Assembly: GCA_903875455.1 (NCBI GenBank) | Contig: CAIQWF010000154.1 | Span: forward strand, 1-64,000 | Length of the DNA: 64,000 bases | Source of the DNA: an uncultured Pseudomonadota bacterium | GTDB lineage: Bacteria > Pseudomonadota > Gammaproteobacteria > Methylococcales > Methylomonadaceae | Direction: 5' to 3' | In this document: positions 1 to 64,000 of the stretch, one piece after another | How the letters are laid out: every line of letters begins with the position of its first letter | Numbering within the stretch: the stretch's first letter is position 1 | Program-made: the position numbers and the translations under genes | The notes under the pieces: generated by a model | Databases searched by the model: none | Told to the model about the DNA's origin: nothing | The model's input: the letters and a program-made list of their open reading frames with translations, nothing else

Positions 1-52
1 ATGATGACAAACTGTAGCATCGGGTCTAACTGAGTTGCTAATGCCCGAAAAA

Positions 53-457
53 TTAAAATGCTTTTGTTATCATATTTTTTGTCGGCAAACCGCCCACAAC
101 TTTCACGCCATTGACCGGTAATTGATTGGCATTTAACTGTGTTGCAAATGCAGGAATTAATTGTTTCATGTTTTTCAAATAACTGTGTTGCCATAATTCT
201 TTTAATCGGTCTCTGGCTTGCTCATTAATATAAACTTCGCCTGATTTTTCAATTAATAGCATTGCTATATCGTTTTGCTTTTCTGTGACTGAAAAAATAC
301 AATCATCATTGTCTTCAATAAGGGATTGTTTGAAGTCATCTTCGGCTCCTGCATATTCATATTCATATAATTCAATTTCCATTGTTCCATCTTCGATGAG
401 GACTTGTGTTAACAGATTTTCAATTCTTTTGATGTCTTGTTTTTTGGTTAGTTTCAC
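53..457 (-). CDS. Hypothetical protein, 134 aa
   Basis: I do not recognise this protein. It starts with a lysine-rich helix (MKLTKKQDIKRIENLL), is acidic between residues 20 and 55, and has no signal peptide or membrane segment. The C-terminal third carries a short GVKVVGGLP turn. It is the last gene of a minus-strand run with a PIN-type toxin, an antitoxin, an immunity-like membrane protein and a restriction enzyme. A gap of about 90 bases separates it from the PIN gene, so it may have its own promoter. The upstream 52 bases of the window hold nothing I can identify. It looks like a small soluble accessory protein, perhaps an uncharacterised member of the defence cluster; that function is inference only. 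Confidence 0.6.
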   Translation of the reverse strand: MKLTKKQDIKRIENLLTQVLIEDGTMEIELYEYEYAGAEDDFKQSLIEDNDDCIFSVTEKQNDIAMLLIEKSGEVYINEQARDRLKELWQHSYLKNMKQLIPAFATQLNANQLPVNGVKVVGGLPTKNMITKAF

Positions 458-547
458 AATTTATCTCCTAATTCATTTCAATCAATTTAATTTTTTCTGC
501 CGATAAATAAAACACAAAATAAAGTGCCTGATTTAAGTGTTTTTTAC

Positions 548-1030
548 TTAATGAATTTTAGCGTTCACCAATAACTTTTCTTTAAGTTGTGCAATGATTT
601 TGGGCGACAAATACATTCCATGTTGCTGCGTTAAACGGGTAATAAATTGCCAGACTTGCTGGCGCGTGAGTAATTGGCGTTTTTCCATTAACAACAATAA
701 TCCTAAAGTTCCCATCACATTAATCCCCAAACTGTGGGCTTTTCGTCTTGCCAATAAATCATCCAAAATAACGTAATCAGCCGACAATTCTTGTGCCATG
801 ACTATTGCTGACAATTCACCTTCATGTAATCGCCCCATCATGCCTTTTACATAAGCCATGCCAACATTTGATAGCGAGACAACGCTTATAAAATCAGGAA
901 CCGGATAATCCCCCAATTCAAGCACAACATTTTCAGGTACAAAAATTTGAGTGGCGCAGTTTTTCAACAAATGCAGACAACTAATTTTGCTAAAAAAAAT
1001 AATCGGGCTGGTGTTTAATACAATCTTCAT
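548..1030 (-). CDS. PIN-like toxin, DUF3368 family
   Basis: The protein of about 160 residues begins MKIVLNTSPIIFFSKI, the usual opening of DUF3368 proteins (NTSPLI), which are PIN-fold proteins predicted to be RNases. LHEGELSAI (about residues 67-75) and YVILDDLLARR (about 85-95) supply the later acidic positions of the fold. The start at 1030 overlaps the upstream UPF0175 gene by four bases (ATGA), which fits translational coupling in a toxin-antitoxin operon; a longer reading to 1072 has no homologous extension. The first acidic position is Asn, as in many DUF3368 members, so catalysis may differ from classic VapC. Its partner is the UPF0175 protein directly upstream. The family call is fairly sure; the toxin role is inferred from family and context. 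Confidence 0.8.
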   Translation of the reverse strand: MKIVLNTSPIIFFSKISCLHLLKNCATQIFVPENVVLELGDYPVPDFISVVSLSNVGMAYVKGMMGRLHEGELSAIVMAQELSADYVILDDLLARRKAHSLGINVMGTLGLLLLMEKRQLLTRQQVWQFITRLTQQHGMYLSPKIIAQLKEKLLVNAKIH

Positions 1031-1275
1031 AATGCAAGCTTTTCTATCGTTTGCATATCTTCCAATGCACATTCATCGGCAATTTCATAGCCATGATTAA
1101 AATGCTCTTCTAAACGATATTTAAAGGCATCGAAACTTAATCCTGCAATATGAGCTGCACTGGCAAAGCTGATTTTACGGGCGTGATACAAACTTGCTGC
1201 CAAGAAAAACTCTACGGCGTGATTGCCGAAAGGCTGTAATACTTCCTCAAATTCCGGTTGTAACTCTATTAACAT
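1027..1275 (-). CDS. UPF0175 family antitoxin
   Basis: This 82-residue protein matches the UPF0175 family: a hydrophobic helix (EFFLAASLYHARKIS, about residues 24-38) followed by a helix-turn-helix-like stretch (SFASAAHIAGLSFDAFKYRL, about 38-57). Members pair with DUF3368 PIN proteins as the DNA-binding antitoxin. The stop codon overlaps the start of the DUF3368 gene, giving an antitoxin-first order that would allow translational coupling and autoregulation. It lies 12 bases downstream of the immunity-like membrane protein gene, so it may be transcribed with that gene and the restriction enzyme further upstream. The family call rests on the HTH pattern, the size and the partner. Confidence 0.78.
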   Translation of the reverse strand: MLIELQPEFEEVLQPFGNHAVEFFLAASLYHARKISFASAAHIAGLSFDAFKYRLEEHFNHGYEIADECALEDMQTIEKLAL

Positions 1276-1287
1276 GACATTTCTCCT

Positions 1288-1665
1288 TTAAGGTTTGGCA
1301 TCGGTTGCAGCTTTTGCAGAATCCGCCACAGGTTTATGGCAATGGTGGCAGATGGCGGCTTTAAATCTAATTAGTTCAAAGCAATTTGGGCAAAGTCTGC
1401 CATCTGGGTCAACGGGTTTGCGCGGTTTATTTTCCAGTTCAAAAAACGCCCAGCCTAAAACGGCAAGCCAGCCCACCCCAGAAACTCCAAATATCAGGTT
1501 GCATATAAAAATTGCGCGTAGATTATGTTTGCTGAGAATCAGAGCAAGAAAATAGGGAAATAAATAAACCGGAATGGTATATATCGGATTTTCTAAAATG
1601 CCATTCGCTGTAATTTTAATAATTTCAGTATTAAGGTTTATTATTCTGGAAACAAAATCCGACAT
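1288..1665 (-). CDS. Superinfection-immunity-like membrane protein with zinc ribbon
   Basis: The 125-residue protein has two membrane segments (about residues 26-44 and 51-72). The pattern YFLALILSKHN followed by NLIFGVSGVGWLAVLGWAF is that of the superinfection immunity (Imm) family first known from phage T4, where the protein blocks DNA injection at the inner membrane. Behind it is a C-terminal zinc ribbon with paired cysteines, CPNC at about 93-96 and CHHC at about 111-114, suited to binding metal. It sits 30 bases downstream of the restriction-modification gene and 12 bases upstream of an antitoxin gene. Similar small membrane proteins also occur outside defence loci, so the antiphage role is inference; topology and zinc ribbon are read directly. 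Confidence 0.62.
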   Translation of the reverse strand: MSDFVSRIINLNTEIIKITANGILENPIYTIPVYLFPYFLALILSKHNLRAIFICNLIFGVSGVGWLAVLGWAFFELENKPRKPVDPDGRLCPNCFELIRFKAAICHHCHKPVADSAKAATDAKP

Positions 1666-1694
1666 AATTATGCTCGTAATGAGTTGGCTCTATT

Positions 1695-4600
1695 TTAATT
1701 CATCTCAATCAAATTAATTTCTTCCGCCGTTAAATCAAACAATTGATAAACCGCATTGTTTAATTGCAATTCCAGCGCGGCGATTTGCAGATTAAAATCC
1801 TGATGCTGTTTTTTAATTTCACTCATAAAATCGCGCCATTCGCTGTGTTTTTTCACCGGCAGTTGCACTTTGTTTTTTGCCAGTTCTTCCAGAAAGTCTT
1901 TAAATTCCAAATCCCAGGCGTTTTCCAGTTTGCGGGTGAGTTTTTTCACGCCTAATTCGGCAATGCTTAATTGCGTGTCTTTTTCCAGTTTATAACGTGC
2001 CTCGCTTAAGGTTTGGCATTGCTCGGCAAGTTGCCCGACGTGCGATTTTTGTTCGTCTGTTGCGGGTGGAATCGGAATCCGTTCAATATTTTGAGAAAAC
2101 ATTCTTATCCTCCATTCTCCACCGCGCATTGCATCTGAAATTCCTTCCAAGAAAAACCATACCGTTTTTGAATTTAGCAAGCCCAGCAAAAACTCATCGG
2201 TGGATTCTATGAAATAAGCCGTATTCGGAAATAAGGAGGTTTTTTCATCAATATGGAATTTTGAACCTTGCGACAAATCAGGATAAACAATTTTTGGATT
2301 TTCAAATTTGTCGTAATAAGCACAGGCCCTTAATTCCCACCAAAAATCGCCTTTATCGGTACGTTTTCGTGCAGCATCCGCAAAAGGTTCTAACCATTGC
2401 GCAATCGCAGAATAATTATTTTTTAACCAATCCCAACTTTGCGGCTCATCGAGTAATTCGCCGGTTTTTTCCTGCGTCCAACCTTTCGGCATCAAAATCA
2501 GCCACAAATCACGCGGTTCTGAATGCCATTTTTTTAAATCCTTCCCTTCCAAAAACGGCTTTAATAATTCAGCGGATTTCGGGTCTTGCTGAATTAACTT
2601 ATCTTTGATTGTGCCATCAATCACAAACGCTTCATTCAAACCGGTTTTAATCCCATACAGCGGCGAACCGTAAACTTCTTTCAAGGTCGGATAACCGCGC
2701 GTGAGTTTGTCGCGCAACTGATTGAGCCGCGCATTTTCCAACTGCCAGCTTTCCGCGCGTAATTGTGAATGCGCCATCACGCCATGATTTTCTTTAAAAA
2801 ACTCGCTTAACTTTTCCGGCAATTCCTTTTTCAACAACAGCGTTTGAATTTCACTATCCGCTTCCGGTTTGGCATTTTGAAAAATCAAAATCGCCGGATA
2901 CGTCGTTACGCCTTCAAAAACCTGCAAATCACCAAAATCCACCACCTTTTTCAGCGTCGCATTTTCGGTTAAAAATTTACGCAACGGCTCGCCGGAACCG
3001 GTTTTAAAAAAAGTCGAAGAACTGATAAAACCCAACATGCCATTCGGCTTGAGCAGTTTTAATCCCAACTCAAAAAAGTAAGCGTACAAATCCGCCACAC
3101 CGTGATAAACCGCGTAATTTGTTTGCAAATACGGCTTCACATCGCTTAATAATTCCTGCCGCACATACGGCGGATTGCCCAGCACCACATCAAAACCGCC
3201 GCTTTGCATGATTTTGGAAAAATTAGCCTGCCAGCAAAAACTGTCCTGATTAACCGCAGAATCAAATCCCAAACTATTGCCGACCTGCAAATGCTGACCA
3301 ATCGTCGCCAGCTTTTTGCCTCTCTCCGCCGTTTTCAGCCACAACGACAATTTGGTAATCTCAATCGACTCAGGATTCACGTCCACGCCGCTTAAGTTGG
3401 AACTTAAAATCTCCTTGTTCAGCAAATCACTATGCAGACTAAAAATATCCGGCTGCCCGCTCAGTTCCGAAATGCGGTGATTAATGCGCTGATATTCAGC
3501 ATGAAGCACATCAAAAGCCGCCACCAGAAACGCCCCGGAACCACAGGCCGGATCAACAATTTTGATGGTTTTTAACATTGCCTGCCACGCCGACAAAAAA
3601 TTTAATTCCGCGTCAGTTTCGCTCAGCTTTTTCGCCGGCTTATGACTGGCAGTCATTGAATTCCAGACGATTTTATCGCCCTCGATATGACCAAACCCGC
3701 TTAAACAGGCATCAAAACGCTGCTGCAAATAGTCGCTCAAAGTGTGTTCCACAATAAACGCGGTGATGTGGTCAGGCGTATAAACAATGCCGTGCTGCTT
3801 GCGTTTGCCGGTTACGGAACCGGTTTTTGCGCCGGGTTTTAATTGCCCGTCCTGCTGAATTTGCGCAGTAATTTCTTCCAAATCCGCAATCGACTGTTCA
3901 AAAATATGCCCCAGTACGGTGATGGAAACTTCGCTGTCAAAATCATATTCGGCAATCTGCAAAAAACCTTTGCAGATTTCATCAGCGACAATCAACCGGT
4001 CTAAAAGCTTGTCGGGCGCAAACAGACCGCCGTTATATTCTTTAATATCCAGCTCTTTCCGGCCTTTGTTAATCGCATTAAACAGACTTTTGAAGGTTTG
4101 ATATTTCGGTTTCGGGTCTTCGTAAGGATTGGTAAATTTGTAGGCTTTTTCAATACTTTTGTCAGGAATCAGACCTTTATCTTCGGCAAAAGCCACAAAC
4201 AAAATCCTATCGAGCAGTTTTTGGGCGGGCGAAATCAGCTCCAGCGGCGCAATTTCAGGATTATCCTGCATTAATTGCGTTATCAATTGTTCACGCAGAT
4301 TTTTGTAATCGGCATAAAGCTGGGCGGTAATCTCTTTTTCGGCTTGCTGGCTTTGCTCCAATAATTGTTTGGTGCCGCCGCCGAGTAAATTATCGGCCTG
4401 CAAACACAGCATAAACCGCGCATATTCGTCGCGTTCGGTGAGTTTGGCCAGCTCGAAACTTTCATAAACAAACTTGGTATAGCCAAACGCATATAACCGC
4501 AGTTCGACATAATTTGACACTAAAACCCATTGGCAGCCTTTGCAATTGACCGCATATTCCCAGGCCTGCTGCACCGGACTTTTAGTGCGCCCGCTCATAA

Positions 4601-4946
4601 TCGCGTCGAGATTTTTGGTTTTTGCGCCTTTCAGTTCAAAAACCGCATGAACAATATCACCCTGTTTATCGTTGCAAAACTGCCCTAAAGCCAAATCCAC
4701 CGCGCCGCCGGCAATCGGATATTCTTTCGCCACCGTGTAACTGCTGTTTTCGCCAAACGCCTGATAGCCCAAAACTTCCACCAGCAGGTTTTGCATGAAC
4801 ACGCCTTGCAAGGCGACTTCGGATTGTTTTTCCAAATCACGGCTGAAAATGCGCTTTTGCCAGTTTTGCAAAATAGCCAAATGTGCGGAGGGGATTTCCT
4901 GCGCTTTCAGATGTTTCTGGATGATTTTTTTGTTGAATAACGGCAT
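1695..4946 (-). CDS. Type IIG restriction-modification enzyme (Eco57I-like)
   Basis: This 1083-residue single-chain enzyme should cut and methylate DNA in the same polypeptide. An N-terminal PD-(D/E)XK nuclease is suggested by D84 and by ELK at residues 104-106. The N6-adenine methyltransferase core follows, with the SAM-binding motif DPACGSG at 465-471 and the catalytic NPPY at 591-594. The C-terminal third (about 740-1083) resembles a target recognition domain followed by a coiled helical end, as in TaqI/Eco57I-type enzymes. The length fits the type IIG family of 900-1300 residues. No separate specificity or nuclease subunit is nearby, which supports a stand-alone enzyme. The gene is intact and heads a minus-strand run with an immunity-like gene and a toxin-antitoxin pair. 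The recognition site cannot be read from the sequence. Confidence 0.9.
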   Translation of the reverse strand: MPLFNKKIIQKHLKAQEIPSAHLAILQNWQKRIFSRDLEKQSEVALQGVFMQNLLVEVLGYQAFGENSSYTVAKEYPIAGGAVDLALGQFCNDKQGDIVHAVFELKGAKTKNLDAIMSGRTKSPVQQAWEYAVNCKGCQWVLVSNYVELRLYAFGYTKFVYESFELAKLTERDEYARFMLCLQADNLLGGGTKQLLEQSQQAEKEITAQLYADYKNLREQLITQLMQDNPEIAPLELISPAQKLLDRILFVAFAEDKGLIPDKSIEKAYKFTNPYEDPKPKYQTFKSLFNAINKGRKELDIKEYNGGLFAPDKLLDRLIVADEICKGFLQIAEYDFDSEVSITVLGHIFEQSIADLEEITAQIQQDGQLKPGAKTGSVTGKRKQHGIVYTPDHITAFIVEHTLSDYLQQRFDACLSGFGHIEGDKIVWNSMTASHKPAKKLSETDAELNFLSAWQAMLKTIKIVDPACGSGAFLVAAFDVLHAEYQRINHRISELSGQPDIFSLHSDLLNKEILSSNLSGVDVNPESIEITKLSLWLKTAERGKKLATIGQHLQVGNSLGFDSAVNQDSFCWQANFSKIMQSGGFDVVLGNPPYVRQELLSDVKPYLQTNYAVYHGVADLYAYFFELGLKLLKPNGMLGFISSSTFFKTGSGEPLRKFLTENATLKKVVDFGDLQVFEGVTTYPAILIFQNAKPEADSEIQTLLLKKELPEKLSEFFKENHGVMAHSQLRAESWQLENARLNQLRDKLTRGYPTLKEVYGSPLYGIKTGLNEAFVIDGTIKDKLIQQDPKSAELLKPFLEGKDLKKWHSEPRDLWLILMPKGWTQEKTGELLDEPQSWDWLKNNYSAIAQWLEPFADAARKRTDKGDFWWELRACAYYDKFENPKIVYPDLSQGSKFHIDEKTSLFPNTAYFIESTDEFLLGLLNSKTVWFFLEGISDAMRGGEWRIRMFSQNIERIPIPPATDEQKSHVGQLAEQCQTLSEARYKLEKDTQLSIAELGVKKLTRKLENAWDLEFKDFLEELAKNKVQLPVKKHSEWRDFMSEIKKQHQDFNLQIAALELQLNNAVYQLFDLTAEEINLIEMN

Positions 4947-5082
4947 GGGGTGTCGTGATGGAGTGAGCGGGGCGGGGTTTTGAGTACGATTTTAACTTAA
5001 GCGCGATTATCTGCGGCAGAAATGTGTTTTAAAAGTAGTTCTCTTAGGCTGCACGTTAAATGTTATTTTGAAGCGGTTATTC

Positions 5083-5204
5083 GTAGGTTGGGTTAGATTA
5101 TTGAGCGATAGCGAGATAAGCGTAACCCAACATCCGGCGGTAAAATTCACGCTCTTTGTTGGGTTACGCTTTTTTGCTAAAGCAAAAATGCTAACCCAAC
5201 CTAC
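5083..5204. repeat. Intergenic palindromic repeat, GTAGGTTGGG type
   Basis: The outer arms GTAGGTTGGGTTAG (5083-5096) and CTAACCCAACCTAC (5191-5204) are perfect inverted repeats. A nested inverted pair, GCGTAACCCAACA (5120-5132) and TGTTGGGTTACGC (5157-5169), lies inside them, so the RNA or single-stranded DNA could form a two-level cruciform. Such GTAGGTTGGGTTA elements occur dispersed in intergenic regions of many proteobacteria. It sits between two minus-strand genes. No transposase is associated with it. Confidence 0.8.
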
Positions 5205-5249
5205 AGACTACAGACCTGTGGCAGAAAATTATGAACAGGTTATGAAAGC

Positions 5250-5807
5250 CTAAAAACCAACCTGCAACTGCTTTCTGATTTTTGCCACATCCAGCTTGTT
5301 AATCAACTCCAGCAAATTCGGATAAATACCGGCATGATAGCCATAACCGCCGTTCACCATTTCATCAATCGCCTGTTCCTTTGACCAGTTCTGAAACACC
5401 AGCCGATAAGCCGCCACCGTCGCGCCGGTGCGGTCGGAGCCATGCCAGCAATGGATCAGCAACGGGCCTTTGCGGTTTTTAATCAGGGTTAATGCTTCCA
5501 GCAGTTGCTGTTCGCTGACACTTCCTGCCGCCATTGGCAGCCGATGCACCGCAAACTGGTTTTCCTCGGCATCTTCATCACGATGATATTCACGCAAATT
5601 CAAAATCTCCTTGATGCCCAGTTTGGCCAGCGCTTTAAAGTCTTCCTCATCAGGTTGTTCCGCGCGGTAAATGTTGTTGTCAACCCAATAAAAATTATTC
5701 AATGTCGTGCCAATCACCGGCGTTGCCCAGGTGCCCGGCCTTAACCGGGGTTCGGCGAAAGCCTGTGAGCCCGCCAGCAGCAATACCACCATCAAAACTT
5801 TAAACAT
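5250..5807 (-). CDS. Periplasmic dual-specificity/tyrosine phosphatase
   Basis: The protein has a Sec signal peptide (MFKVLMVVLLLAGSQAFA, cleavage near residue 18) and a single phosphatase domain. The active-site signature HCWHGSDRTG gives the Cys-X5-Arg loop of cysteine-based phosphatases at about residues 119-128. The preceding LGIKEILNLREYHRDE stretch resembles the general-acid region of the Siw14/DSP-like family. It should hydrolyse a phosphate ester in the periplasm or on a secreted polymer; the substrate is unknown. It is followed on the same strand by nothing closer than the repeat, and lies about 45 bases downstream of the RCK gene, so co-transcription with the potassium channel genes is possible. 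No wzb/wzc capsule kinase genes are visible nearby. Confidence 0.82.
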   Translation of the reverse strand: MFKVLMVVLLLAGSQAFAEPRLRPGTWATPVIGTTLNNFYWVDNNIYRAEQPDEEDFKALAKLGIKEILNLREYHRDEDAEENQFAVHRLPMAAGSVSEQQLLEALTLIKNRKGPLLIHCWHGSDRTGATVAAYRLVFQNWSKEQAIDEMVNGGYGYHAGIYPNLLELINKLDVAKIRKQLQVGF

Positions 5808-5852
5808 CGTAACCGCTCCTGAAAAGGGCTTAAAAACACAACTTATTGCTGA

Positions 5853-6578
5853 TTATCTGCCATTTTTGACCGCAGTTTTGCCATTAACAGGACTATGCAC
5901 CTGATTTTTAAACGCCTTGATTTCCCGCGACGGCCCCATCACCACCAGCACATCACCAACATCCAGCCGATGCTGGGTTTCGTTAATGGAAAAATGCAAA
6001 TCCTCGCCCAATTCTTTATCAACAATACCGATTAAAATCAGGTTATATTCATCGTTTAAATTTAAATCGCAGACGTAGGTATTTTGCAAATAAGAGCCAG
6101 TGGGAATTTCAATTTCCGCCATATTCAAATCATGGCGGCCAAACACGGTGTGATCCAGAATATTGGTCATATCCGGTTTTTTTATCAGCTCATGAATTTT
6201 TCTGCCGCAGATTTCATAAGGGTCAATAATTTTATTCGCACCTGCTGCAATCAGTTTTTCTCCCGCTTCGCGATTTTCAATCACCGCAATAATGGCCAGT
6301 TTTTTATCCAAGGCCCGCGCTGAAATAGTCAAAAACACGTTATCGCCTTCATGCGGAAAAAAACAGAAAATAATTTCTATTTCGCTGCCGATGCCGATGG
6401 CGCGTAATTCATCGTCATTGCGAAAATCAATAATCCGGGTATCAAAACCATCCGCGCTTGCCAAAGCCGCCAGTTTTTCATCCGGTTCAATCACCAAAAG
6501 CTGATAAATCTCCTTGTCCAGGCGGGTCATGGCTTCAACGGCTAATCGGTTATAGCCAAAAATCGCGACTTTTTTCAC
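5853..6578 (-). CDS. TrkA-like RCK regulatory protein
   Basis: The 241-residue soluble protein consists of an RCK/TrkA N domain (Rossmann opening MKKVAIFGYNRLAVEAM, residues 1-17, and an acidic VIEPDEK end of strand two) and an RCK-C (TrkA-C) domain from about residue 150 ending RLDVGDVLVVMGPS. Such proteins bind nucleotides or ions and gate potassium transport. The start is GTG at 6578, and it overlaps the stop of the potassium channel gene by four bases (GTGA), so translation is coupled. The glycine motif reads GYNRLA rather than GxGxxG, so NAD binding may be weak or lost. It probably forms a mixed gating ring with the neighbouring channel; that pairing is inference from the overlap. Confidence 0.85.
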   Translation of the reverse strand: MKKVAIFGYNRLAVEAMTRLDKEIYQLLVIEPDEKLAALASADGFDTRIIDFRNDDELRAIGIGSEIEIIFCFFPHEGDNVFLTISARALDKKLAIIAVIENREAGEKLIAAGANKIIDPYEICGRKIHELIKKPDMTNILDHTVFGRHDLNMAEIEIPTGSYLQNTYVCDLNLNDEYNLILIGIVDKELGEDLHFSINETQHRLDVGDVLVVMGPSREIKAFKNQVHSPVNGKTAVKNGR

Positions 6579-8179
6579 GATGTTCTCTTTGATTGTTTAG
6601 AGCGACTTTTTTCAATCTGTGCGCGGAAATATTCAATACTCATTTCCCGTCCCAGCACCACCAGAATATCGTTTTTGCGACAGATGAAATGTTTTTCAGG
6701 GTTAAAATAAAAATGCTGATGTTTGACGTGATAACGGTTGCGGTGTTTTTGGTGGATTTCATTGGTGCTGATAACCCCGACCAGACTTAATTTGCGCTGT
6801 TCAAAACCGATTTCCAGAATATTTTTTCCCTCCAGCATACAGCCGCCTTGCACCAGAATGGTATCCATCAAAATGTGTTTGCGCTCCTGCAAAATCCCCA
6901 GAATCGCTTCTACCGCCACCGGCTGGCCGACATATTCCGCCGCGAGCAAACCGGAAATCTGAAACGGCTGGATAATATGGTCGGCTCCGGCCTGCTCCAT
7001 TTTTTTGACATTATTATGATGATTGACTCTGGAGATAATCCGAATTCTGGGATTGAGATAGCGACTGCTGAGGGTGACATAAACATTGGTGACATCATCG
7101 CCGGTGGTGCAAACCACGGTTGAGGCGCCGTGATTAATGCCGGCATTTAACAGCACCTGATTTTTACTGGCATCATTATGAATGGTTAAAAAATTGTGCT
7201 GTTTGGCCAGCTTGATGTTGTCGAAATTTTTATCAATGACAATGAAACGCTGCCGGTCTTTTTTCAGCTGCCAGGCAATTTCCTGTCCGACCCGGCCAAA
7301 GCCGCAGATAATCACAAAGTCCTTATAACTTTTTAATTCAGTATAGGTGTGATTTTCGCGCAGAATGTGCATTTGCTCGCCGAATGCCGAGACAATAATC
7401 GAAGCAAAGAAGGACAAAACGCCCAGTCCCGACAGAATCAATCCCATGGCTACAAAGCGTCCGCCCACGGTATGCGGGGTTATATCGCCATAACCCACCG
7501 TTGAAATGGTGACTACCGCCCAGTAAAAGGTATCAAACAGATTTTTGATGTGGGTATGCGGTTCTTTGTGTTCAAACAGATACAGGGCAATGCTGGCAAT
7601 AACCACCAGAAAACCCATAAAAACCAGCAGGGTTAATAATTCAAAACGCCTGCTGTTTAAGACATCGGCAAACAGTTTAATGCTGTTGGAATAGCGGAAC
7701 AGTTTAAACAGGCGGAAAATTAATAAAAAGCGTAAAAACCAGAAAGCCCTGAAACTTGGGAAAATCGACAGTAAATCAACAATGGCAACCGGTGAGCTGA
7801 CATAGGCGAATTTTTTTAACAGAATGATTTTAACAATTTCGCGGATTTTGAAAGGCGAGTTTAAATATTGCGACTTTTCGTGGTAATCAATGATTTCTTG
7901 ATGAATATTGCTATAAAGCCAACCCCGCAGTAAATATTCCAGGATGAAAACCACAATGATGGCGGATTCAAAGAGTTGATTGATGGCGCTTAATGGTTTG
8001 GTGCTATCTGAAATGATGACGAAGATGCTCAGAATCACAAAAAAAATCATTAAAAAATCAAAATAGGCTTTTTTTTTGCTATTGGGATTTTCTAACAGGT
8101 CATAAAAGAAAATTTTGCAGCGGCGATAGCGCAGCGAAGATTCTAAAAAATAGGCGAGGCAAACTAAAAGCCGTTTCAT
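6575..8179 (-). CDS. Voltage-gated-type potassium channel with RCK domain
   Basis: This 534-residue protein combines a six-helix channel with a cytoplasmic RCK module. The selectivity filter TVGYGD is at residues 227-232, with the pore helix just before it. An S4-like helix (about 140-165) carries spaced arginines R144, R150, R156 and R162 plus K159, which suggests voltage sensing. The RCK-N domain begins near residue 287 with DFVIICGFGRVGQEIA, a good GxGxxG fold, and TrkA-C lies near the C terminus (NDILVVLG). The overall plan matches bacterial Kch-like/VIC-family channels. The gene overlaps the following free RCK gene, giving two RCK proteins from one mRNA. It should allow regulated K+ flow across the inner membrane; ion selectivity is well supported by the filter. 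Confidence 0.93.
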   Translation of the reverse strand: MKRLLVCLAYFLESSLRYRRCKIFFYDLLENPNSKKKAYFDFLMIFFVILSIFVIISDSTKPLSAINQLFESAIIVVFILEYLLRGWLYSNIHQEIIDYHEKSQYLNSPFKIREIVKIILLKKFAYVSSPVAIVDLLSIFPSFRAFWFLRFLLIFRLFKLFRYSNSIKLFADVLNSRRFELLTLLVFMGFLVVIASIALYLFEHKEPHTHIKNLFDTFYWAVVTISTVGYGDITPHTVGGRFVAMGLILSGLGVLSFFASIIVSAFGEQMHILRENHTYTELKSYKDFVIICGFGRVGQEIAWQLKKDRQRFIVIDKNFDNIKLAKQHNFLTIHNDASKNQVLLNAGINHGASTVVCTTGDDVTNVYVTLSSRYLNPRIRIISRVNHHNNVKKMEQAGADHIIQPFQISGLLAAEYVGQPVAVEAILGILQERKHILMDTILVQGGCMLEGKNILEIGFEQRKLSLVGVISTNEIHQKHRNRYHVKHQHFYFNPEKHFICRKNDILVVLGREMSIEYFRAQIEKSRSKQSKRTS

Positions 8180-8245
8180 TTACAGTTGAGATCATTGACA
8201 GACCTTTCCGGTTTTTGCAGCCTGAAAGGTCCAGATAAGGTATTA

Positions 8246-9001
8246 CTATAGGGCCAGATTCTTGTCGCTGCACAATTCCTGGCAATAAATTTGCGCCTGC
8301 TGATGCTCTGCCAATTCCCGTTGGATGTTTTTCCATTTGCGGTGTTCAAGCATAAACTCCAGAACTTCCTCCGGGTCATCGGTCATTTTAATCAGGTTCA
8401 AATCTTCCTCGCCAATGGTTTGATAGTCAATCAGCTTGGTTTTGATCCAGTCCATCAAGCCGCCCCAAAAATCGGTACCGAATAACACCAGCGGCAACGG
8501 ATAAATTTTATGGGTTTGCATTAAGGTCAAGGCTTCAAAAAACTCGTCCAGGGTGCCAAAACCGCCCGGCATACAGATATAACCCATCGAATAGCGCACA
8601 AACATCACTTTGCGGACAAAGAAATAGCGAAAATCAAGGGAAATATCCTGATAGGGGTTGGGTTTTTGTTCCATTGGCAGTTCAATGTTCAAGCCTACCG
8701 ATAATTGGTTTTGCTGATAGGCGCCTTTATTCGCAGCCTCCATAATTCCGGGGCCGCCGCCCGAAATAATGGAAAAACCGTTTTTGCTTAACAGCGTTGA
8801 TAATTCAACGGTTTTTAAATAATAAGGATGGTCAGGAGACAAACGGGCTGAACCAAAAATGGAAATTCCATCTTTGATGATGGCCAGTCTTTCAAAACCG
8901 TCGGTAAATTCGCTGATAATCCTGAAAATTCGCCACGACTGGTCGCATTTAACGTCATCAATAATGCTTGCTGTGTGACTTTGTTTATTACGCCAAGGCA
9001 T
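8246..9001 (-). CDS. LOG-family nucleotide phosphoribohydrolase
   Basis: The protein of 251 residues carries the two signatures of the LOG (lysine decarboxylase-like, TIGR00730) family: GGGPGIMEAANKGA (about residues 81-94) and PGGFGTLDEFFE (about 145-156). These form the Rossmann fold that binds and cleaves nucleoside 5'-monophosphates to free base and ribose 5-phosphate. It is of the longer bacterial class. Its place just downstream of the pyrimidine genes pyrR-pyrB-pyrC' on the same strand, 21 bases after pyrC', fits a role in nucleotide turnover or salvage. It is not a lysine decarboxylase despite older annotations. The natural substrate here is unknown. Confidence 0.9.
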   Translation of the reverse strand: MPWRNKQSHTASIIDDVKCDQSWRIFRIISEFTDGFERLAIIKDGISIFGSARLSPDHPYYLKTVELSTLLSKNGFSIISGGGPGIMEAANKGAYQQNQLSVGLNIELPMEQKPNPYQDISLDFRYFFVRKVMFVRYSMGYICMPGGFGTLDEFFEALTLMQTHKIYPLPLVLFGTDFWGGLMDWIKTKLIDYQTIGEEDLNLIKMTDDPEEVLEFMLEHRKWKNIQRELAEHQQAQIYCQELCSDKNLAL

Positions 9002-9022
9002 AATGCTCTCCTGCTGGTTGGG

Positions 9023-10309
9023 TTAAATATCAAGCCTGTAAATAATTCGTCCGGTTTGGATGGTATGGGTAACGCGGCCGGTGAAGGTTTTGCCCCAGAA
9101 CGGCGTGTTGCTGCCGGCACTGTGCCAGTTTTGCTGATTCACTTCCCACTGTGCAGAGGGGTTGAAAATGCAAATGTCCGCCGGGTAGCCGACCGTCAAC
9201 GCGCCTGCTTTCAGACCTAGAATCTGTGCAGGTTTGTGGGTGATAAAAGAAAGTGCCCGTGACAGGGTGATGGCATTATTTTTTTCAGTCAGACTTAAAG
9301 TCAGGGGCAGCAGCGTTTCCAATGCCGCAATTCCCGGCGCGGTTTCTGGAAACGCCCCCAGTTTGGCATCGAGATCATGCGGCTGATGATCGGAACAAAT
9401 CGCGTCTATGGTGCCGTTGGCCAGACCTTCTTGCAGATATTTTTTATCCATTTCGGTGCGGAACGGCGGCAAAACATGATAGGCGCTGTTAAACGGCTCA
9501 ATATTTTCCTCACAGATGTGCAATTGATGAACCGCGACATCGGCTGTGACTTTCAGGCCGTATTTTTTCGCCTGCTGAATTTTAATCACCGCGCGTTTGG
9601 AACTGATTTGGCTGAAATGTACCCGGCAACCGGTGAGTTCTGCCAAGTCCAGACATTGCGCCACCGCGATAGATTCCGCCGCTTCCGGGATGCCGGGCAA
9701 GCCGTAATGGGTGGCAAACAAGCCTTCATGGGCACAGCCATTGTTATTGAGTGACGGTTCATCGGGGCGGTAAATCAACAGTAAATCATGGCTGGAAGCG
9801 TATTCCATGGCCCGCCGCAACACCGCCAAATTTGCGACCGGAAACTGGGCGTTACTGACGGCGATACAACCGGCCTCTTTCAAGGCGAACATCGAACTAA
9901 GCTCTGTGCCTGCCAAACGCTGGGTTAAGGCACCAATCGGGTAAATCTGTTCATAACCGACTTTTTCGGATTTGTCGTTAATCAGTTCGATAACCGCTGG
10001 CGTGTCAATCGAAGGTTTGGTATCCGGCGGCAAGCATAAACTGGTGACGCCGGCGCTGGCCGCTGCTCTGGTTTCGCTGGCGAAGCTGCCTTTATAGCTG
10101 TAACCGGGTTCACGCAAGCGCACACTTAAATCAATAAAGCCGGGACAAACGATTAAACCCTCAGCGTTAATCACCTGTTCGGGATTAAAATCTGCCGGTT
10201 TTTCAAACATGGCCAGAATTTTGCCATCGGCAAGATAAACCGAGCCGACTTCATCAAGCTGATTGGCGGGGTCTATTACCCGGCCGCCGCGAATTTCAAT
10301 GTTTCTCAT
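9023..10309 (-). CDS. pyrX: Dihydroorotase-like protein PyrC', non-catalytic
   Basis: This 428-residue amidohydrolase-fold protein is a dihydroorotase homologue but appears inactive. The metal-binding DxHxHxR motif reads FIDLSVRLREPG at about residues 58-69, so both metal histidines are replaced (Ser62 and Arg64), while later SDHQPHD and AHEG elements are kept. In pseudomonads such a PyrC' protein is required to assemble the dodecameric aspartate transcarbamoylase. The gene starts one base after the pyrB stop (ATG at 10309), the same order. I chose this start because the longer reading to 10372 runs inside pyrB and lacks homologous sequence. A working dihydroorotase must then lie elsewhere in the genome. 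The inactivity is inferred from missing residues. Confidence 0.9.
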   Translation of the reverse strand: MRNIEIRGGRVIDPANQLDEVGSVYLADGKILAMFEKPADFNPEQVINAEGLIVCPGFIDLSVRLREPGYSYKGSFASETRAAASAGVTSLCLPPDTKPSIDTPAVIELINDKSEKVGYEQIYPIGALTQRLAGTELSSMFALKEAGCIAVSNAQFPVANLAVLRRAMEYASSHDLLLIYRPDEPSLNNNGCAHEGLFATHYGLPGIPEAAESIAVAQCLDLAELTGCRVHFSQISSKRAVIKIQQAKKYGLKVTADVAVHQLHICEENIEPFNSAYHVLPPFRTEMDKKYLQEGLANGTIDAICSDHQPHDLDAKLGAFPETAPGIAALETLLPLTLSLTEKNNAITLSRALSFITHKPAQILGLKAGALTVGYPADICIFNPSAQWEVNQQNWHSAGSNTPFWGKTFTGRVTHTIQTGRIIYRLDI

Positions 10310-10310
10310 C

Positions 10311-11273
10311 TTACGCTCCCTCGGCGTGCTGCATCGCCATTGCCATAATCGCCATCCGCACCGCCACGCCATTACTGACCTGTTGCAAAATCACCGAATG
10401 TTTGCCGTCGGCGACGCTGGATTCTATCTCCACGCCGCGATTAATCGGCCCCGGGTGCATGACCATCACATCCGGCTTGGCCAGTTTCAGTTTCTGCTCG
10501 GTCAGGCCAAAACAGCGAAAATATTCGCTTTCGCTGGGCAACAGTGCCGAATTCATCCGCTCTTTTTGCAAACGCAACATGATAATGACATCAATATCCT
10601 GCAAACCTTGCTGCATGTCATGCAAGGCTGTTACCCCCAGTTTTTCAACATAAGCCGGTAATAAGGTCTTTGGAGCAATCACCCGCACTTCTGCCACGCC
10701 AAGGGTATTCAGAGCCTGAATTTGTGAACGTGCCACCCGCGAATGCAGAATGTCACCGATAATTGCCACTTTTAGCGGAGCAAAGTCTTTTTTGATTTGG
10801 CGGATGGTGAACATATCCAGCATCGCTTGCGTCGGATGCGCATGTTGGCCGTCACCGGCATTAATTACGCTGATATTCGGCGCGGTGTGTTCGGCAATAA
10901 AATGTGCCGCGCCGCTAAGGGCATGACGCACCACAAACATGTCAACGTGCATGGCTTCCAGGTTGCGGATGGTGTCGAGCAGGCTTTCGCCTTTGGAAGT
11001 GGCAGAGGTGGCGATGTTCATGCTCAATACGTCCGCCGACAAACGTTTTCCTGCCAGTTCAAAGGTGGTGCGGGTACGGGTACTGTTTTCAAAAAATAAA
11101 TTTACGATGGTTTTGCCACGCAAAATCGGCACTTTTTGTACCTGATGCTGCGACATACTCAGGAAAGATTCTGCCGTATCAAGGATTTCGGTTAATAATT
11201 GCTTATCTAAACCTTCAATGGTTAAAAAATGTTTCAATCGTCCTTCAGCATTTAACTGTATCGTGCCTGCCAT
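10311..11273 (-). CDS. pyrB: Aspartate carbamoyltransferase catalytic subunit
   Basis: PyrB joins carbamoyl phosphate and aspartate in the first committed step of pyrimidine synthesis. The 320-residue sequence holds the carbamoyl-phosphate loop STRTRTTFE (about residues 64-72), the HPTQAMLD motif (about 145-152) and the [11 protein letters not shown] segment near residue 273. The length is that of the catalytic chain. A regulatory pyrI gene is absent; instead pyrC' follows at once, as in the Pseudomonas holoenzyme. pyrR lies six bases upstream, so the order is pyrR-pyrB-pyrC'. The N-terminal tail before the first helix is long enough to carry the nucleotide-inhibition role known for pseudomonad enzymes. 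Confidence 0.97.
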
Positions 11274-11278
11274 AGTTG

Positions 11279-11797
11279 TTACACCACCGTATCAAAAGAT
11301 TGAATGTGAATCCCTAAAGGATCAGGGCCTGTGAGCTTGATTCTTGAGCCTTCCGGCAAAGACAGATAAGTGCCGATGCAGTCAGGTTTCAGCGGAATTT
11401 GTCGTCCGTCACGCTCAATCAGCACCGCAAGCAGCACTTGATGGGGGCGGCCAAAATCAAAAATTTCATTTAAGGCGGCGCGGATAGTTCGGCCGGTGTA
11501 AAACACATCATCCACCAGAATAATATCGCGTCCTTCCAGACTCACCGGAATATGGCTGGGCTGGACTTGCGGGTGCATTCCGATTTGCGAAAAATCATCA
11601 CGATAAAAGGAAATATCCATCACTCCCAAGGCTTCTTTGATACCTAAACGCTGGTGCAGCTGTTTTGCCAGCCACACGCCGCCATTATGAATGCCTATCA
11701 TCACCGGATTGCGAATTTTTCTGAGAGCAAGCTGTTCTTTTATCTGTACTTCGAGTTGGTTCAATAATAGTGGAATTTCTAAATTATAATCGGTCAT
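11279..11797 (-). CDS. pyrR: PyrR, bifunctional regulator/uracil phosphoribosyltransferase
   Basis: The 172-residue phosphoribosyltransferase has the PRPP-binding motif [19 protein letters not shown] (about residues 93-111), characteristic of PyrR. In Gram-positive bacteria PyrR attenuates the pyr operon by binding RNA; in gammaproteobacteria with pyrR-pyrB-pyrC' it is commonly kept upstream of pyrB, with a role that is less clear. It is the first gene of this operon, so the promoter should lie in 11800-12086 on the minus strand. I see no clear PyrR-binding attenuator in that leader. Start ATG at 11797 gives the usual length. Confidence 0.93.
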
Positions 11798-11967
11798 ATT
11801 TTTTTTTACGTTGTTTAAAGCGGCCCGCGCAGTCGTGACGGCTAAACCTGCAACAGGGTGGGCGCTGTAAAACTGGAGGACTACTGAATTTAATGGGTGC
11901 GATTATCACCGAAATGGCGCGGTGTGGCAAACTGGGGGAAATGGGCTTTGTAGCGGATATGAGAGAT

Positions 11968-12059
11968 TTATCCACAAAAGACACGAAAAGCATCAGGAGA
12001 GTTCTGGCGGGTTAGCTGATTTTTACAGTTTTTGTGCTTTTTGCGTCTTAAGTGGATAA
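11968..12059. repeat. Inverted repeat with DnaA-box-like ends
   Basis: Two arms of about 24 bases face each other. The left arm begins TTATCCACAAAAGAC at 11968; the right arm ends GTCTTAAGTGGATAA at 12059. They match with about five mismatches over 24 bases. The left outer nonamer TTATCCACA (11968-11976) equals the consensus DnaA box, and the right one is one base off. The centre (about 11992-12035) has no symmetry. TTATCCAC-AAAGAC-CGAAAA elements of this kind occur as dispersed repeats in several bacterial genomes, so this may be a mobile repeat rather than a replication site. It lies in the pyrR upstream region. Confidence 0.7.
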
Positions 12060-12086
12060 GGAGTCGCGGGCAGAGAAGATTGAGAG

Positions 12087-12383
12087 TTATTTTTGATATT
12101 TCCAGATATACCAGTTAGGAAATACCCAGACCCAGTAACCGGCACTGCCTTGCTGTCCGCACCAGGCTCCGCCGCCCCAATAACCGTAGTCCGTGTAGTT
12201 TCCGTATGTCGCTTTATCTGCGGGGCAATTCAAAACTTGAATTAAGGTTGAATATTTGCCGTAAGCGGAAGTTGCATTCGGCTGTGCTTTTTCAGGAGTA
12301 ATCGGCATTGCGGTGGTGTTGACAGGTAATAATCCGACACTGACAACAACAAGAAAAATAGCCGTTAGAAGTTTGGTTTTCAT
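12087..12383 (-). CDS. Small secreted aromatic-rich protein, 98 aa
   Basis: I do not recognise this family. The protein has a clear signal peptide (MKTKLLTAIFLVVVSVGLLP, with likely cleavage near TTAMP around residue 26), leaving a mature chain of about 70 residues. The mature part is rich in Tyr, Trp and Gly, and ends in an aromatic run (WVWVFPNWYIWKYQ). Two cysteines, at about positions 53 and 75, could form one disulfide in the periplasm. Spacing of tryptophans and glycines suggests a small beta-rich fold. It stands alone between the pyr operon and tRNA-Arg, with no obvious partner. A stress-related or surface role is possible, but nothing in the sequence proves it. Confidence 0.7.
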   Translation of the reverse strand: MKTKLLTAIFLVVVSVGLLPVNTTAMPITPEKAQPNATSAYGKYSTLIQVLNCPADKATYGNYTDYGYWGGGAWCGQQGSAGYWVWVFPNWYIWKYQK

Positions 12384-12517
12384 AAAGCCTCGCAGATGTG
12401 TCTTAATTTTGAAAGAGGATTAAGACTAGCATAACTGGCTTTTGAGGACAAAGCTTTCATCAAGTGAGAAATTGACTTGATGAGTTTTCACAAGGAGGAA
12501 TTTCAAGCGGGGAAAAC

Positions 12518-12594
12518 TGGCGCGCCCGAGACGATTCGAACGTCCGACCGCTGCCTTCGGAGGGCAGTACTCTATCCAGCTGAGCTACGGGCGC
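12518..12594 (-). tRNA. tRNA-Arg(CCG)
   Basis: Read on the minus strand, the sequence folds into a full cloverleaf of 77 bases with the 3' CCA encoded (12518-12520). The acceptor stem is GCGCCCG/CGGGCGC. The anticodon stem CTGCC/GGCAG encloses the loop CTCCGAA, which puts CCG at positions 34-36 and decodes the arginine codon CGG. The T arm has TTCGAAT. It sits between the small secreted protein gene and rep, on the same strand as both. I see no strong terminator right behind it. Confidence 0.96.
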
Positions 12595-12632
12595 GTATAA
12601 GAGCTGAGTATTCTAACCGATTAGCGCAAAAT

Positions 12633-14654
12633 TTACGATAACATTGTTTTTAAATGCGCCAAATTGGCTTTGCCGCGCTCTTTTGCGACTGTCGAATCCA
12701 GAGGTTTTTTATTCGCCCACTCCAGGTCTTCTTCCGGTAATTCCGCTAAAAAGCGGCTGGGTTCGGTTTCAGAAATATCGCCATAACGCTTGCGGTGGGT
12801 GCAATAACTGAACGTGCAAGAGCGCTGCGCCCGGGTAATGCCGACATAAGCCAGGCGCCGCTCTTCTTCAATGGCTTCAGGAGCATCCATTTCAATGCTA
12901 TTTTGATGCGGCAATAAGTTTTCTTCCATGCCGATTAAAAACACATGCGGAAACTCCAAACCCTTCGCTGCGTGTAAAGTCATCAGGCTGACCTGATCGC
13001 CGGCTTCGGCTTCTTCATTGCGTTCCAGAATATCCATCAGCATTACTTTCGACACCACTTCTGATAACGGCGCATCAGGTTTGCCGCCTTCATTTTTCCC
13101 CAGACGTTTTAGCCAGTCGACTAAATCGGTGACATTTTTTAACTGCCGTTTTGCCGCTTCCGGGGTTTTGGCGTTTTCTTTCAGCCATTGCTCATAGCCG
13201 ATTTGCGCAATCACATTATCGATGACTGCAAAGCTGTCGCCGCGTTCAATTTTGTCGGCGGTGTCGACCGTCCATTCGCAAAAACGTTTTAAACGCTGCA
13301 CGGCTTTTTCCGGCAATTTTTGCGTCAAGCCCAGTTCAAAACAGGCTGAAAAAAGACTGATATGGCGTTCATTGGCATACGCGCCCAAAGTTTCCAGGGT
13401 GGTCGGGCCGATTTCGCGACGCGGAGTATTCACCACCCGCAAAAATGCCGCGTCATCATCCTGATTCACAAACAGCCGCAAATAACCCAGCACGTCCTTG
13501 ATTTCGCTGTAGGAAAAAAACGAGATGCTGCCGCTGATAAAATACGGAATATTATTTTCCCGCAGACAGCTTTCAAACAGCCGCGATTGATGGTTGCCGC
13601 GATACAGAATCGCATAATCGCTGTAACGGTTGCCGTGCTTAAACTTGTGGTGAATCAGCTCGGAAACAATTTGCTGGGCTTCGGTGAGTTCATCTTTATG
13701 GGTCAACACCCGCAGCGGGTCGCCGTGACCTAAATCGCTCCACAACCTTTTTTCAAACACATGCGGATTATTGGCGATTAACTTGTTTGCGACTTTCAAA
13801 ATCCGCTGCATGGAGCGGTAATTCTGTTCCAGTTTAATCACCTGTAAACGTGGATAATCGCGTTGTAATTGGGAAATGTTTTCGGCACTCGCGCCGCGCC
13901 AGGCATAAATCGACTGGTCGTCATCACCGACCACAGTGAATTTGCCTAAATTGCCGACCAGCAGCCGCAGCAATTGATATTGAGTGACGTTGGTATCCTG
14001 ATATTCATCCACCAATAAATAGCGAATCCGGTTTTGCCATTTTTCCAGGGTTTCTTTGGATTGCTGAAACAGCAACACCGGCAGCAGAATTAAGTCGTCA
14101 AAATCAGCGGCGTTATAGGCTTTTAATTGCTTGTTGTAATACCCGTACAAAATCGCCGATGAATACAATTCAGGCGTTGCGGTGCTGAGAGCCTGTTCCG
14201 GTGTGATAAACGCATTTTTCCATTTGCCGATTTGGCTGTTGTAAAACTCCACTTCGTCGATGTCGCAATCTTTAACGCTGTGGGTAATCAAACTTTTCAG
14301 CAGGTTTCTTTTGTCGGATTCATCAAACAGGGTGATTGCCGCTTTGTAACCCAAAACTTTGTGCTCTTTGCGCAGAATTTCCAGACCCAGCGAATGAAAT
14401 GTCGAAACCCGTAGCCCCCGACTTTCCTGACCATCCAGTAATTTTTCCACCCGATGTTTCATTTCCCGCGCGGCTTTGTTGGTGAAAGTCAGCGCGGCAA
14501 TATTTCGCGCTGCCATGCCGTGTTTAACCAGATAAGCGATTTTTTCGGTAATTACCCGGGTTTTGCCGCTGCCGGCACCGGCGAGCACCAGTAGCGGCGC
14601 ATCAGTGTTTTTTACGGCGGCGAGTTGTTGCGGATTTAATTTTGATGGCATCAT
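12633..14654 (-). CDS. rep: ATP-dependent DNA helicase Rep
   Basis: This superfamily 1A 3'-to-5' helicase opens MPSKLNPQQLAAV and carries the Walker A motif GAGSGKT (about residues 28-34), the DEYQDTN Walker B region, GDDDQSIYAWRGA (motif III) and the late VGITRAQRS motif VI. The length of about 673 residues equals that of Rep and is shorter than UvrD; the sequence opening also favours Rep. It should clear proteins from DNA ahead of the replication fork. The ATG at 14654 overlaps the apbE stop (TGATG), implying translational coupling; a second ATG at 14651 is equally possible. Coupling to apbE is unusual. Confidence 0.94.
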   Translation of the reverse strand: MMPSKLNPQQLAAVKNTDAPLLVLAGAGSGKTRVITEKIAYLVKHGMAARNIAALTFTNKAAREMKHRVEKLLDGQESRGLRVSTFHSLGLEILRKEHKVLGYKAAITLFDESDKRNLLKSLITHSVKDCDIDEVEFYNSQIGKWKNAFITPEQALSTATPELYSSAILYGYYNKQLKAYNAADFDDLILLPVLLFQQSKETLEKWQNRIRYLLVDEYQDTNVTQYQLLRLLVGNLGKFTVVGDDDQSIYAWRGASAENISQLQRDYPRLQVIKLEQNYRSMQRILKVANKLIANNPHVFEKRLWSDLGHGDPLRVLTHKDELTEAQQIVSELIHHKFKHGNRYSDYAILYRGNHQSRLFESCLRENNIPYFISGSISFFSYSEIKDVLGYLRLFVNQDDDAAFLRVVNTPRREIGPTTLETLGAYANERHISLFSACFELGLTQKLPEKAVQRLKRFCEWTVDTADKIERGDSFAVIDNVIAQIGYEQWLKENAKTPEAAKRQLKNVTDLVDWLKRLGKNEGGKPDAPLSEVVSKVMLMDILERNEEAEAGDQVSLMTLHAAKGLEFPHVFLIGMEENLLPHQNSIEMDAPEAIEEERRLAYVGITRAQRSCTFSYCTHRKRYGDISETEPSRFLAELPEEDLEWANKKPLDSTVAKERGKANLAHLKTMLS

Positions 14655-15670
14655 CACTGCGCAGCGGTAAAAGCTTTGCTCATATACTCGGTCAACTTGC
14701 CGTCCTTGTTATAAACCAGCAGCACTTTGAGATTTTCCGCTTCGGCAATTCGCGCCGCTTCCTGTTCGCCCACGCACAACAACGCCGTATCCCATGCTTC
14801 CGCCCAGTTCGCGCTTTCGTGCATCACCGTCACCGATAGCAAATGATGCGTGACCGGACTGCCGGTTTTTGGGTTCAAAATATGCGAATAGGATTTGCCT
14901 TTTTCCTCAAAAAAGTTGCGATAGGTTCCGGCTGTCATCACCGCCATGCCGCTTTGCTGTTTCACATCCACCACGCGCTGCACTTCCATCGTCAACGGCT
15001 TGGGCGCAAGAATCCCGACGCGCCAATGTCCGCCGTCGGCTTTGCGGCCTTTTACCTGCATTTCGCCGCCGATTTCGACCAAATAATTTTTAATCCCCAG
15101 CGCTTCTAAACGTCCCGCCACCACGCCGACGCTGTAGCCTTGACCAATCGAGGATAAATCAATTTTGAGTTTGGGATTTTTTTTACGAATGCGGTTTTCT
15201 GTCGGATCTATTTCCAACTGCGACATGCCAATTAGTGGCAATAACGCGGCGATTTCTTTCTGGCTGGGAACGCGGTTTTCATGTTTGGAAAAGCCCCACA
15301 AATCAAACAGCGGCTTAATCGTCAAATCATAGCAACCGTTGGTTTTTTGATGCACTGTGTAAGTAATGCGCAAAAGCTGCATAATTTCCGGCGAAACGGC
15401 AATCCAGTCGCTATTTTCTTGCGCGTTGATATGTGAAATTTCCGAGTCATCCCGATAATTAGACATACTCGCATCAATTTTGGCTAAAGCCGCTTGCACT
15501 TCGCTTTGAATTTGCGATGCGGTGACAGGCGTATTGTCCAACACCACTTTCACGCTATAGGTTGTCCCCTGGGTTTCACCGGCGATTTCGGTTTCGTGTT
15601 TGGTTTTTTGGCAGCTTGCCAGCAACGCAGAAAAAAACAGGATCAGCAAAAGTTTGACGGTTTTTATCAT
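14654..15670 (-). CDS. apbE: FAD:protein FMN transferase ApbE (lipoprotein)
   Basis: ApbE attaches FMN by a phosphoester bond to Thr/Ser of target flavoproteins in the periplasm, such as NqrB/NqrC and RnfG. The protein has a lipoprotein signal with lipobox LLASC (residues 17-21) and the family motifs IDLSSIGQGYSVG (about residues 170-182), FLVEIGGEM-like VEIGGEM and the late GTYRNFFEEKG and SHILNPKTG segments. The length of 338 is typical. No nqr or rnf genes are in the window, so the substrate lies elsewhere. The gene precedes rep with overlapping codons. Confidence 0.93.
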   Translation of the reverse strand: MIKTVKLLLILFFSALLASCQKTKHETEIAGETQGTTYSVKVVLDNTPVTASQIQSEVQAALAKIDASMSNYRDDSEISHINAQENSDWIAVSPEIMQLLRITYTVHQKTNGCYDLTIKPLFDLWGFSKHENRVPSQKEIAALLPLIGMSQLEIDPTENRIRKKNPKLKIDLSSIGQGYSVGVVAGRLEALGIKNYLVEIGGEMQVKGRKADGGHWRVGILAPKPLTMEVQRVVDVKQQSGMAVMTAGTYRNFFEEKGKSYSHILNPKTGSPVTHHLLSVTVMHESANWAEAWDTALLCVGEQEAARIAEAENLKVLLVYNKDGKLTEYMSKAFTAAQ

Positions 15671-15742
15671 ATCGAAGGACTTGAATGAATCATAAGGAGA
15701 TATTCTGTGCTCCCGCAGCAGAAAGTGCGAGAGCAGTAAAAG

Positions 15743-16069
15743 TTACAGCTTGAGAGCGAGTTTAATGCGGCGGAACGCTTGAGCTAACTTTGAGCCGTCC
15801 AGATGATAGTGTTTATGCAGCGGCTGTTTCACTTCCCAGCTGCAACGCATTCCTGCCGGAAATGTCACCAAATCGCCCTTGCCAAAACTCACAGGCTCGC
15901 CGCCTTCCGGGGTAATCACACATTCACCGGCCAGAATATAGGCAATTTCCTGCTCAGGAAATGTCCACGGAAATACCGAAATTTCCTTTTCCCAGGTCGG
16001 CCATTTACTCACGCCCAACGCCTCCAGCTTTGCCTGCTCTGGATTGCTTTCTACAATAATCTCGCTCAT
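15743..16069 (-). CDS. Cupin-domain protein (DUF861 type)
   Basis: This 108-residue protein is a single small cupin. The sequence WPTWEKEISVFPWTFPEQE followed by CVITPEGGEPVSFGKGDLV and FPAGMRCSWEV matches the cupin_3 (DUF861) pattern seen in (S)-ureidoglycine aminohydrolase-like and EutQ-like small proteins. The barrel lacks the usual HxH metal ligands, so metal binding is doubtful. It stands alone, between apbE on the same strand and a divergent transporter gene, and could share a bidirectional promoter with the latter (16070-16184). The family is clear, the function not. Confidence 0.82.
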   Translation of the reverse strand: MSEIIVESNPEQAKLEALGVSKWPTWEKEISVFPWTFPEQEIAYILAGECVITPEGGEPVSFGKGDLVTFPAGMRCSWEVKQPLHKHYHLDGSKLAQAFRRIKLALKL

Positions 16070-16184
16070 GCCACTCTCTGTTTAAAATAATAAAGCCCTA
16101 TTTTAGCCTATTTTTCAGTTGCTGAATTAACCGGCAAATGCAAAGCTACAAATTGCCAAACACAAAATCCATATAGAACCGACG

Positions 16185-17501
16185 ATGCAACACAACCTGA
16201 GTTCCGATGAAAACACCCCTGGCAGAGGCTATGCCAGTCGCAAAGAGCTGTTTGCCTGGGCGTTATATGACTTTGCCAATTCCGGCTATACCACAGTGGT
16301 GCAAACCACCATTTTCAGTGCCTATTTTGTCGGCGTAGTGGCGGCGCATACTATCGGAATTGGCGCAGGACTGGCGACGTTGCTTTGGTCGCTGGCGATG
16401 GGCATTGCCAATTTTATTGTGATGGTCAGCGGGCCGGTGATTGGTGCGATTGCCGATTACCGCGCCTGTAAAAAACAGTTTCTGCTGATTTCTTCGATAG
16501 GCTGTATTCTCGCCACTGCGCTGCTGGCAACGGTGGCAGCGGGGGATGTGGTTTGGGGGATGGTGCTGGTGATTATTTCTGCGGTGATGTTTGCCGCCGG
16601 TGAAAACCTGATTGCGGCTTTTTTGCCGGAGATAGTTTCAGAAAAAGAAATGGGCAAAATTTCCGGTTACGGCTGGAGTTTGGGCTATTTTGGCGGGCTG
16701 CTAACGCTGGGAATTTGTCTGGCTTATATTAGCTGGGCGCGGCAGCAGGGGTTGAGCGAGGCACAAGCGGTGCCGGTGACGTTATTGATGACCGCCGCGA
16801 TTTTTGCGATTACCGCTACGCCGACGTTTTTGTGGTTGCAGGAACGCGCCACCCCGAAAGTTCACGCCGGTTCGGTTTTGACAGCGAGTTTTGCCCGTTT
16901 GCAGCATACTTTGCAGGAAGCGGCGCGGTTTAAGGATTTGTGCTGGTTTTTAATCACGCTGGCGGTATATCAATCCGGGGTCAGCACAGTGGTGGTGTTG
17001 GCGGCGATTTATGCGCAGGAGGTGATGGGTTTTAATACCGAATCGCTGATTATTCTGATTATGGTGGTGAATGTGACGGCGGCGGTGGGGGCGTTTATTT
17101 GCGGGCATTTGCAGGATCGAATAGGTTCGGTGCCAACTTTGGCAATCACGCTGTTTATCTGGATTGCCGCCATCGCGGCGGCTATTTTTGCCAGCCATTC
17201 CGCACAAATGTGGTGGATAGGCAATCTGATTGGTTTGGCGATGGGCGCAAGTCAGGCGGTGGGGCGGGCCTTGGTGAGCAAGTTTTCGCCGGTTGAGAGG
17301 GCCGGGGAATTTTTGGGGTTGTGGGGCTTGGTGAATCGCTTGTCGGCGATAGTCGGGCCGTTGAGTTATGGGGTGATTAATTATTTAAGTCTCGGCGACC
17401 ATCGCTTGTCGTTGTTGTCGACCTTGGTGTTTTTTGCGGCGGGGTTGCTGTTGTTGACCAAGGTTGATGAGAAACGCGGGAAAGCGGCGGCAGTGCAATA
17501 G
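16185..17501 (+). CDS. MFS transporter, UMF1 (Atg22-like) family
   Basis: A 438-residue membrane protein with about twelve predicted helices. The segment ELFAWALYDFANSGYTTVVQ (about residues 20-39) is the signature of the UMF1/Vacuole effluxer Atg22-like branch of the major facilitator superfamily. The loop between helices 6 and 7 is short. Yeast Atg22 exports amino acids from the vacuole; bacterial members have no proven substrate. The gene is alone on the plus strand and followed by repeats and a dead transposase. Transport across the inner membrane is sure; the cargo is not. Confidence 0.9.
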   Translation: MQHNLSSDENTPGRGYASRKELFAWALYDFANSGYTTVVQTTIFSAYFVGVVAAHTIGIGAGLATLLWSLAMGIANFIVMVSGPVIGAIADYRACKKQFLLISSIGCILATALLATVAAGDVVWGMVLVIISAVMFAAGENLIAAFLPEIVSEKEMGKISGYGWSLGYFGGLLTLGICLAYISWARQQGLSEAQAVPVTLLMTAAIFAITATPTFLWLQERATPKVHAGSVLTASFARLQHTLQEAARFKDLCWFLITLAVYQSGVSTVVVLAAIYAQEVMGFNTESLIILIMVVNVTAAVGAFICGHLQDRIGSVPTLAITLFIWIAAIAAAIFASHSAQMWWIGNLIGLAMGASQAVGRALVSKFSPVERAGEFLGLWGLVNRLSAIVGPLSYGVINYLSLGDHRLSLLSTLVFFAAGLLLLTKVDEKRGKAAAVQ

Positions 17502-17654
17502 TTTAAAGAAGTTTTTGATAGTGCTAAACACGTAATGTTGAGTGTCTGGTCAAATTATAATTACAAATAAAATACGCAATGGCATTGACATGATTTTCTA
17601 AGCTCTTTGAAAACGCCGGCGAATCACTTACCAAGAGCGATACACGCTGCCTGA

Positions 17655-17788
17655 GCGCGGTAGGATGGGTAGAGTGATAACGAACCTATCATAATTCATT
17701 GCTATTGCGATGGGTTTCACTGCGTTCTACCCATCCTACCGCGCTATTGCGATGGGTTTCACTGCGTTCTACCCATCCTACCGCGCTA
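17655..17788. repeat. GGTAGGATGGGTAGA-type palindromic repeat with 42-bp tandem duplication
   Basis: A left arm GCGCGGTAGGATGGGTAGA (17655-17673) faces two head-to-tail copies of a 42-base unit (17701-17742 and 17743-17784) that reads GATGGGTTTCACTGCG then TTCTACCCATCCTACCGC. The right-hand units are the inverted complement of the left arm. The two copies look identical. A further member lies at 59110-59228. These elements are widespread intergenic palindromes; only the tandem copying is notable. The flanks 17502-17654 hold nothing else that I can identify. Confidence 0.85.
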
Positions 17789-17925
17789 AAATTTTCGGCA
17801 ACATCTATTTCAAAATAAGAATCAGGTTCAGCATCAGTTTTCGATTGCTGAAATTTCAGCGCTCTGGAAAGAAAATACGGAAGGCGCTCAATTAAGAAAT
17901 AAGGCTTTGTGAGCCACAGAAAGGT

Positions 17926-18106
17926 TTAGGCGAACGCTTTGGAAAAAATGGACGGCTATCTCGGCGTAGTTTGGTGGAAACCAAAATGCGCTGTTTTAAG
18001 CTATTAGGTGAGGGAGTTATGGCGCGGGATTTTGATCGTCAGGTGGCCGAGTTACAAATTCATGCCGCCCTATTAAATCGTTTCACTTATCTTGGTACAC
18101 CTAATG
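17926..18106 (+). pseudogene. Remnant of an IS5-type transposase, C-terminal end
   Basis: The translated stretch SRRSLVETKMRCFKLLGE, MARDFDRQVAELQI and LLNRFTYLGTPN matches the C-terminal end of IS5-family DDE transposases (typically RRSLVETKM...LG..LMARDFDRQVAE). Upstream, the frame is broken: the preceding ALxKxxGY segment is in another reading frame, consistent with two single-base deletions near 17950-17960. Catalytic D and E regions are missing. The fragment is about 180 bases and no terminal inverted repeat pair is obvious. It is a dead transposon relic next to intergenic repeats. An open reading frame runs on past it to 18381 but only by overlap with the neighbouring gene on the other strand. 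Confidence 0.75.
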
Positions 18107-18259
18107 ACAGTTGCTATAGCATAAAACTGTTTTGGGCTGGGGAGGCTTGGAACAAATTTGATTTGCGCAACAAAGCCGACAGGCAGGACAAAAGTATTGC
18201 GATGGATAAAATTTTTTTCATAAGTCTCTTTGACCAAATAACAGCAAACCCAGGGCTTT

Positions 18260-19135
18260 TTACCATGAGCCTGACGCACCGCCGCCGCCAAAGCTACCGC
18301 CCCCTCCGCTCCACGAACCACCGCTGCTGCCACTGCTACTCCAGCCACTGCTGCCACCGGAAAAAGCGCTGTACAGTTTAAAAGCACAGGAGGCGACCAG
18401 ACCCACAAAAAACATCCCGACACCAATAATCAAAGCTGCCAAAATATCGGGGTTAGAAAATAGTGGGTAGATAGTGCCTACCAGTCCAGCCACTATTGCA
18501 GTGCCAAAAGTGCCGGCAACAGTGCCCAGTTTTTCTGCCAATGTCATGTCCAGAAACATGAAAACAAATAATAAAACACCGAACACCCAATCAAGGCTAT
18601 CGCTATCAGAAGAGGTGCTGGCGCTATTCTCAGGGCTAGGGGCCGGTAGCGGCTCGCCTTCAATCAACTTTATCAATTGGCTGACACCGGCATCAATGCC
18701 GCCGGCAAAATCATTGGCCTTAAATTTCGGAGTGATAATTTCAGCAATCACCCGCTTGGCAATGGCGTCGGGAATTGCCCCTTCCAGTCCACGCCCAACT
18801 TCAATACGCATTTTGTGGTCGTCTTTTGCCACAAGCAAAATCACCCCGTCATCAATTTTTTGGCGACCGATTTTCCAGGTATCGGCGACGCGAATGCCAA
18901 ATGCTTCGATGGTTTCGGGTTGCGTAGTCGGCAAAATCAGCACTGCAAGTTGACTGCCTTTTCTGGCTTCAAAAGCAGCGAGTTTATTTTCCAGCGCCGT
19001 GCTTTGTTCTGCACTCAGTGTGGCGGTTAAATCCGTAACCCGATGTGACAAATTCGGCACTGCAACGTCTGCATACACGGCAGTAACAAACATTAACAAC
19101 AATAAACCCAGCGTATAACGAAGTTGCACAAACAT
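18260..19135 (-). CDS. TPM-domain protein, YgcG-like, with glycine-rich tail
   Basis: The 291-residue protein has a signal peptide (ending TAVYA, about residue 22), a TPM domain (about 25-165, with LSHRVTDLTATLSAEQ, GSQLAVLILPTTQPETIEAF and IEVGRGLEGAIPDAIA), two or more membrane helices (about 183-265) and a Ser/Gly-rich end GGGGSFGGGGASGSW. It matches the YgcG group, whose TPM domain has been linked to phosphatase or photosystem assembly roles in other organisms. The domain faces the periplasm. It is a paralogue of the protein at 19660-20466, nearly the same in its TPM half but with different membrane parts. It is the last of four genes after lemA. Confidence 0.85.
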   Translation of the reverse strand: MFVQLRYTLGLLLLMFVTAVYADVAVPNLSHRVTDLTATLSAEQSTALENKLAAFEARKGSQLAVLILPTTQPETIEAFGIRVADTWKIGRQKIDDGVILLVAKDDHKMRIEVGRGLEGAIPDAIAKRVIAEIITPKFKANDFAGGIDAGVSQLIKLIEGEPLPAPSPENSASTSSDSDSLDWVFGVLLFVFMFLDMTLAEKLGTVAGTFGTAIVAGLVGTIYPLFSNPDILAALIIGVGMFFVGLVASCAFKLYSAFSGGSSGWSSSGSSGGSWSGGGGSFGGGGASGSW

Positions 19136-19162
19136 TTTTGATTTTTCCTGGCCTGATGGGGA

Positions 19163-19666
19163 TTACAAAATAACCGGCGCATCCGGCAGTTCATTAGGAT
19201 TATCGGCATTGGCCGGAAAATGCTGGGTTAATAAAGCGGTAATCTGTTCAATGCCGATTAATGAGCCACGCTGAAAATCACCCTGCCGAAATGCCTGCTG
19301 CATGGCTTGAACTATCGAATCCCATTGGGACTGTTCCACTTTTTTGTTAATACCGCGATCGGCAATGATGTGCACGGTGCGCTCAGCCAGCAGCAGATAA
19401 ATCAACACCCCGCTATTTTCCTCAGTATCCCAAACCCGCAAGGTTGAAAACAGCTCCAAAGCCCGTTGCCGCGATAACAGTCCGTGCCAGATTTGTTTTG
19501 AGGTGAGGGAATTTTCAATCACAAAACGCAATTCACCGCTGTGGTGCGATTCGGATTGTTGAATCGCCATTTCAATGGCCTTAAGCGTAGTCTTGGGAAA
19601 CAGTTTGCGCACCCGCCAAGGTGCAGTAAAGGTGTGAGTACACCAACGTTTAAATTTATTTACCAT
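19163..19666 (-). CDS. TPM-domain protein, cytoplasmic type
   Basis: This 167-residue protein has no signal peptide and is made of a TPM domain: SGELRFVIENSL (about residues 42-53), RALELFSTLRVWDTEENSG, VLIYLLLAERTVHIIADRGI and FRQGDFQRGSLIGIEQI. This is the short partner form often found next to YgcG-like and LemA proteins. Its start overlaps the end of the preceding TPM gene by seven bases and 27 bases separate it from the next one, so the set is one operon. No function is proven for this arrangement. Confidence 0.82.
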   Translation of the reverse strand: MVNKFKRWCTHTFTAPWRVRKLFPKTTLKAIEMAIQQSESHHSGELRFVIENSLTSKQIWHGLLSRQRALELFSTLRVWDTEENSGVLIYLLLAERTVHIIADRGINKKVEQSQWDSIVQAMQQAFRQGDFQRGSLIGIEQITALLTQHFPANADNPNELPDAPVIL

Positions 19667-20466
19667 GAGTCTGATGCGCCTCCACCGCCAAAATCACCAC
19701 CGCCACCGCTCCAGTCACTACTAGAGCTGCTACTGTCACTGCTGCTACTCCAACTGCTACTGCTGCTGGAGCTGGAACTGCTCCAAAAACTGCTGTTATC
19801 TTCCTGCTTTCGATGATTCTTATGTTTGCGCTTACCACTTTTGCCGGTATTAGCGTTGCTGAAAGCCGCAGAAATGCTTCTGAATATAGCGACAAAGGAG
19901 CCAATAAAAAAGGCTGCAAATAATGCGATAACGGTAAAAAATCCCCAGCTACTACCCGATTCTGTACTGATTTCGGGAAATTCCTCCCCCTCAATCAAAC
20001 TTATCAGCTGATTAACCCCTGCATCAATGCCGCCGGCATAATCATTATTTTTAAAATACGGTTTAATGGTTTCGGCCAGAATCCGCTTGGCGATGGCATC
20101 TGGAATTGCTCCTTCCAGGCCGCGCCCGACTTCCAGGCGCAATTTCCGGTCATCTTTGGCGACAATCAAAATCACGCCGTCATCAATGTTTTTTCTGCCA
20201 ATTTTCCAACTGTCAGCCACCCGAATTCCAAATGCTTCAATGGTTTCCGGCTGTGTGGTTGGCAAAATCAGCACCGCAAGTTGACTGCCTTTTTTGGCCT
20301 CAAACGCGGCGAGTTTATTTTCCAGTGCCGTGCTTTGTGCAGCACTCAAAGTGGCAGTTAAATCTGTAACCCGATGCGACAAAGTTGGCACCGCCACTTC
20401 TGCCCAAATCGGGGTCACAAAAAACAGTAACAACAGTCCTATTGCCGAGCGCAGTTGAATCAACAT
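19660..20466 (-). CDS. TPM-domain protein, YgcG-like, with polyserine tail
   Basis: The start at 20466 (MLIQLRSAIGLLLLFFV) gives a clean signal peptide ending near residue 22; the longer reading to 20544 runs into lemA and is not credible. The TPM domain (about residues 25-165) is nearly the same as in the downstream paralogue (LSHRVTDLTATLSAAQ, VGRGLEGAIPDAIAKR). A single membrane helix follows near 180-205, then a basic patch (SGKRKHKNHRKQ) and a long tail of serines with few Trp and Asp ending GGGGASDSW. The Ser-rich tail is low-complexity and could be secreted or surface-exposed. It follows lemA by eight bases. Confidence 0.85.
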   Translation of the reverse strand: MLIQLRSAIGLLLLFFVTPIWAEVAVPTLSHRVTDLTATLSAAQSTALENKLAAFEAKKGSQLAVLILPTTQPETIEAFGIRVADSWKIGRKNIDDGVILIVAKDDRKLRLEVGRGLEGAIPDAIAKRILAETIKPYFKNNDYAGGIDAGVNQLISLIEGEEFPEISTESGSSWGFFTVIALFAAFFIGSFVAIFRSISAAFSNANTGKSGKRKHKNHRKQEDNSSFWSSSSSSSSSSWSSSSDSSSSSSDWSGGGGDFGGGGASDSW

Positions 20467-20473
20467 GGCAAGC

Positions 20474-21082
20474 CTACTGTTTGGCAGGTGCGGCTGGCGC
20501 GGCACTAAAATCGACTTTCGGCGGAGCAGAAATCGCTGCTGCATTTTCTACCGTAAAGTTGGGCTTGGTTTCAAAGTGAAACATCATTGCCGTCAGATTC
20601 GATGGAAAGGAACGCACGGTAATATTGTATTCCTTGACGGCTTCAATATAACGATTCCGCGCCACAGTGATACGGTTTTCCGTGCCTTCCAGCTGGGCCT
20701 GCAAATCGCGGAACAAACCGTCGGCTTTCAGTTGCGGATAATTTTCCGCCACCGCTAACAGGCGCGAAATGGCGCTGGTCATTTGCCCTTGAGCGGCAAT
20801 GAATTTTTTAAACGCCACTTCATCATTCACCAGTGCTGGCGTGGCCTGGATTGCTCCGACTTTGGCCCGCGCCTCCGTCACTTCAATCAACACATCTTTT
20901 TCATGGGTAGCATAGCCTTTCACCACATTCACCAGATTCGGCACCAAATCCGCCCGCCGCTGATACTGGTTCAGCACTTCCGACCACGAGGCGCTGATAG
21001 TTTCATCACTGGACTGCAAAGTGTTATAGCCGCAGCCGGACAAAACCAGAAACATAGATAAAACGATTAACCTTTTAAACAT
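20474..21082 (-). CDS. lemA: LemA-family lipoprotein
   Basis: LemA proteins are small membrane-linked helical proteins of unknown mechanism. The 202-residue chain has a lipoprotein signal with lipobox LSGC (Cys17) and then the family pattern WSEVLNQYQRRADLVPNLVNVV (about residues 33-54), with VLIEVTEARAKVGAIQA and SRLLAVAENYPQLKADGLF. The C terminus is rich in Ala and Pro. It is the first gene of a lemA-TPM-TPM-TPM operon, a common grouping. The lipid anchor would place it in the periplasmic leaflet. Confidence 0.92.
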   Translation of the reverse strand: MFKRLIVLSMFLVLSGCGYNTLQSSDETISASWSEVLNQYQRRADLVPNLVNVVKGYATHEKDVLIEVTEARAKVGAIQATPALVNDEVAFKKFIAAQGQMTSAISRLLAVAENYPQLKADGLFRDLQAQLEGTENRITVARNRYIEAVKEYNITVRSFPSNLTAMMFHFETKPNFTVENAAAISAPPKVDFSAAPAAPAKQ

Positions 21083-21276
21083 TTTGCATCCTTTATTAAC
21101 TTTAATAAAATTTACTGTAGCTGCTGTCTGAATCAGGATTTTCAGAATAGCTTTTCTGATTTTTTTTAACCTTCAAGGTTTGGCTCAGGCACTTGAGAGG
21201 ATTAACTTTTCTGGCTAACGGCGGCTATTTTGCGAAAAACTTCGCGCTGTTTGCGTTAAAACACTGAACTGCAAAG

Positions 21277-21282
21277 TATAAT
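21277..21282 (+). promoter_or_regulatory. Candidate -10 box for mfd
   Basis: TATAAT lies 29 bases before the mfd start. The best -35-like sequence upstream (TTGCGT at 21251) is 20 bases away, which is too far for a standard sigma-70 promoter, so the assignment is tentative. Confidence 0.4.
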
Positions 21283-21310
21283 ACCCCTTTTTTATTTATC
21301 GCTGATAGTC

Positions 21311-24300
21311 ATGGCAACAACTGAAGTTTCTGTTTTTTCACCACCGCTTCCCAATAAAATAACTGAGCCTGTCTATTGGACTGGGTTGAGCGGTTGTGCG
21401 GATACGCTGGCGTTAGCCAATGCCATTAAGAATGAAGCCCGTTTGTTTGTGATTATCACTCCTGACAGCCAAACGGCGTTGCGGCTGGAGCAGGAACTGG
21501 CGTTTTTTTTAGACCGGACTTATCCGATTCTGCATTTTCCCGATTGGGAAACTTTACCTTACGATGTATTTTCGCCGCTGCCGGAAATCATTTCCCAACG
21601 TTTGAAAACCCTGGCAGCCTTGCCGCAAACCAAGCGCGGGGCGTTGGTGGTGTCAATCGCGACCCTGATGCACCGTCTTGCCCCGCGTGAACATGTGCTG
21701 GCACACAGTTTTTCCATAAAACTTGGCGGCCAGTTCAATCTGGAATTAAATCGCCTGAAACTGGAAAGTGTCGGCTATCAATGTGTTTCACAAGTTTATC
21801 AACATGCCGAATTTGCGGTGCGCGGTGCCATTGTCGATTTATTTCCGATGGGTAGCGATGTGCCGTACCGGATTGAACTGTTTGATGATGAAATTGAATC
21901 GATCCGCACTTTCGATCCTGAAACGCAAATGTCGCTGGAAAAAGTCACGGAAATCCAGCTTTTCCCTGCGCGGGAATTTCCCTTCACCGACGCTTCAATC
22001 AAACAGTTTCGGCAAACGTTTCGGGAATTATTCCCCAATGCCAGCGCCAAAAATAACCTTTATGCCGATGTCAGCAAAGGCATTGCGTTTGGCGGGATTG
22101 AATATTATCTGCCGCTGTTTGTCGATAGCACCGAATCGCTGTTTGATTATTTGCCGGCCAGTGCATTTTTGGTTGTGCCGGAAAGTTTTAACCGGGGTGC
22201 GAAACTGTTTTATGCCGAAGCGGAAGAACGGTTTGAACAGCGTAAATATGATATTGAACGGCCTTTATTAAAGCCGCAGCAGCTGTTTTTAACCACCGAA
22301 GAGTTGACTGCAAAAACTACGGCATTTAATCGTATCGTTTGTGCGATGACCCAGACTTCCAGCCCTGTGGAGGACTGGAGTTCAGCTGCGGTTATTGATT
22401 TTAAAAGCTTATCCCTGCCTGATTTAACCATCGACACCCGCCTGAAACAATCAGGGCACCGGTTGCAGGAATTTTTGGCCGAGTGCAAAGGCCGGGTTTT
22501 ATTGGTCGCAGAAACCGCCGGCCACCGCGAAGGCTTGATTGACAAGTTAAAACTGTATCAACTGCAAGCGAAACAGGTGACCAGCTGGAGGCAGTTTCTG
22601 GAAAGTTCTGATTCCTTGTGTATGGTGGTTGCACCGCTGGAGCATGGTTTGTGGCTAACCAATCCGGCTTTGGTGATTATCAGCGAAAGTTTGTTATCCG
22701 GCGAAAAAGTCCAGCAGCGGCGCAGGCAGCGGCGAGCCGGTTTAAAAGAGCTGGAAAACATCGTCAACAATTTAACCGAATTGACGATAGGCTCGCCGGT
22801 GGTACATCGTGAACACGGCGTTGGCCGCTATTTAGGGCTGCAAACTATCACGGTAGGTGGCATTACCAATGAGTTTTTAGCTCTGGAATATGCCAATAAC
22901 GACAGGCTTTATGTGCCGGTTTCTTCTTTACAGCTAATCGGTCGCTACACCGGTATTAATCCTGAAGCCACGCCGCTACACCGGTTAGGCAGTGACCAAT
23001 GGGACAAAGCCAAGAAAAAAGCTTTGGAAAAAATCAAGGATGTCGCTGCGGAATTATTGGATATTCACGCAAATCGGGCGATTAAGCAAGGTCATGCCTT
23101 TAGCGTTGACCACAGCGAATATCTGGCCTTTGCCGAAGCGTTTCAGTTTGAGGAAACCCCCGACCAGCAAACCGCGATTGATACGATTCTGGAAGATATG
23201 ACCCGTGCCCAGCCGATGGATAGAGTGGTGTGCGGCGATGTGGGCTTTGGCAAAACCGAAGTGGCGATGCGGGCGGCGTTCATCGCGGTGCAAAGCGGTA
23301 AACAGGTCGCGGTGTTAGTGCCGACCACGCTATTGGCGCAACAACATTATCAAAATTTTCGCGACCGCTTTGCCGACTGGCCGATTCGGGTCGAAGTCAC
23401 CTCGCGGTTTGTCACCGCGAAACAGCAAAAACAGATTGCTGATGAACTGGCGGAAGGCAAGGTCGATATTGTAATCGGCACCCATAAATTGCTGTCGAAA
23501 GAAATGCGCTACAAACAGCTGGGGCTGGTGATTATTGATGAAGAACACCGTTTCGGTGTGCAGCAAAAAGAGTATTTCAAAAAACTGCGCAATGAACTGG
23601 ATATGCTCACTCTGACCGCCACCCCGATTCCGCGCACCTTGAATATGGCCATGTCCGGTTTGCGCGATATTTCCGTAATTGCCACGCCACCGCCGGGACG
23701 TCATGTCATTAAAACCTTTATCAGCGAATGGGTGGACGCGCAAATTAAGGAAGCCTGCTTGCGGGAAATCAAGCGCGGCGGACAGGTGTTTTTCCTGCAT
23801 AACGACGTGAAAACCATGGACAAAATGGCGGAAGTTTTAGGCCAGCTGATCCCGGAAGCGCGGATTGAAATTGCCCACGGCCAGATGCCGGAACGCGAGC
23901 TGGAAAAAATCATGCTGGATTTTTATCATCAGCGCTTCAATTTGTTGCTCAGCACCACGATTATTGAAAGCGGCATTGATGTACCGACTGCCAATACCAT
24001 CATCATCAATCGCGCCGATAAACTGGGCTTGGCACAGCTGCATCAATTACGCGGACGGGTAGGGCGCTCGCATCATCGCGCTTATGCTTATTTTGTGGTG
24101 CCGCCGAAAGCCTTGCTAACCAAAGACGCGCAAAAACGTCTGGAAGCGGTGGAAGCTTCCGGTGATTTAGGTGCCGGATTTATGTTGTCGTCTTATGATT
24201 TGGAGATTCGCGGCGCCGGAGAATTATTAGGCGAAGGCCAAAGCGGCCAAATTCAGGAAATCGGCTTTACGCTCTATACCGAATTATTGGAAAAAGCGGT

Positions 24301-24790
24301 CAACGCCTTGAAATCAGGTAAACAACCCGAATTGGCCCTTTCTTTGGACAGCGGCACAGAAGTTGATTTGCAAACTGCGGCGTTGATTCCAGAGGATTAT
24401 CTGCCGGATGTTCACGCCCGGCTGGTGTTGTATAAACGCATTGCCAGCACCGAAAATGCCGAACAGCTACGCGCCTTGAAAGTGGAAATGATAGACCGGT
24501 TCGGGTTGTTGCCGGAACAGGTGAAAGCTTTATTCAGTTTGACTGAATTGAAACAGCAAGCGGCGATATTGGGTTTGAAAAAAATCGACGTTCATACCGC
24601 CGGTGGCCGTTTGGTGTTCGGGGCGCAGCCCAATATTAATACCGAAGCGTTAATCACTTTGATCCAAACCCAGCCGCAGATTTATAAACTGGATGGAATG
24701 GAAAAGTTAAAATTTATTAAGAATTTTACTGACACTGAGGAAAAATGTGAGTTTGTCGGGCAATTGTTAAAGCTATTAAGGCCATTGTGA
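21311..24790 (+). CDS. mfd: Transcription-repair coupling factor Mfd
   Basis: Mfd removes stalled RNA polymerase and recruits UvrA/UvrB. The 1159-residue protein has the UvrB-homology N-terminal module (about residues 1-350), the polymerase-interaction domain (CarD-like, from about 490, LTIGSPVVHREHGVGRYLGL), and the RecG-like translocase with Walker A GDVGFGKTE (about 640-648), DEEHRFG, TATPIPRTL and the TRG region. The C-terminal D7-type domain runs from about 1000. The length is typical and the gene intact. It is followed after 135 bases by an unrecognised pair of membrane/coiled-coil genes. Confidence 0.97.
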   Translation: MATTEVSVFSPPLPNKITEPVYWTGLSGCADTLALANAIKNEARLFVIITPDSQTALRLEQELAFFLDRTYPILHFPDWETLPYDVFSPLPEIISQRLKTLAALPQTKRGALVVSIATLMHRLAPREHVLAHSFSIKLGGQFNLELNRLKLESVGYQCVSQVYQHAEFAVRGAIVDLFPMGSDVPYRIELFDDEIESIRTFDPETQMSLEKVTEIQLFPAREFPFTDASIKQFRQTFRELFPNASAKNNLYADVSKGIAFGGIEYYLPLFVDSTESLFDYLPASAFLVVPESFNRGAKLFYAEAEERFEQRKYDIERPLLKPQQLFLTTEELTAKTTAFNRIVCAMTQTSSPVEDWSSAAVIDFKSLSLPDLTIDTRLKQSGHRLQEFLAECKGRVLLVAETAGHREGLIDKLKLYQLQAKQVTSWRQFLESSDSLCMVVAPLEHGLWLTNPALVIISESLLSGEKVQQRRRQRRAGLKELENIVNNLTELTIGSPVVHREHGVGRYLGLQTITVGGITNEFLALEYANNDRLYVPVSSLQLIGRYTGINPEATPLHRLGSDQWDKAKKKALEKIKDVAAELLDIHANRAIKQGHAFSVDHSEYLAFAEAFQFEETPDQQTAIDTILEDMTRAQPMDRVVCGDVGFGKTEVAMRAAFIAVQSGKQVAVLVPTTLLAQQHYQNFRDRFADWPIRVEVTSRFVTAKQQKQIADELAEGKVDIVIGTHKLLSKEMRYKQLGLVIIDEEHRFGVQQKEYFKKLRNELDMLTLTATPIPRTLNMAMSGLRDISVIATPPPGRHVIKTFISEWVDAQIKEACLREIKRGGQVFFLHNDVKTMDKMAEVLGQLIPEARIEIAHGQMPERELEKIMLDFYHQRFNLLLSTTIIESGIDVPTANTIIINRADKLGLAQLHQLRGRVGRSHHRAYAYFVVPPKALLTKDAQKRLEAVEASGDLGAGFMLSSYDLEIRGAGELLGEGQSGQIQEIGFTLYTELLEKAVNALKSGKQPELALSLDSGTEVDLQTAALIPEDYLPDVHARLVLYKRIASTENAEQLRALKVEMIDRFGLLPEQVKALFSLTELKQQAAILGLKKIDVHTAGGRLVFGAQPNINTEALITLIQTQPQIYKLDGMEKLKFIKNFTDTEEKCEFVGQLLKLLRPL

Positions 24791-24925
24791 CCTGAAAACC
24801 AAACTTGCTGTCTTTAAGATAACAAATTGAAAAAACAGCTTTTAATGTTTTGAATTAGTTGCTATAAACTGCCATCCAGATTGTTTGAACTTTTACAGCC
24901 GATATATTGAAAACCTTACCTTAAC

Positions 24926-26185
24926 ATGAAAAACTCTGAACTCAGCAAAATAAGAGCCTCCGGCGTGGGCTATTTTATTAATAGCATCCAGACCTTGTTT
25001 GTCGGCCTGTTAAGAATATGGACCATTCCGATTGTGTTAATGCTGAGTGTCTCCTCTGGTTTTACCACCTATTACGGCATGTCTCATTTCATCACGCCGT
25101 GGATTGCGCTGATTATTACCGTTGCCATTCAATCAATCATTGTGATTTGTTCGCTGGAGATTGCCGGAATTCACTGGCGGGCTAACAAAATGCGCTATTT
25201 TTCCGTAGTCTGTTCTCTGGCGATTGCGCTAACCGCTTCAGTTTCGTTTTCCTATTTCCAGTTTTATGAAATTTCTGAACAAAACACCCTGCATATCAAC
25301 CGGTTAAATAAAGTCCGAACCGACATAAAAAACTATATAGACCAGGTTTTGCAGATTAAAGCCGCTGTTTTAAAACAACAACGTGCCGACACGGAAAAAG
25401 CCTCGGTTGAAGTGTCGCAGGCTTATTTTGGTACTCATGCGCAAATTATTGACGGCTATAAAAAGCAGGTTGGCGAAGGGCCATTCTGGAAGCATTACAA
25501 CCAGATTTATCAGGAAAAAAAGCAGCAGCAAACCCGGCTGGAGCAGGATTTTTCTGAGCTCGATAAAGATATTCAAAAACTGCATATCAGCCTTAATGAG
25601 CTGGATGTGGCGGCAGATACTGAAGTTGCCTATTCTGCGATGCTGCGGAATTTTCAGAATGTGCAGCTGAAAATCAATCTGTTATCCGGCAGTGTTGGCC
25701 AATCTTTGCCGGAAGCGCCGTTGCTGATGACTTACAAACAATTTACCGCAGATGTACAGCCTTCGGCGGCGATGTGGTCGGAATTTTCAATGTTCGCTTT
25801 TGTCTGTGCGGCGATGGTGGATTTCTTTACCGTGCTGCTGTCATACCGGCTGGAATTTACCGCACCCGGCCCTTTAACCGCCGAAGAAGAAAACCTGGTT
25901 TTTGAATGCCTGAGACAGTTTACCGAGTTTCGGATTAATAAAAATGACGAACTGGAAATGGTGATTGAAAAAACCGAAATGGAACGGGCGCGGCGTTATT
26001 CGGACTGGTCGAGGATGTTTGCGGTCGGTTTGTTGCTGAGTCGCGGTTTTTTGAGAAAAATTGACGATAAAACGGTCGAATTTGCGCCGAATCTTTATCC
26101 TTTAATCGCTGAAAAAATGGCCGATAAAATTAACAGGTTGAAGGCCGAAACAGCTATTGCCAGAAAAGCCGAAACTCATGAATAA
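24926..26185 (+). CDS. Unrecognised four-helix membrane protein with coiled-coil loop
   Basis: I do not recognise the family. The 419-residue protein has predicted membrane helices at about residues 27-48, 57-80, 91-113 and 285-308. Between helices 3 and 4 lies a long helical stretch rich in Gln, Lys and Glu (about 120-260) that should form a coiled coil. After helix 4 comes a soluble C-terminal region of about 110 residues (GPLTAEEENLVFECLRQF...). The gene overlaps the next start by eight bases, so the two are translated together. With the SPFH-like coiled-coil protein downstream it may form a membrane complex. Depending on helix count, the coiled coil and the C-terminal domain lie on opposite sides of the membrane; if the C terminus is cytoplasmic, the coiled coil is periplasmic. 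Function unknown. Confidence 0.65.
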   Translation: MKNSELSKIRASGVGYFINSIQTLFVGLLRIWTIPIVLMLSVSSGFTTYYGMSHFITPWIALIITVAIQSIIVICSLEIAGIHWRANKMRYFSVVCSLAIALTASVSFSYFQFYEISEQNTLHINRLNKVRTDIKNYIDQVLQIKAAVLKQQRADTEKASVEVSQAYFGTHAQIIDGYKKQVGEGPFWKHYNQIYQEKKQQQTRLEQDFSELDKDIQKLHISLNELDVAADTEVAYSAMLRNFQNVQLKINLLSGSVGQSLPEAPLLMTYKQFTADVQPSAAMWSEFSMFAFVCAAMVDFFTVLLSYRLEFTAPGPLTAEEENLVFECLRQFTEFRINKNDELEMVIEKTEMERARRYSDWSRMFAVGLLLSRGFLRKIDDKTVEFAPNLYPLIAEKMADKINRLKAETAIARKAETHE

Positions 26186-27452
26186 CTCCAGAACTGACAT
26201 TGATAACTGGCTTGTTGCAAGCGATTTTGCCGACGACGATTCCGCTGTTTCAGAAGTATGGGAGCCTGTTTTTGAGCCGGATCGCCATCTTGTTCACATT
26301 AAAATAGGGCCTTACTGGAAACTCTATCTGCGCCCGCAAGGATTTGTGAAGCGTTTTTATCACAAGGTTTATCCTTTGCCGGTTGAAAACTGGCGCCTCA
26401 GTGAAGAGATTAAGCTTTATGACGGTTTTTGCACTTTTGAAGCAGTTTTGGAGGTCCGCTTTCAAGCGACATTGAAATATGCGCTCGGCAATATGGGGAT
26501 TTTGGCCGGCCTCAATGACCATATCAAAAACTCATATCAGGATTTGCTAAGCAATTTAATCCAGAAAGAATTGCTTGAATTATCGGATGGCTCATGGGTA
26601 CAAAAAGGCGTAACCGCGATTGAAAAAAGGATTTGTCTGGCGGTGAATGAAATGTTGATCCTGCAAAATATCCAGTCACAAGCCTTGTGCATACTAAAGC
26701 CGACATTTGAAGAATTTCCCAGCGTCCAACTGGGGCGGGAGAATGTGTTTTTATGTGTGCTGAAAAGGAGTTTTGAGTTTAGTCAGGCCAAAAGGGAAGA
26801 GATGTTTCGTCAAAAACAGGAGGTTGAACGGCAAACTCAGGAGCATAAACAAAAGCTGCTTGCGCAACTCAATCTCGATGCCGAACTGGACCGGCAGATA
26901 CAGGCCCAGGAAGCGGCAAATAAAAAACGTTTGCTGGAAGATCAGGAAAAACAGTTGCGCGAACAGTTTGAAATCGAAAAACAGTTGTTTCTTGAACAAA
27001 CCAGACAGAAAAATGCCCTCAAGGAGATAACGCTGGAAGCAGAGCTTCAGGAACAGCAAAAGCATCAGGCCCGGTTAAGAGCCGCAGAGCAGGAAAAACA
27101 CATGGAATTATTGCTGCATCAAGCCAAGCTGAAAGAGGAAAAACTGCAAGTTGATGTTATCACCTACGAAAAACAGCAGGCGAAATGGCAGCAAGCGAAA
27201 AATAAAGTTTTTGAACAGCAACTGGCATTGGAGCAGCGGCAAAAACAGCAGGAATTTGAAGCCCATCACAAAAACCAGCAGCGGCTTGAGGAGATGCAAA
27301 AGCAAAGTTACCAGAAAAGACTGGCGGCTGATGAGTTTTTGCGCAAAGAGCTGGAATCACTTGCTCTGGAAAAACAGCGGCTGGAGTTGCAGTTAGCGGT
27401 AAATGAAGATAAAAAACTGAAAGCCAGCGGCAACAAATCAGACTTGCTCTAA
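26178..27452 (+). CDS. SPFH-like domain plus long coiled coil, unrecognised
   Basis: The start ATG at 26178 overlaps the preceding gene by eight bases; an upstream start at 26157 lies further inside it. The 424-residue protein has an N-terminal half (about residues 30-200) with a fold pattern like the SPFH/band-7 domain: HLVHIKIGPYWKLYLRPQGF, FCTFEAVLEVRFQATL, VTAIEKRICLAVNEM. The second half (about 205-415) is an almost unbroken Gln/Lys/Glu coiled coil without a predicted transmembrane segment. This is the plan of flotillin-like scaffold proteins, though the match is by eye and weak. It is the likely partner of the membrane protein upstream. No catalytic motif is visible. Confidence 0.55.
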   Translation: MNNSRTDIDNWLVASDFADDDSAVSEVWEPVFEPDRHLVHIKIGPYWKLYLRPQGFVKRFYHKVYPLPVENWRLSEEIKLYDGFCTFEAVLEVRFQATLKYALGNMGILAGLNDHIKNSYQDLLSNLIQKELLELSDGSWVQKGVTAIEKRICLAVNEMLILQNIQSQALCILKPTFEEFPSVQLGRENVFLCVLKRSFEFSQAKREEMFRQKQEVERQTQEHKQKLLAQLNLDAELDRQIQAQEAANKKRLLEDQEKQLREQFEIEKQLFLEQTRQKNALKEITLEAELQEQQKHQARLRAAEQEKHMELLLHQAKLKEEKLQVDVITYEKQQAKWQQAKNKVFEQQLALEQRQKQQEFEAHHKNQQRLEEMQKQSYQKRLAADEFLRKELESLALEKQRLELQLAVNEDKKLKASGNKSDLL

Positions 27453-27457
27453 ATATT

Positions 27458-27997
27458 ATGCCTGTAACTCCGTTCCATGTCGGCCCCGGCAGTCTTGTCA
27501 AAGTGCTGTTGCGGGAAAAGTTCAGTCTGACCATTTTTGCCTTTGCGCAAATCGTGATCGACTTGCAACCTTTAGCTGCCATGCTGGGTGCGGATATAGA
27601 AGTTCATGGCTTTACCCACACTTATTTGGGCGCGACGCTGGTAGGGGCAATTTCCGGTATTTTCGGCAAACCTTTGTGTGAACAGGGTTTGCGCTTGTGG
27701 AATCGCGATATGTCCCTTTCTAAATCCCATCCTCTCTGGCATTTTCCTGAAAAAATTTCCTGGCTGATTGTCATCAGCAGTGCCTTGATCGGCACTTACA
27801 GTCATGTGTTGCTGGATTGCATCATGCACGCTGAAATCCAGCCTTTTTATCCGCTGGCAGCTGAAAACGCGCTGTTTGGCTTGGTGGAGATGGATGAATT
27901 GCATAAGTTATGTGCTTATGCCGGGTTAGCAGGTTTTATCTGCTATTTCGGTATCGGCTATCTTCTTTCTGTCACTGCAAACAGGCAACGAGGCTGA
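27458..27997 (+). CDS. DUF4184-like membrane protein
   Basis: The 179-residue protein opens MPVTPFHVGPGSLVKVLL and has HGFTHTYLGATLVGAISG (about residues 50-67), features of the DUF4184/YdjM-type membrane proteins with conserved histidines that could bind metal. Three or four hydrophobic segments are seen (about residues 20-45, 55-75, 105-130 and 150-175). Other conserved histidines are H8, H50, H53, and H119 in TYSHVLLDCIMH. It lies six bases after the coiled-coil gene and eight bases before the next, so the four genes read as an operon. The biochemical role is unknown. Confidence 0.68.
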   Translation: MPVTPFHVGPGSLVKVLLREKFSLTIFAFAQIVIDLQPLAAMLGADIEVHGFTHTYLGATLVGAISGIFGKPLCEQGLRLWNRDMSLSKSHPLWHFPEKISWLIVISSALIGTYSHVLLDCIMHAEIQPFYPLAAENALFGLVEMDELHKLCAYAGLAGFICYFGIGYLLSVTANRQRG

Positions 27998-28004
27998 GAA
28001 ACAA

Positions 28005-28448
28005 ATGAAAAAATTACCGGGAATTTGTTTTGTGCTTGCCATGTTTTTCTGGGCGATAAACGTTCCAGCAAAGGCGGAGCAAGTCAGCGACACGGCAAAA
28101 TCAGAGCCTGTCATCCTTAAATCTTATCAATTGCCGCGTGAACAATGGCAGGCCTGGCAGAAAGTTCAACAGGATTGGCTGAAAACAGAATATCCAAAAA
28201 TCTTGCGCCAGCAGAGGCTGAAAATGAATTGCAGCGGCTGTGAAAATATTTATCTGGATGTAGTCTTTTCAATTGATGCAACGGGCAAGTTAAATCAGTA
28301 TAAACCGGTCAACAGCAGAAAATGTGCAGAGCAATTTTCCGAACAATTGCTGAAAAAATTTGTTGCCTGGTTTTTCACCCTTCAATTTCCGCCTGAGTTG
28401 TATGATTTAACTTTTGAAGTACGCCTGGGAACCGGATTGACTTGTTGA
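28005..28448 (+). CDS. Small secreted protein, TonB C-terminus-like
   Basis: This 147-residue protein has a signal peptide (ending about residue 23, NVPAKA) and a mature domain of about 120 residues. The pattern YPKILRQQRLKMNCSGC, then VVFSIDATGKLNQYKPVNSR and a closing hydrophobic FVAWFFTLQFPPE, resembles the TonB C-terminal fold (small alpha/beta). It carries four cysteines after the signal (two close together in NCSGC). The first 30 residues of mature chain lack the proline-rich region of real TonB. It is the last gene before dnaA on the same strand; its stop lies 243 bases from dnaA. The role is unknown. Confidence 0.5.
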   Translation: MKKLPGICFVLAMFFWAINVPAKAEQVSDTAKSEPVILKSYQLPREQWQAWQKVQQDWLKTEYPKILRQQRLKMNCSGCENIYLDVVFSIDATGKLNQYKPVNSRKCAEQFSEQLLKKFVAWFFTLQFPPELYDLTFEVRLGTGLTC

Positions 28449-28690
28449 AAACGCAAGAGTTCCAGCACGATGAAAGGCAGCAGTTAAATTATTTTCAAAA
28501 AATAAACGCACCGTACCAACCGGCAAAACAATTCTTACATTTGTTGAAAAATGCAGCAGCTGATTTTGTCTCCTTAGCTTATAATTCCACTCCTGATTCT
28601 ATATTATCAAAATAGCTGCCATGCAAAGTACGGGCAGACACCACAATTCTTTACAGAAACCTGAAACCTAAACTTAACAATGAAAAACTG

Positions 28691-30019
28691 ATGAGTTCAA
28701 CCTGGAATAACTGTCTTGCCCGGCTAGAAAACGAAATTCCCGCATCTGACTTTAGCACTTGGGTACGCCCGTTGCAGGCGGAAGAAAATGATGAACAAAT
28801 ACGTCTGCTTGCGCCTAACCGTTTTGTACTGGACTGGGTAAAACAACACTACTTTTCAAAATTTGAAGATGCGATTTATGAATTTTCCAATGGCCATTTA
28901 AGCCTGCATCTGGAAATCGGCTCCAAGTCCTCATCAAAAGTGGCTGCTGCCCCGGCAGTCAAAATCAAACAGGCCAACGAGCCAGCCAAGAAAAAACTGC
29001 CGGATTTTTTGAATAAAGCTTTTACCTTTGAGCGGTTTATCGAAGGAAAATCCAATCAGCTGGCCAAAGCCGCCGCGCTGCAAGTCGCCGAAAATCGGGG
29101 CAAAGCCTACAACCCGTTATTTATTTATGGCAACTCCGGTCTGGGCAAAACCCATTTAATGCACGCCATTGGCAATGCGGTGCTGGAAAAAAGTCCTGAA
29201 GCCAACGTGGTGTATTTGCATTCGGAAAAATTTGTCCAGGACATGGTAAAAGCCCTGCAACAAAACAACATCAGTGCCTTTAAAGAATATTACCGCAGCA
29301 TTGATATGTTGCTGGTTGATGATATTCAGTTTTTGGCCGGCAAAGAACGCTCACAGGAAGAGTTTTTTCATACCTTTAATAATCTGCTGGATAAAAAACA
29401 TCAGGTGGTTTTAACCTGTGATAAATATCCGAAAGAAATTGCCGGACTGGAAGACCGGTTAAAATCACGCTTCGGCTGGGGATTGCCGGTCGCGGTGGAG
29501 CCACCGGATTTGGAAACCCGCGCCGCGATTTTAATGAAAAAAGCCAGTATTATTGATATTGCCTTGCCACAGGAAGTGGCGTTTTTTATCAGCAAGCGTA
29601 TTCCGTCGAATGTGCGGGAACTGGAAGGGGCGTTGCGGCGGGTGGTGGCCAGTTCACAATTTACCGGTCGTCCGATTACGCTGGAATTCACCAAGGAAAT
29701 TTTGCACGACCTGATTTCCCTGCAAGAGCGCCTGGTCAATATCGACAATATTCAGCGCACCGTAGCAGAGTATTTCAAACTGAAAGTGTCTGACTTAATC
29801 GCTGAAACCCGCAAGCAGACCATCACCCGGCCGCGACAGGTGGCGATGGCATTGGCGCGGGAACTCACCAGCCACAGCTATCCTGAAATCGGTCATGCCT
29901 TTGGCGGACGCGACCACACCACCGTGATTAATGCCTGCAAACGGGTAGAAGAACTGCGTAAAAGCAGTCTCAAGTTTGATGAAGATTACTTGAATTTACT
30001 TAGAACCTTGTCCCATTAA
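28691..30019 (+). CDS. dnaA: Chromosomal replication initiator DnaA
   Basis: DnaA binds the chromosome origin and starts replication. The 442-residue protein has domain I ([19 protein letters not shown]...), an AAA+ core with Walker A GNSGLGKT (residues 147-154), Walker B DD (210-211), and the C-terminal domain IV with [14 protein letters not shown] near residue 404, which contacts the DnaA box. A tiny frame ATG-AAA-AAC-TGA ends on the first base of the start codon (TGATG at 28689-28693); it may be chance. The 242 bases upstream contain no TTATCCACA-like box, so the origin may lie elsewhere. dnaN follows 67 bases later. Confidence 0.97.
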
Positions 30020-30086
30020 TTTTGATCAAAGATGCTACGATTTATCGCAGCTTTTTTCCAATTCACCGTCACAATCGATTATTGCC

Positions 30087-31187
30087 ATGAAATTTACCAT
30101 TAACCGCGAACAGCTTTTAACTCCCCTGCAACAAATTGTCAGCGTGATTGAAAAGCGCCAGACCATGCCGATTCTTTCCAATGTTTTAATTGTGGTGAAT
30201 GATGACCAACTGGTGTTGACCGGCACGGATTTGGAAATTCAAATTGTGGCCAAAATTGCATTGATTGATGCTGAAAATGGCGAAATCACGGTACCGGCGC
30301 GGAAGTTTCTGGACTTATGCCGGTTGTTGCCGTCCGAATCGGCCATCAGCATTGAAACCTTTGAAGATAAAGTGAAACTGATTTCCGGTCGCAGCCGTTT
30401 TTCCTTATCCACTTTACCTGCGGATAATTACCCGGAATTTGCTGAAAGCGAACTGGAAAATTCATTTCTTATCAATGCCGGCAAACTTAAAAAAGCTTTG
30501 GAAAAAACCATGTTTTGCATGGCAAATCAGGACGTGCGCTATTATCTGAACGGCTTGATGCTGAATGTTTCCAACAGCAAACTGAAACTGGTGGCTTCTG
30601 ACGGCCATCGTTTATCGATTTATAAGGATGAGATGGACACCGAGACCGGTTATGAAGAGCGGATTATCATTCCCAGAAAAGGCGTGATTGAGCTGGCGCG
30701 GCTGTTGGATGACCCGGAGGCGGAACTGAATGTGCAGTTCTCCAGTAATAACATTCGGGTTTATATTAAAGATTTGATTTTCTCGGCGAAATTGGTGGAT
30801 GCAAAATATCCAGATTTCAGCAAAGTATTTGAGCAGGCGTTTCATAATCCTATTATCGTTGCCAAACAACAGTTTAAAGAAACCTTGACGCGGGTTTCGG
30901 TGTTGGCGAATGAGAAGTTTAAAGGCGTGACTTTTGATATTACTGAGAACTTGTTAAAAATCACGACGCATAATCCAGAGCATGATGAAGGCGAAGAGGA
31001 ACTGGCGATTGATTATCAGGGCGAGCCGTTGATGATTGCTTTTAACGCTGCGTATTTGCTGGATGCGATTGCGAATCTGGATGGTGACAAGGCTTCGTTG
31101 ACAATTGCCGCGAATGCCAGCAGTTGTTTTATTGAAGAGCCGAATCAGGATGCGTATAAGTTTATTGTGATGCCGATGCGGTTGTAA
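30087..31187 (+). CDS. dnaN: DNA polymerase III sliding clamp (beta subunit)
   Basis: The beta clamp rings DNA and tethers polymerase III. The 366-residue chain begins MKFTINREQLLTPLQQIVSV and has the three repeats of the clamp; the middle region holds NPEHDEGEEELAIDYQGEP and the end is IVMPMRL, as in most bacterial clamps. The length is standard. recF, which normally follows, is absent, and a transcription terminator-like hairpin comes 11 bases after the stop. Co-transcription with dnaA is likely. Confidence 0.98.
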   Translation: MKFTINREQLLTPLQQIVSVIEKRQTMPILSNVLIVVNDDQLVLTGTDLEIQIVAKIALIDAENGEITVPARKFLDLCRLLPSESAISIETFEDKVKLISGRSRFSLSTLPADNYPEFAESELENSFLINAGKLKKALEKTMFCMANQDVRYYLNGLMLNVSNSKLKLVASDGHRLSIYKDEMDTETGYEERIIIPRKGVIELARLLDDPEAELNVQFSSNNIRVYIKDLIFSAKLVDAKYPDFSKVFEQAFHNPIIVAKQQFKETLTRVSVLANEKFKGVTFDITENLLKITTHNPEHDEGEEELAIDYQGEPLMIAFNAAYLLDAIANLDGDKASLTIAANASSCFIEEPNQDAYKFIVMPMRL

Positions 31188-31198
31188 TTTCAAAACTT

Positions 31199-31236
31199 AA
31201 ACCTTCCAGTTTTTTAAAATCAGGAAGGTTTTGTTC
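31199..31236 (+). terminator. Candidate terminator after dnaN
   Basis: AAACCTTCC (31199-31207) and GGAAGGTTT (31223-31231) form a nine-pair stem with a loop of 15, followed by a short T-rich tract. The loop is long for an intrinsic terminator, so the call is moderate. Confidence 0.55.
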
Positions 31237-31240
31237 CGTC

Positions 31241-31470
31241 ATGAAATATAGGAACAACGTGATTGTTTTGAAAATATATACAGCCATTGTCGAGCGTTGT
31301 ACTGAAACAGGTTTATATGTTGGTTTTGTGCCAGGTTTTGCTGGAGCGCATACGCAGGCAGAGAGTTTGGATGAGCTCAATCAAAACCTGAAGAAGTCAT
31401 TGAAATGTTGCTTGAAGATGGGAAATATACCCGTTTTAAAGCCGCGCGAATTTTGTTTAGGCTCGGCAGC
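31241..31470 (+). pseudogene. Frameshifted HicB-type antitoxin
   Basis: KIYTAIVERCTETGLYVGFV and PGFAGAHTQAESLDELNQNL are typical HicB residues. After ELNQNL the expected KEVIEMLLEDG reading continues in another frame, which restores with one base inserted near 31391-31396. So the gene has lost one base and the protein ends as an unrelated short tail. The natural start may be the TTG at 31268. The hicA toxin gene is absent on both sides. It appears to be a dead orphan copy beside dnaN. From the frameshift to nusB (about 31484-31751) I see no other gene, apart from a possible faint fragment on the minus strand that I cannot identify. Confidence 0.75.
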
Positions 31471-31751
31471 GCCGTTCTCATAAGCAATTTCGACATGCTG
31501 ATGGTCATTGCACCACAGTTCCGTTTCATGCAGGACCTGACACTTATACACAAATGATTGCTAAACATTAAAACTAAACGCTGTTAAATTTCCGCAGGAA
31601 TTGCAGGATAATTTTCTTGATAAATACCACTGCAAAACAAAACTCTTTCCAGTAAAATCTACTAAAAACAAGAGCGTCTAAACCTTTTGAGTACATGGTA
31701 GCTTTTGTTAAAGTAAAATACCCTTTTAATCCATAACTTATATAAATCTTA

Positions 31752-32213
31752 ATGAGTCAGGCAAAAACCAATGCCCGCCAGTGCGCGGTGCAAGCTCTTT
31801 ATCAGTGGCAAATGACCGGGCAGAATTTGAGCCTGATTGAAATCCAGTTTCATGAAGAACAGCGATTGAAAGATGCGCAAAAAAGTTATTTTGTCGAGCT
31901 TTTTCACGGTGTGCCGAAACAGCTTGATGCCATTGATACCACGTTGACTGAATTTGTAGACCGTCCCGTGGACAAGATTGACCCGGTGGAACGCGCCATT
32001 TTGCGTATTGGCACTTATGAATTAATCAATCGTCTGGAAACGCCTTATCGGGTGATTATCAATGAAGCCGTGAATCTGGCCAAACATTTTGGCGCCGACG
32101 GCAGTCATAAATATGTGAACGGGATTTTGGATAAAGTCGCGCAAAGCAAACGCAGCACTGAAATCAAAATGCCGAAACAGAAACAGCAAAAAACGCAAAC
32201 CAGCCAAGAATAA
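31752..32213 (+). CDS. nusB: Transcription antitermination factor NusB
   Basis: The 153-residue all-helical protein begins SQAKTNARQCAVQALYQWQM and has YFVELFHGVPKQLDAIDTTL and RPVDKIDPVERAILRIGTYEL (about residues 72-92), the NusB signature, with a variable basic C terminus. NusB with NusE forms the antitermination complex on rRNA and phage boxA RNA. It is usually next to ribH; here ribH is about 13 kb away. It is followed seven bases later by thiL, then pgpA, matching the common nusB-thiL-pgpA order. Confidence 0.96.
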   Translation: MSQAKTNARQCAVQALYQWQMTGQNLSLIEIQFHEEQRLKDAQKSYFVELFHGVPKQLDAIDTTLTEFVDRPVDKIDPVERAILRIGTYELINRLETPYRVIINEAVNLAKHFGADGSHKYVNGILDKVAQSKRSTEIKMPKQKQQKTQTSQE

Positions 32214-32220
32214 AGCTTTT

Positions 32221-33156
32221 ATGTCGCTGTCTGAGTTTGGGCTAATCCAGCGGTTTTTTGCCCAGCAATCCTTAAAAAGTCCGCACAATCAGTTAGGGGT
32301 TGGTGATGATTGCGCGTTGCTGGAAATTCCGGCAGGGTATCAATTGGCGGTTACCACCGATACGATGGTGGAAAATGTGCACTTTTTTGCCGGCGCCGAT
32401 CCCAGACAGCTGGGGCATAAGCTGCTTGCGGTAAATTTAAGCGATTTGGCCAGCATGGGGGCAGAGCCGTTTGCAGTGACATTGGCGTTGACCTTGCCAA
32501 AGGTGGATGAAGTTTGGCTAAGTCAATTTTCCCAAGGTTTTCTGGATTTGGCTCAGCAGTACACGGTCGATTTAATCGGCGGCGATACTACTAAAGGGTA
32601 TTTAACCTTGACCGTGCAGGCTTTAGGTTTAGTCCCCAAAGGTTTGGCGATGAAACGTTCGGCTGCAAAGCCCGGTGATTTTGTTTATGTCACTGGTTGT
32701 TTGGGTGATGCTGGCCTAGGCTTGAAAATTGAACAGGGCTATCAATGTTTGAGTCCAGACCAGGCACTACAGCAGTTTCATCAGCCTTTGCCCTGTGTAG
32801 AGCAAGGTCTGGCTTTGAGAGGAATTGCTAATGCCTGCATTGATATTTCTGACGGTTTGGCGGCTGACTTAGGGCATATTCTGGAAAAAAGTGCGGTTGG
32901 GGCTGCTATTGATGTAGACGCGCTGCCTTTATCCGCAGCAGTGAAAGGCTATATTGCCGAAACCGGTGATTGGCAAATGCCTTTGACAGCGGGCGATGAT
33001 TATCAATTATGTTTCACTGTCAGCCCTGATAAAGTCAAAGATTTAACCATTGCCTGCTGGCAGATTGGCAAAATTGAACAGCAACCCGGGTTGCGAGTTT
33101 TACGTTCCGGTAAATTTCAAACGTTAGAGGTACAAGGCTTTGAGCATTTTTCTTGA
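32221..33156 (+). CDS. thiL: Thiamine-monophosphate kinase
   Basis: ThiL phosphorylates thiamine monophosphate to the active thiamine diphosphate using ATP. The 311-residue protein has the expected MSLSEFGLIQRFFAQQ start, GVGDDCALLEIPAGY (about residues 27-41), LLAVNLSDLASMGAEP (about 68-83) and IDISDGLAADLGHI (about 206-219) motifs that hold Mg2+ and nucleotide in the PurM-like fold. It lies seven bases after nusB and overlaps pgpA by 17 bases, so the three are co-translated. The length is usual. Confidence 0.96.
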   Translation: MSLSEFGLIQRFFAQQSLKSPHNQLGVGDDCALLEIPAGYQLAVTTDTMVENVHFFAGADPRQLGHKLLAVNLSDLASMGAEPFAVTLALTLPKVDEVWLSQFSQGFLDLAQQYTVDLIGGDTTKGYLTLTVQALGLVPKGLAMKRSAAKPGDFVYVTGCLGDAGLGLKIEQGYQCLSPDQALQQFHQPLPCVEQGLALRGIANACIDISDGLAADLGHILEKSAVGAAIDVDALPLSAAVKGYIAETGDWQMPLTAGDDYQLCFTVSPDKVKDLTIACWQIGKIEQQPGLRVLRSGKFQTLEVQGFEHFS

Positions 33157-33634
33157 AAATTACGGCAACAACAAATTAACGCCCAAGCAAATTTTGAGTG
33201 ATCCCGTTCTGTTTCTGGCGTTTGGTTTTGGCTCTGGACTGGTGAAAAAAGCGCCCGGTACGATGGGAACAATCGCAGCAATTCCGGTTTATTTACTGTT
33301 CATCCAATTTAATTTCTGGGTTTATGCCGTTTTAACCATGATTGCTACCGTTGTCGGTGTTTGGATTTGTGATGTCGCAGCAAAAAAACTCGCTGAACAT
33401 GATTTTGGCGGCATTGTTTGGGATGAAGTGGCCGGTTATTTGATTACGATGCTGTTCGTGCCGTTTTCATGGAAAGGAGTGCTGCTCGGTTTTGCTCTGT
33501 TTAGAGTTTTTGACATTCTGAAACCGCAGCCGATTAAATGGGTTGACGCAAAAGTTACAGGCGGTTTAGGAATTATGTTAGATGATGTCCTGGCTGCTGT
33601 GTTTGCTGGGATAGTGCTGAAAAGCTTGGTTTGA
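33140..33634 (+). CDS. pgpA: Phosphatidylglycerophosphatase A
   Basis: PgpA removes phosphate from phosphatidylglycerophosphate to form phosphatidylglycerol in the inner membrane. The 164-residue protein has the family motifs LAFGFGSGLVKKAPGTMGT (about residues 26-44), GGIVWDEVAGYLITM (about 94-108) and LFRVFDILKPQPI (about 122-134), with about four membrane helices. The start is a TTG at 33140 that overlaps thiL; no better ATG lies before the conserved region. The end is followed by a promoter and tRNA gene. Confidence 0.94.
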   Translation: MSIFLENYGNNKLTPKQILSDPVLFLAFGFGSGLVKKAPGTMGTIAAIPVYLLFIQFNFWVYAVLTMIATVVGVWICDVAAKKLAEHDFGGIVWDEVAGYLITMLFVPFSWKGVLLGFALFRVFDILKPQPIKWVDAKVTGGLGIMLDDVLAAVFAGIVLKSLV

Positions 33635-33690
33635 AAATAATTTCTACAAGACTCGGGCTTGAGCAATATTCAGCGAAACTAAATTATATC

Positions 33691-33718
33691 TTGCTAATTT
33701 TAAATAAATCTTTATAAT
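33691..33718 (+). promoter_or_regulatory. Sigma-70 promoter for tRNA-fMet and operon
   Basis: TTGCTA (33691-33696) and TATAAT (33713-33718) are separated by 16 bases. The start site would fall near 33725, just ahead of the tRNA at 33731. The -10 box is perfect and the -35 close to consensus. It should drive the tRNA and the nusA-infB operon. Confidence 0.75.
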
Positions 33719-33730
33719 AGGCAAATCAAT

Positions 33731-33807
<77 letters not shown>

Positions 33808-33814
33808 GATTTTT

Positions 33815-33840
33815 AAAAGGCCCCTTCATGGGGTTTTTTG
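33815..33840 (+). terminator. Hairpin after tRNA-fMet, probable partial terminator
   Basis: CCCC (33821-33824), loop TTCAT, GGGG (33830-33833), flanked by AAAA and a T6 tract, make a short terminator. Since the downstream operon depends on read-through, it likely works as a leaky terminator or processing site, as known for metY operons. Confidence 0.7.
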
Positions 33841-33893
33841 TTTTGTGGGCTTTAGAAATGTCCAGAAAAATAAGTCGAGCAGTTATCAATGGA

Positions 33894-33915
33894 AGGGCCA
33901 ACAGGCTCTTTTTTT
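33894..33915 (+). terminator. Second hairpin upstream of rimP
   Basis: AGGGCC (33894-33899), loop AACA, GGCTCT (33904-33909) and a T7 tract form a six-pair stem with one G-T pair. It lies 25 bases before rimP and would terminate part of the transcripts; NusA made downstream could affect this. Confidence 0.6.
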
Positions 33916-33940
33916 ATGTGTGAAATAAAGCGAGAGAAGA

Positions 33941-34426
33941 ATGAAACAGGCTCCTGAGCATTTGCTAAACCTAATTGAACCTATCGTAACGGGTTTGGGT
34001 TATGAGTGCGTGGGGATTGAATATAACCCGCACCCTCAGCACGGTTTGTTACGAATTTATATCGATAAAGAAAACGGGGTTTTGGTGGATGATTGCAGCA
34101 AAGTCAGTCATCAAGTGAGCGGGGCTTTGGATGTTGAAGACCCGATTCAAGGCAATTATCAACTGGAAGTTTCTTCGCCTGGCACTAATCGCCCGTTGTT
34201 TAAAGTAACACAGTTTGAACAGTTTATTGGCAAAACAGTCACGGTTAATTTGTTTACGGCCATCAATGGTCGCCGCAAAATCACCGGACTGATTGAAAAA
34301 GTTGAAGGAGACATCGTTTTTCTTCAGGAAGCAGAACACGTTTTTGAAGTACCGTTTGCGGCAATGAGTAAAGCCCGTTTGGTGCCTGATTATTTACTCG
34401 AAAAAGGAGGTCGTGGTGGCAAATAA
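33941..34426 (+). CDS. rimP: Ribosome maturation factor RimP
   Basis: RimP helps assemble the 30S subunit. The 161-residue protein matches the family (IVTGLGYECVGIEYNPHPQ at about residues 14-32, LEVSSPGTNRPLFK at about 84-97), with an N-terminal RimP_N and C-terminal Sm-like domain. Its end overlaps the start of nusA by about ten bases, giving translational coupling. It is the first protein of the operon behind tRNA-fMet. Confidence 0.95.
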   Translation: MKQAPEHLLNLIEPIVTGLGYECVGIEYNPHPQHGLLRIYIDKENGVLVDDCSKVSHQVSGALDVEDPIQGNYQLEVSSPGTNRPLFKVTQFEQFIGKTVTVNLFTAINGRRKITGLIEKVEGDIVFLQEAEHVFEVPFAAMSKARLVPDYLLEKGGRGGK

Positions 34427-35930
34427 AGAAATTTTGTTAGTGGTTGATGTTTTTGCTAATGAAAAAGAAATAGACAAAAGCATCGTTTTTCAGGCAATGG
34501 AGTCTGCATTAGAAGCGGCAGCGGTCAAGCGCCACGAAAACCGGATTAAGGCGCGGGTTTCGATTAACCGTCAGACCGGCGACTATGACACTTTTAGACG
34601 TTGGGAAGTGGTCGCGGCAAATGACAAGATTGACGGTGATGTCGAATTTCCAGAATCGCAAATATTGCTGGAAGTTGCACAAATGGATAATCCGAACATT
34701 CAGGTCGGTGACTTTGTTGAAGAGCAAATCGAATCTGTGGCATTTTGCCGGATTGCCGCCCAAACTGCGAAACAGGTGATTATCCAAAAAATCCGCGAAG
34801 CAGAGCGCAATAAAATTGTGTTGGCCTACAAAAATCGGGTTGGTGAACTGATTACCGGCGTGGTGAAACGGATTGAAAAAGGCAGCGTGTATCTGGATTT
34901 AGGCGGTCATGTCGAGGCTTATATTGCCAAAGAAGACATGATTCCGAAAGAATCGGTGCGGGTCGGCGACAGAATTCGCGGCTATCTGAAAGACGTGCGT
35001 CCTGAAATTCGCGGGCCGCAACTGTTTGTCAGCCGCACGGCACCGGAGTTGTTGATTGCATTGTTCCGTCTGGAAGTGCCGGAAGTCGGTGAAGGCATGA
35101 TTCAGGTGATGGGTGCGGCGCGTGATCCTGGTTCGCGGGCAAAAATTGCCGTGAAAGGCAATGATCCGCGTTTGGATCCAGTCGGTGCCTGCGTTGGGAT
35201 GCGTGGTTCACGGGTGCAATCGGTGACTAATGAACTGGCAGGCGAGCGGATTGATATTATTTTATGGAATCCTAACGATGCCCAGTTTGTGATTAACGCC
35301 ATGTCACCGGCTGAAATTCAGTCCATTGTGGTGGATGAGGATAAGCACAGCATGGATGTTGCGGTCGCAACCGATAATCTGTCGCAGGCGATAGGCCGGG
35401 GCGGACAAAATGTGCGTCTGGCTACACAATTGACAGGCTGGGAACTGAATGTGCTCGATGCGGCAAAAGTAGAGCAGGATAGCGATGCCGCCACCCAAAA
35501 AATCATGCAAACTTTTATTGAGCAACTGGATGTTGACGAAGAAATTGCCGAAGTTTTGGCTGAAGTAGGTTTTACTACCGTTGAGGAAATTGCCTATGTT
35601 CCGGTCGATGAAATGCTGGAAATTGAAGGTTTTGATCTGGAACTGGTGGAAACTTTGAAAAGACGGGCCAAAGATTCGTTATTGATTAGCGCGATTGCTA
35701 CAGAGGAAAAAATCGAAAATGCAGAGCCGGCGGCCGATTTATTGAATATGGAAGGCATGGACAGCGATTTGGCTTATGAATTGGCGGCTCAGGGCATTGT
35801 CACCATGGATGATTTGGCAGAATTGGCAATTGATGACTTGCTGGATTTTACGGGAATGGACCAAGAACGAGCCAGTGCGTTGATTATGAAAGCGCGTGAG
35901 CCGTGGTTTGCAACGGAACAGAATACATAG
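34416..35930 (+). CDS. nusA: Transcription termination/antitermination factor NusA
   Basis: NusA binds RNA polymerase and modulates pausing, termination and antitermination. The 504-residue protein has the N-terminal polymerase-binding domain (FANEKEIDKSIVFQAMESA), S1 (about residues 135-200), KH1 and KH2 domains (GACVGMRGSRVQSVTNEL and GRGGQNVRLATQLTGW), and two acidic C-terminal AR1/AR2 repeats as in gammaproteobacteria. The Shine-Dalgarno sequence AGGAGG (34405-34410) sits five bases before the GTG at 34416; another in-frame GTG at 34413 is too close to it. A start of GTG is thus used. It overlaps rimP. Confidence 0.96.
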   Translation: MANKEILLVVDVFANEKEIDKSIVFQAMESALEAAAVKRHENRIKARVSINRQTGDYDTFRRWEVVAANDKIDGDVEFPESQILLEVAQMDNPNIQVGDFVEEQIESVAFCRIAAQTAKQVIIQKIREAERNKIVLAYKNRVGELITGVVKRIEKGSVYLDLGGHVEAYIAKEDMIPKESVRVGDRIRGYLKDVRPEIRGPQLFVSRTAPELLIALFRLEVPEVGEGMIQVMGAARDPGSRAKIAVKGNDPRLDPVGACVGMRGSRVQSVTNELAGERIDIILWNPNDAQFVINAMSPAEIQSIVVDEDKHSMDVAVATDNLSQAIGRGGQNVRLATQLTGWELNVLDAAKVEQDSDAATQKIMQTFIEQLDVDEEIAEVLAEVGFTTVEEIAYVPVDEMLEIEGFDLELVETLKRRAKDSLLISAIATEEKIENAEPAADLLNMEGMDSDLAYELAAQGIVTMDDLAELAIDDLLDFTGMDQERASALIMKAREPWFATEQNT

Positions 35931-35943
35931 GTAGGGGGCGAAA

Positions 35944-38739
35944 ATGAGTAATAAGACAGTACTAGAGTTAGCTGAAGCTTTCAAGATTTCACCTGAGCGT
36001 TTATTGGAGCAGTTGGCAGAGGCTGGTTTGAAGGTCAATGCCCCCGATGAAATTGTTGATGAAGAAGAACAAAGTCGGTTGTTGGCCCATTTGCGTAAAC
36101 GGCACGGCAAAGCGGAAGACGAGACAGGCACTGGTGCACCAACGCGGGTGACTCTGAAGCGTCGTCAGCAAACTGAGCTAAAACAGGCTTCTGTACCAGG
36201 CAGTTCTACTAAAGTGATTAAAGTGGAAGTGCGGAAGAAAAAAACCTTTATCAAGCGTGAAACACCTGAAACCGGTGAAAACAAGGAGCAACCTGTTATA
36301 GCAGAACAAGTAAAAGCAAAACCAGAACAAGCGCCGGTTGAAAAAACTGCAACTGTTGTTGAGACTGCCGCCGTTGAAAAAGCATCTGTGACCAAACCGG
36401 CAGAACAGCAACTGCCAGAAACAAAGCAAGCTTCAAAACCTGCAAAAACTGAACCGGAATTGTCTGAAGAGCAGGGCAAAGTTCAGGAGTTGTCTGCGCT
36501 GGAACAACAGAAAAAAGACGAAGAGCAAAAAGAGCGTGAACGCAAAGAACGCCTGGAAGAGTCTGTGCAAAGAAATGCCGAGAAAGTCAGGAAACAGGCA
36601 GAGGCTAAACAGCAAACCCTGCACAAGAAAAAGCAGGCTCCGCGCAAACCGGCAACTGAAAGCAGTCGCGCTGCTGCGCCTGTAACTCCGGCTCTGGTAC
36701 CGGCAAATGCCGGACGTTCCGCGCCTGCTCCACATGAAGGACGCTCCAATAAAGTCGCCGGTCATCGAGAGGCGCCGGTCCGGGAGACACCAAGTGGGAA
36801 GTCGGGAGGAAAAGGCGGTTTTTCAGGGCGTGGCTCAATGGCGATACTGGATGATTTTGCTGAACGCGAGATGGGAGCAGGACGCCGCTCGAAAAGCAAA
36901 AAGCCTAAGCAAAAAGCCCGAACCAATGGTCCAGTAACTGAAGCAAAACATCAGTTTGAAATGCCGGTTGCACCTTCCATAAAAGAAGTGACTGTACCTG
37001 AACATATAATGGTTTCGGAGTTAGCCCAAAAAATGAGTGTTAAAGTCGCCGAGGTGATTAAACACTTGATGAAGCTGGGGATGATGGCGACCATCAACCA
37101 GACTATCGACCAGGAAACTGCGGTGATTCTGGTTGAGGAAATGGGACATAAAGCCATTATGCAAAGTGATGATGATCTTGAGCAGGAAATGTTGGCAGCG
37201 GTGGAAAATGCGGTTGATGACAGAGAATTATTGCCGCGTGCCCCGATTGTCACCATTATGGGGCACGTTGACCACGGTAAAACCTCCTTGCTGGACTACA
37301 TTCGTAAAACCCGTGTCGCAGCAGGCGAGGCGGGCGGGATTACCCAGCATATCGGCGCGTATCAGGTTAAAACCGATCATGGCGCCGTGACTTTCTTGGA
37401 TACACCGGGACACGCGGCATTTACCGCAATGCGGGCGCGCGGTGCAGAAATCACTGACGTGGTTATCGTGGTGGTCGCTGCTGATGACGGGGTGATGCCG
37501 CAAACCAAAGAAGCGGTTGAACATGCCAGAGCTGCGAATGTGCCTATTATTGTCGCGATTAATAAAATTGATAAACCCGCTGCAAACCCTGACAAAGTGA
37601 TGCAGGAGTTGGCGAATATCAATGTCGTGGCAGAAGAATGGGGCGGTGATGTCCAGTTCCTGAAAATTTCCGCCAAAACCGGTGAAGGCGTTAATGAACT
37701 GATTGAGGCTTTGATTCTGCAATCGGAGATTCTGGAGCTAACAGCGCCGGTCGAAGGCAATGCTTCCGGCTTGGTGATTGAATCGCGTCTGGATAAAGGT
37801 CGCGGCGCAGTGGCAACTGTATTAGTACAAAAAGGCACTTTGAATAAAGGCGAGTTTGTATTGTGCGGACATGAATATGGGCGGGTTCGTGCCATGTTTA
37901 ATGAAACCGGAAAAGCCATAAAACATGCAGGACCTTGTGCGCCGGTAGAGATTTTGGGTTTATCAGGAACACCGAATGCAGGCGACCGTTTCATTGTGGT
38001 ACAAAATGAAAGAGTGGCGCGTGAGCTGGCAGAGCACCGCGAAGACAAGAGCAAAATCACCCGTCACGCAGCGCAACAAGCTTCAAAACTGGACGAAGTA
38101 TTCTCGAAAATGACCGCAGGTGAAACTGCCAGCGTGAATTTGGTGATTAAAACCGATGTGCAAGGTAGCTTGGAAGCCTTGCGTGGCGCGTTGGTGAATT
38201 TGTCCACGCCGGAAGTGGAAGTGAAATGTGTTTATGGTGGTGTTGGTGGCATTAACGAAAGTGATGCGAATCTGGCCTTAGCCTCCGGTGCGATTTTAAT
38301 GGGCTTCAACGTGCGTGCTGATGCCACTTCGCGTAAAGTGATTGAAGAAAAAGGCATTGATTTACATTATTACAGCATTATTTATGATGCGATAGATGAA
38401 GTTAAACGCGCGATTAGCGGGATGTTGGCACCAGACATTCATGAAAAAATTGTCGGTTTGGCCGAGGTGCGTGATGTATTCCGCTCGCCTAAATTCGGTT
38501 CAGTCGCCGGCTGTATGGTGGTTGACGGTTTCGTGAAACGGAACCTGCCGATTCGGGTGTTGCGTGACAACGTGGTGATTTTTGAAGGTCAGCTTGAGTC
38601 CTTACGACGTTATAAAGATGATGTTAGCGAAGTCAAAATGGGTACAGAGTGCGGTATCGGGGTGAAGAATTACAACGATGTTAAACCGGGAGATCAGATT
38701 GAAGTGTTTGAGCGTGTTGAAGTGAAGCGGGAAGTTTAG
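35944..38739 (+). CDS. infB: Translation initiation factor IF-2
   Basis: IF-2 is the GTPase that brings initiator tRNA to the 30S subunit. The 931-residue protein starts with an IF2-N domain ([20 protein letters not shown]), has a long low-complexity region rich in Lys, Glu, Ala and Gln (about 75-310), a second IF2-N, and the GTPase with G1 GHVDHGKTS (about 440-448), DTPGHAAF and NKID motifs, then domains II to IV. The length is usual for gammaproteobacteria with extended N terminus. It lies 13 bases after nusA and four before rbfA. Confidence 0.97.
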
Positions 38740-38742
38740 TGA

Positions 38743-39117
38743 ATGGCAAGAGAGTTTGGTCGTAGCGACCGCGTTTCTTCACAGATGCAAAAAGAGTTGG
38801 CGTATGTTCTGCAACGGGATATCGCCGACCCGCGTTTGGGGTTTATTACTATCAATGATGTTGAACTGACAAAGGATTTGGCGTATGCCAAGATTTATGT
38901 CACGGTGTTGAATGCGCAAGATGAAGGGGAAAAGAAAAAGCAGGTAAAACTGTTGAATGAACTTGCGCCGCAGATTCGGCATTTTGTCGCTAAACGGATG
39001 AAGTTGCGGCATATTTCAGAATTTCATTTTTATTATGATAATTCGTTTGATACCGGCATGAAGATTGATGCGTTGTTGAAGGAGTTGCCGAAATCTTCAA
39101 TGCCGAATGAGGAGTAA
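38743..39117 (+). CDS. rbfA: Ribosome-binding factor A
   Basis: RbfA matures the 16S 5' end during 30S assembly and cold adaptation. The 124-residue KH-like protein has MAREFGRSDRVSSQMQKELA, ITINDVELTKDLAYAKIYVT and LAPQIRHFVAKRMKLRHISE, all typical. It lies three bases after infB. truB would normally follow; here a set of toxin-antitoxin and nuclease genes intervenes. Confidence 0.96.
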   Translation: MAREFGRSDRVSSQMQKELAYVLQRDIADPRLGFITINDVELTKDLAYAKIYVTVLNAQDEGEKKKQVKLLNELAPQIRHFVAKRMKLRHISEFHFYYDNSFDTGMKIDALLKELPKSSMPNEE

Positions 39118-39122
39118 ATCTC

Positions 39123-39338
39123 ATGCAGGCTATCGAGTTAAATGTTCCAATAACACATCATCAAATTTTTTTACAATTGCCTGATACTGTTAAAGCGACT
39201 CATGCAAAAGTCATTGTGATGTTTGAAGATAAAAAAGAATGGGATAGTTTCTTTCTTTCTAATCAAGGGGTCAGCGATGATTTTATGGCGGAAAGGGCTG
39301 AACAAACTGAATCTGTAAGAGAGTCGTTTGATGCTTAA
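39123..39338 (+). CDS. VapB-like antitoxin
   Basis: The 71-residue protein pairs with the VapC gene three bases downstream. The N-terminal half (IELNVPITHHQIFLQLPDTV) looks like a small beta domain and the C-terminal part (VSDDFMAERAEQTES) is the toxin-binding tail common in VapB-like partners. No clear AbrB signature is present, so the DNA-binding class is uncertain. It starts five bases after rbfA and so joins the nusA-infB operon. Identification rests chiefly on size and partner. Confidence 0.72.
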   Translation: MQAIELNVPITHHQIFLQLPDTVKATHAKVIVMFEDKKEWDSFFLSNQGVSDDFMAERAEQTESVRESFDA

Positions 39339-39341
39339 TAT

Positions 39342-39731
39342 ATGTTGGATACCAACATTGCAATTTATGTGATTAAACGCCGTCCTGTTGAAATACGGGA
39401 TACATTTAATCAGCATAGCGGTCAACTGTGTATTTCAAGTATTACATTGGCAGAATTGTTACACGGTGTCGAAAAAAGTGCGAAACCCGCCCATAATTTG
39501 CAACAGGTAGAAGATTTTGTTTCGCGTCTGAAAGTATTGGATTACAGCAAAAAAGCGGCGGCGCATTATGGCGATATTCGAGCGGTATTGGAAAAACAGG
39601 GTTTGTGTATTGGTGTGAATGATTTACATATTGCAGGTCATGCGCGAAGTGAAGGGCTTGTTTTAGTATCGAATAATTTACGAGAATTTGAGCGCGTTGC
39701 AGGGTTGCGATTAGAAAATTGGGCGTGTTGA
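39342..39731 (+). CDS. vapC: VapC toxin, tRNA(fMet)-type PIN ribonuclease
   Basis: The 129-residue PIN protein has the acidic triad D3 (MLDTN), E38 (ITLAELLHG) and D94 (GVNDLHIAGHA), and ends with VLVSNNLREFERV and LRLENW, the pattern of the VapC group that cuts initiator tRNA in the anticodon stem-loop, as shown in enteric bacteria. If active it would cleave tRNA-fMet, which heads this same operon. It is preceded by its likely antitoxin. Target specificity is inferred from family motifs. Confidence 0.87.
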   Translation: MLDTNIAIYVIKRRPVEIRDTFNQHSGQLCISSITLAELLHGVEKSAKPAHNLQQVEDFVSRLKVLDYSKKAAAHYGDIRAVLEKQGLCIGVNDLHIAGHARSEGLVLVSNNLREFERVAGLRLENWAC

Positions 39732-39797
39732 TTTGCCGAAATCTGACTGCATTGATGAGGAATAAAAATCTAATTTTTTAGTTTGAGGATTGTGCAA

Positions 39798-40016
39798 ATG
39801 AAAACAGTCACTTTAAAAATAGACAACAGTATTTACGAAAAGTTTTTCTGGTTGTTAGCGCATTTTTCAAAAAATGAAATTCGGATTTTGGAACAGTCAG
39901 ACTATGAAAGTGATGATGCGTATTTAAGGTCGAAAAACGGTATGGTGGAAAGCATCATACAGGCAAGAGCTGAACCCGATCATTTGGCTGTGAGTTTAGA
40001 AAACTTGGATTGGTAA
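39798..40016 (+). CDS. Antitoxin of a YoeB-type pair
   Basis: A 72-residue protein starting MKTVTLKIDNSIYEKFFWLL, with the DNA-binding half in front and an acidic toxin-binding tail ending HLAVSLENLDW. I chose the ATG at 39798; the earlier TTG at 39783 adds five residues without support. The stop TAA overlaps the ATG of the toxin (TAATG), the usual coupling of such pairs. The 65-base gap after vapC suggests its own promoter may exist. The family is not clearly recognisable; pairing is the main evidence. Confidence 0.7.
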   Translation: MKTVTLKIDNSIYEKFFWLLAHFSKNEIRILEQSDYESDDAYLRSKNGMVESIIQARAEPDHLAVSLENLDW

Positions 40017-40276
40017 TGTATACCGTTAAGTTTATGTCGCAAGCTCAGAAGGATGCTAAAAAGTTGTCTGCGCATGGCTTAAAAGATAAAGCTTTGAAGT
40101 TGCTGGAAATCATCAAGAAAAATCCGTTTCAATATCCGCCTGAGTATGAATTTTTAAAAGGAGATATGAAAGGTTTGATTAGTCGCCGCATTAATAAACA
40201 GCATCGGCTGGTTTATGAAGTGATTGAAAGTGAGGAGTTGATTAAAGTCTATCGGATGTGGACGCATTATGAATAA
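40016..40276 (+). CDS. YoeB/Txe-type mRNA interferase toxin
   Basis: The 86-residue toxin reads MYTVKFMSQAQKDAKKLS and has YEFLKGDMKGLISRRINKQH followed by RLVYEV and a terminal W-HYE, the pattern of the Txe/YoeB family, which cut mRNA at the ribosomal A site. The conserved arginine and C-terminal His-Tyr needed for cleavage are present. The ATG at 40016 overlaps the antitoxin stop. It is the second toxin-antitoxin pair inside the operon. Confidence 0.88.
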   Translation: MYTVKFMSQAQKDAKKLSAHGLKDKALKLLEIIKKNPFQYPPEYEFLKGDMKGLISRRINKQHRLVYEVIESEELIKVYRMWTHYE

Positions 40277-40318
40277 TCCTATTTTTAGTCAAGAAGAATG
40301 AGCCGATAATAAAAGTAA

Positions 40319-41194
40319 ATGGCACGAAAAAAAGCAAATAATGGCTTACCTACCTTTGATGAACTTCTAATTCCGACTGTTAAAGCTCTTCAAGAGCTTG
40401 GTGGTTCAGGCTCAATTGAAGAGATTAACAGCAAAGTTTATGTTATTGCTGAAATTTCCGATGAGATATTGCAAATTCCTCACGGGGAAGAAGGTTCTTT
40501 AAGTGAAGTTGATTATCGACTTGCATGGAGTAGAACCTATCTTAAAAAGTTTGGACTGCTTGAAAACTCATCACGAGGCATTTGGGCATTATCAAAAGCA
40601 AACATTGATACAACTAAACTTGATTCTATTGAAATTGCTAGGTCAGTCAGAGAACAAGAAAAATCAAAGCAGCCGCCAAAAACATCAACTGACAAAATAG
40701 AACTCGATGTTACAGAGGAAATTGATAACACCGAAGAATGGAAGCAACAATTACTTGAGATTCTTTACAACATAACGCCTGCTGCTTTTGAGCGATTATC
40801 ACAAAGGCTTTTAAGAGAAAGTGGTTTTTTTCAAGTTGAAGTGACAGGAAAAGTGGGTGATGGTGGAATTGATGGCAAAGGGATTGTTAGAGTTAGCGGT
40901 TTGTTAAGTTTTCATGTCATTTTTCAATGTAAGCGTTATAAAGGCTCTGTTTCACCCAGTCAAATTCGAGATTTTCGTGGTGCAATGCAAGGGCGGGCCG
41001 ATAAAGGATTAGTTATAACAACCGGCACATTTACCAGAGAGGCTATTAAAGAAGCAACTCGTGATGGTGCGCCGCCGATTGATTTAATAGACGGCGAAAT
41101 ACTTTGCGACAAATTGAAAGAACTAAAGCTTGGTGTAGAAACAAAACTCACTGAAACAGTTGACATAAAAAATGACTGGTTTAATGCTTTATGA
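40319..41194 (+). CDS. mrr: Mrr-type restriction endonuclease (type IV)
   Basis: The 291-residue protein has a winged-helix Mrr N-terminal domain (LIPTVKALQELGGSGSIEEI, about residues 17-36), a linker near 100-140, and an Mrr-catalytic PD-(D/E)XK domain with GDGGIDG (180-186) and FQCKRYKG (202-209), so the catalytic set is D185 and the QxK at 203-205. Mrr cuts methylated DNA of certain sequence contexts. It starts 42 bases after the toxin gene and its last codons overlap the start of truB (ATGA). It therefore can only be lost or altered together with translation of truB. Confidence 0.92.
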   Translation: MARKKANNGLPTFDELLIPTVKALQELGGSGSIEEINSKVYVIAEISDEILQIPHGEEGSLSEVDYRLAWSRTYLKKFGLLENSSRGIWALSKANIDTTKLDSIEIARSVREQEKSKQPPKTSTDKIELDVTEEIDNTEEWKQQLLEILYNITPAAFERLSQRLLRESGFFQVEVTGKVGDGGIDGKGIVRVSGLLSFHVIFQCKRYKGSVSPSQIRDFRGAMQGRADKGLVITTGTFTREAIKEATRDGAPPIDLIDGEILCDKLKELKLGVETKLTETVDIKNDWFNAL

Positions 41195-42105
41195 GCAAAC
41201 GCAAATCAGGCCTTGATGTTAATGGCATTATTTTATTGGATAAACGCTTGGGTGTTTCCTCTAATCGCGCTCTGCAAGAAGTGAGGCGATTATTTAATGC
41301 CAACAAAGCCGGACATACCGGCAGTTTAGACCCGTTAGCGACTGGGCTTTTACCACTGTGTTTTGGCGAAGCCACTAAAGTTTCAGGGATGATGCTTGAT
41401 GATGACAAACGCTATCAAGTTGAAATTCAGCTGGGCGTAATGACCGATACCGGCGATGCGGAAGGGCAAGTTTTGGAAACCAAACCTGTTCCCGAAATAT
41501 CACAGGAACAGTTAGCAGTTTGTTTAGCTCATTTTACCGGTGACATCGAGCAGGTACCGCCGATGTATTCAGCGTTAAAACATCAAGGGAAAAAACTCTA
41601 TGAGCTGGCACGAGAAGGCATTGAAGTTGAACGCAAAGCCAGAAAAATCAAGATTTTTGAAATAAAGCTGCTAGATTTTTCCACGCCGTTTTTAACGCTG
41701 GAAGTATTTTGCTCGAAAGGCACTTATATTCGCTCACTTGCCGAAGACATCGGCCATTATTTTGGTTGCGGTGGCACGGTAACTAAATTGCGGCGATTAC
41801 AGGCCGGACAGTTTCAAATTAGCAATGCTTATACGCTGGAACAATTAACGGCGATGGATGTGCAAACCTTGTTTTCTTGTCTGATTGCAGTCGATAAACC
41901 GTTAGAATTTATGCCAGTCGTATCGCTGTCCGCTGAACAATCAAAACTTATTCAGTTTGGACAAACCATCAGCATAAATCAGTCGCAACCTGGAATGGTC
42001 AGACTGTATCATGAAAATCTGTTTTTAGGATTGGGGGAAATCCTATTAAATGGTAAACTAGCCCCCAGAAAAATGTTTAATTTAAATAATGCTGATAAAA
42101 GTTAA
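41191..42105 (+). CDS. truB: tRNA pseudouridine synthase B (Psi55)
   Basis: TruB makes pseudouridine 55 in tRNA. The 304-residue protein has ILLDKRLGVSSNRALQEV and AGHTGSLDPLATGLLP (about residues 40-55), holding the catalytic Asp, and the later GTYIRSLAEDIGH motif. It usually follows rbfA directly; here it follows Mrr, with a four-base overlap. The length is normal. rpsO lies 114 bases downstream. Confidence 0.96.
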   Translation: MSKRKSGLDVNGIILLDKRLGVSSNRALQEVRRLFNANKAGHTGSLDPLATGLLPLCFGEATKVSGMMLDDDKRYQVEIQLGVMTDTGDAEGQVLETKPVPEISQEQLAVCLAHFTGDIEQVPPMYSALKHQGKKLYELAREGIEVERKARKIKIFEIKLLDFSTPFLTLEVFCSKGTYIRSLAEDIGHYFGCGGTVTKLRRLQAGQFQISNAYTLEQLTAMDVQTLFSCLIAVDKPLEFMPVVSLSAEQSKLIQFGQTISINQSQPGMVRLYHENLFLGLGEILLNGKLAPRKMFNLNNADKS

Positions 42106-42219
42106 TCACTTATCAACATTGCAAACCAACACTAAACTTCTACACCCTATTGTGGAGGTTGTGTCACAAAGTGCTACCCTTTTGGTAGTTTATTTTTATA
42201 TTTTATAGGGCTTAACAGA

Positions 42220-42489
42220 ATGCCATTTACCGCAGCACAAAAAAAAGCAGTTGTAGAACAATATCGTCAATCTGAAACCGATACCGGTTCTCCAGAAGTG
42301 CAAATTGCTTTATTAACCGCTCATATCACACATTTAGCACCGCATTTCGCCGCGCACAAAAAAGATCACCACTCACGTCGTGGTTTGTTACGCATGGTGA
42401 ATCAGCGTCGTAAAATGTTGGAATATTTAAAGAACAAAGACGTAAACCGTTACAAAGCGTTAATCGCCAGTTTAGGTTTGCGCAAATAA
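42220..42489 (+). CDS. rpsO: 30S ribosomal protein S15
   Basis: S15 binds the central domain of 16S rRNA. The 89-residue protein has [20 protein letters not shown] (about residues 21-40) and [18 protein letters not shown], all canonical. The 114-base leader after truB may host a promoter and autoregulatory pseudoknot; none is clear to me. A terminator follows. Confidence 0.98.
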
Positions 42490-42495
42490 GACCTT

Positions 42496-42525
42496 AAAAA
42501 AACGGCACTGAAAAGTGCCGTTTTT
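42496..42525 (+). terminator. Terminator after rpsO
   Basis: AACGGCACT (42501-42509), loop GAAA, AGTGCCGTT (42514-42522), with a T5 tract (42521-42525) and preceding A7, form a nine-pair intrinsic terminator. In E. coli the rpsO-pnp boundary holds a similar, partly leaky terminator. Confidence 0.88.
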
Positions 42526-42550
42526 CGCATAAAGCCTGTCGTTTTTAAAA

Positions 42551-42582
42551 TTGACACCATTTCATTTTTTTTGGAATATAGT
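42551..42582 (+). promoter_or_regulatory. Candidate pnp promoter
   Basis: TTGACA (42551-42556) is a perfect -35. A fair -10 is either GAATAT at 42574 (17-base spacer) or TATAGT at 42577 (20 bases, too long). It would drive pnp on its own after the terminator. Confidence 0.5.
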
Positions 42583-42640
42583 CTGAAAACGATAGCAACA
42601 GAATCAAAATTTAACACATTAACCCAAAGGAAACTTAATA

Positions 42641-44725
42641 GTGAATCCTACTAAAAAACAATTTCAGTATGGCAATCACCTTGTCACTTTAGAAACTGGC
42701 GAAATAGCGCGTCAAGCGGACGGCGCGGTGCTAATTGATGTTGATGGTACGACTTTGCTGGTGACTGTCGTTGGTAAAAAAGAATCCAGTGGCGGTGATT
42801 TTTTTCCTTTGACGGTTAATTATCAAGAGAAAGCTTACGCAGCCGGAAAAATTCCGGGCGGTTTTTTCAAGCGTGAAGGCCGTCCTACCGAAAAAGAAAC
42901 CTTAACTTCACGTTTGATTGACAGACCGATTCGGCCATTATTTCCAGAAGGTTACAGCAACGAAGTGCAAATTGTTGCGACCGTGATGTCATTGAATCCT
43001 GAAGTTGATCCTGAAATTCCTGCTCTTTTAGGTTCGTCTGCGGCGTTAGCCATTTCAGGATTACCGTTTCAGGGCCCTGTAGGCGCAGCGCAAGTCGGCT
43101 ATAAAGACGGTGAGTATTTGCTGAATCCAACCGTTTCTGCGTTAAAGGATTCGGAACTGGAATTAGTGGTTGCGGGCACGGCCCATGCAGTATTGATGGT
43201 AGAGTCGGAAGCGAAATGTTTATCTGAAGAAATCATGCTAGGAGCGGTTTTATTCGGACATGAACAAATGCAGGTGGCTATCACCGCGATTAACGAATTT
43301 GCTGCTATGGTTGCAAAACCCGCGATTGCATGGACAGCTCCAGAATCAAATGCCGAACTTGAAAAACTGGTCATAACCGAAACTGAAGCCGCAATTAAAG
43401 CCGCTTATCAAATTCCTGAAAAACTGGTCAGACAAGAGACTCTAAAAAGCATCAGAGCCGATGTCATTGAGAAATTAAACGCTGATGATGAATACAGCAG
43501 TCTTGAAATCTGGACCATTATCGAAAAACTCGAATCCAAAATTGTGCGCGGTTCTATTTTACACGACGGCAAACGGATTGACGGACGAGCATTGGACAGC
43601 GTCAGACCGATTACTATCAGAACCGGCGTATTGCCAAGAACTCACGGTTCAGCCTTGTTCACACGCGGCGAAACACAGGCTCTGGTTGTTGCCACATTAG
43701 GTACAGCACGCGATGCGCAAGTTATTGATGCGCTGGCAGGTGAATATAAAGAACCGTTTATGTTGCACTATAACTTTCCTCCCTACTGCGTCGGTGAAAC
43801 TGGTCAGGTTGGCTCACCCAAACGCCGTGAAATTGGCCACGGTCGTTTGGCAAAGCGCGGTGTCAATGCAGTTCTACCGAATATGGACGAGTTTCCTTAT
43901 GTGCTACGGGTGGTTTCTGAAGTCACTGAATCCAACGGCTCCAGCTCTATGGCGTCGGTGTGCGGCAGCAGTCTGGCGTTAATGGATGCAGGTGTGCCTT
44001 TACAAGCTCCGGTTGCGGGTATTGCGATGGGCTTGATTAAAGAAGGCGATGATTTTGCGGTGTTATCCGACATCATGGGGGATGAAGATCACTTGGGCGA
44101 TATGGATTTCAAGGTTGCCGGTTCAGAAAACGGCATTACCGCATTGCAAATGGACATCAAGATTGACGGCATCACCGCTGAAATTATGAAAGTCGCTCTG
44201 GAACAAGCCAAACGTGGCCGTTTGCATATTTTAGGCGAAATGAACAAAGCCTTGTCGGAAACTCGCGGTGAAATGTCTGATTTTGCCCCGCGCATTATCA
44301 CCTTCAAAATTGATCCGGCGAAAATCCGCGAAGTTATCGGTAAAGGTGGCGCAACCATCCGTAGTATCACTGAACAAACGGGTGCCAGCGTTGATTTAAC
44401 TGATGACGGCATCGTAAAAATTGCCTCAGTTGATAAAGCTGCCGGTGAAGAGGCTCGTCGGATTATTGAAGAAATCACCGCTGAAGTAGAAGTCGGTAAA
44501 ACTTATGAAGGCAAAGTGGTGCGATTGATGGACTTTGGGGCGTTTGTAACGATTTTACCTGGCAAAGACGGGCTGGTGCATATTTCGCAAATCTCTGATG
44601 AGCGGGTGGAAAAAGTCAGCGACAAATTGTCAGAAGGCGATACTGTCAAAGTTAAAGTTCTGGAAATTGACCGCCAAGGTCGAGTCAGACTGAGTATGAA
44701 AGACGTAGAAGTAGAAGCTGAATAA
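42641..44725 (+). CDS. pnp: Polynucleotide phosphorylase
   Basis: PNPase degrades RNA from the 3' end by phosphorolysis and forms a trimer in the degradosome. The 694-residue chain has two RNase PH domains (first at about residues 1-220, second at about 310-540), a KH domain ([20 protein letters not shown], about 566-585) and an S1 domain (about 620-690). It starts with GTG at 42641, with AAAGGAAA upstream. Length is standard. It ends with its own terminator. Confidence 0.97.
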
Positions 44726-44751
44726 CTTACAACTCAATCGTTTCATGTTAA

Positions 44752-44780
44752 AAAAAAGGGTCTGTGAAGACCCTTTTTTG
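44752..44780. terminator. Terminator, probably bidirectional, between pnp and ribH
   Basis: GGGTCT (44758-44763), loop GTGA, AGACCC (44768-44773), flanked by an A-rich stretch before and T6 after, can act in both directions. It lies between convergent genes pnp and ribH. Confidence 0.88.
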
Positions 44781-44817
44781 TTATGAAAAGAAGTGAGACA
44801 GCTTCAGGTTGGCTTTA

Positions 44818-45294
44818 TTAGCCTTCCATATTTTTAAATAAACTCACCACTTCAATCGCCGACAACGCCGCTTCCGCGCCCTTATTCCCTGCTTTCGTTC
44901 CGGCTCTTTCAATGGCCTGCTCAATGGTATCAACCGTTAAAACCCCAAATGTGACTGGCACATCATATTGCAAAGACACATGCGCCAAACCTTTCACGCA
45001 TTCGCCCGCCACATAATCAAAATGCGGTGTGCCGCCGCGAATTACGGCCCCCAAGGCAATAATCGCATCATATTTTTTGGTCGCCGCAACGCGCTGAATT
45101 ACAACCGGCAACTCAAATGCACCAGGAGCTTTCACCAAAGTAATATCATTTATCGATGCGCCGTGACGGACTAAAGCGTCAATTGCGCCATTTTCCAGTT
45201 GTTCAACAATAAAGCTGTTGAAACGTGAGGAGACCAGACAGAATTTGCCGCCTTGCGCGGAAAAATGACCTTCAAAGGTTTTAATTTTGGACAT
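44818..45294 (-). CDS. ribH: 6,7-dimethyl-8-ribityllumazine synthase
   Basis: RibH condenses the pyrimidine with 3,4-dihydroxy-2-butanone 4-phosphate to lumazine. The 158-residue protein holds [20 protein letters not shown] (about residues 17-36), [10 protein letters not shown] (about 53-62) and [20 protein letters not shown] (about 79-98), with active-site His at about 92. It is the last gene of the riboflavin operon on the minus strand, after ribBA, with 56 bases between. nusB is elsewhere in this window. Confidence 0.96.
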
Positions 45295-45350
45295 GATTTT
45301 CTCTTTAAATGTTGTTACAGATTTTTATAAAACAGGATGTTGTATTGCCT

Positions 45351-46451
45351 TTAACCCACGTGTTCGGCGACTTCCAAATCAAATCCCGACAAGCCGATGT
45401 ATTTTTTCTGCGCTCCCAAGACTTTTAATTTATGCACGCCTAAATCAGCCAGAATTCGCGCACCTGTGCCGGTCGTGCGCCAATCGGCAGTATCATTTGG
45501 ATTGTTTTGGGAAACACCGTTATCAGCCAGTTGATAAGCATAAATCAATTCCGCCAAGGCTTTGTTATTTTCATTTTGGCGAATTAACACCAATACCCCG
45601 CGCCCTTCTTCGGCTATTTTTTGCAAAGCCAAGCGAATCGGCATACTGCAATCGCTACGTTTTGAGCTAAACACATCATCCAGCCAGTTGCGGGCATGAA
45701 CGCGTACCAGAATCGGCTCATCGCCAGAAACTTCGCCCATCACCAAGGCCAAATGCAGATTATTGTCATTGCGGTCCTGATAGGCATAAAGACGAAAATC
45801 ACCGAATTCAGTTGGATAGGCGCATTCACTCACGCGCTCCAGGGTGTTTTCGTGCTGAATCCGGTACTGAATTAAATCGGCAATCGTACCGATTTTTAAA
45901 TTATGTTGCCGAGCAAAAACTTCCAAATCCGGCCGCCGCGCCATTGAGCCATCGTCATTGAGGATTTCCACAATCACCGCCGCCGGTTCAACACCAGCCA
46001 AACGGGCAAAATCACAACCAGCTTCGGTATGACCGGCACGATTCAGCACTCCGCCGGCTTGCGCCATCAATGGAAAAATATGCCCAGGCTGTACCAAATC
46101 ATCAGCTTTGGCATCAGTCGCAACGGCCGCCTGAATGGTTCGTGCCCTGTCGGCCGCTGAAATGCCGGTGGTTACGCCAGTTGCAGCTTCAATCGAGACA
46201 GTGAAGTTGGTTGAATACGGGGTTTTGTTTTCATCCACCATCAACGGCAGTTTTAACTGCTGGCAGCGTTCTTTCGTTAGCGTCAGACAAATCAGACCGC
46301 GCCCGTAACGCGCCATAAAATTGATATCTTCGGGACGGGTAAACGCCGCCGCCATCACTAAATCACCTTCGTTTTCGCGGTCTTCATCATCCATAATAAT
46401 GACCATTTTGCCTTGTTTAATGTCGGCAATAATTTCTTCCGTTGTATTCAT
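45351..46451 (-). CDS. ribB: 3,4-dihydroxy-2-butanone 4-phosphate synthase with degenerate GTP cyclohydrolase II half
   Basis: The N-terminal domain (about residues 1-200) is a complete DHBP synthase, with DDEDRENEGDLVMAA (21-35) and HTEAGCDFARLAG (141-153). The C-terminal half resembles GTP cyclohydrolase II, but the zinc region expected as [20 protein letters not shown] reads VRVHARNWLDDVFSS then KRSDCSM. Of three zinc cysteines only C268 remains (N255 and S266 replace the others). So only DHBP synthase activity is likely, as in other gammaproteobacterial RibB-type fusions; a real RibA should lie elsewhere. It sits in a rib operon on the minus strand. Confidence 0.92.
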   Translation of the reverse strand: MNTTEEIIADIKQGKMVIIMDDEDRENEGDLVMAAAFTRPEDINFMARYGRGLICLTLTKERCQQLKLPLMVDENKTPYSTNFTVSIEAATGVTTGISAADRARTIQAAVATDAKADDLVQPGHIFPLMAQAGGVLNRAGHTEAGCDFARLAGVEPAAVIVEILNDDGSMARRPDLEVFARQHNLKIGTIADLIQYRIQHENTLERVSECAYPTEFGDFRLYAYQDRNDNNLHLALVMGEVSGDEPILVRVHARNWLDDVFSSKRSDCSMPIRLALQKIAEEGRGVLVLIRQNENNKALAELIYAYQLADNGVSQNNPNDTADWRTTGTGARILADLGVHKLKVLGAQKKYIGLSGFDLEVAEHVG

Positions 46452-46464
46452 AATTTTTTAAAGT

Positions 46465-47109
46465 CTAAGATAAATTTTCCGCAAGCCATTGTCGAAAGGC
46501 TTTCATGGTTTTATTGCGTCCGTCTTGCTTACTTTTTTCCAGATATTCAGGAATGATTTGTTTAATCGGTAACTTTGGAAATTGACGACTGATTTGTGAT
46601 TCAAGATAACTGCCATTTTCTAAAATCAATATCGTTAATTCTTTGCCATCAAATCGCCATAATTCAGGAACGCCCAATTTTTCATAATTATCAAAATGGG
46701 TTCTGGAAGTAATATCAATTTCAATGGCTAAATCCGGTGGTGAATCAAAATCTAAATGAATTTTTTTCTTTCCACGCACCTCTGTTTCATGTTGAATATA
46801 AAAGCATTCATCTGCTTCCACTGCTTTTTTCGCCTTACTGCTACGCAAGGTTTTTGAAGCAAGTGCGCGAAATTCAATATCCATTTCTTCTAATAAAACT
46901 TTGACTAAATCGCCAATAATACTTCTATCATCTTCATGTTCTGCACCTGGAACCATAAATTCGACCCTGCCTTGACTATAAGAAATACGCGGCAAGCGGC
47001 GCGTGTCCATTGTTTCATCCAGCCATTGATTAAATGTTTCCCAATCGACATCGTGAATTAATAATTGACTGCCGACTGGAATTTCTAATTGGTCGTAATT
47101 AAATTGCAT
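46465..47109 (-). CDS. Uma2-family predicted nuclease (DUF820)
   Basis: The 214-residue protein has the DUF820/Uma2 pattern: WLDETMDTRRLPRISYSQGR and FMVPGAEHEDDRSIIGDLV (about residues 29-68), and DSPPDLAIEIDITSR (about 121-135), a PD-(D/E)XK-like fold. Members are predicted nucleases of unknown role, common in cyanobacteria and dispersed elsewhere. It is inserted between ribE and ribB on the same strand, 13 and 17 bases from its neighbours. An insertion in a metabolic operon hints at gene transfer. Confidence 0.85.
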   Translation of the reverse strand: MQFNYDQLEIPVGSQLLIHDVDWETFNQWLDETMDTRRLPRISYSQGRVEFMVPGAEHEDDRSIIGDLVKVLLEEMDIEFRALASKTLRSSKAKKAVEADECFYIQHETEVRGKKKIHLDFDSPPDLAIEIDITSRTHFDNYEKLGVPELWRFDGKELTILILENGSYLESQISRQFPKLPIKQIIPEYLEKSKQDGRNKTMKAFRQWLAENLS

Positions 47110-47126
47110 CTTAATTCACCGTTGAA

Positions 47127-47783
47127 TTAACCAATAAAACCCGATTGCTGCAATAATTCCATTGTCACATTACCTGATGATTGCACGGCTTTATCGCCTT
47201 GCATCAAACGCTCCATATAGCGGGCGAGCAAATCTACTTCCAGATTAACCTGATTGCCAACTTCAGCCGTGCCTAAGGTGGTTTCTTGTAAAGTGTGCGG
47301 CACAATATTAACACTAAACAATCCACCATCCACGGTGTTGACGGTTAAGCTGATGCCATTGATGCAGATTGAGCCTTTTTCGGCAATGTATTTTGCCAGA
47401 TTGTCGGGTGCTTTAAATTGAAACCGAATCGAACGACCGTCATTTTTTTTCTCGACAATTGTGCCAATGCCGTCCACATGACCACTGACAATATGTCCGC
47501 CTAAACGGGTAGTTGGTGTTAAGGCCAGCTCAAGATTAACTGGCGTACCGACGGTGGCATTATTCAAAGTGGTGCAGGACAAGGTTTCATTCGAGACATC
47601 TGCGCAAAAATAATCGCTGCTTAATTCCACAGCGGTTAAACAGACGCCATTCACGGCAATGCTATCGCCTAACGCCGCATCCGCTAATGGCAATTTTCCT
47701 GTGTCGATTTTTAAGCGAACATCGCCGCCTTTGGGTTGAATCGCAGCAATTTTGCCAATGGCTAAAATAATTCCGGTAAACAT
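47127..47783 (-). CDS. ribE: Riboflavin synthase, alpha chain
   Basis: RibE makes riboflavin by dismutation of two lumazines. The 218-residue chain has two lumazine-binding repeats, starting MFTGIILAIGKIAAIQPKGG and around HIVSGHVDGIGTIVEKKN (about residues 95-112), with SICINGISLTVN in the second half. It is the first gene of the minus-strand rib cluster. I looked for an FMN riboswitch in 47784-47990 and did not see one. Confidence 0.95.
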   Translation of the reverse strand: MFTGIILAIGKIAAIQPKGGDVRLKIDTGKLPLADAALGDSIAVNGVCLTAVELSSDYFCADVSNETLSCTTLNNATVGTPVNLELALTPTTRLGGHIVSGHVDGIGTIVEKKNDGRSIRFQFKAPDNLAKYIAEKGSICINGISLTVNTVDGGLFSVNIVPHTLQETTLGTAEVGNQVNLEVDLLARYMERLMQGDKAVQSSGNVTMELLQQSGFIG

Positions 47784-47994
47784 AAAAACTCTCTATTTTC
47801 TCGACAGCCAATAATTCAGATAATTTATAAGGCATTTATTTTAAAATGTTATCTAAAATAATATTTTTATATGGTCACAAAAATGGGTACATACTTTAAA
47901 AATTCTGGTGATTCATTGTAAATCAACATTCAAAAATTTCCATTTATTAACTGATGTTTCGCAGTTCTAAATAGATAACTGTATTATTTGAGGC

Positions 47995-48252
47995 ATGAAA
48001 ATAAAACACCTTGAATTATACACTGACGACTTAATCGTTAAGGCTGTTGGTTTTGCCACCGCGACCGGATTATCAACTATGATGGATGGTGGGGTTAGCC
48101 ATGATCAAATTACGCGTTTGCTATCGAAACAAGAGTTCACCTCGAAAGACCCTTGGTTTGCGGTTACACCAAGCGTTCGCTTGGTTGAGCAAGAGGGCGC
48201 CTGTCTGATTTTTGATGGCACCCTTCGTGTGTCAAAAAGTATCAATTCCTAA
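47995..48252 (+). pseudogene. N-terminal fragment of an IS4/IS701-like transposase
   Basis: The 85-residue reading (MKIKHLELYTDDLIVKAVGF, TATGLSTMMDGGVSHDQITR, FTSKDPWFAVTPSVRLVE, CLIFDGTLRVSKS) matches the N-terminal end of a DDE transposase in which DDT usually stands where DGT is now. The coding sequence stops after 85 residues, while a full transposase has over 300, and the selO gene follows on the opposite strand. So the catalytic domain is gone. No terminal inverted repeat was found. The family name is approximate. Confidence 0.75.
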
Positions 48253-48271
48253 ACGTAAGGTGCTTGCCAAT

Positions 48272-49894
48272 TCAAGAACTACACGACAACATCGAACAAC
48301 CGGCCCGTTGCCTGGCCCAATCAGGACGTTTTTGCGCAAACGCCTCTTTTCCCGCTTGTTCGGCGTAAGGATTTCGCAATAACTCCAACAACTCTGCAAT
48401 CATCGAAAAATCGCCGCTTTCGGCTTTATCAATCGCCAGCTGCGCCAAATAATTCCGCAATACAAACTTCGGATTTACTGCGTGCATTTGCATACGCCGC
48501 ACTGCATCGGTAACTCCCTCCTGACGCAGCCGATAAAGATAACTGCGCAACCAATCCGCAATCCGTTTTTTAAACGCCGCTGTCAATTGTTCCGGCGCAT
48601 AATAAGCATCCAACAACGGCGCAATTAACTCCTCATCACTAGTTTGTAGCAAATCAAGTTTATCAATCTCAAAATTCGCCAATTGCCGGTAAAAAATCGT
48701 CATATCGGTTTCCAGCAAACGCAACACCTGTAACAAATCAGTGATTAGCTTATCATCGGTTTTTGCCTGAAACCTTTTAAAGCCGAGTTTTGTCGCCATC
48801 ATCTCGTTCCAGCCGCCGGCAAACTTTTCAGTATATAAAGCCAAAGCCTGTTGTAGCGGCTCAGCCTCTTCAACCAAAGGATAAATACTATTGGCAAGCT
48901 GAGTCAGATTCCACAACGCAATTTGCGGCTGATTACCAAAACAATAGCGTCGCTCCGCTGCATCAGTGGTATTCGGAGTCCAGCCGGGATTGTAATCTTC
49001 CAGCCAGCCATATGGCCCATAATCAATGGTCAATCCCAGAATCGACATATTGTCAGTATTCATTACTCCATGTACAAACCCGACCCGCTGCCAATGCACA
49101 ATCAGCGCGGCGGTGCTGACACAAACCTCACTAAACCAGGCCAGATAAACCTCGCGGCACGGCTCACCCAAATGCGGAAAATCAGTGCGGATGGTGTAAT
49201 CGAGCAATTGCTGCAACAGTTTTTTTTCGCCACGCGCCGCAAAAATCTGGAAACTGCCGAACCGGGTGAATGAAGGCGCAACCCGACACACCACTGCGCC
49301 GGGTTCAAACTTTGACCTGCCGTCGTAAAACATATCCCGCAGCACTTGTTCGCCGGTCAAGGTCAAACTTAATGCCCGCGTGGTCGGAACGCCCAGATGG
49401 TGCATGGCTTCACTACATAAAAATTCCCGAACTGAGGAACGCAACACCGCCAAACCGTCGGCATGACGGGAATAAGGGGTTTTCCCCGCACCTTTCAGTT
49501 GCAAGGTAAAACGCTGTCCTTGCGGATTCATCACTTCACCGAGATTAATCGCCCGTCCGTCACCCAGTTGTCCGGCCCAGTTACCGAACTGATGACCGCC
49601 ATAACAGAGGGCGTAAGGCTGCATTCCCGGTAATAATTTATTTCCGGTGAAAATCTGCGCAAATAATTCGCTTTCACAGCTTTCGGAGCTTAAACCTAAA
49701 CTCTGGGCCACTTCTTTTGAATAATGCACCAGCTGCGGCGCATTCACTGGTGTAGGTTCAACCAAGGAATAGCAGGCTCCAAACACTTGTCGGCAATAGT
49801 TTTCGCTCAGCGGGTCGGCGGGCAATTCACCGATAAAGCGGTTATCAAAGCGTAAACTTTCTAATGAAATAGTGGCTTGGCTGGGAGTTGTCAT
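48272..49894 (-). CDS. selO: Protein adenylyltransferase SelO (YdiU)
   Basis: SelO is a pseudokinase-like enzyme that moves AMP onto protein Ser/Thr/Tyr residues. The 540-residue chain has LSLTLTGEQVL and GDGRAINLGEV, GKTPYSRHADGLAVLRSSVR, HGVMNTDNMSILGLTIDYGP (about residues 275-294) and the C-terminal QRPDWARQRAGCSMLSCSS-like end. The C-terminal cysteine occupies the place of selenocysteine in eukaryotic SelO and should give redox control. It is longer than the 478-residue E. coli protein, mainly in the middle helices. It is transcribed alone, convergent with the transposase fragment. Confidence 0.95.
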   Translation of the reverse strand: MTTPSQATISLESLRFDNRFIGELPADPLSENYCRQVFGACYSLVEPTPVNAPQLVHYSKEVAQSLGLSSESCESELFAQIFTGNKLLPGMQPYALCYGGHQFGNWAGQLGDGRAINLGEVMNPQGQRFTLQLKGAGKTPYSRHADGLAVLRSSVREFLCSEAMHHLGVPTTRALSLTLTGEQVLRDMFYDGRSKFEPGAVVCRVAPSFTRFGSFQIFAARGEKKLLQQLLDYTIRTDFPHLGEPCREVYLAWFSEVCVSTAALIVHWQRVGFVHGVMNTDNMSILGLTIDYGPYGWLEDYNPGWTPNTTDAAERRYCFGNQPQIALWNLTQLANSIYPLVEEAEPLQQALALYTEKFAGGWNEMMATKLGFKRFQAKTDDKLITDLLQVLRLLETDMTIFYRQLANFEIDKLDLLQTSDEELIAPLLDAYYAPEQLTAAFKKRIADWLRSYLYRLRQEGVTDAVRRMQMHAVNPKFVLRNYLAQLAIDKAESGDFSMIAELLELLRNPYAEQAGKEAFAQKRPDWARQRAGCSMLSCSS

Positions 49895-49946
49895 TTATGC
49901 TTCTTCAAAGTGAACTGAAACGCTATTTTAATAGCAAGGTGTGGTT

Positions 49947-50948
49947 ATGCTGATAAAAACCAGGTTTAAACCGGCGTGGTGGCTGAAAAACCGTCATTTG
50001 CAGACATTATATCCGGCTTTGTGCCGGAAAATTTCAGCGCCGCCGTTACGACGGGAGCGCTTGATTACCCCGGATCATGATTTTTTGGACATAGACTGGT
50101 GCGGCGAAGGCGACAAACCGTTGGTAATTTTGTTGCACGGACTGACCGGCAGCTCGCAATCAGGTTATATCAAAGGTTTGCAGCATGTGTTATTAAGCCA
50201 CAATTATCGCAGCGTGGCGTTAAATTTTCGCGGCTGTAGCGGTGAATCGAATCTTCGCGCCCGCTGTTACCATTCCGGTGATACTCAGGATATAAATTTT
50301 CTCTATCAGACTTTATGTCAACGTGAAGCGCAGCCACCTTTTGCCGTGATTGGTTTTTCGCTAGGCGGCAATGTGTTGTTGAAATGGCTGGGGGAACAGG
50401 GCGATAAACTTTCTTTAGCCGCTGCGGTGGCGGTTTCTGTGCCTCTGGTGTTAAGTACCTGTGCGACAAAACTGGATTATGGTTTTTCCAGGCTGTATCG
50501 GGCGAATTTGCTGAAAGAGTTGAAAGAGTATATCGATAACAAACAGCAGCGTTTAGATTCGCTCGGCCATCAACAAGAAGCGGAAAAAATCAGGCAGCTC
50601 GGCGACCTGTCAAAAATCAAATCGTTCTGGGAATATGATGAGCGGGTGGTGGCCAGGCTGCATGGTTTTAAAAATGTCCATGATTATTATCGCCGTTCCA
50701 GTTCGCGGCAGTTTTTGCAGCATATCGCAGTGCCGACTTTGCTTATTCAGGCAGTCGATGATCCGTTTATGACGCCGGAAGTGATCCCGCAAGCCGAAGA
50801 GTTATCGAAAACGGTACAACTGGAAATCACTCCGGCGGGCGGCCATGTCGGTTTTGTCAGCGGCAAAAATCCGTTTAGACCGTTATACTGGCTGGAGCAG
50901 CGGATTCCTGAGTTTTTGCTTCAGCAACATAAGTCAAAGTCAGTTTGA
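49947..50948 (+). CDS. YheT-family alpha/beta hydrolase
   Basis: The start ATG at 49947 is preferred; a GTG at 49941 adds two residues. The 333-residue protein opens with FKPAWWLKNRHLQTLYPALC, the signature of the YheT/Eht1-type hydrolase group, then VILLHGLTGSSQSGYIKGL (oxyanion loop) and the nucleophile elbow GFSLGGN (Ser at about residue 140). Asp and His of the triad lie near DDPFMTPE and GGHVGFVS. Substrate is unknown; related proteins act on lipid esters. It faces selO across 52 bases (divergent). Confidence 0.9.
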   Translation: MLIKTRFKPAWWLKNRHLQTLYPALCRKISAPPLRRERLITPDHDFLDIDWCGEGDKPLVILLHGLTGSSQSGYIKGLQHVLLSHNYRSVALNFRGCSGESNLRARCYHSGDTQDINFLYQTLCQREAQPPFAVIGFSLGGNVLLKWLGEQGDKLSLAAAVAVSVPLVLSTCATKLDYGFSRLYRANLLKELKEYIDNKQQRLDSLGHQQEAEKIRQLGDLSKIKSFWEYDERVVARLHGFKNVHDYYRRSSSRQFLQHIAVPTLLIQAVDDPFMTPEVIPQAEELSKTVQLEITPAGGHVGFVSGKNPFRPLYWLEQRIPEFLLQQHKSKSV

Positions 50949-50965
50949 AAAATCAGACCATTACC

Positions 50966-52090
50966 CTAACAACAACCGCCGCCACCGCAACAATCATTAT
51001 TTTGATGGATGCCACCTTTGGTTTCTGCCGCCGTTCTTATCGTACCGGGACGGCAATCCCAAAGCTTACCTTCTGAATCGATTTGCGGGGCAATGCCGAT
51101 AAAATCATCGCCAAACACGCCGCCAGTCAACAGGTTAAAGTTGCGCTCACATACCGCCATCCGCTGCCCGCGTAAATAAACGTGACCTTCGTCATCATAA
51201 ACTTCAGAAAAGGGGCCGCGATAAATCACCGCATGGCCTTTATCCAGGCACGGCTGGTCTTGCGGTTTTACCGCCGTAATCGTCACCGCGCGAAACTCAA
51301 TGCCTTCCACCACTCGCCAGGGCTGGCTTTCCCATTTGTCGTATTTCACCGCAATAAAACCGGCGGCCACAAACGCCTCCAAAAAATCATGCTCATGCAA
51401 GGCCCCGGAAATACAGCCGCTCCACAAATGCGCATCCTGCTTTAAATGCTCCGGCACGGCTTCATCGCTGACAATATCGGAAATCGCCACCCGTCCACCC
51501 GGTTTGGTGACGCGGAAAATTTCCTGAATCAGTTGTTCCTTATCGCTGTCATGCACCAGATTCAACACACAATTCGACACCACCAAGTCCACCGAATTAT
51601 CGGCAATCAGCGGTGCGGTGCGGCGTTGCTGCTCCTGCCAGGCCCGTAGATGAATCACATCTTCGGCTTTGCTGATTGGGTTTTGTTTTAAATGCGCATC
51701 CATTGCCGCCAAATCCAGAGCCAAATCCTGAATTTGTCCTTTCAGAAACTGTACGCGGTCAGAACCTAGTTTTTGCGCCATTTCGCTTTGGTATTTTCGC
51801 GCCAAACCCAGCATGTCATCATTCATGTCCACACCGATGACTTTGCCTTTTTCACCAACTAGTTGCGCCGCCATATAACAGATTTTGCCGGAGCCTGAAC
51901 CCAAATCCAGCACCACGTCACCTGGCTTTACATAGCGCGACGGGTCGCCGCAGCCATAATCCTTGTCGATAATTTCCTGCGGCAACAACGCCAGCAAACT
52001 TTTGTCATAATCCACAGGACAACACAAATCCGCCTGTTGTGATTCCGCACCTTTGGAATAACGCTCTAAAACACCTGCTTCTACGGTCAT
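50966..52090 (-). CDS. arsM: Arsenite methyltransferase ArsM, arsenosugar type
   Basis: ArsM methylates arsenite with S-adenosylmethionine. The 374-residue protein has the SAM site VVLDLGSGSGK (about residues 59-69), CCPVDYDK at the start, and the conserved arsenic-binding cysteines: C47 (YGCGDP), a Cys in SNCVLNLV (about 176) and another in SGCISGAL (about 226). The C terminus ends in an unusual Cys cluster (DCCGGGGCC, 366-374). The longer form matches the arsenosugar-type ArsM often paired with the radical SAM enzyme ArsS; no ArsS is seen here. It is 12 bases after the receiver gene, so they may be one unit. Confidence 0.93.
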   Translation of the reverse strand: MTVEAGVLERYSKGAESQQADLCCPVDYDKSLLALLPQEIIDKDYGCGDPSRYVKPGDVVLDLGSGSGKICYMAAQLVGEKGKVIGVDMNDDMLGLARKYQSEMAQKLGSDRVQFLKGQIQDLALDLAAMDAHLKQNPISKAEDVIHLRAWQEQQRRTAPLIADNSVDLVVSNCVLNLVHDSDKEQLIQEIFRVTKPGGRVAISDIVSDEAVPEHLKQDAHLWSGCISGALHEHDFLEAFVAAGFIAVKYDKWESQPWRVVEGIEFRAVTITAVKPQDQPCLDKGHAVIYRGPFSEVYDDEGHVYLRGQRMAVCERNFNLLTGGVFGDDFIGIAPQIDSEGKLWDCRPGTIRTAAETKGGIHQNNDCCGGGGCC

Positions 52091-52102
52091 TATGATTCCT
52101 TG

Positions 52103-53236
52103 TTATAGGTCTTTTTTAAATTCAGTTAACCAGCGCATAATCCGCGCCAGCATTTTTTGAAAGTCATCGGGGGCAACGGGTTTGGTCAAATAAGTGGTAC
52201 AACCGGCAATAATCCCTTTCACTTCATCCAGCGGTGAGGTTTTGGAGGTCAGCATAATAATCGGCAGCTTGTTCATGCCTTTAATTTTGCGAATTCGGCT
52301 ACAGGTTTCAAAGCCGTCGATGCCCGGCATCATCACATCCAGAAAAATAAAATCATAATATTTCGCCACTAATTTTTCCAAACCTTCTTCGCCGCTAAAA
52401 GCGTATTCAACTTTTAAAGGAGTTTCTGATTTGGCCAGTTCCATTGCCAGATTTTTGTGCACCATTTCGCTGTCATCAATCACCAGCACATTATAAAACT
52501 CATCTACCTGTACGGTATCGGTATACCCCTGATCGGTCATATCATCGGCTTCTGAAAAGGCTTTCAAGACCCGCAGCACAATTTGGGCTTCTGCGGCCAC
52601 CGATTCTTTCACGGTCGGCATCACCACGGAAGGTCTGACGCCTTTGTGTCCAACCTGAATAGATTGCTCAATGTCATGAAAATTAGTAATTTGCGCATTG
52701 ATAAACAGAAAGTCATAGTATTTCTGCCTTATTTTTTCAATTGCCGCCTCGCCATTGCTGGCAAAATCAATATTCAGCGGGATTTCCGACTGGGATAATT
52801 CCTGTTTCAAAATCCTGCGCATTTCCTCGTCATCATTCACAACCAGAATGTCATATTGGCCGCCGACATCACTGCTATCGCTATCAACCGCAGCTGGCGC
52901 CAGAGCAGATTGTGGCTTTATTTCAATCTCGTCCAATATTTTCAGCACCCGGCTGACCAGCAACACCCCTTGAATATGATACGGAAATCCTTCAACTTCA
53001 GATTTTCCGGCAGTCACCACCGGTGTTTGCGGATACTGCGCCCGATAAGAGTCCAGTTTTTTAAAGGCTGATTCGGTGGCAGTTTTGACGATTAACAGGT
53101 CAACCGGAATACTGAGGGTCAGTTCTTTCAGAACATAGCTGCGATCATGTCCTTGCGATACCTCAAAGATGTGTTCAAACTTTTCCTGTTCATGCAGGGA
53201 AAAGCCAATAATGCCAACATTAATATTGATTTTCAT
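52103..53236 (-). CDS. Triple receiver-domain response regulator, only the last one complete
   Basis: The 377-residue protein holds three receiver-like domains. Residues 1-105 look like a degenerate receiver (INVGIIGFSLHEQEKFEH; the phosphoacceptor region reads LLIVKTA). Residues 128-225 form a second one with D135 and D136, but the phosphoacceptor Asp is Asn180 (FLFINAQIT). Residues 249-370 are a full receiver with D254 and D255, D300 (FIFLDVMMPG), T330 and K352. No output domain is present. It probably signals through protein contact. No histidine kinase is adjacent. It precedes arsM on the same strand. Confidence 0.88.
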   Translation of the reverse strand: MKININVGIIGFSLHEQEKFEHIFEVSQGHDRSYVLKELTLSIPVDLLIVKTATESAFKKLDSYRAQYPQTPVVTAGKSEVEGFPYHIQGVLLVSRVLKILDEIEIKPQSALAPAAVDSDSSDVGGQYDILVVNDDEEMRRILKQELSQSEIPLNIDFASNGEAAIEKIRQKYYDFLFINAQITNFHDIEQSIQVGHKGVRPSVVMPTVKESVAAEAQIVLRVLKAFSEADDMTDQGYTDTVQVDEFYNVLVIDDSEMVHKNLAMELAKSETPLKVEYAFSGEEGLEKLVAKYYDFIFLDVMMPGIDGFETCSRIRKIKGMNKLPIIMLTSKTSPLDEVKGIIAGCTTYLTKPVAPDDFQKMLARIMRWLTEFKKDL

Positions 53237-53559
53237 AAATGGACTTCTCAGTTGTTATGACTTAAAGACGAGGTGAAGTAGCTTAAAAATCTGCCGCCAT
53301 TCTTGGTTTTATAAGCAAACGATTTGATTTTGATGTCAGTTGTTGAGTTGTTTTTTTAATCCAGTCGCAAACAAAATTCAATCTGCCGTCAAACAGAGTC
53401 GAGTCAATACTGCTTCGCCTCATCATAATAGAGCAAAAACCAGCTTTTGAAAAACATTTATAAAACTAGGTTTTAGCGGGCCGATTGCGTAAAATTCATC
53501 CTGAAACATATCGCTTTTTTAAGTTATCATAGCCGCCCTTTTGATTTTTCAGTTTTACC
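53237..53559. other. Intergenic region before dusB-fis
   Basis: The 323 bases between the receiver gene (minus) and dusB (plus) are AT-rich and should hold promoters for both. In E. coli the dusB-fis promoter is under growth-rate, stringent and Fis control; I see no sharp consensus here. No gene, RNA or repeat is recognisable. Confidence 0.6.
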
Positions 53560-54540
53560 ATGCAAATAGGTTCTCACGTTCTTAGCAACAAACTGGTACT
53601 CGCGCCGATGGCGGGAATTACGGACCAGCCGTTTCGGGTTTTATGTCGGCAATTTGGTGCCGGTTTGGCGGTTTCGGAGATGCTCACTTCAAATCCGGCA
53701 CTGCGTGAAAATCACCGTACCTTGTTAAAAGCCAATCATAGCGGTGAAAACGGTTTGCGCTCGGTGCAAATTCTGGGTACCGATCCACAGCAAATGGCGG
53801 AAGCCGCCTACTTCAACCAACAGCGCGGCGCAGATATTATCGACATTAATATGGGGTGCCCGGCGAAAAAAGTCTGTGCCGTGGCCGCAGGTTCAGCTTT
53901 ATTAAAAAACGAAACGCTGGTCGAAAAAATTCTGGATGCCGTGGTGAATGCGGTTGAAATTCCGGTGACGTTAAAAATCCGCACCGGTTGGGATAGGGAA
54001 AACCGTAATGCGATAAAAATCGCCCAAATTGCTGAAAATGCCGGAGTTGCCGCGCTCACCATTCACGGCAGAACCCGCGCCTGCAAATTTAGCGGCGAAG
54101 CTGAATATGACACCATTAAACAAGTCAAACAAAACGTTTCCATTCCGATTATTGCCAATGGTGACATCGTCAGCCCCGAAAAAGCTGCGTTTGTTCTAAA
54201 TTACACCGGTGCGGATGCGATAATGATCGGACGTGGTGCTCAAGGCAACCCCTGGATTTTTCAGCAGATTTTGCAGCATTTGGCGGGCGAAGCCTATCAA
54301 AACCCTACCATCCAGCAAATACAAAACATCATCCACAACCATTTAGAACATTTATACCGTTTTTATGGCGATTTTATGGGGGTGAGAATGGCGCGAAAAC
54401 ATCTCGGCTGGTATTTTGAGCCGCTAGGAACATTGCCAACGCCGGAAAGAAATGCCTTGTATCAAGCCGAAACAACCAATCAGCAACTTGCCTTGGTCAA
54501 TTCTGCCTTTAACTTTTTTAATCTGAACCACGCTATCTAA
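53560..54540 (+). CDS. dusB: tRNA-dihydrouridine synthase B
   Basis: DusB reduces a specific uridine of tRNA to dihydrouridine with FMN. The 326-residue protein has LVLAPMAGITDQPFRVLC (about residues 12-29), the NMGCPAKKV loop with the catalytic Cys, and HGRTRAC and GADAIMIGRGAQGNPWIF motifs. It ends directly before fis, no gap, as in E. coli, so expression of fis depends on it. Confidence 0.97.
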   Translation: MQIGSHVLSNKLVLAPMAGITDQPFRVLCRQFGAGLAVSEMLTSNPALRENHRTLLKANHSGENGLRSVQILGTDPQQMAEAAYFNQQRGADIIDINMGCPAKKVCAVAAGSALLKNETLVEKILDAVVNAVEIPVTLKIRTGWDRENRNAIKIAQIAENAGVAALTIHGRTRACKFSGEAEYDTIKQVKQNVSIPIIANGDIVSPEKAAFVLNYTGADAIMIGRGAQGNPWIFQQILQHLAGEAYQNPTIQQIQNIIHNHLEHLYRFYGDFMGVRMARKHLGWYFEPLGTLPTPERNALYQAETTNQQLALVNSAFNFFNLNHAI

Positions 54541-54813
54541 ATGAATACTGAAGCACCGTCCCCAGCCCCTGAGAATCAAGCCGCCCCCGTGCTGTTGTCT
54601 GTTCATGTCAGACAGGCTTTGGAACTGTATTTTAGCCAGCTGAAAGGCCACGATGCCGCTGACCTCTACAATATGGTGATTAGCGAAGTGGAAAAGCCGC
54701 TGTTGGAGTCGGTGCTGGCTTATTGCAGCCATAATCAGTCGAAAGCGGCCAAGGCATTGGGTTTGAGCCGCAGCACGTTGCGCAAAAAAATGGATCAATA
54801 CGGTTTGTCCTAG
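54541..54813 (+). CDS. fis: DNA-binding protein Fis
   Basis: Fis bends DNA, shapes the nucleoid and activates rRNA promoters. The 90-residue protein carries LSVHVRQALELYFSQLKGHD (about residues 19-38) and the C-terminal HTH QSKAAKALGLSRSTLRKKMD (about 67-86). Its ATG follows the dusB stop without a base between, so it is translated from the same mRNA. The length is slightly less than the usual 98. Confidence 0.96.
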   Translation: MNTEAPSPAPENQAAPVLLSVHVRQALELYFSQLKGHDAADLYNMVISEVEKPLLESVLAYCSHNQSKAAKALGLSRSTLRKKMDQYGLS

Positions 54814-54849
54814 ACTTGGCATTTGCATATTTGAAGAGAGACCAAAATC

Positions 54850-55977
54850 ATGAAAACCTCTAACCAAAAAATTGTTCATATTCAGGACAGCGCAGATAGC
54901 AAAGTATTATCTAAAGCCCAGAAGCTGTTTAATAGTTTGATTAAAAAAATTGATGGGCAGAAAAGTTTATTAAAACAGTGGCAGGAAACCATTCCCAACT
55001 ATCAATCTCAGGTTCGGAGTGAATATGAGCCACTATGGGAACAATATAACCAGCAGCGGGTTGAGTTAGTTTATTTATTCGATGCCGCCTACCCACAAAA
55101 ACTGTTTCACAAAACCGATAGAAATAAACTCAAGCATTTAATTGAAGATATTGTCACTGAGTTGATTCTTGAACACGGCATGGAAGAGTTAAAAGACTTG
55201 TACAACAAATACAACGACACAGATTTTGACACCGAGAATCAAGGGGCGGATGAAGATGTGGGCGAAATGATGAAAGCAATGTTTAAAGAGATGATGGGAG
55301 TGGAAATTGACGATGATGTGGATGTCAGTTCACCGGAAAAGTTTCAGGCCGCATTGCAGGCAAAATTAGCAGAAGCTCAAGCGCAAAAAGAAGAAAAACG
55401 CAGCAAACGGAAAAAAACCGCAAAGCAATTGGAAAAGGAAGCCAAGCTTGCGGAAGAACAGCAAAATGTCAGCAAATCCATTCAGGAGGTGTATCGTAAA
55501 TTGGCCTCGTCCTTACATCCAGACCGTGAACCGGATGAAGCGGAGCGGGAGCGCAAAACCAAGATTATGCAGGAAGTGAATGTGGCTTATTCAAAAAAAG
55601 ACTTGTTGCGTTTATTAGAATTGCAAATAGAGCTTGAACATATTGACCAAGTCCATTTAAACAATATTGCTGAAGACCGCCTGAAACATTTTAATAAAAT
55701 TCTGCAAGGTCAACTCAGAGAGCTGCAACAGGAAATTGAATCAATAGAGCGGGGGTTTAAAATGCAGCTGAACTGGTCGCCGTTTTTAGATTTGACACCT
55801 GAGGGTCTGATGAAAAAGCTGGAATACGATATTCAAAGTATGCAGCATGATATTGACCGCTTAAAGGTTGATATTGAAGACTTCAGTGTTCCGCAAACCC
55901 TGAAAGCATTTTTGAAAACCTACAAAATTCCTAAACCACCAAAACAACCAAGTTTAGAAGATTTCTTGTTTCGCTAA
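54850..55977 (+). CDS. J-domain protein with C-terminal coiled coil
   Basis: The 375-residue protein is helical and acidic. It has an internal J-like domain with VYRKLASSLHPDREPD (about residues 215-230), including the HPD triad that stimulates DnaK; the J domain lies in the middle rather than at the N terminus. N-terminal residues 1-130 contain helices (IKKIDGQKSLLKQWQETIPN), and after the J domain there is another coiled-coil region (about 270-345). It is probably a DnaK co-chaperone with an unknown client. Its position 36 bases after fis and 64 before purH suggests a possible operon; I do not recognise a named family. Confidence 0.72.
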   Translation: MKTSNQKIVHIQDSADSKVLSKAQKLFNSLIKKIDGQKSLLKQWQETIPNYQSQVRSEYEPLWEQYNQQRVELVYLFDAAYPQKLFHKTDRNKLKHLIEDIVTELILEHGMEELKDLYNKYNDTDFDTENQGADEDVGEMMKAMFKEMMGVEIDDDVDVSSPEKFQAALQAKLAEAQAQKEEKRSKRKKTAKQLEKEAKLAEEQQNVSKSIQEVYRKLASSLHPDREPDEAERERKTKIMQEVNVAYSKKDLLRLLELQIELEHIDQVHLNNIAEDRLKHFNKILQGQLRELQQEIESIERGFKMQLNWSPFLDLTPEGLMKKLEYDIQSMQHDIDRLKVDIEDFSVPQTLKAFLKTYKIPKPPKQPSLEDFLFR

Positions 55978-56041
55978 ATTTAAACGCTGTATAAACAGCT
56001 AAAAACCTATTTAACCCTTACATCTTAATTTTGAGGTTTGC

Positions 56042-57601
56042 ATGAACAAAAAAGTCACCCGCGCTCTGGTCAGCGTTTCTGATAAAACCGGCATTGTCGA
56101 ATTCTGTCGCGGCTTAAATCAACAGGGAATCGAGTTACTGTCCACCGGCGGCACTTTCAAACTGCTCACAGAAAACAATATTCCCGCCATTGAAGTGTCT
56201 GAATACACAGGCTTTCCTGAAATGATGGACGGACGGGTAAAGACCCTGCATCCAAAAGTGCACGGCGGAATTCTGGCACGGCGCGGCATTGATGATGCAG
56301 TGATGGCAGCGAACGGGATTGCGGCCATTGATATGGTAGTGGTGAATTTATATCCGTTTGAACAAACCATTGCCAAACCGGATTGCGACTTTGAAACCGC
56401 GATTGAAAATATTGATATTGGCGGCCCCACCATGATTCGGGCGGCGGCTAAAAATCATGCCGATGTGGCGATTGTGGTTGATCCGCAAGATTATGAAAGC
56501 GTGTTAGCGGAGTTAAGCAGCAACGCGGCGCAATTATCAGGACAAACCCGTTTTAATCTGGCCTTAAAAAGCTTTGAACATACCGCCAATTATGACACCG
56601 CGATTTCCCGTTATTTGAGCGGCCTGAAAAACATTCAATTTCCGCAAACCCTGAATTTGCAATTTCAACATGTGCAAGGAATGCGTTACGGCGAAAATCC
56701 ACATCAAAACGCGGCGTTTTACCGCGAAAAGAATCCGGCGGTGGGCACCATTTCCAGCGCAAAACAGTTACAAGGCAAAGAATTGTCTTATAACAATATT
56801 GCTGATGCTGATGCCGCATTAGAATGCGTGAAAAGTTTTGCCGACCAGCCGACCTGTGTGATTGTCAAACATGCCAATCCTTGTGGTGTAGCGCAAGCAG
56901 ACGATATTTTCACCGCTTACGATTTAGCTTATGCGACCGACCCGACTTCCGCATTTGGCGGCATCATTGCTTTCAATCGCGAGTTGGATGAAAAAACCGC
57001 CGCTGAAATTGTTAAGCGCCAGTTTGTCGAAGTGATTATCGCGCCAACTGTTAGTGCAGCGGCGCAAACGGTATTGGCAGCGAAACAAAATGTGCGGGTT
57101 TTGGAATGTGGCCAATGGAGCAGCGAACCGTTAGCGGCGTTGGATTTCAAAAGGGTTGCGGGTGGTTTGTTGGTGCAGGATAGAGATAACGCTCAAATCA
57201 CTGCAACAGATGTGAAAGTGGTCAGCAAACGTGCGCCCACTGACAGCGAACTGGCGGATTTATTGTTTGCCTGGAAAGTGGCGAAATTCGTAAAATCCAA
57301 CGCGATTGTGTATTGCAAAAATGGTCAAACCATTGGCGTAGGCGCCGGGCAAATGAGCCGGGTTTATTCTGCGAAAATCGCCGGCATTAAAGCGGCGGAT
57401 GAAAATCTGGTTGTGGCCGGTTCGGTGATGGCATCCGATGCGTTTTTTCCGTTCCGTGACGGGATTGATGCAGCGGCAGCAGCGGGAATTACGGCGGTGA
57501 TTCATCCCGGCGGTTCCATGCGTGATAATGAAGTGATTGCCGCCGCCGATGAGCATAATATGGCGATGGTGTTTACCGGAATGCGGCATTTTAGGCACTA
57601 A
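56042..57601 (+). CDS. purH: Bifunctional AICAR transformylase/IMP cyclohydrolase
   Basis: PurH makes the last two steps of IMP synthesis. The 519-residue chain has the IMP cyclohydrolase part ([20 protein letters not shown] and [12 protein letters not shown], about residues 1-195) and the AICAR transformylase ([15 protein letters not shown], about residues 278-292; ending FTGMRHFRH). The catalytic Lys-His pair of the second domain is kept. Length is typical. No purine regulatory box is evident upstream. Confidence 0.97.
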
Positions 57602-57617
57602 GAAAGTGTTATGCTTT

Positions 57618-57647
57618 TGCAGAGAGGCGATTAATTGCATCTCTGCA
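57618..57647 (+). terminator. Hairpin downstream of purH
   Basis: TGCAGAGA (57618-57625) and TCTCTGCA (57640-57647) form a perfect eight-pair stem with a loop of 14. There is no T tract behind, so it may be an mRNA-protecting or weak termination structure. Confidence 0.4.
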
Positions 57648-57863
57648 CCACCTTCCTAAACCTTAGCCTCTTGAAACCCAATCTTAATACATGCTGTTGA
57701 GCCCAGAGCACAAAACTTTCAGTCGTTAGTTTAAATCCATCATGCTTTAGCCGGTGACTGTTTAGTTCTGTTATCTTTAGGCTATTTACAACAAAGGCCT
57801 AACCTAATCAACCATCTGCTTTGCTAATGGTAATTTAATTGATAAAAATTCTTGGGGGGTAAA

Positions 57864-58997
57864 ATGAATCTCAAACTGTTCCATCTGAAAGTTTTTTTAA
57901 TCTCTGCTCTTGCAATGGCGGCTTTTGAGTTGCTCAAAGAACTGTTATTTCTGGATAGCAACAGCTGGGCATCCCATATCCTCAATGTTATGGTTGTTTC
58001 CTGTGGTTTTTTGTTGGCCTCCTGTTTTTTCCGTAAAAAAACTCAACAAACACTGGTGTCTGTCCCCACCCCAGAATTCAATAAAGAACAATGGCTTGCC
58101 TCAACATTATTCGATAGCTTGGATGATGCTGTGATAATGACAGATAAAGATAATCAGATTATCGCGTTTAATTCTGCGTTTAAAAAAATCACCAACGATT
58201 CTCCAGACGAAATACTTGGCAAAAAACCGAAAATTCTTTTCAGCGGTAAATATATGTCGGAATTGTATGATGAGTTTTGGAATATGCTAACCACGACAGG
58301 GCAATGGGAAGGAGAAGTATGGAGCCGTGGCCAGGATGGCAGAGTTTTTGTCGAATGGTTTTCCATGAAGCAGATTTGTGATGATAAAGGTGATTTCTCT
58401 CATTATATAGGTGTTTTTTCTGACCTTAACCCGCAAAATAGTACATTTGAGAGAATTCAACACTTGATGTATTACGATGTTTTGACCGACCTGCCTAATA
58501 AAACATTATTTACTGATCACTTTCAACAGGCGATTGCCAATGCTAAGCGGGAAGATAATTTTGCTGCTGTGCTATGTCTGAAAATTGATAAATTTGAGCA
58601 ATTCACCAACAAATATGGGTTTGATATTGCTGATGAACTTTTGCAGGAGGTTTCTATTCGACTGCGGGAGATTATACCGCGAAAATCAGATACTCTTTCT
58701 GTCTCACGGATGGGCGGAGATGAGTTTGTTGTACTTTTAGCGCTTATTAAAAAAGCCCAGAATGCCATGATGGTTGCGGAGAATATTCGAGAACTCCTGA
58801 ATCAACCTTTTGAAATTGGCGAGCAAAGTCTTCAAATTTCTGTAAGTATCGGAGTGGCGGTTTTCCCTGAGCATGGAAAAGATGAAAATACTCTGCTCAC
58901 ACATGCTTATTCAGCATTGGATGAGGCAAGATACAATGGCGGGAGTAACAGAGTTAGGCTTTACCAAAAGTTGATTGATATCAAGCCTATAATTTAA
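57864..58997 (+). CDS. PAS-GGDEF membrane protein, probable diguanylate cyclase
   Basis: The preferred start is ATG at 57864, after the strong GGGGGG site; an in-frame TTG at 57852 is less likely. The 377-residue protein has two N-terminal membrane helices (about residues 9-28 and 35-53), a PAS domain (about 76-185; ITNDSPDEILGKKPKILFSG) and a GGDEF domain with RMGGDEFVVLL (GGDEF at about 284-288), so it should make cyclic di-GMP. An RxxD inhibitory-site-like motif (RKSD) lies seven residues ahead rather than five, so product inhibition is doubtful. It stands alone. Confidence 0.9.
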   Translation: MNLKLFHLKVFLISALAMAAFELLKELLFLDSNSWASHILNVMVVSCGFLLASCFFRKKTQQTLVSVPTPEFNKEQWLASTLFDSLDDAVIMTDKDNQIIAFNSAFKKITNDSPDEILGKKPKILFSGKYMSELYDEFWNMLTTTGQWEGEVWSRGQDGRVFVEWFSMKQICDDKGDFSHYIGVFSDLNPQNSTFERIQHLMYYDVLTDLPNKTLFTDHFQQAIANAKREDNFAAVLCLKIDKFEQFTNKYGFDIADELLQEVSIRLREIIPRKSDTLSVSRMGGDEFVVLLALIKKAQNAMMVAENIRELLNQPFEIGEQSLQISVSIGVAVFPEHGKDENTLLTHAYSALDEARYNGGSNRVRLYQKLIDIKPII

Positions 58998-59109
58998 TAA
59001 AAATACCTGGACTTAGAAAAGTGACTTTTGCAGAAAAAAATATCCAGTGAATTCCCCGTATTCCATTTCATTCCATCCGGGCTACTTGCTTTGTTGAAAA
59101 TGTAGCAGT

Positions 59110-59228
59110 GTAGGATGGGTAGAACGCAGTGAAACCCATCATGGGCGGCGTGGTAGGTTTTCGATGGGTTTCGCTATCGCTCTACCCATCTTACGAGTTA
59201 CTTTGTAAAAACAGCTAACCCAGCCTAC
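59110..59228. repeat. Intergenic repeat, GTAGGATGGG type plus half of the GTAGGTTGGG type
   Basis: GTAGGATGGGTAGAACGCAG starts at 59110, followed by an inverted copy ending CTACCCATC at about 59190, with a further GATGGGTTTCGCTATCGCTC at 59163. The right edge, CTAACCCAGCCTAC (59215-59228), is one mismatch away from the arm of the repeat at 5083-5204. So two repeat families are joined. It lies between the diguanylate cyclase and an orphan gene. Confidence 0.75.
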
Positions 59229-59231
59229 GAG

Positions 59232-60908
59232 TTATAATGTTCCCATTACAGATAGCCCTTTGCCAATCAAGTCTTCTTGCAAGTCTTCAAGCTTGGAAAA
59301 TTGTGCATATTTTGGTCTGGAACCTAACGCACCAAAAATGATAGTATGAAAAGTTGATAAAAAATACCACGCTGCCGCAGTTTCCCCAACTGTTTTTGCA
59401 GCAGCTTCAAAAGCCTTCCCTTTCGCTTTAGACTTAGCTATTTCTGCTGCTTCAAACATGGTCTTGCCGCTTGGGGTTACAGAGAGAGATTTTTTTAAGG
59501 CTAGTTGAAAAATTTCTTTGGCATCCTTTTTTGCAAAAAATTGATCCCACATAACGCTTTGTATTTTTGAAACTGGATTGAGCATACTTTCTTTGATAAG
59601 TTCTATTTTTATAAACTTTTGAAAGAGATCGAAGCCCTCATCAGTATTAGCAGCTTTCCAGATTAACAGCGAAGCACGGGATTTTCTTGCTTTCCCTTTG
59701 GTGTTTAGCAAAAATTTATAGACTCCTTTGGCATTTCGCATGATCTCATGAATACCTGTGAGAATAAGTCCAGCGTAGTTCATGGCTTCTGTAACAATAG
59801 CTGTAACTCCTGCAGAAAGCAGGGTTATAATTCGACCTATTCCACGAGCAAAATATGAAATACCCAAATATATGTTGGAGTATTGACGACTCATGAGCTT
59901 ATTTTTTCCGTAACAACAAAACTCTTGAATTCCGGCATCCCTTGATGATTGATGTTTCATTAAAAGTGCTATTCGTTTGTCAGTTTTTTTAAAGTCTTTA
60001 AATGCAGTATGGGCGGTCAATAGATGATTAATACCCAATCCTTCAATAAACTCTAAAACATCCATATAAGCACCAGCTACGCTGGCCAAATCTTTAAAAC
60101 TTAAGTTTTCTGCAACAGGTTCTAATACTGAAGAAAGTTTTTTAAAAACAGTTGTTCCTTGCGGACTCTCAATTTTTTTCACTCCGCTAGCAACTTTAAA
60201 ATAAGTTGCACTTCCTTTTTCTATTCCCTCATTAAAATCTTGTATGGCTTTATCTGGGTCACATCCCTCTCCTAATTCATCAATAACACCCCATGTCTGA
60301 TCTACGCCTTGCAATGCTGCGAAAACGTCTTTCTTTCTGGTCCCTCCAGTAATATCCCAATTTTTAGCATCCTCTAATCCGCCACTGAAATTTCCCTTCC
60401 ATAATTCTGTTTCAATAGAAGCCAAAAATGACTCCATGTAAGTTACTCTTCCTTTTTTCCGAGGTTTGCATCGATTGTCAAATATCCATTTAGTTGTAAA
60501 ATGTTTGACATTGTTCAATGCCCCTTGCCGTTTGGAACGCTCTTTTTCTACATGAAATTGTTTTAATGCAGTAAGAATCTGATCTTTAGTAGATTCTCTC
60601 CCTATTCTCCCTCCTGTGAAATGATGAAGTTGAACTAACGCACCACGTTTTTCGCCCATAACAAAACGAAAATCCTCTAATGTATAAGCATTTATTGGCA
60701 ACGCTGGTTCTGGCTTTTCTTCTTCATCCCACAGGAAACGAATACTTTCTAACGGATCATCGTCATCGTTTACTTTTGGTAATTTTTCCTCGTCCCAAAG
60801 GTAACGAATACTTTCTAAAGCGTCATTATCTTCCTTTGTGAGTAGATTTCTTGTAGGTCCGAACCCATCTTCAGACGCACCAATTTCATAAAGCTCATCA
60901 GTTGGCAT
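59232..60908 (-). CDS. Unrecognised 558-aa protein with N-terminal internal repeats
   Basis: I do not recognise this protein. The N terminus contains a tandem repeat, LESIRYLWDEEKL (residues 31-43) and LESIRFLWDEEEK (53-65), with a third diverged LEDFRFVMGE. The rest is basic, helical and mixed. A hydrophobic amphipathic region at about residues 347-388 (YFARGIGRIITLLSAGVTAI) could insert into a membrane. There is no signal peptide. The gene is AT-rich compared with its neighbours, stands alone, and is flanked by repeats and a decayed kinase. A toxin or effector is thinkable; the evidence is only the architecture. Confidence 0.65.
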   Translation of the reverse strand: MPTDELYEIGASEDGFGPTRNLLTKEDNDALESIRYLWDEEKLPKVNDDDDPLESIRFLWDEEEKPEPALPINAYTLEDFRFVMGEKRGALVQLHHFTGGRIGRESTKDQILTALKQFHVEKERSKRQGALNNVKHFTTKWIFDNRCKPRKKGRVTYMESFLASIETELWKGNFSGGLEDAKNWDITGGTRKKDVFAALQGVDQTWGVIDELGEGCDPDKAIQDFNEGIEKGSATYFKVASGVKKIESPQGTTVFKKLSSVLEPVAENLSFKDLASVAGAYMDVLEFIEGLGINHLLTAHTAFKDFKKTDKRIALLMKHQSSRDAGIQEFCCYGKNKLMSRQYSNIYLGISYFARGIGRIITLLSAGVTAIVTEAMNYAGLILTGIHEIMRNAKGVYKFLLNTKGKARKSRASLLIWKAANTDEGFDLFQKFIKIELIKESMLNPVSKIQSVMWDQFFAKKDAKEIFQLALKKSLSVTPSGKTMFEAAEIAKSKAKGKAFEAAAKTVGETAAAWYFLSTFHTIIFGALGSRPKYAQFSKLEDLQEDLIGKGLSVMGTL

Positions 60909-61009
60909 AAGCCCTCTCCTATTTAATAGTTTTTATTAGTAAGTAGCATTTATAATTCCAATTAGCGATAGTGTAATCGGAGTTTATCCTCCAAAACTTT
61001 TATTTAACC

Positions 61010-61402
61010 ACCTCCAATCTCTCCATCAAATAACACAAACAATCCTGCCGAATCACCCGCTCATCCAGCGTCAACATAGACGGCATCGCAGTCCGGTTAA
61101 TCTGCAACAAATTATTCTTCAACACAAAAAACTCTCCGTCACATCATTACCCCGCTCATCCTGAGCCACCAGCGGAAACTCAGTCTTCTCATGCGCAATG
61201 CCGCATAGACAATCGCAAAACCGCCTTCACCCAATACGCGCCCAATCACATAGCCTTTATCCAGGCGGGTAAACAATGGCAAATGATGATTGCTGGCTTG
61301 TTCTTTGATGTATTTATCGCGGTCGAAATTGCAATGCGGACAAATCCCGTTTGAGCTAGGCTTAAAACAATTCGGGCAATGAGTTGTGTGATGGTAATTC
61401 AT
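61010..61402 (-). pseudogene. Decayed Ser/Thr protein kinase gene
   Basis: The start of the frame (ATG at 61402) reads MNYHHTTHCPNC with a zinc ribbon (CPNC and CPHC) and a kinase glycine loop VIGRVLGEGGFAIVYAA at about residues 50-66. After that the frame shifts and stops at 61139 without catalytic residues. In other frames the piece LVAQDERGNDVTE and, further on, FFVLKNNLLQINRTAMP with LTLDERVIRQDCLCYLME and a stop near 61010 continue, so several frameshifts or a deletion removed the middle. A start at 61474 would fall inside the terminator of pgm and is rejected. The identity of the second part is unsure. Confidence 0.65.
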
Positions 61403-61439
61403 AGCATTGCTATTCCAGGCAAAACATAAAGAAAATAAA

Positions 61440-61472
61440 AAAGCCCCGTAGAAAAAACGAGGCTTCTTAATC
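61440..61472 (-). terminator. Terminator of pgm
   Basis: On the minus strand, AAGCCTCG, loop TTTTTTCTA, CGGGGCTT followed by T-rich sequence form a stem of eight pairs with one wobble, located about 25 bases behind the pgm stop. It terminates pgm transcription. Confidence 0.8.
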
Positions 61473-61496
61473 ATTACTTAACGCTAAAACCAAACT

Positions 61497-63140
<1,644 letters not shown>

Positions 63141-63204
63141 CTAATGCGAAGTGAGAAGAAATACTGTAAATTACACCATATCGTTTTTGAATTATAGAGG
63201 ATTT

Positions 63205-63927
63205 ATGTCACGAGTAGTTTTATCGCTGCGATTTTGTTTGATTTTGAGTTTGAGTGTGCTGTTATGGTCTTGCGGCATGAAAAAACCGCCGATAGCTCCG
63301 ACCGGAGGCGGAGTAGTTGTCAAAAAATGCCCCGCCAATTTGTTTGGTTTGACTCAACAACAGGCAAAAGGTGTTTTCTTAAGCTGTGACCCTGCTAAGG
63401 ATGGCACAGCCTTTATCGATGAATATACTGCACCGCTAGACGATTACAGCACCTGGTTGTTGATTGATACCCAGAAAATGCAGCTTGAAGTCAAACGTGG
63501 AGATCAGACTTTAGCGGTTTTTGCCAATATCGCCCTTGGACGCGGTGGCGCAGGCTTTAAAACCCGGCGCGGCGATAATATAACGCCGCTGGGCGAATAT
63601 AAAATCGGCTGGATTAATGAACAAAGTCCATTTCATATTTTTTATGGCTTGACTTATCCATCTGCGGAAAATGCACAGGAAGCATTGAGCAAAGGGCTGA
63701 TTTCAAGCAGTGAATATGATGCGATTATTTATGCGCATCAACATGGTCAGATTCCGCCGCAAAATACCGCACTTGGAGGACAGGTCGGCTTGCATGGTTT
63801 AGGCAGAGGCGATGAACAAATACATCGGGAAATGAACTGGACGCAAGGCTGTGTGGCTCTCACCAACAGTCAGGTCGATGAACTCGACAAATGGATTGTG
63901 GAAGGGATGCGGGTGAAAATAAAATAA
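63205..63927 (+). CDS. L,D-transpeptidase (YkuD) lipoprotein
   Basis: The start ATG at 63205 gives a lipoprotein signal with lipobox LLWSC (Cys about residue 24); a start at 63151 would put 18 odd residues before it. The mature protein holds a YkuD domain from about residue 80 (DDYSTWLLIDTQKMQLEVK), with the active site HGLGRGDEQIHR then TQGCVALTN (catalytic Cys at about 224). These enzymes form 3-3 cross-links or anchor Braun-type lipoproteins to peptidoglycan. The lipid anchor places it in the outer membrane or inner membrane outer leaflet. It is the last gene; the 73 bases after it hold nothing I can name. Confidence 0.9.
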   Translation: MSRVVLSLRFCLILSLSVLLWSCGMKKPPIAPTGGGVVVKKCPANLFGLTQQQAKGVFLSCDPAKDGTAFIDEYTAPLDDYSTWLLIDTQKMQLEVKRGDQTLAVFANIALGRGGAGFKTRRGDNITPLGEYKIGWINEQSPFHIFYGLTYPSAENAQEALSKGLISSSEYDAIIYAHQHGQIPPQNTALGGQVGLHGLGRGDEQIHREMNWTQGCVALTNSQVDELDKWIVEGMRVKIK

Positions 63928-64000
63928 ACCTCACAAATTTGCCAAAAAAAAGCCACTTTTAAACAAAATGTTCTCTGTACATGACAAAAAATAACTCGTT

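Follow-up and report, generated by a model that had tools for sequence, protein, structure and literature searches.

The overlapping genes P1 and P2, located between mfd and dnaA in the window (the whole 64,000-nucleotide stretch of DNA that was analysed), appear to form a two-part membrane scaffold that has not been described before. With a probability of roughly 60%, we propose that they encode a membrane-anchored SPFH scaffold of the Methylococcales made of two obligate components, in which P1 would be the inner-membrane anchor that docks cytosolic P2. No credible family was found for either protein in Pfam, NCBIfam, PADLOC, or PHROGs, in agreement with the first-pass annotation, which had described the gene set as having no name.

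All four open reading frames of positions 24926-28448 were confirmed. P1 (24926..26185, + strand) encodes a 419-aa protein with four predicted transmembrane (TM) helices and a coiled-coil loop, and P2 (26178..27452, +) encodes a 424-aa soluble protein with a predicted SPFH fold and a long coiled coil. The ATG at 26178 was preferred as the start of P2, being conserved in the ortholog alignment, and it gives an 8-bp overlap with the end of P1. The initial description of the two genes, a membrane protein with a coiled-coil loop overlapping a soluble SPFH-like coiled-coil protein, was borne out by open reading frames, hydropathy, and AF2/Foldseek. Close behind P2 follow P3 (27458..27997, +), encoding a 179-aa membrane protein of the YdjM family (PF04307; 31.2 bits, cut-off 29), and P4 (28005..28448, +), encoding a 147-aa protein whose N-terminus has a hydrophobic, signal-like segment; dnaA starts at 28691. 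Both were placed outside the unit, and their earlier grouping with the pair as a four-gene set is unsupported because they accompany it in none of 80 other loci. A sigma-70 promoter scan gave no signal above that of shuffled sequences.

Among 181 Methylococcales genomes, P1 was present in 125 and P2 in 126; in the single genome with P2 only, the gene is clipped at a contig edge, starting at base 3. Within the 80 loci extending past P1, the two genes were adjacent on one strand in every case, overlapping in 76, with a largest gap of 23 bp. The neighbouring genes belonged to 38 families on the left and 42 on the right, and this constant adjacency amid differing neighbours indicates that P1 and P2 stay together through rearrangement. 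The P1 and P2 trees had 56 of 77 splits in common, compared with 0.23 by permutation, and dN/dS values of 0.02-0.16 indicated purifying selection. Orthologs shared up to 86% identity for P1 and 64% for P2, and divergence from Methylobacter at fourfold sites, compared to look for lateral transfer of the pair into this lineage, was 0.47-0.53 for the pair versus a nearby 0.55-0.59 for mfd, dnaA, and dnaN. The pairing is thus obligate and conserved, far above chance expectation, and the two genes are apparently kept or lost together. Neither a match to a described family with other partners nor an unconserved pair was found, the two outcomes that the first-pass annotation had set against its reading. 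Two overlapping genes with TM helices and coiled coils and a patchy presence might also suggest an anti-phage defence or toxin-antitoxin unit. However, we consider this very unlikely given the strong purifying selection and tree congruence, the lack of a PADLOC match, the absence of any relative of the pair from viral contigs and plasmids, and neighbours that are housekeeping genes where named.

The first-pass annotation had also suggested a link with replication. A four-gene module tied to mfd and dnaA would fit the position of the genes, which is seen in this window only; in addition, the pair lies directly behind smc-zipA in two related loci, so chromosome and division genes do occur among the 38 neighbour families. 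However, each of the 11 relatives examined carried mfd and dnaA on separate contigs or far from each other, the downstream genes are not kept with the pair, and a survey of the mfd-dnaA interval found no counterpart of positions 24771-28683 beside mfd or dnaA in the two congeners among them, both of which lack the P1-P2 pair. Because of these unlinked mfd and dnaA genes and the 38 left-neighbour families, the replication link is unsupported. As a conserved arrangement the module is refuted by the unlinked mfd/dnaA and the unconserved P3 and P4, and a replication role appears extremely unlikely. The adjacency of the pair to dnaA is an accident of one genome. No third gene was constant across the 80 loci, and no PspA was found in the conserved unit. 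In Methylomonas, mucD or cysM of an rpoE-rseA-rseB-mucD cluster is closely followed by the pair; this sigma-E neighbourhood was found in one lineage only, and in view of it the pair may be linked with the cell envelope.

The predicted structure supports P2 as a member of the SPFH superfamily by fold. AF2 modelled P2 as a monomer with a beta-rich domain (residues 37-177) followed by a single helix (184-416). The SPFH domain was assigned by AF2 and Foldseek to residues 28-178 (26259..26711, +), where the ten-residue blocks from residue 31 to residue 170 mostly had pLDDT values of 81-93, and the continuous helix or coiled coil of 233 residues in the AF2 model occupies residues 184-416 (26727..27425, +). 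In a Foldseek search of the model against the PDB, the best 19 rows were all SPFH proteins (probability 0.99-1.0), with E-values of 3.6e-5 for flotillin (9l3g), 4e-4 for stomatin, 9e-4 for erlin2, 1.6e-3 for QmcA (8z5g), and about 4e-3 for HflK/C. VIA-align matched P2 to flotillin (Z 10.7, rmsd 39.2, 364 aligned), prohibitin (Z 10.7, rmsd 15.5, 186 aligned), and the stomatin SPFH domain (Z 8.7, rmsd 3.4, 108 aligned), and isolated T-fold enzymes tied with SPFH domains in this comparison (Z 8.8, rmsd 3.8, 95 aligned). The Pfam Band_7 profile (PF01145), which matches ten other genes of the genome, gave no hit for P2 even with the threshold relaxed to E<=1 and matched 0 of 30 P2 orthologs; profile-profile comparison of P2 with the Band_7 proteins of the same genome gave no link, and PDB sequence profiles gave no match. 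With no Band_7 match and a failed profile comparison, the SPFH assignment of P2 therefore rests on predicted structure. Of the checks that the first-pass annotation had suggested for P2, structure prediction recovered the SPFH-like fold and profile search did not.

No TM segment was predicted in P2 or in any of its 30 examined orthologs. Ortholog lengths varied from about 347 to 570 aa, with a coiled coil of variable length. A conserved helix motif near the C-terminus of P2 (residues 376-408; 27303..27401, +; consensus YLRREIELLVLEKQRxEL), identified by alignment conservation, is a candidate docking or capping site. By eye, the other long coiled-coil SPFH genes of the genome had no comparable adjoining TM partner.

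Hydropathy placed the four hydrophobic segments of P1 at about residues 20-47, 53-84, 89-113, and 285-309. The first three fall within residues 19-117 (24980..25276, +), where 45 of 99 alignment columns are invariant. They are followed by a predicted coiled-coil hairpin and linker (residues 118-284; 25277..25777, +), delimited by predicted helices, conservation, and loop charges; the model has helices at 88-168, 186-228, and 232-257, and the loop is helical over 118-258. The hairpin tip carries a conserved motif (residues 164-205; YFGTH...QVGEGPFWKHYNQ), and the positive-inside rule applied to the loop charges suggests that the hairpin is periplasmic. TM4 (residues 285-308; 25778..25849, +), defined by hydropathy and conservation, leads into a putatively cytosolic C-terminal domain (residues 309-397; 25850..26116, +) delimited by the model and conservation. 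This domain is the most conserved part of P1 (mean 0.88, 35 of 89 columns invariant) and is predicted to be alpha/beta, weakly resembling a winged helix (weak Foldseek matches, E about 0.7); the conservation maxima of the protein lie in the TM helices and this domain. Confidence in the P1 model is low (pLDDT 68); a Foldseek search with it gave no match at E<=0.001, and PDB sequence profiles returned coiled-coil chance matches only.

In the proposed scaffold, P2 would be cytosolic, lacking a membrane segment of its own, and would probably self-assemble via the SPFH domain and the long coiled coil. P1, with its N-terminus inside, three TM helices, a periplasmic hairpin with a conserved tip, TM4, and the conserved cytosolic domain, would bind and anchor P2, and may relay to P2 a signal from the periplasm or the bilayer. 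The resulting oligomer would keep the inner membrane organised or protected, much as YdjI recruited by YdjG/H or SPFH-partner complexes such as QmcA-YbbJ or HflKC-FtsH do, and by analogy with these systems the pair probably serves membrane or envelope homeostasis. A more specific role in membrane-protein quality control, like that of HflKC-FtsH or NfeD-SPFH, would have the pair enclose or stabilise damaged membrane proteins, with P1 acting not as a passive anchor but as a dedicated adaptor that recruits clients. The presence of HflK/C and QmcA among the fold neighbours of P2, the conserved tip motif of P1, and the sigma-E/MucD proteolysis cluster adjoining the pair in Methylomonas are consistent with such a role. 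However, no protease or chaperone is kept beside the pair across the order, the Pfam matches listed for P1 include no NfeD or protease family, and NfeD is absent from the 25 most frequent family matches of 30 P1 orthologs; we regard this role as unlikely.

Prohibitins, which are SPFH proteins, shape mitochondrial inner membranes. The pair might likewise be a structural organiser of the intracytoplasmic membranes (ICM) that house particulate methane monooxygenase in methanotrophs. It was confirmed only in Methylococcales (3 of 350 in the class sample, all of that order), with no relative confirmed outside, and the named loci came from methanotrophs of the order or MAGs carrying a close relative. 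It was also absent from both sampled families f7 and f8, in which the AMO-family match is weaker, and the origin of ICM is an acknowledged open question (PMC9445010). However, presence within the order does not follow pmoA: the pair occurred in 107 of the 151 genomes with pmoA and in 18 of the 30 without it (Fisher p=0.28). No pmo gene was noted next to it, and it was missing from most sampled genomes of the genus g25 and from the congener G001 although pmoA is present there. Many Methylococcales methanotrophs lack the pair, which is therefore dispensable. An organiser of these membranes is accordingly an improbable reading, and a lineage-specific two-protein scaffold shaping or maintaining the ICM system of gammaproteobacterial methanotrophs is likewise unlikely; such a scaffold would, if real, be the first structural factor dedicated to them. 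We found nothing relevant in the literature on SPFH proteins or flotillins in methanotrophs. The Methylococcales include methane oxidisers of global importance, and this unnamed two-gene unit offers a simple target for asking how they organise their inner membranes, the biogenesis of the stacks being still unknown (PMC9445010).

The pair would join an SPFH scaffold to a partner other than NfeD, FtsH, or a known anchor. DUF4407 (PF14362) was considered as a parent family of P1 and is suggestive, with scores below the curated cut-off: sub-threshold matches occurred in 16 of 30 P1 orthologs (best E 2.7e-6; best score seen 26.6 bits against a cut-off of 31.3), mostly over the coiled coil, and hhalign profile-profile comparison gave a probability of 23%. 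By eye, a proteobacterial DUF4407 gene apparently shares the P1 layout of a coiled coil with three TM helices before it and one after it, but no SPFH partner was recognised beside the genes inspected. Flotillins (FLOT1/2, FloA/FloT) resemble P2 in their SPFH domain, long coiled coil, and lack of a TM helix. However, identity is about 18% in the 9l3g alignment, P2 has no Band_7 match, and flotillins lack a partner like P1, which is obligate for P2. QmcA-YbbJ (SPFH-NfeD) likewise consists of two genes, one for an SPFH protein and one for a small partner with several TM helices, and P2 matches QmcA in fold. However, QmcA inserts into the membrane itself, and P1 differs in its coiled-coil loop and in having no Pfam match to NfeD. 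In Bacillus subtilis, YdjI is soluble and its recruitment to the membrane needs the co-encoded TM proteins YdjG/H (PMC8581546). This PspA operon shares with the pair a soluble SPFH protein without a membrane segment that is co-encoded with TM protein(s). It differs in that the P1-P2 unit contains no PspA gene, and that YdjG and YdjH are two proteins whereas P1 is a single four-TM coiled-coil protein. The likeness to YdjGHI-PspA drawn here is one of layout, not homology, in which P1 would be the putative anchor.

P1 (24926-26185, + strand) and P2 (26178-27452, + strand) form a real, obligate and undescribed two-gene unit. The window that carries them lies on a 64 kb contig, one of 265 in a draft genome from the gammaproteobacterial order Methylococcales, and the closest relatives of this P1 are found in Methylobacter. 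P1 has four hydrophobic segments, and none was found in P2 in any of the 30 P2 orthologs tested. The ATG at 26178, which gives an 8 bp overlap with P1, was favoured over a longer TTG start because the start is conserved there in orthologs.

P1 and P2 were each found in 44 of 61 relatives, and these were the same genomes. Across 181 Methylococcales genomes, the P1 profile matched 125 and the P2 SPFH profile 126; the sole genome with P2 only was G473, in which P1 is not visible because P2 begins at base 3 of its contig. P2 directly followed P1 in 80 of 81 loci (80 fetched plus the window), the exception being locus L074, where the contig sequence ends about 150 bases past P1. The two genes were on the same strand in 80/80 loci and overlapped in 76/80, with a largest gap of 23 bp when gene starts were taken as those of the longest ORF. 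The neighbours of the pair vary, with 38 gene families on its left and 42 on its right, and the left neighbour switches 38 times along the P1 tree. The P1 and P2 trees had 56/77 splits in common (permuted mean 0.23), and dN/dS was 0.02-0.10 for P1 and 0.03-0.16 for P2. The overlap of the genes and their inseparability through rearrangement and loss argue for one functional complex. One genome (G018) contains the pair twice, on contigs C3 and C5, with identical P1 scores; the C3 copy has stops in the downstream part of P2 and looks damaged.

About 85,000 species genomes of bacteria and archaea were scanned with patterns that could miss distant relatives, and 141 relatives were confirmed. Those named among the 80 of 141 listed were Methylococcales (Methylobacter, Methylomonas, Methylovulum, Methylotuvimicrobium, Crenothrix, mussel symbionts and others). 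A few MAGs among these 80 were labelled otherwise, two of them as Bacteroidetes, and are probably mislabelled or mixed bins, since their genes are 69-71% identical to those of the window. In 398 genomes of the phylum, P1 matched itself and one marginal sequence (E 6e-4) with internal stops, and P2 had three matches in 350 genomes of the class, all within Methylococcales. Within the order, the pair was not found in the sampled genomes of families f7 and f8, and about a fifth of family f1 lacked it. Its presence showed no significant link with pmoA within the order (odds ratio 1.6, p = 0.28), a weak test because pmo genes, being multi-copy, may be missing from draft assemblies.

The first-pass annotation placed the pair in a four-gene set between mfd and dnaA, perhaps linked with replication. 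All four ORFs are there in the window, and the core reading of a membrane protein with an SPFH-like protein was right. The two small downstream genes, encoding a 179-aa YdjM-family protein (27458-27997) and a 147-aa secreted protein (28005-28448), had no counterpart near the pair in the other 80 loci; the unit consists of P1 and P2 alone. The mfd and dnaA sides were unlinked in 11/11 relatives, including congeners G001 and G002, both of which lack the pair; the limits of the window's alignment to these congeners are 24771 (mfd side) and about 28683 (dnaA side). Taken together, these observations leave the replication idea unsupported. The mfd-dnaA linkage itself could be an assembly join inside the contig; the pair is coherent in either case. 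By eye, dnaA-dnaN is followed by nusB and thiL instead of recF-gyrB (28691-33156), and the G001 alignment covers dnaN and only slightly more. Elsewhere in the window, inspection by eye indicated a large restriction-modification-like protein (1695-4946, - strand), an Mrr-like restriction endonuclease ahead of truB (40319-41194, + strand) and a 558-aa protein that was not recognised, with an acidic motif repeated near its N-terminus (LESIRYLWDEE / LESIRFLWDEEE; 59232-60908, - strand).

P2 had no credible family match in Pfam, NCBIfam or PADLOC, none of 30 orthologs matched Band_7, and a PF01145 search of its own genome at E ≤ 1 returned 13 places without the P2 locus. The AlphaFold2 model built on 30 orthologs (mean pLDDT 79.8; N-terminal domain mostly 81-93) runs from five strands through two main helices and a further strand into a single helix (184-416). 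The first 19 Foldseek rows against the PDB were all SPFH proteins, including the flotillin complex (E = 3.6e-5), stomatin (4e-4), erlin2 (9e-4), QmcA-YbbJ (1.6e-3) and FtsH-HflKC (about 4e-3). In VIA-align, flotillin and prohibitin ranked jointly first, both with Z 10.7 (rmsd 39.2 with 364 aligned for flotillin, rmsd 15.5 with 186 aligned for prohibitin). The core fold by itself does not set SPFH proteins apart, since T-fold enzymes (Z 8.8, rmsd 3.8, 95 aligned) scored level with isolated SPFH domains (Z 8.7, rmsd 3.4, 108 aligned); the SPFH domain plus helix outranks T-fold enzymes. The predicted structure therefore supports the SPFH-like reading of P2, which rests on structure and not on sequence profiles. 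P2 length ranges from about 347 to 570 residues across species, indicating a coiled-coil part of variable length. The same genome holds at least 10 Band_7/SPFH places above the Pfam cut-off besides P2, which the Band_7 profile misses; several have long coiled coils and no obvious TM segment (L171, L172, L174).

P1 matched no curated family above cut-off. Its conservation peaks at TM1-3, TM4 and residues 309-397 (0.86-0.88; 35 of the 89 residues in 309-397 are invariant), with lower values in the coiled-coil arms (0.52-0.56) and a tip (164-205) above the arms. The loop charges fit a predicted N-in topology with a periplasmic coiled coil. The P1 model was of low confidence (pLDDT 68) and had no significant match in the PDB. 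DUF4407 resembles P1 in layout (three TM helices, coiled coil, TM helix) and gave sub-threshold matches in 16/30 orthologs. P1 was not assigned to it, as the best explicit score was 26.6 bits against a cut-off of 31.3 and comparison of the P1 profile with a small DUF4407 set gave 23% probability.

In Methylomonas (L095, L090 and other loci), the pair closely follows rpoE-rseA-rseB-mucD(-cysM), which modestly favours a role in envelope homeostasis, as judged from gene order in this one lineage. In most of these loci the next gene is lipoprotein-like and matches DUF4136 below threshold. In other lineages the neighbours are cysN, smc-zipA or unrelated genes; in L107, from a Gigantopelta endosymbiont, and L108, smc-zipA lies about 14 bp ahead of P1-P2. 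A role in serving intracytoplasmic membranes is attractive and unproven: the taxonomy of the pair suits it, and the question is open in the literature (PMC9445010). Quality control is a live rival by analogy, since SPFH cages may enclose clients (PMC12624060).

We propose that P1 would anchor P2 to the inner membrane on its cytosolic side, that P2 would oligomerise like other SPFH proteins, and that the assembly may organise or protect the membrane. A precedent is YdjI of B. subtilis, a soluble SPFH protein whose membrane targeting requires the co-encoded TM proteins YdjG/H and whose loss changes membrane fluidity (PMC8581546). Pairings of an SPFH protein with a membrane partner are a kind already known.
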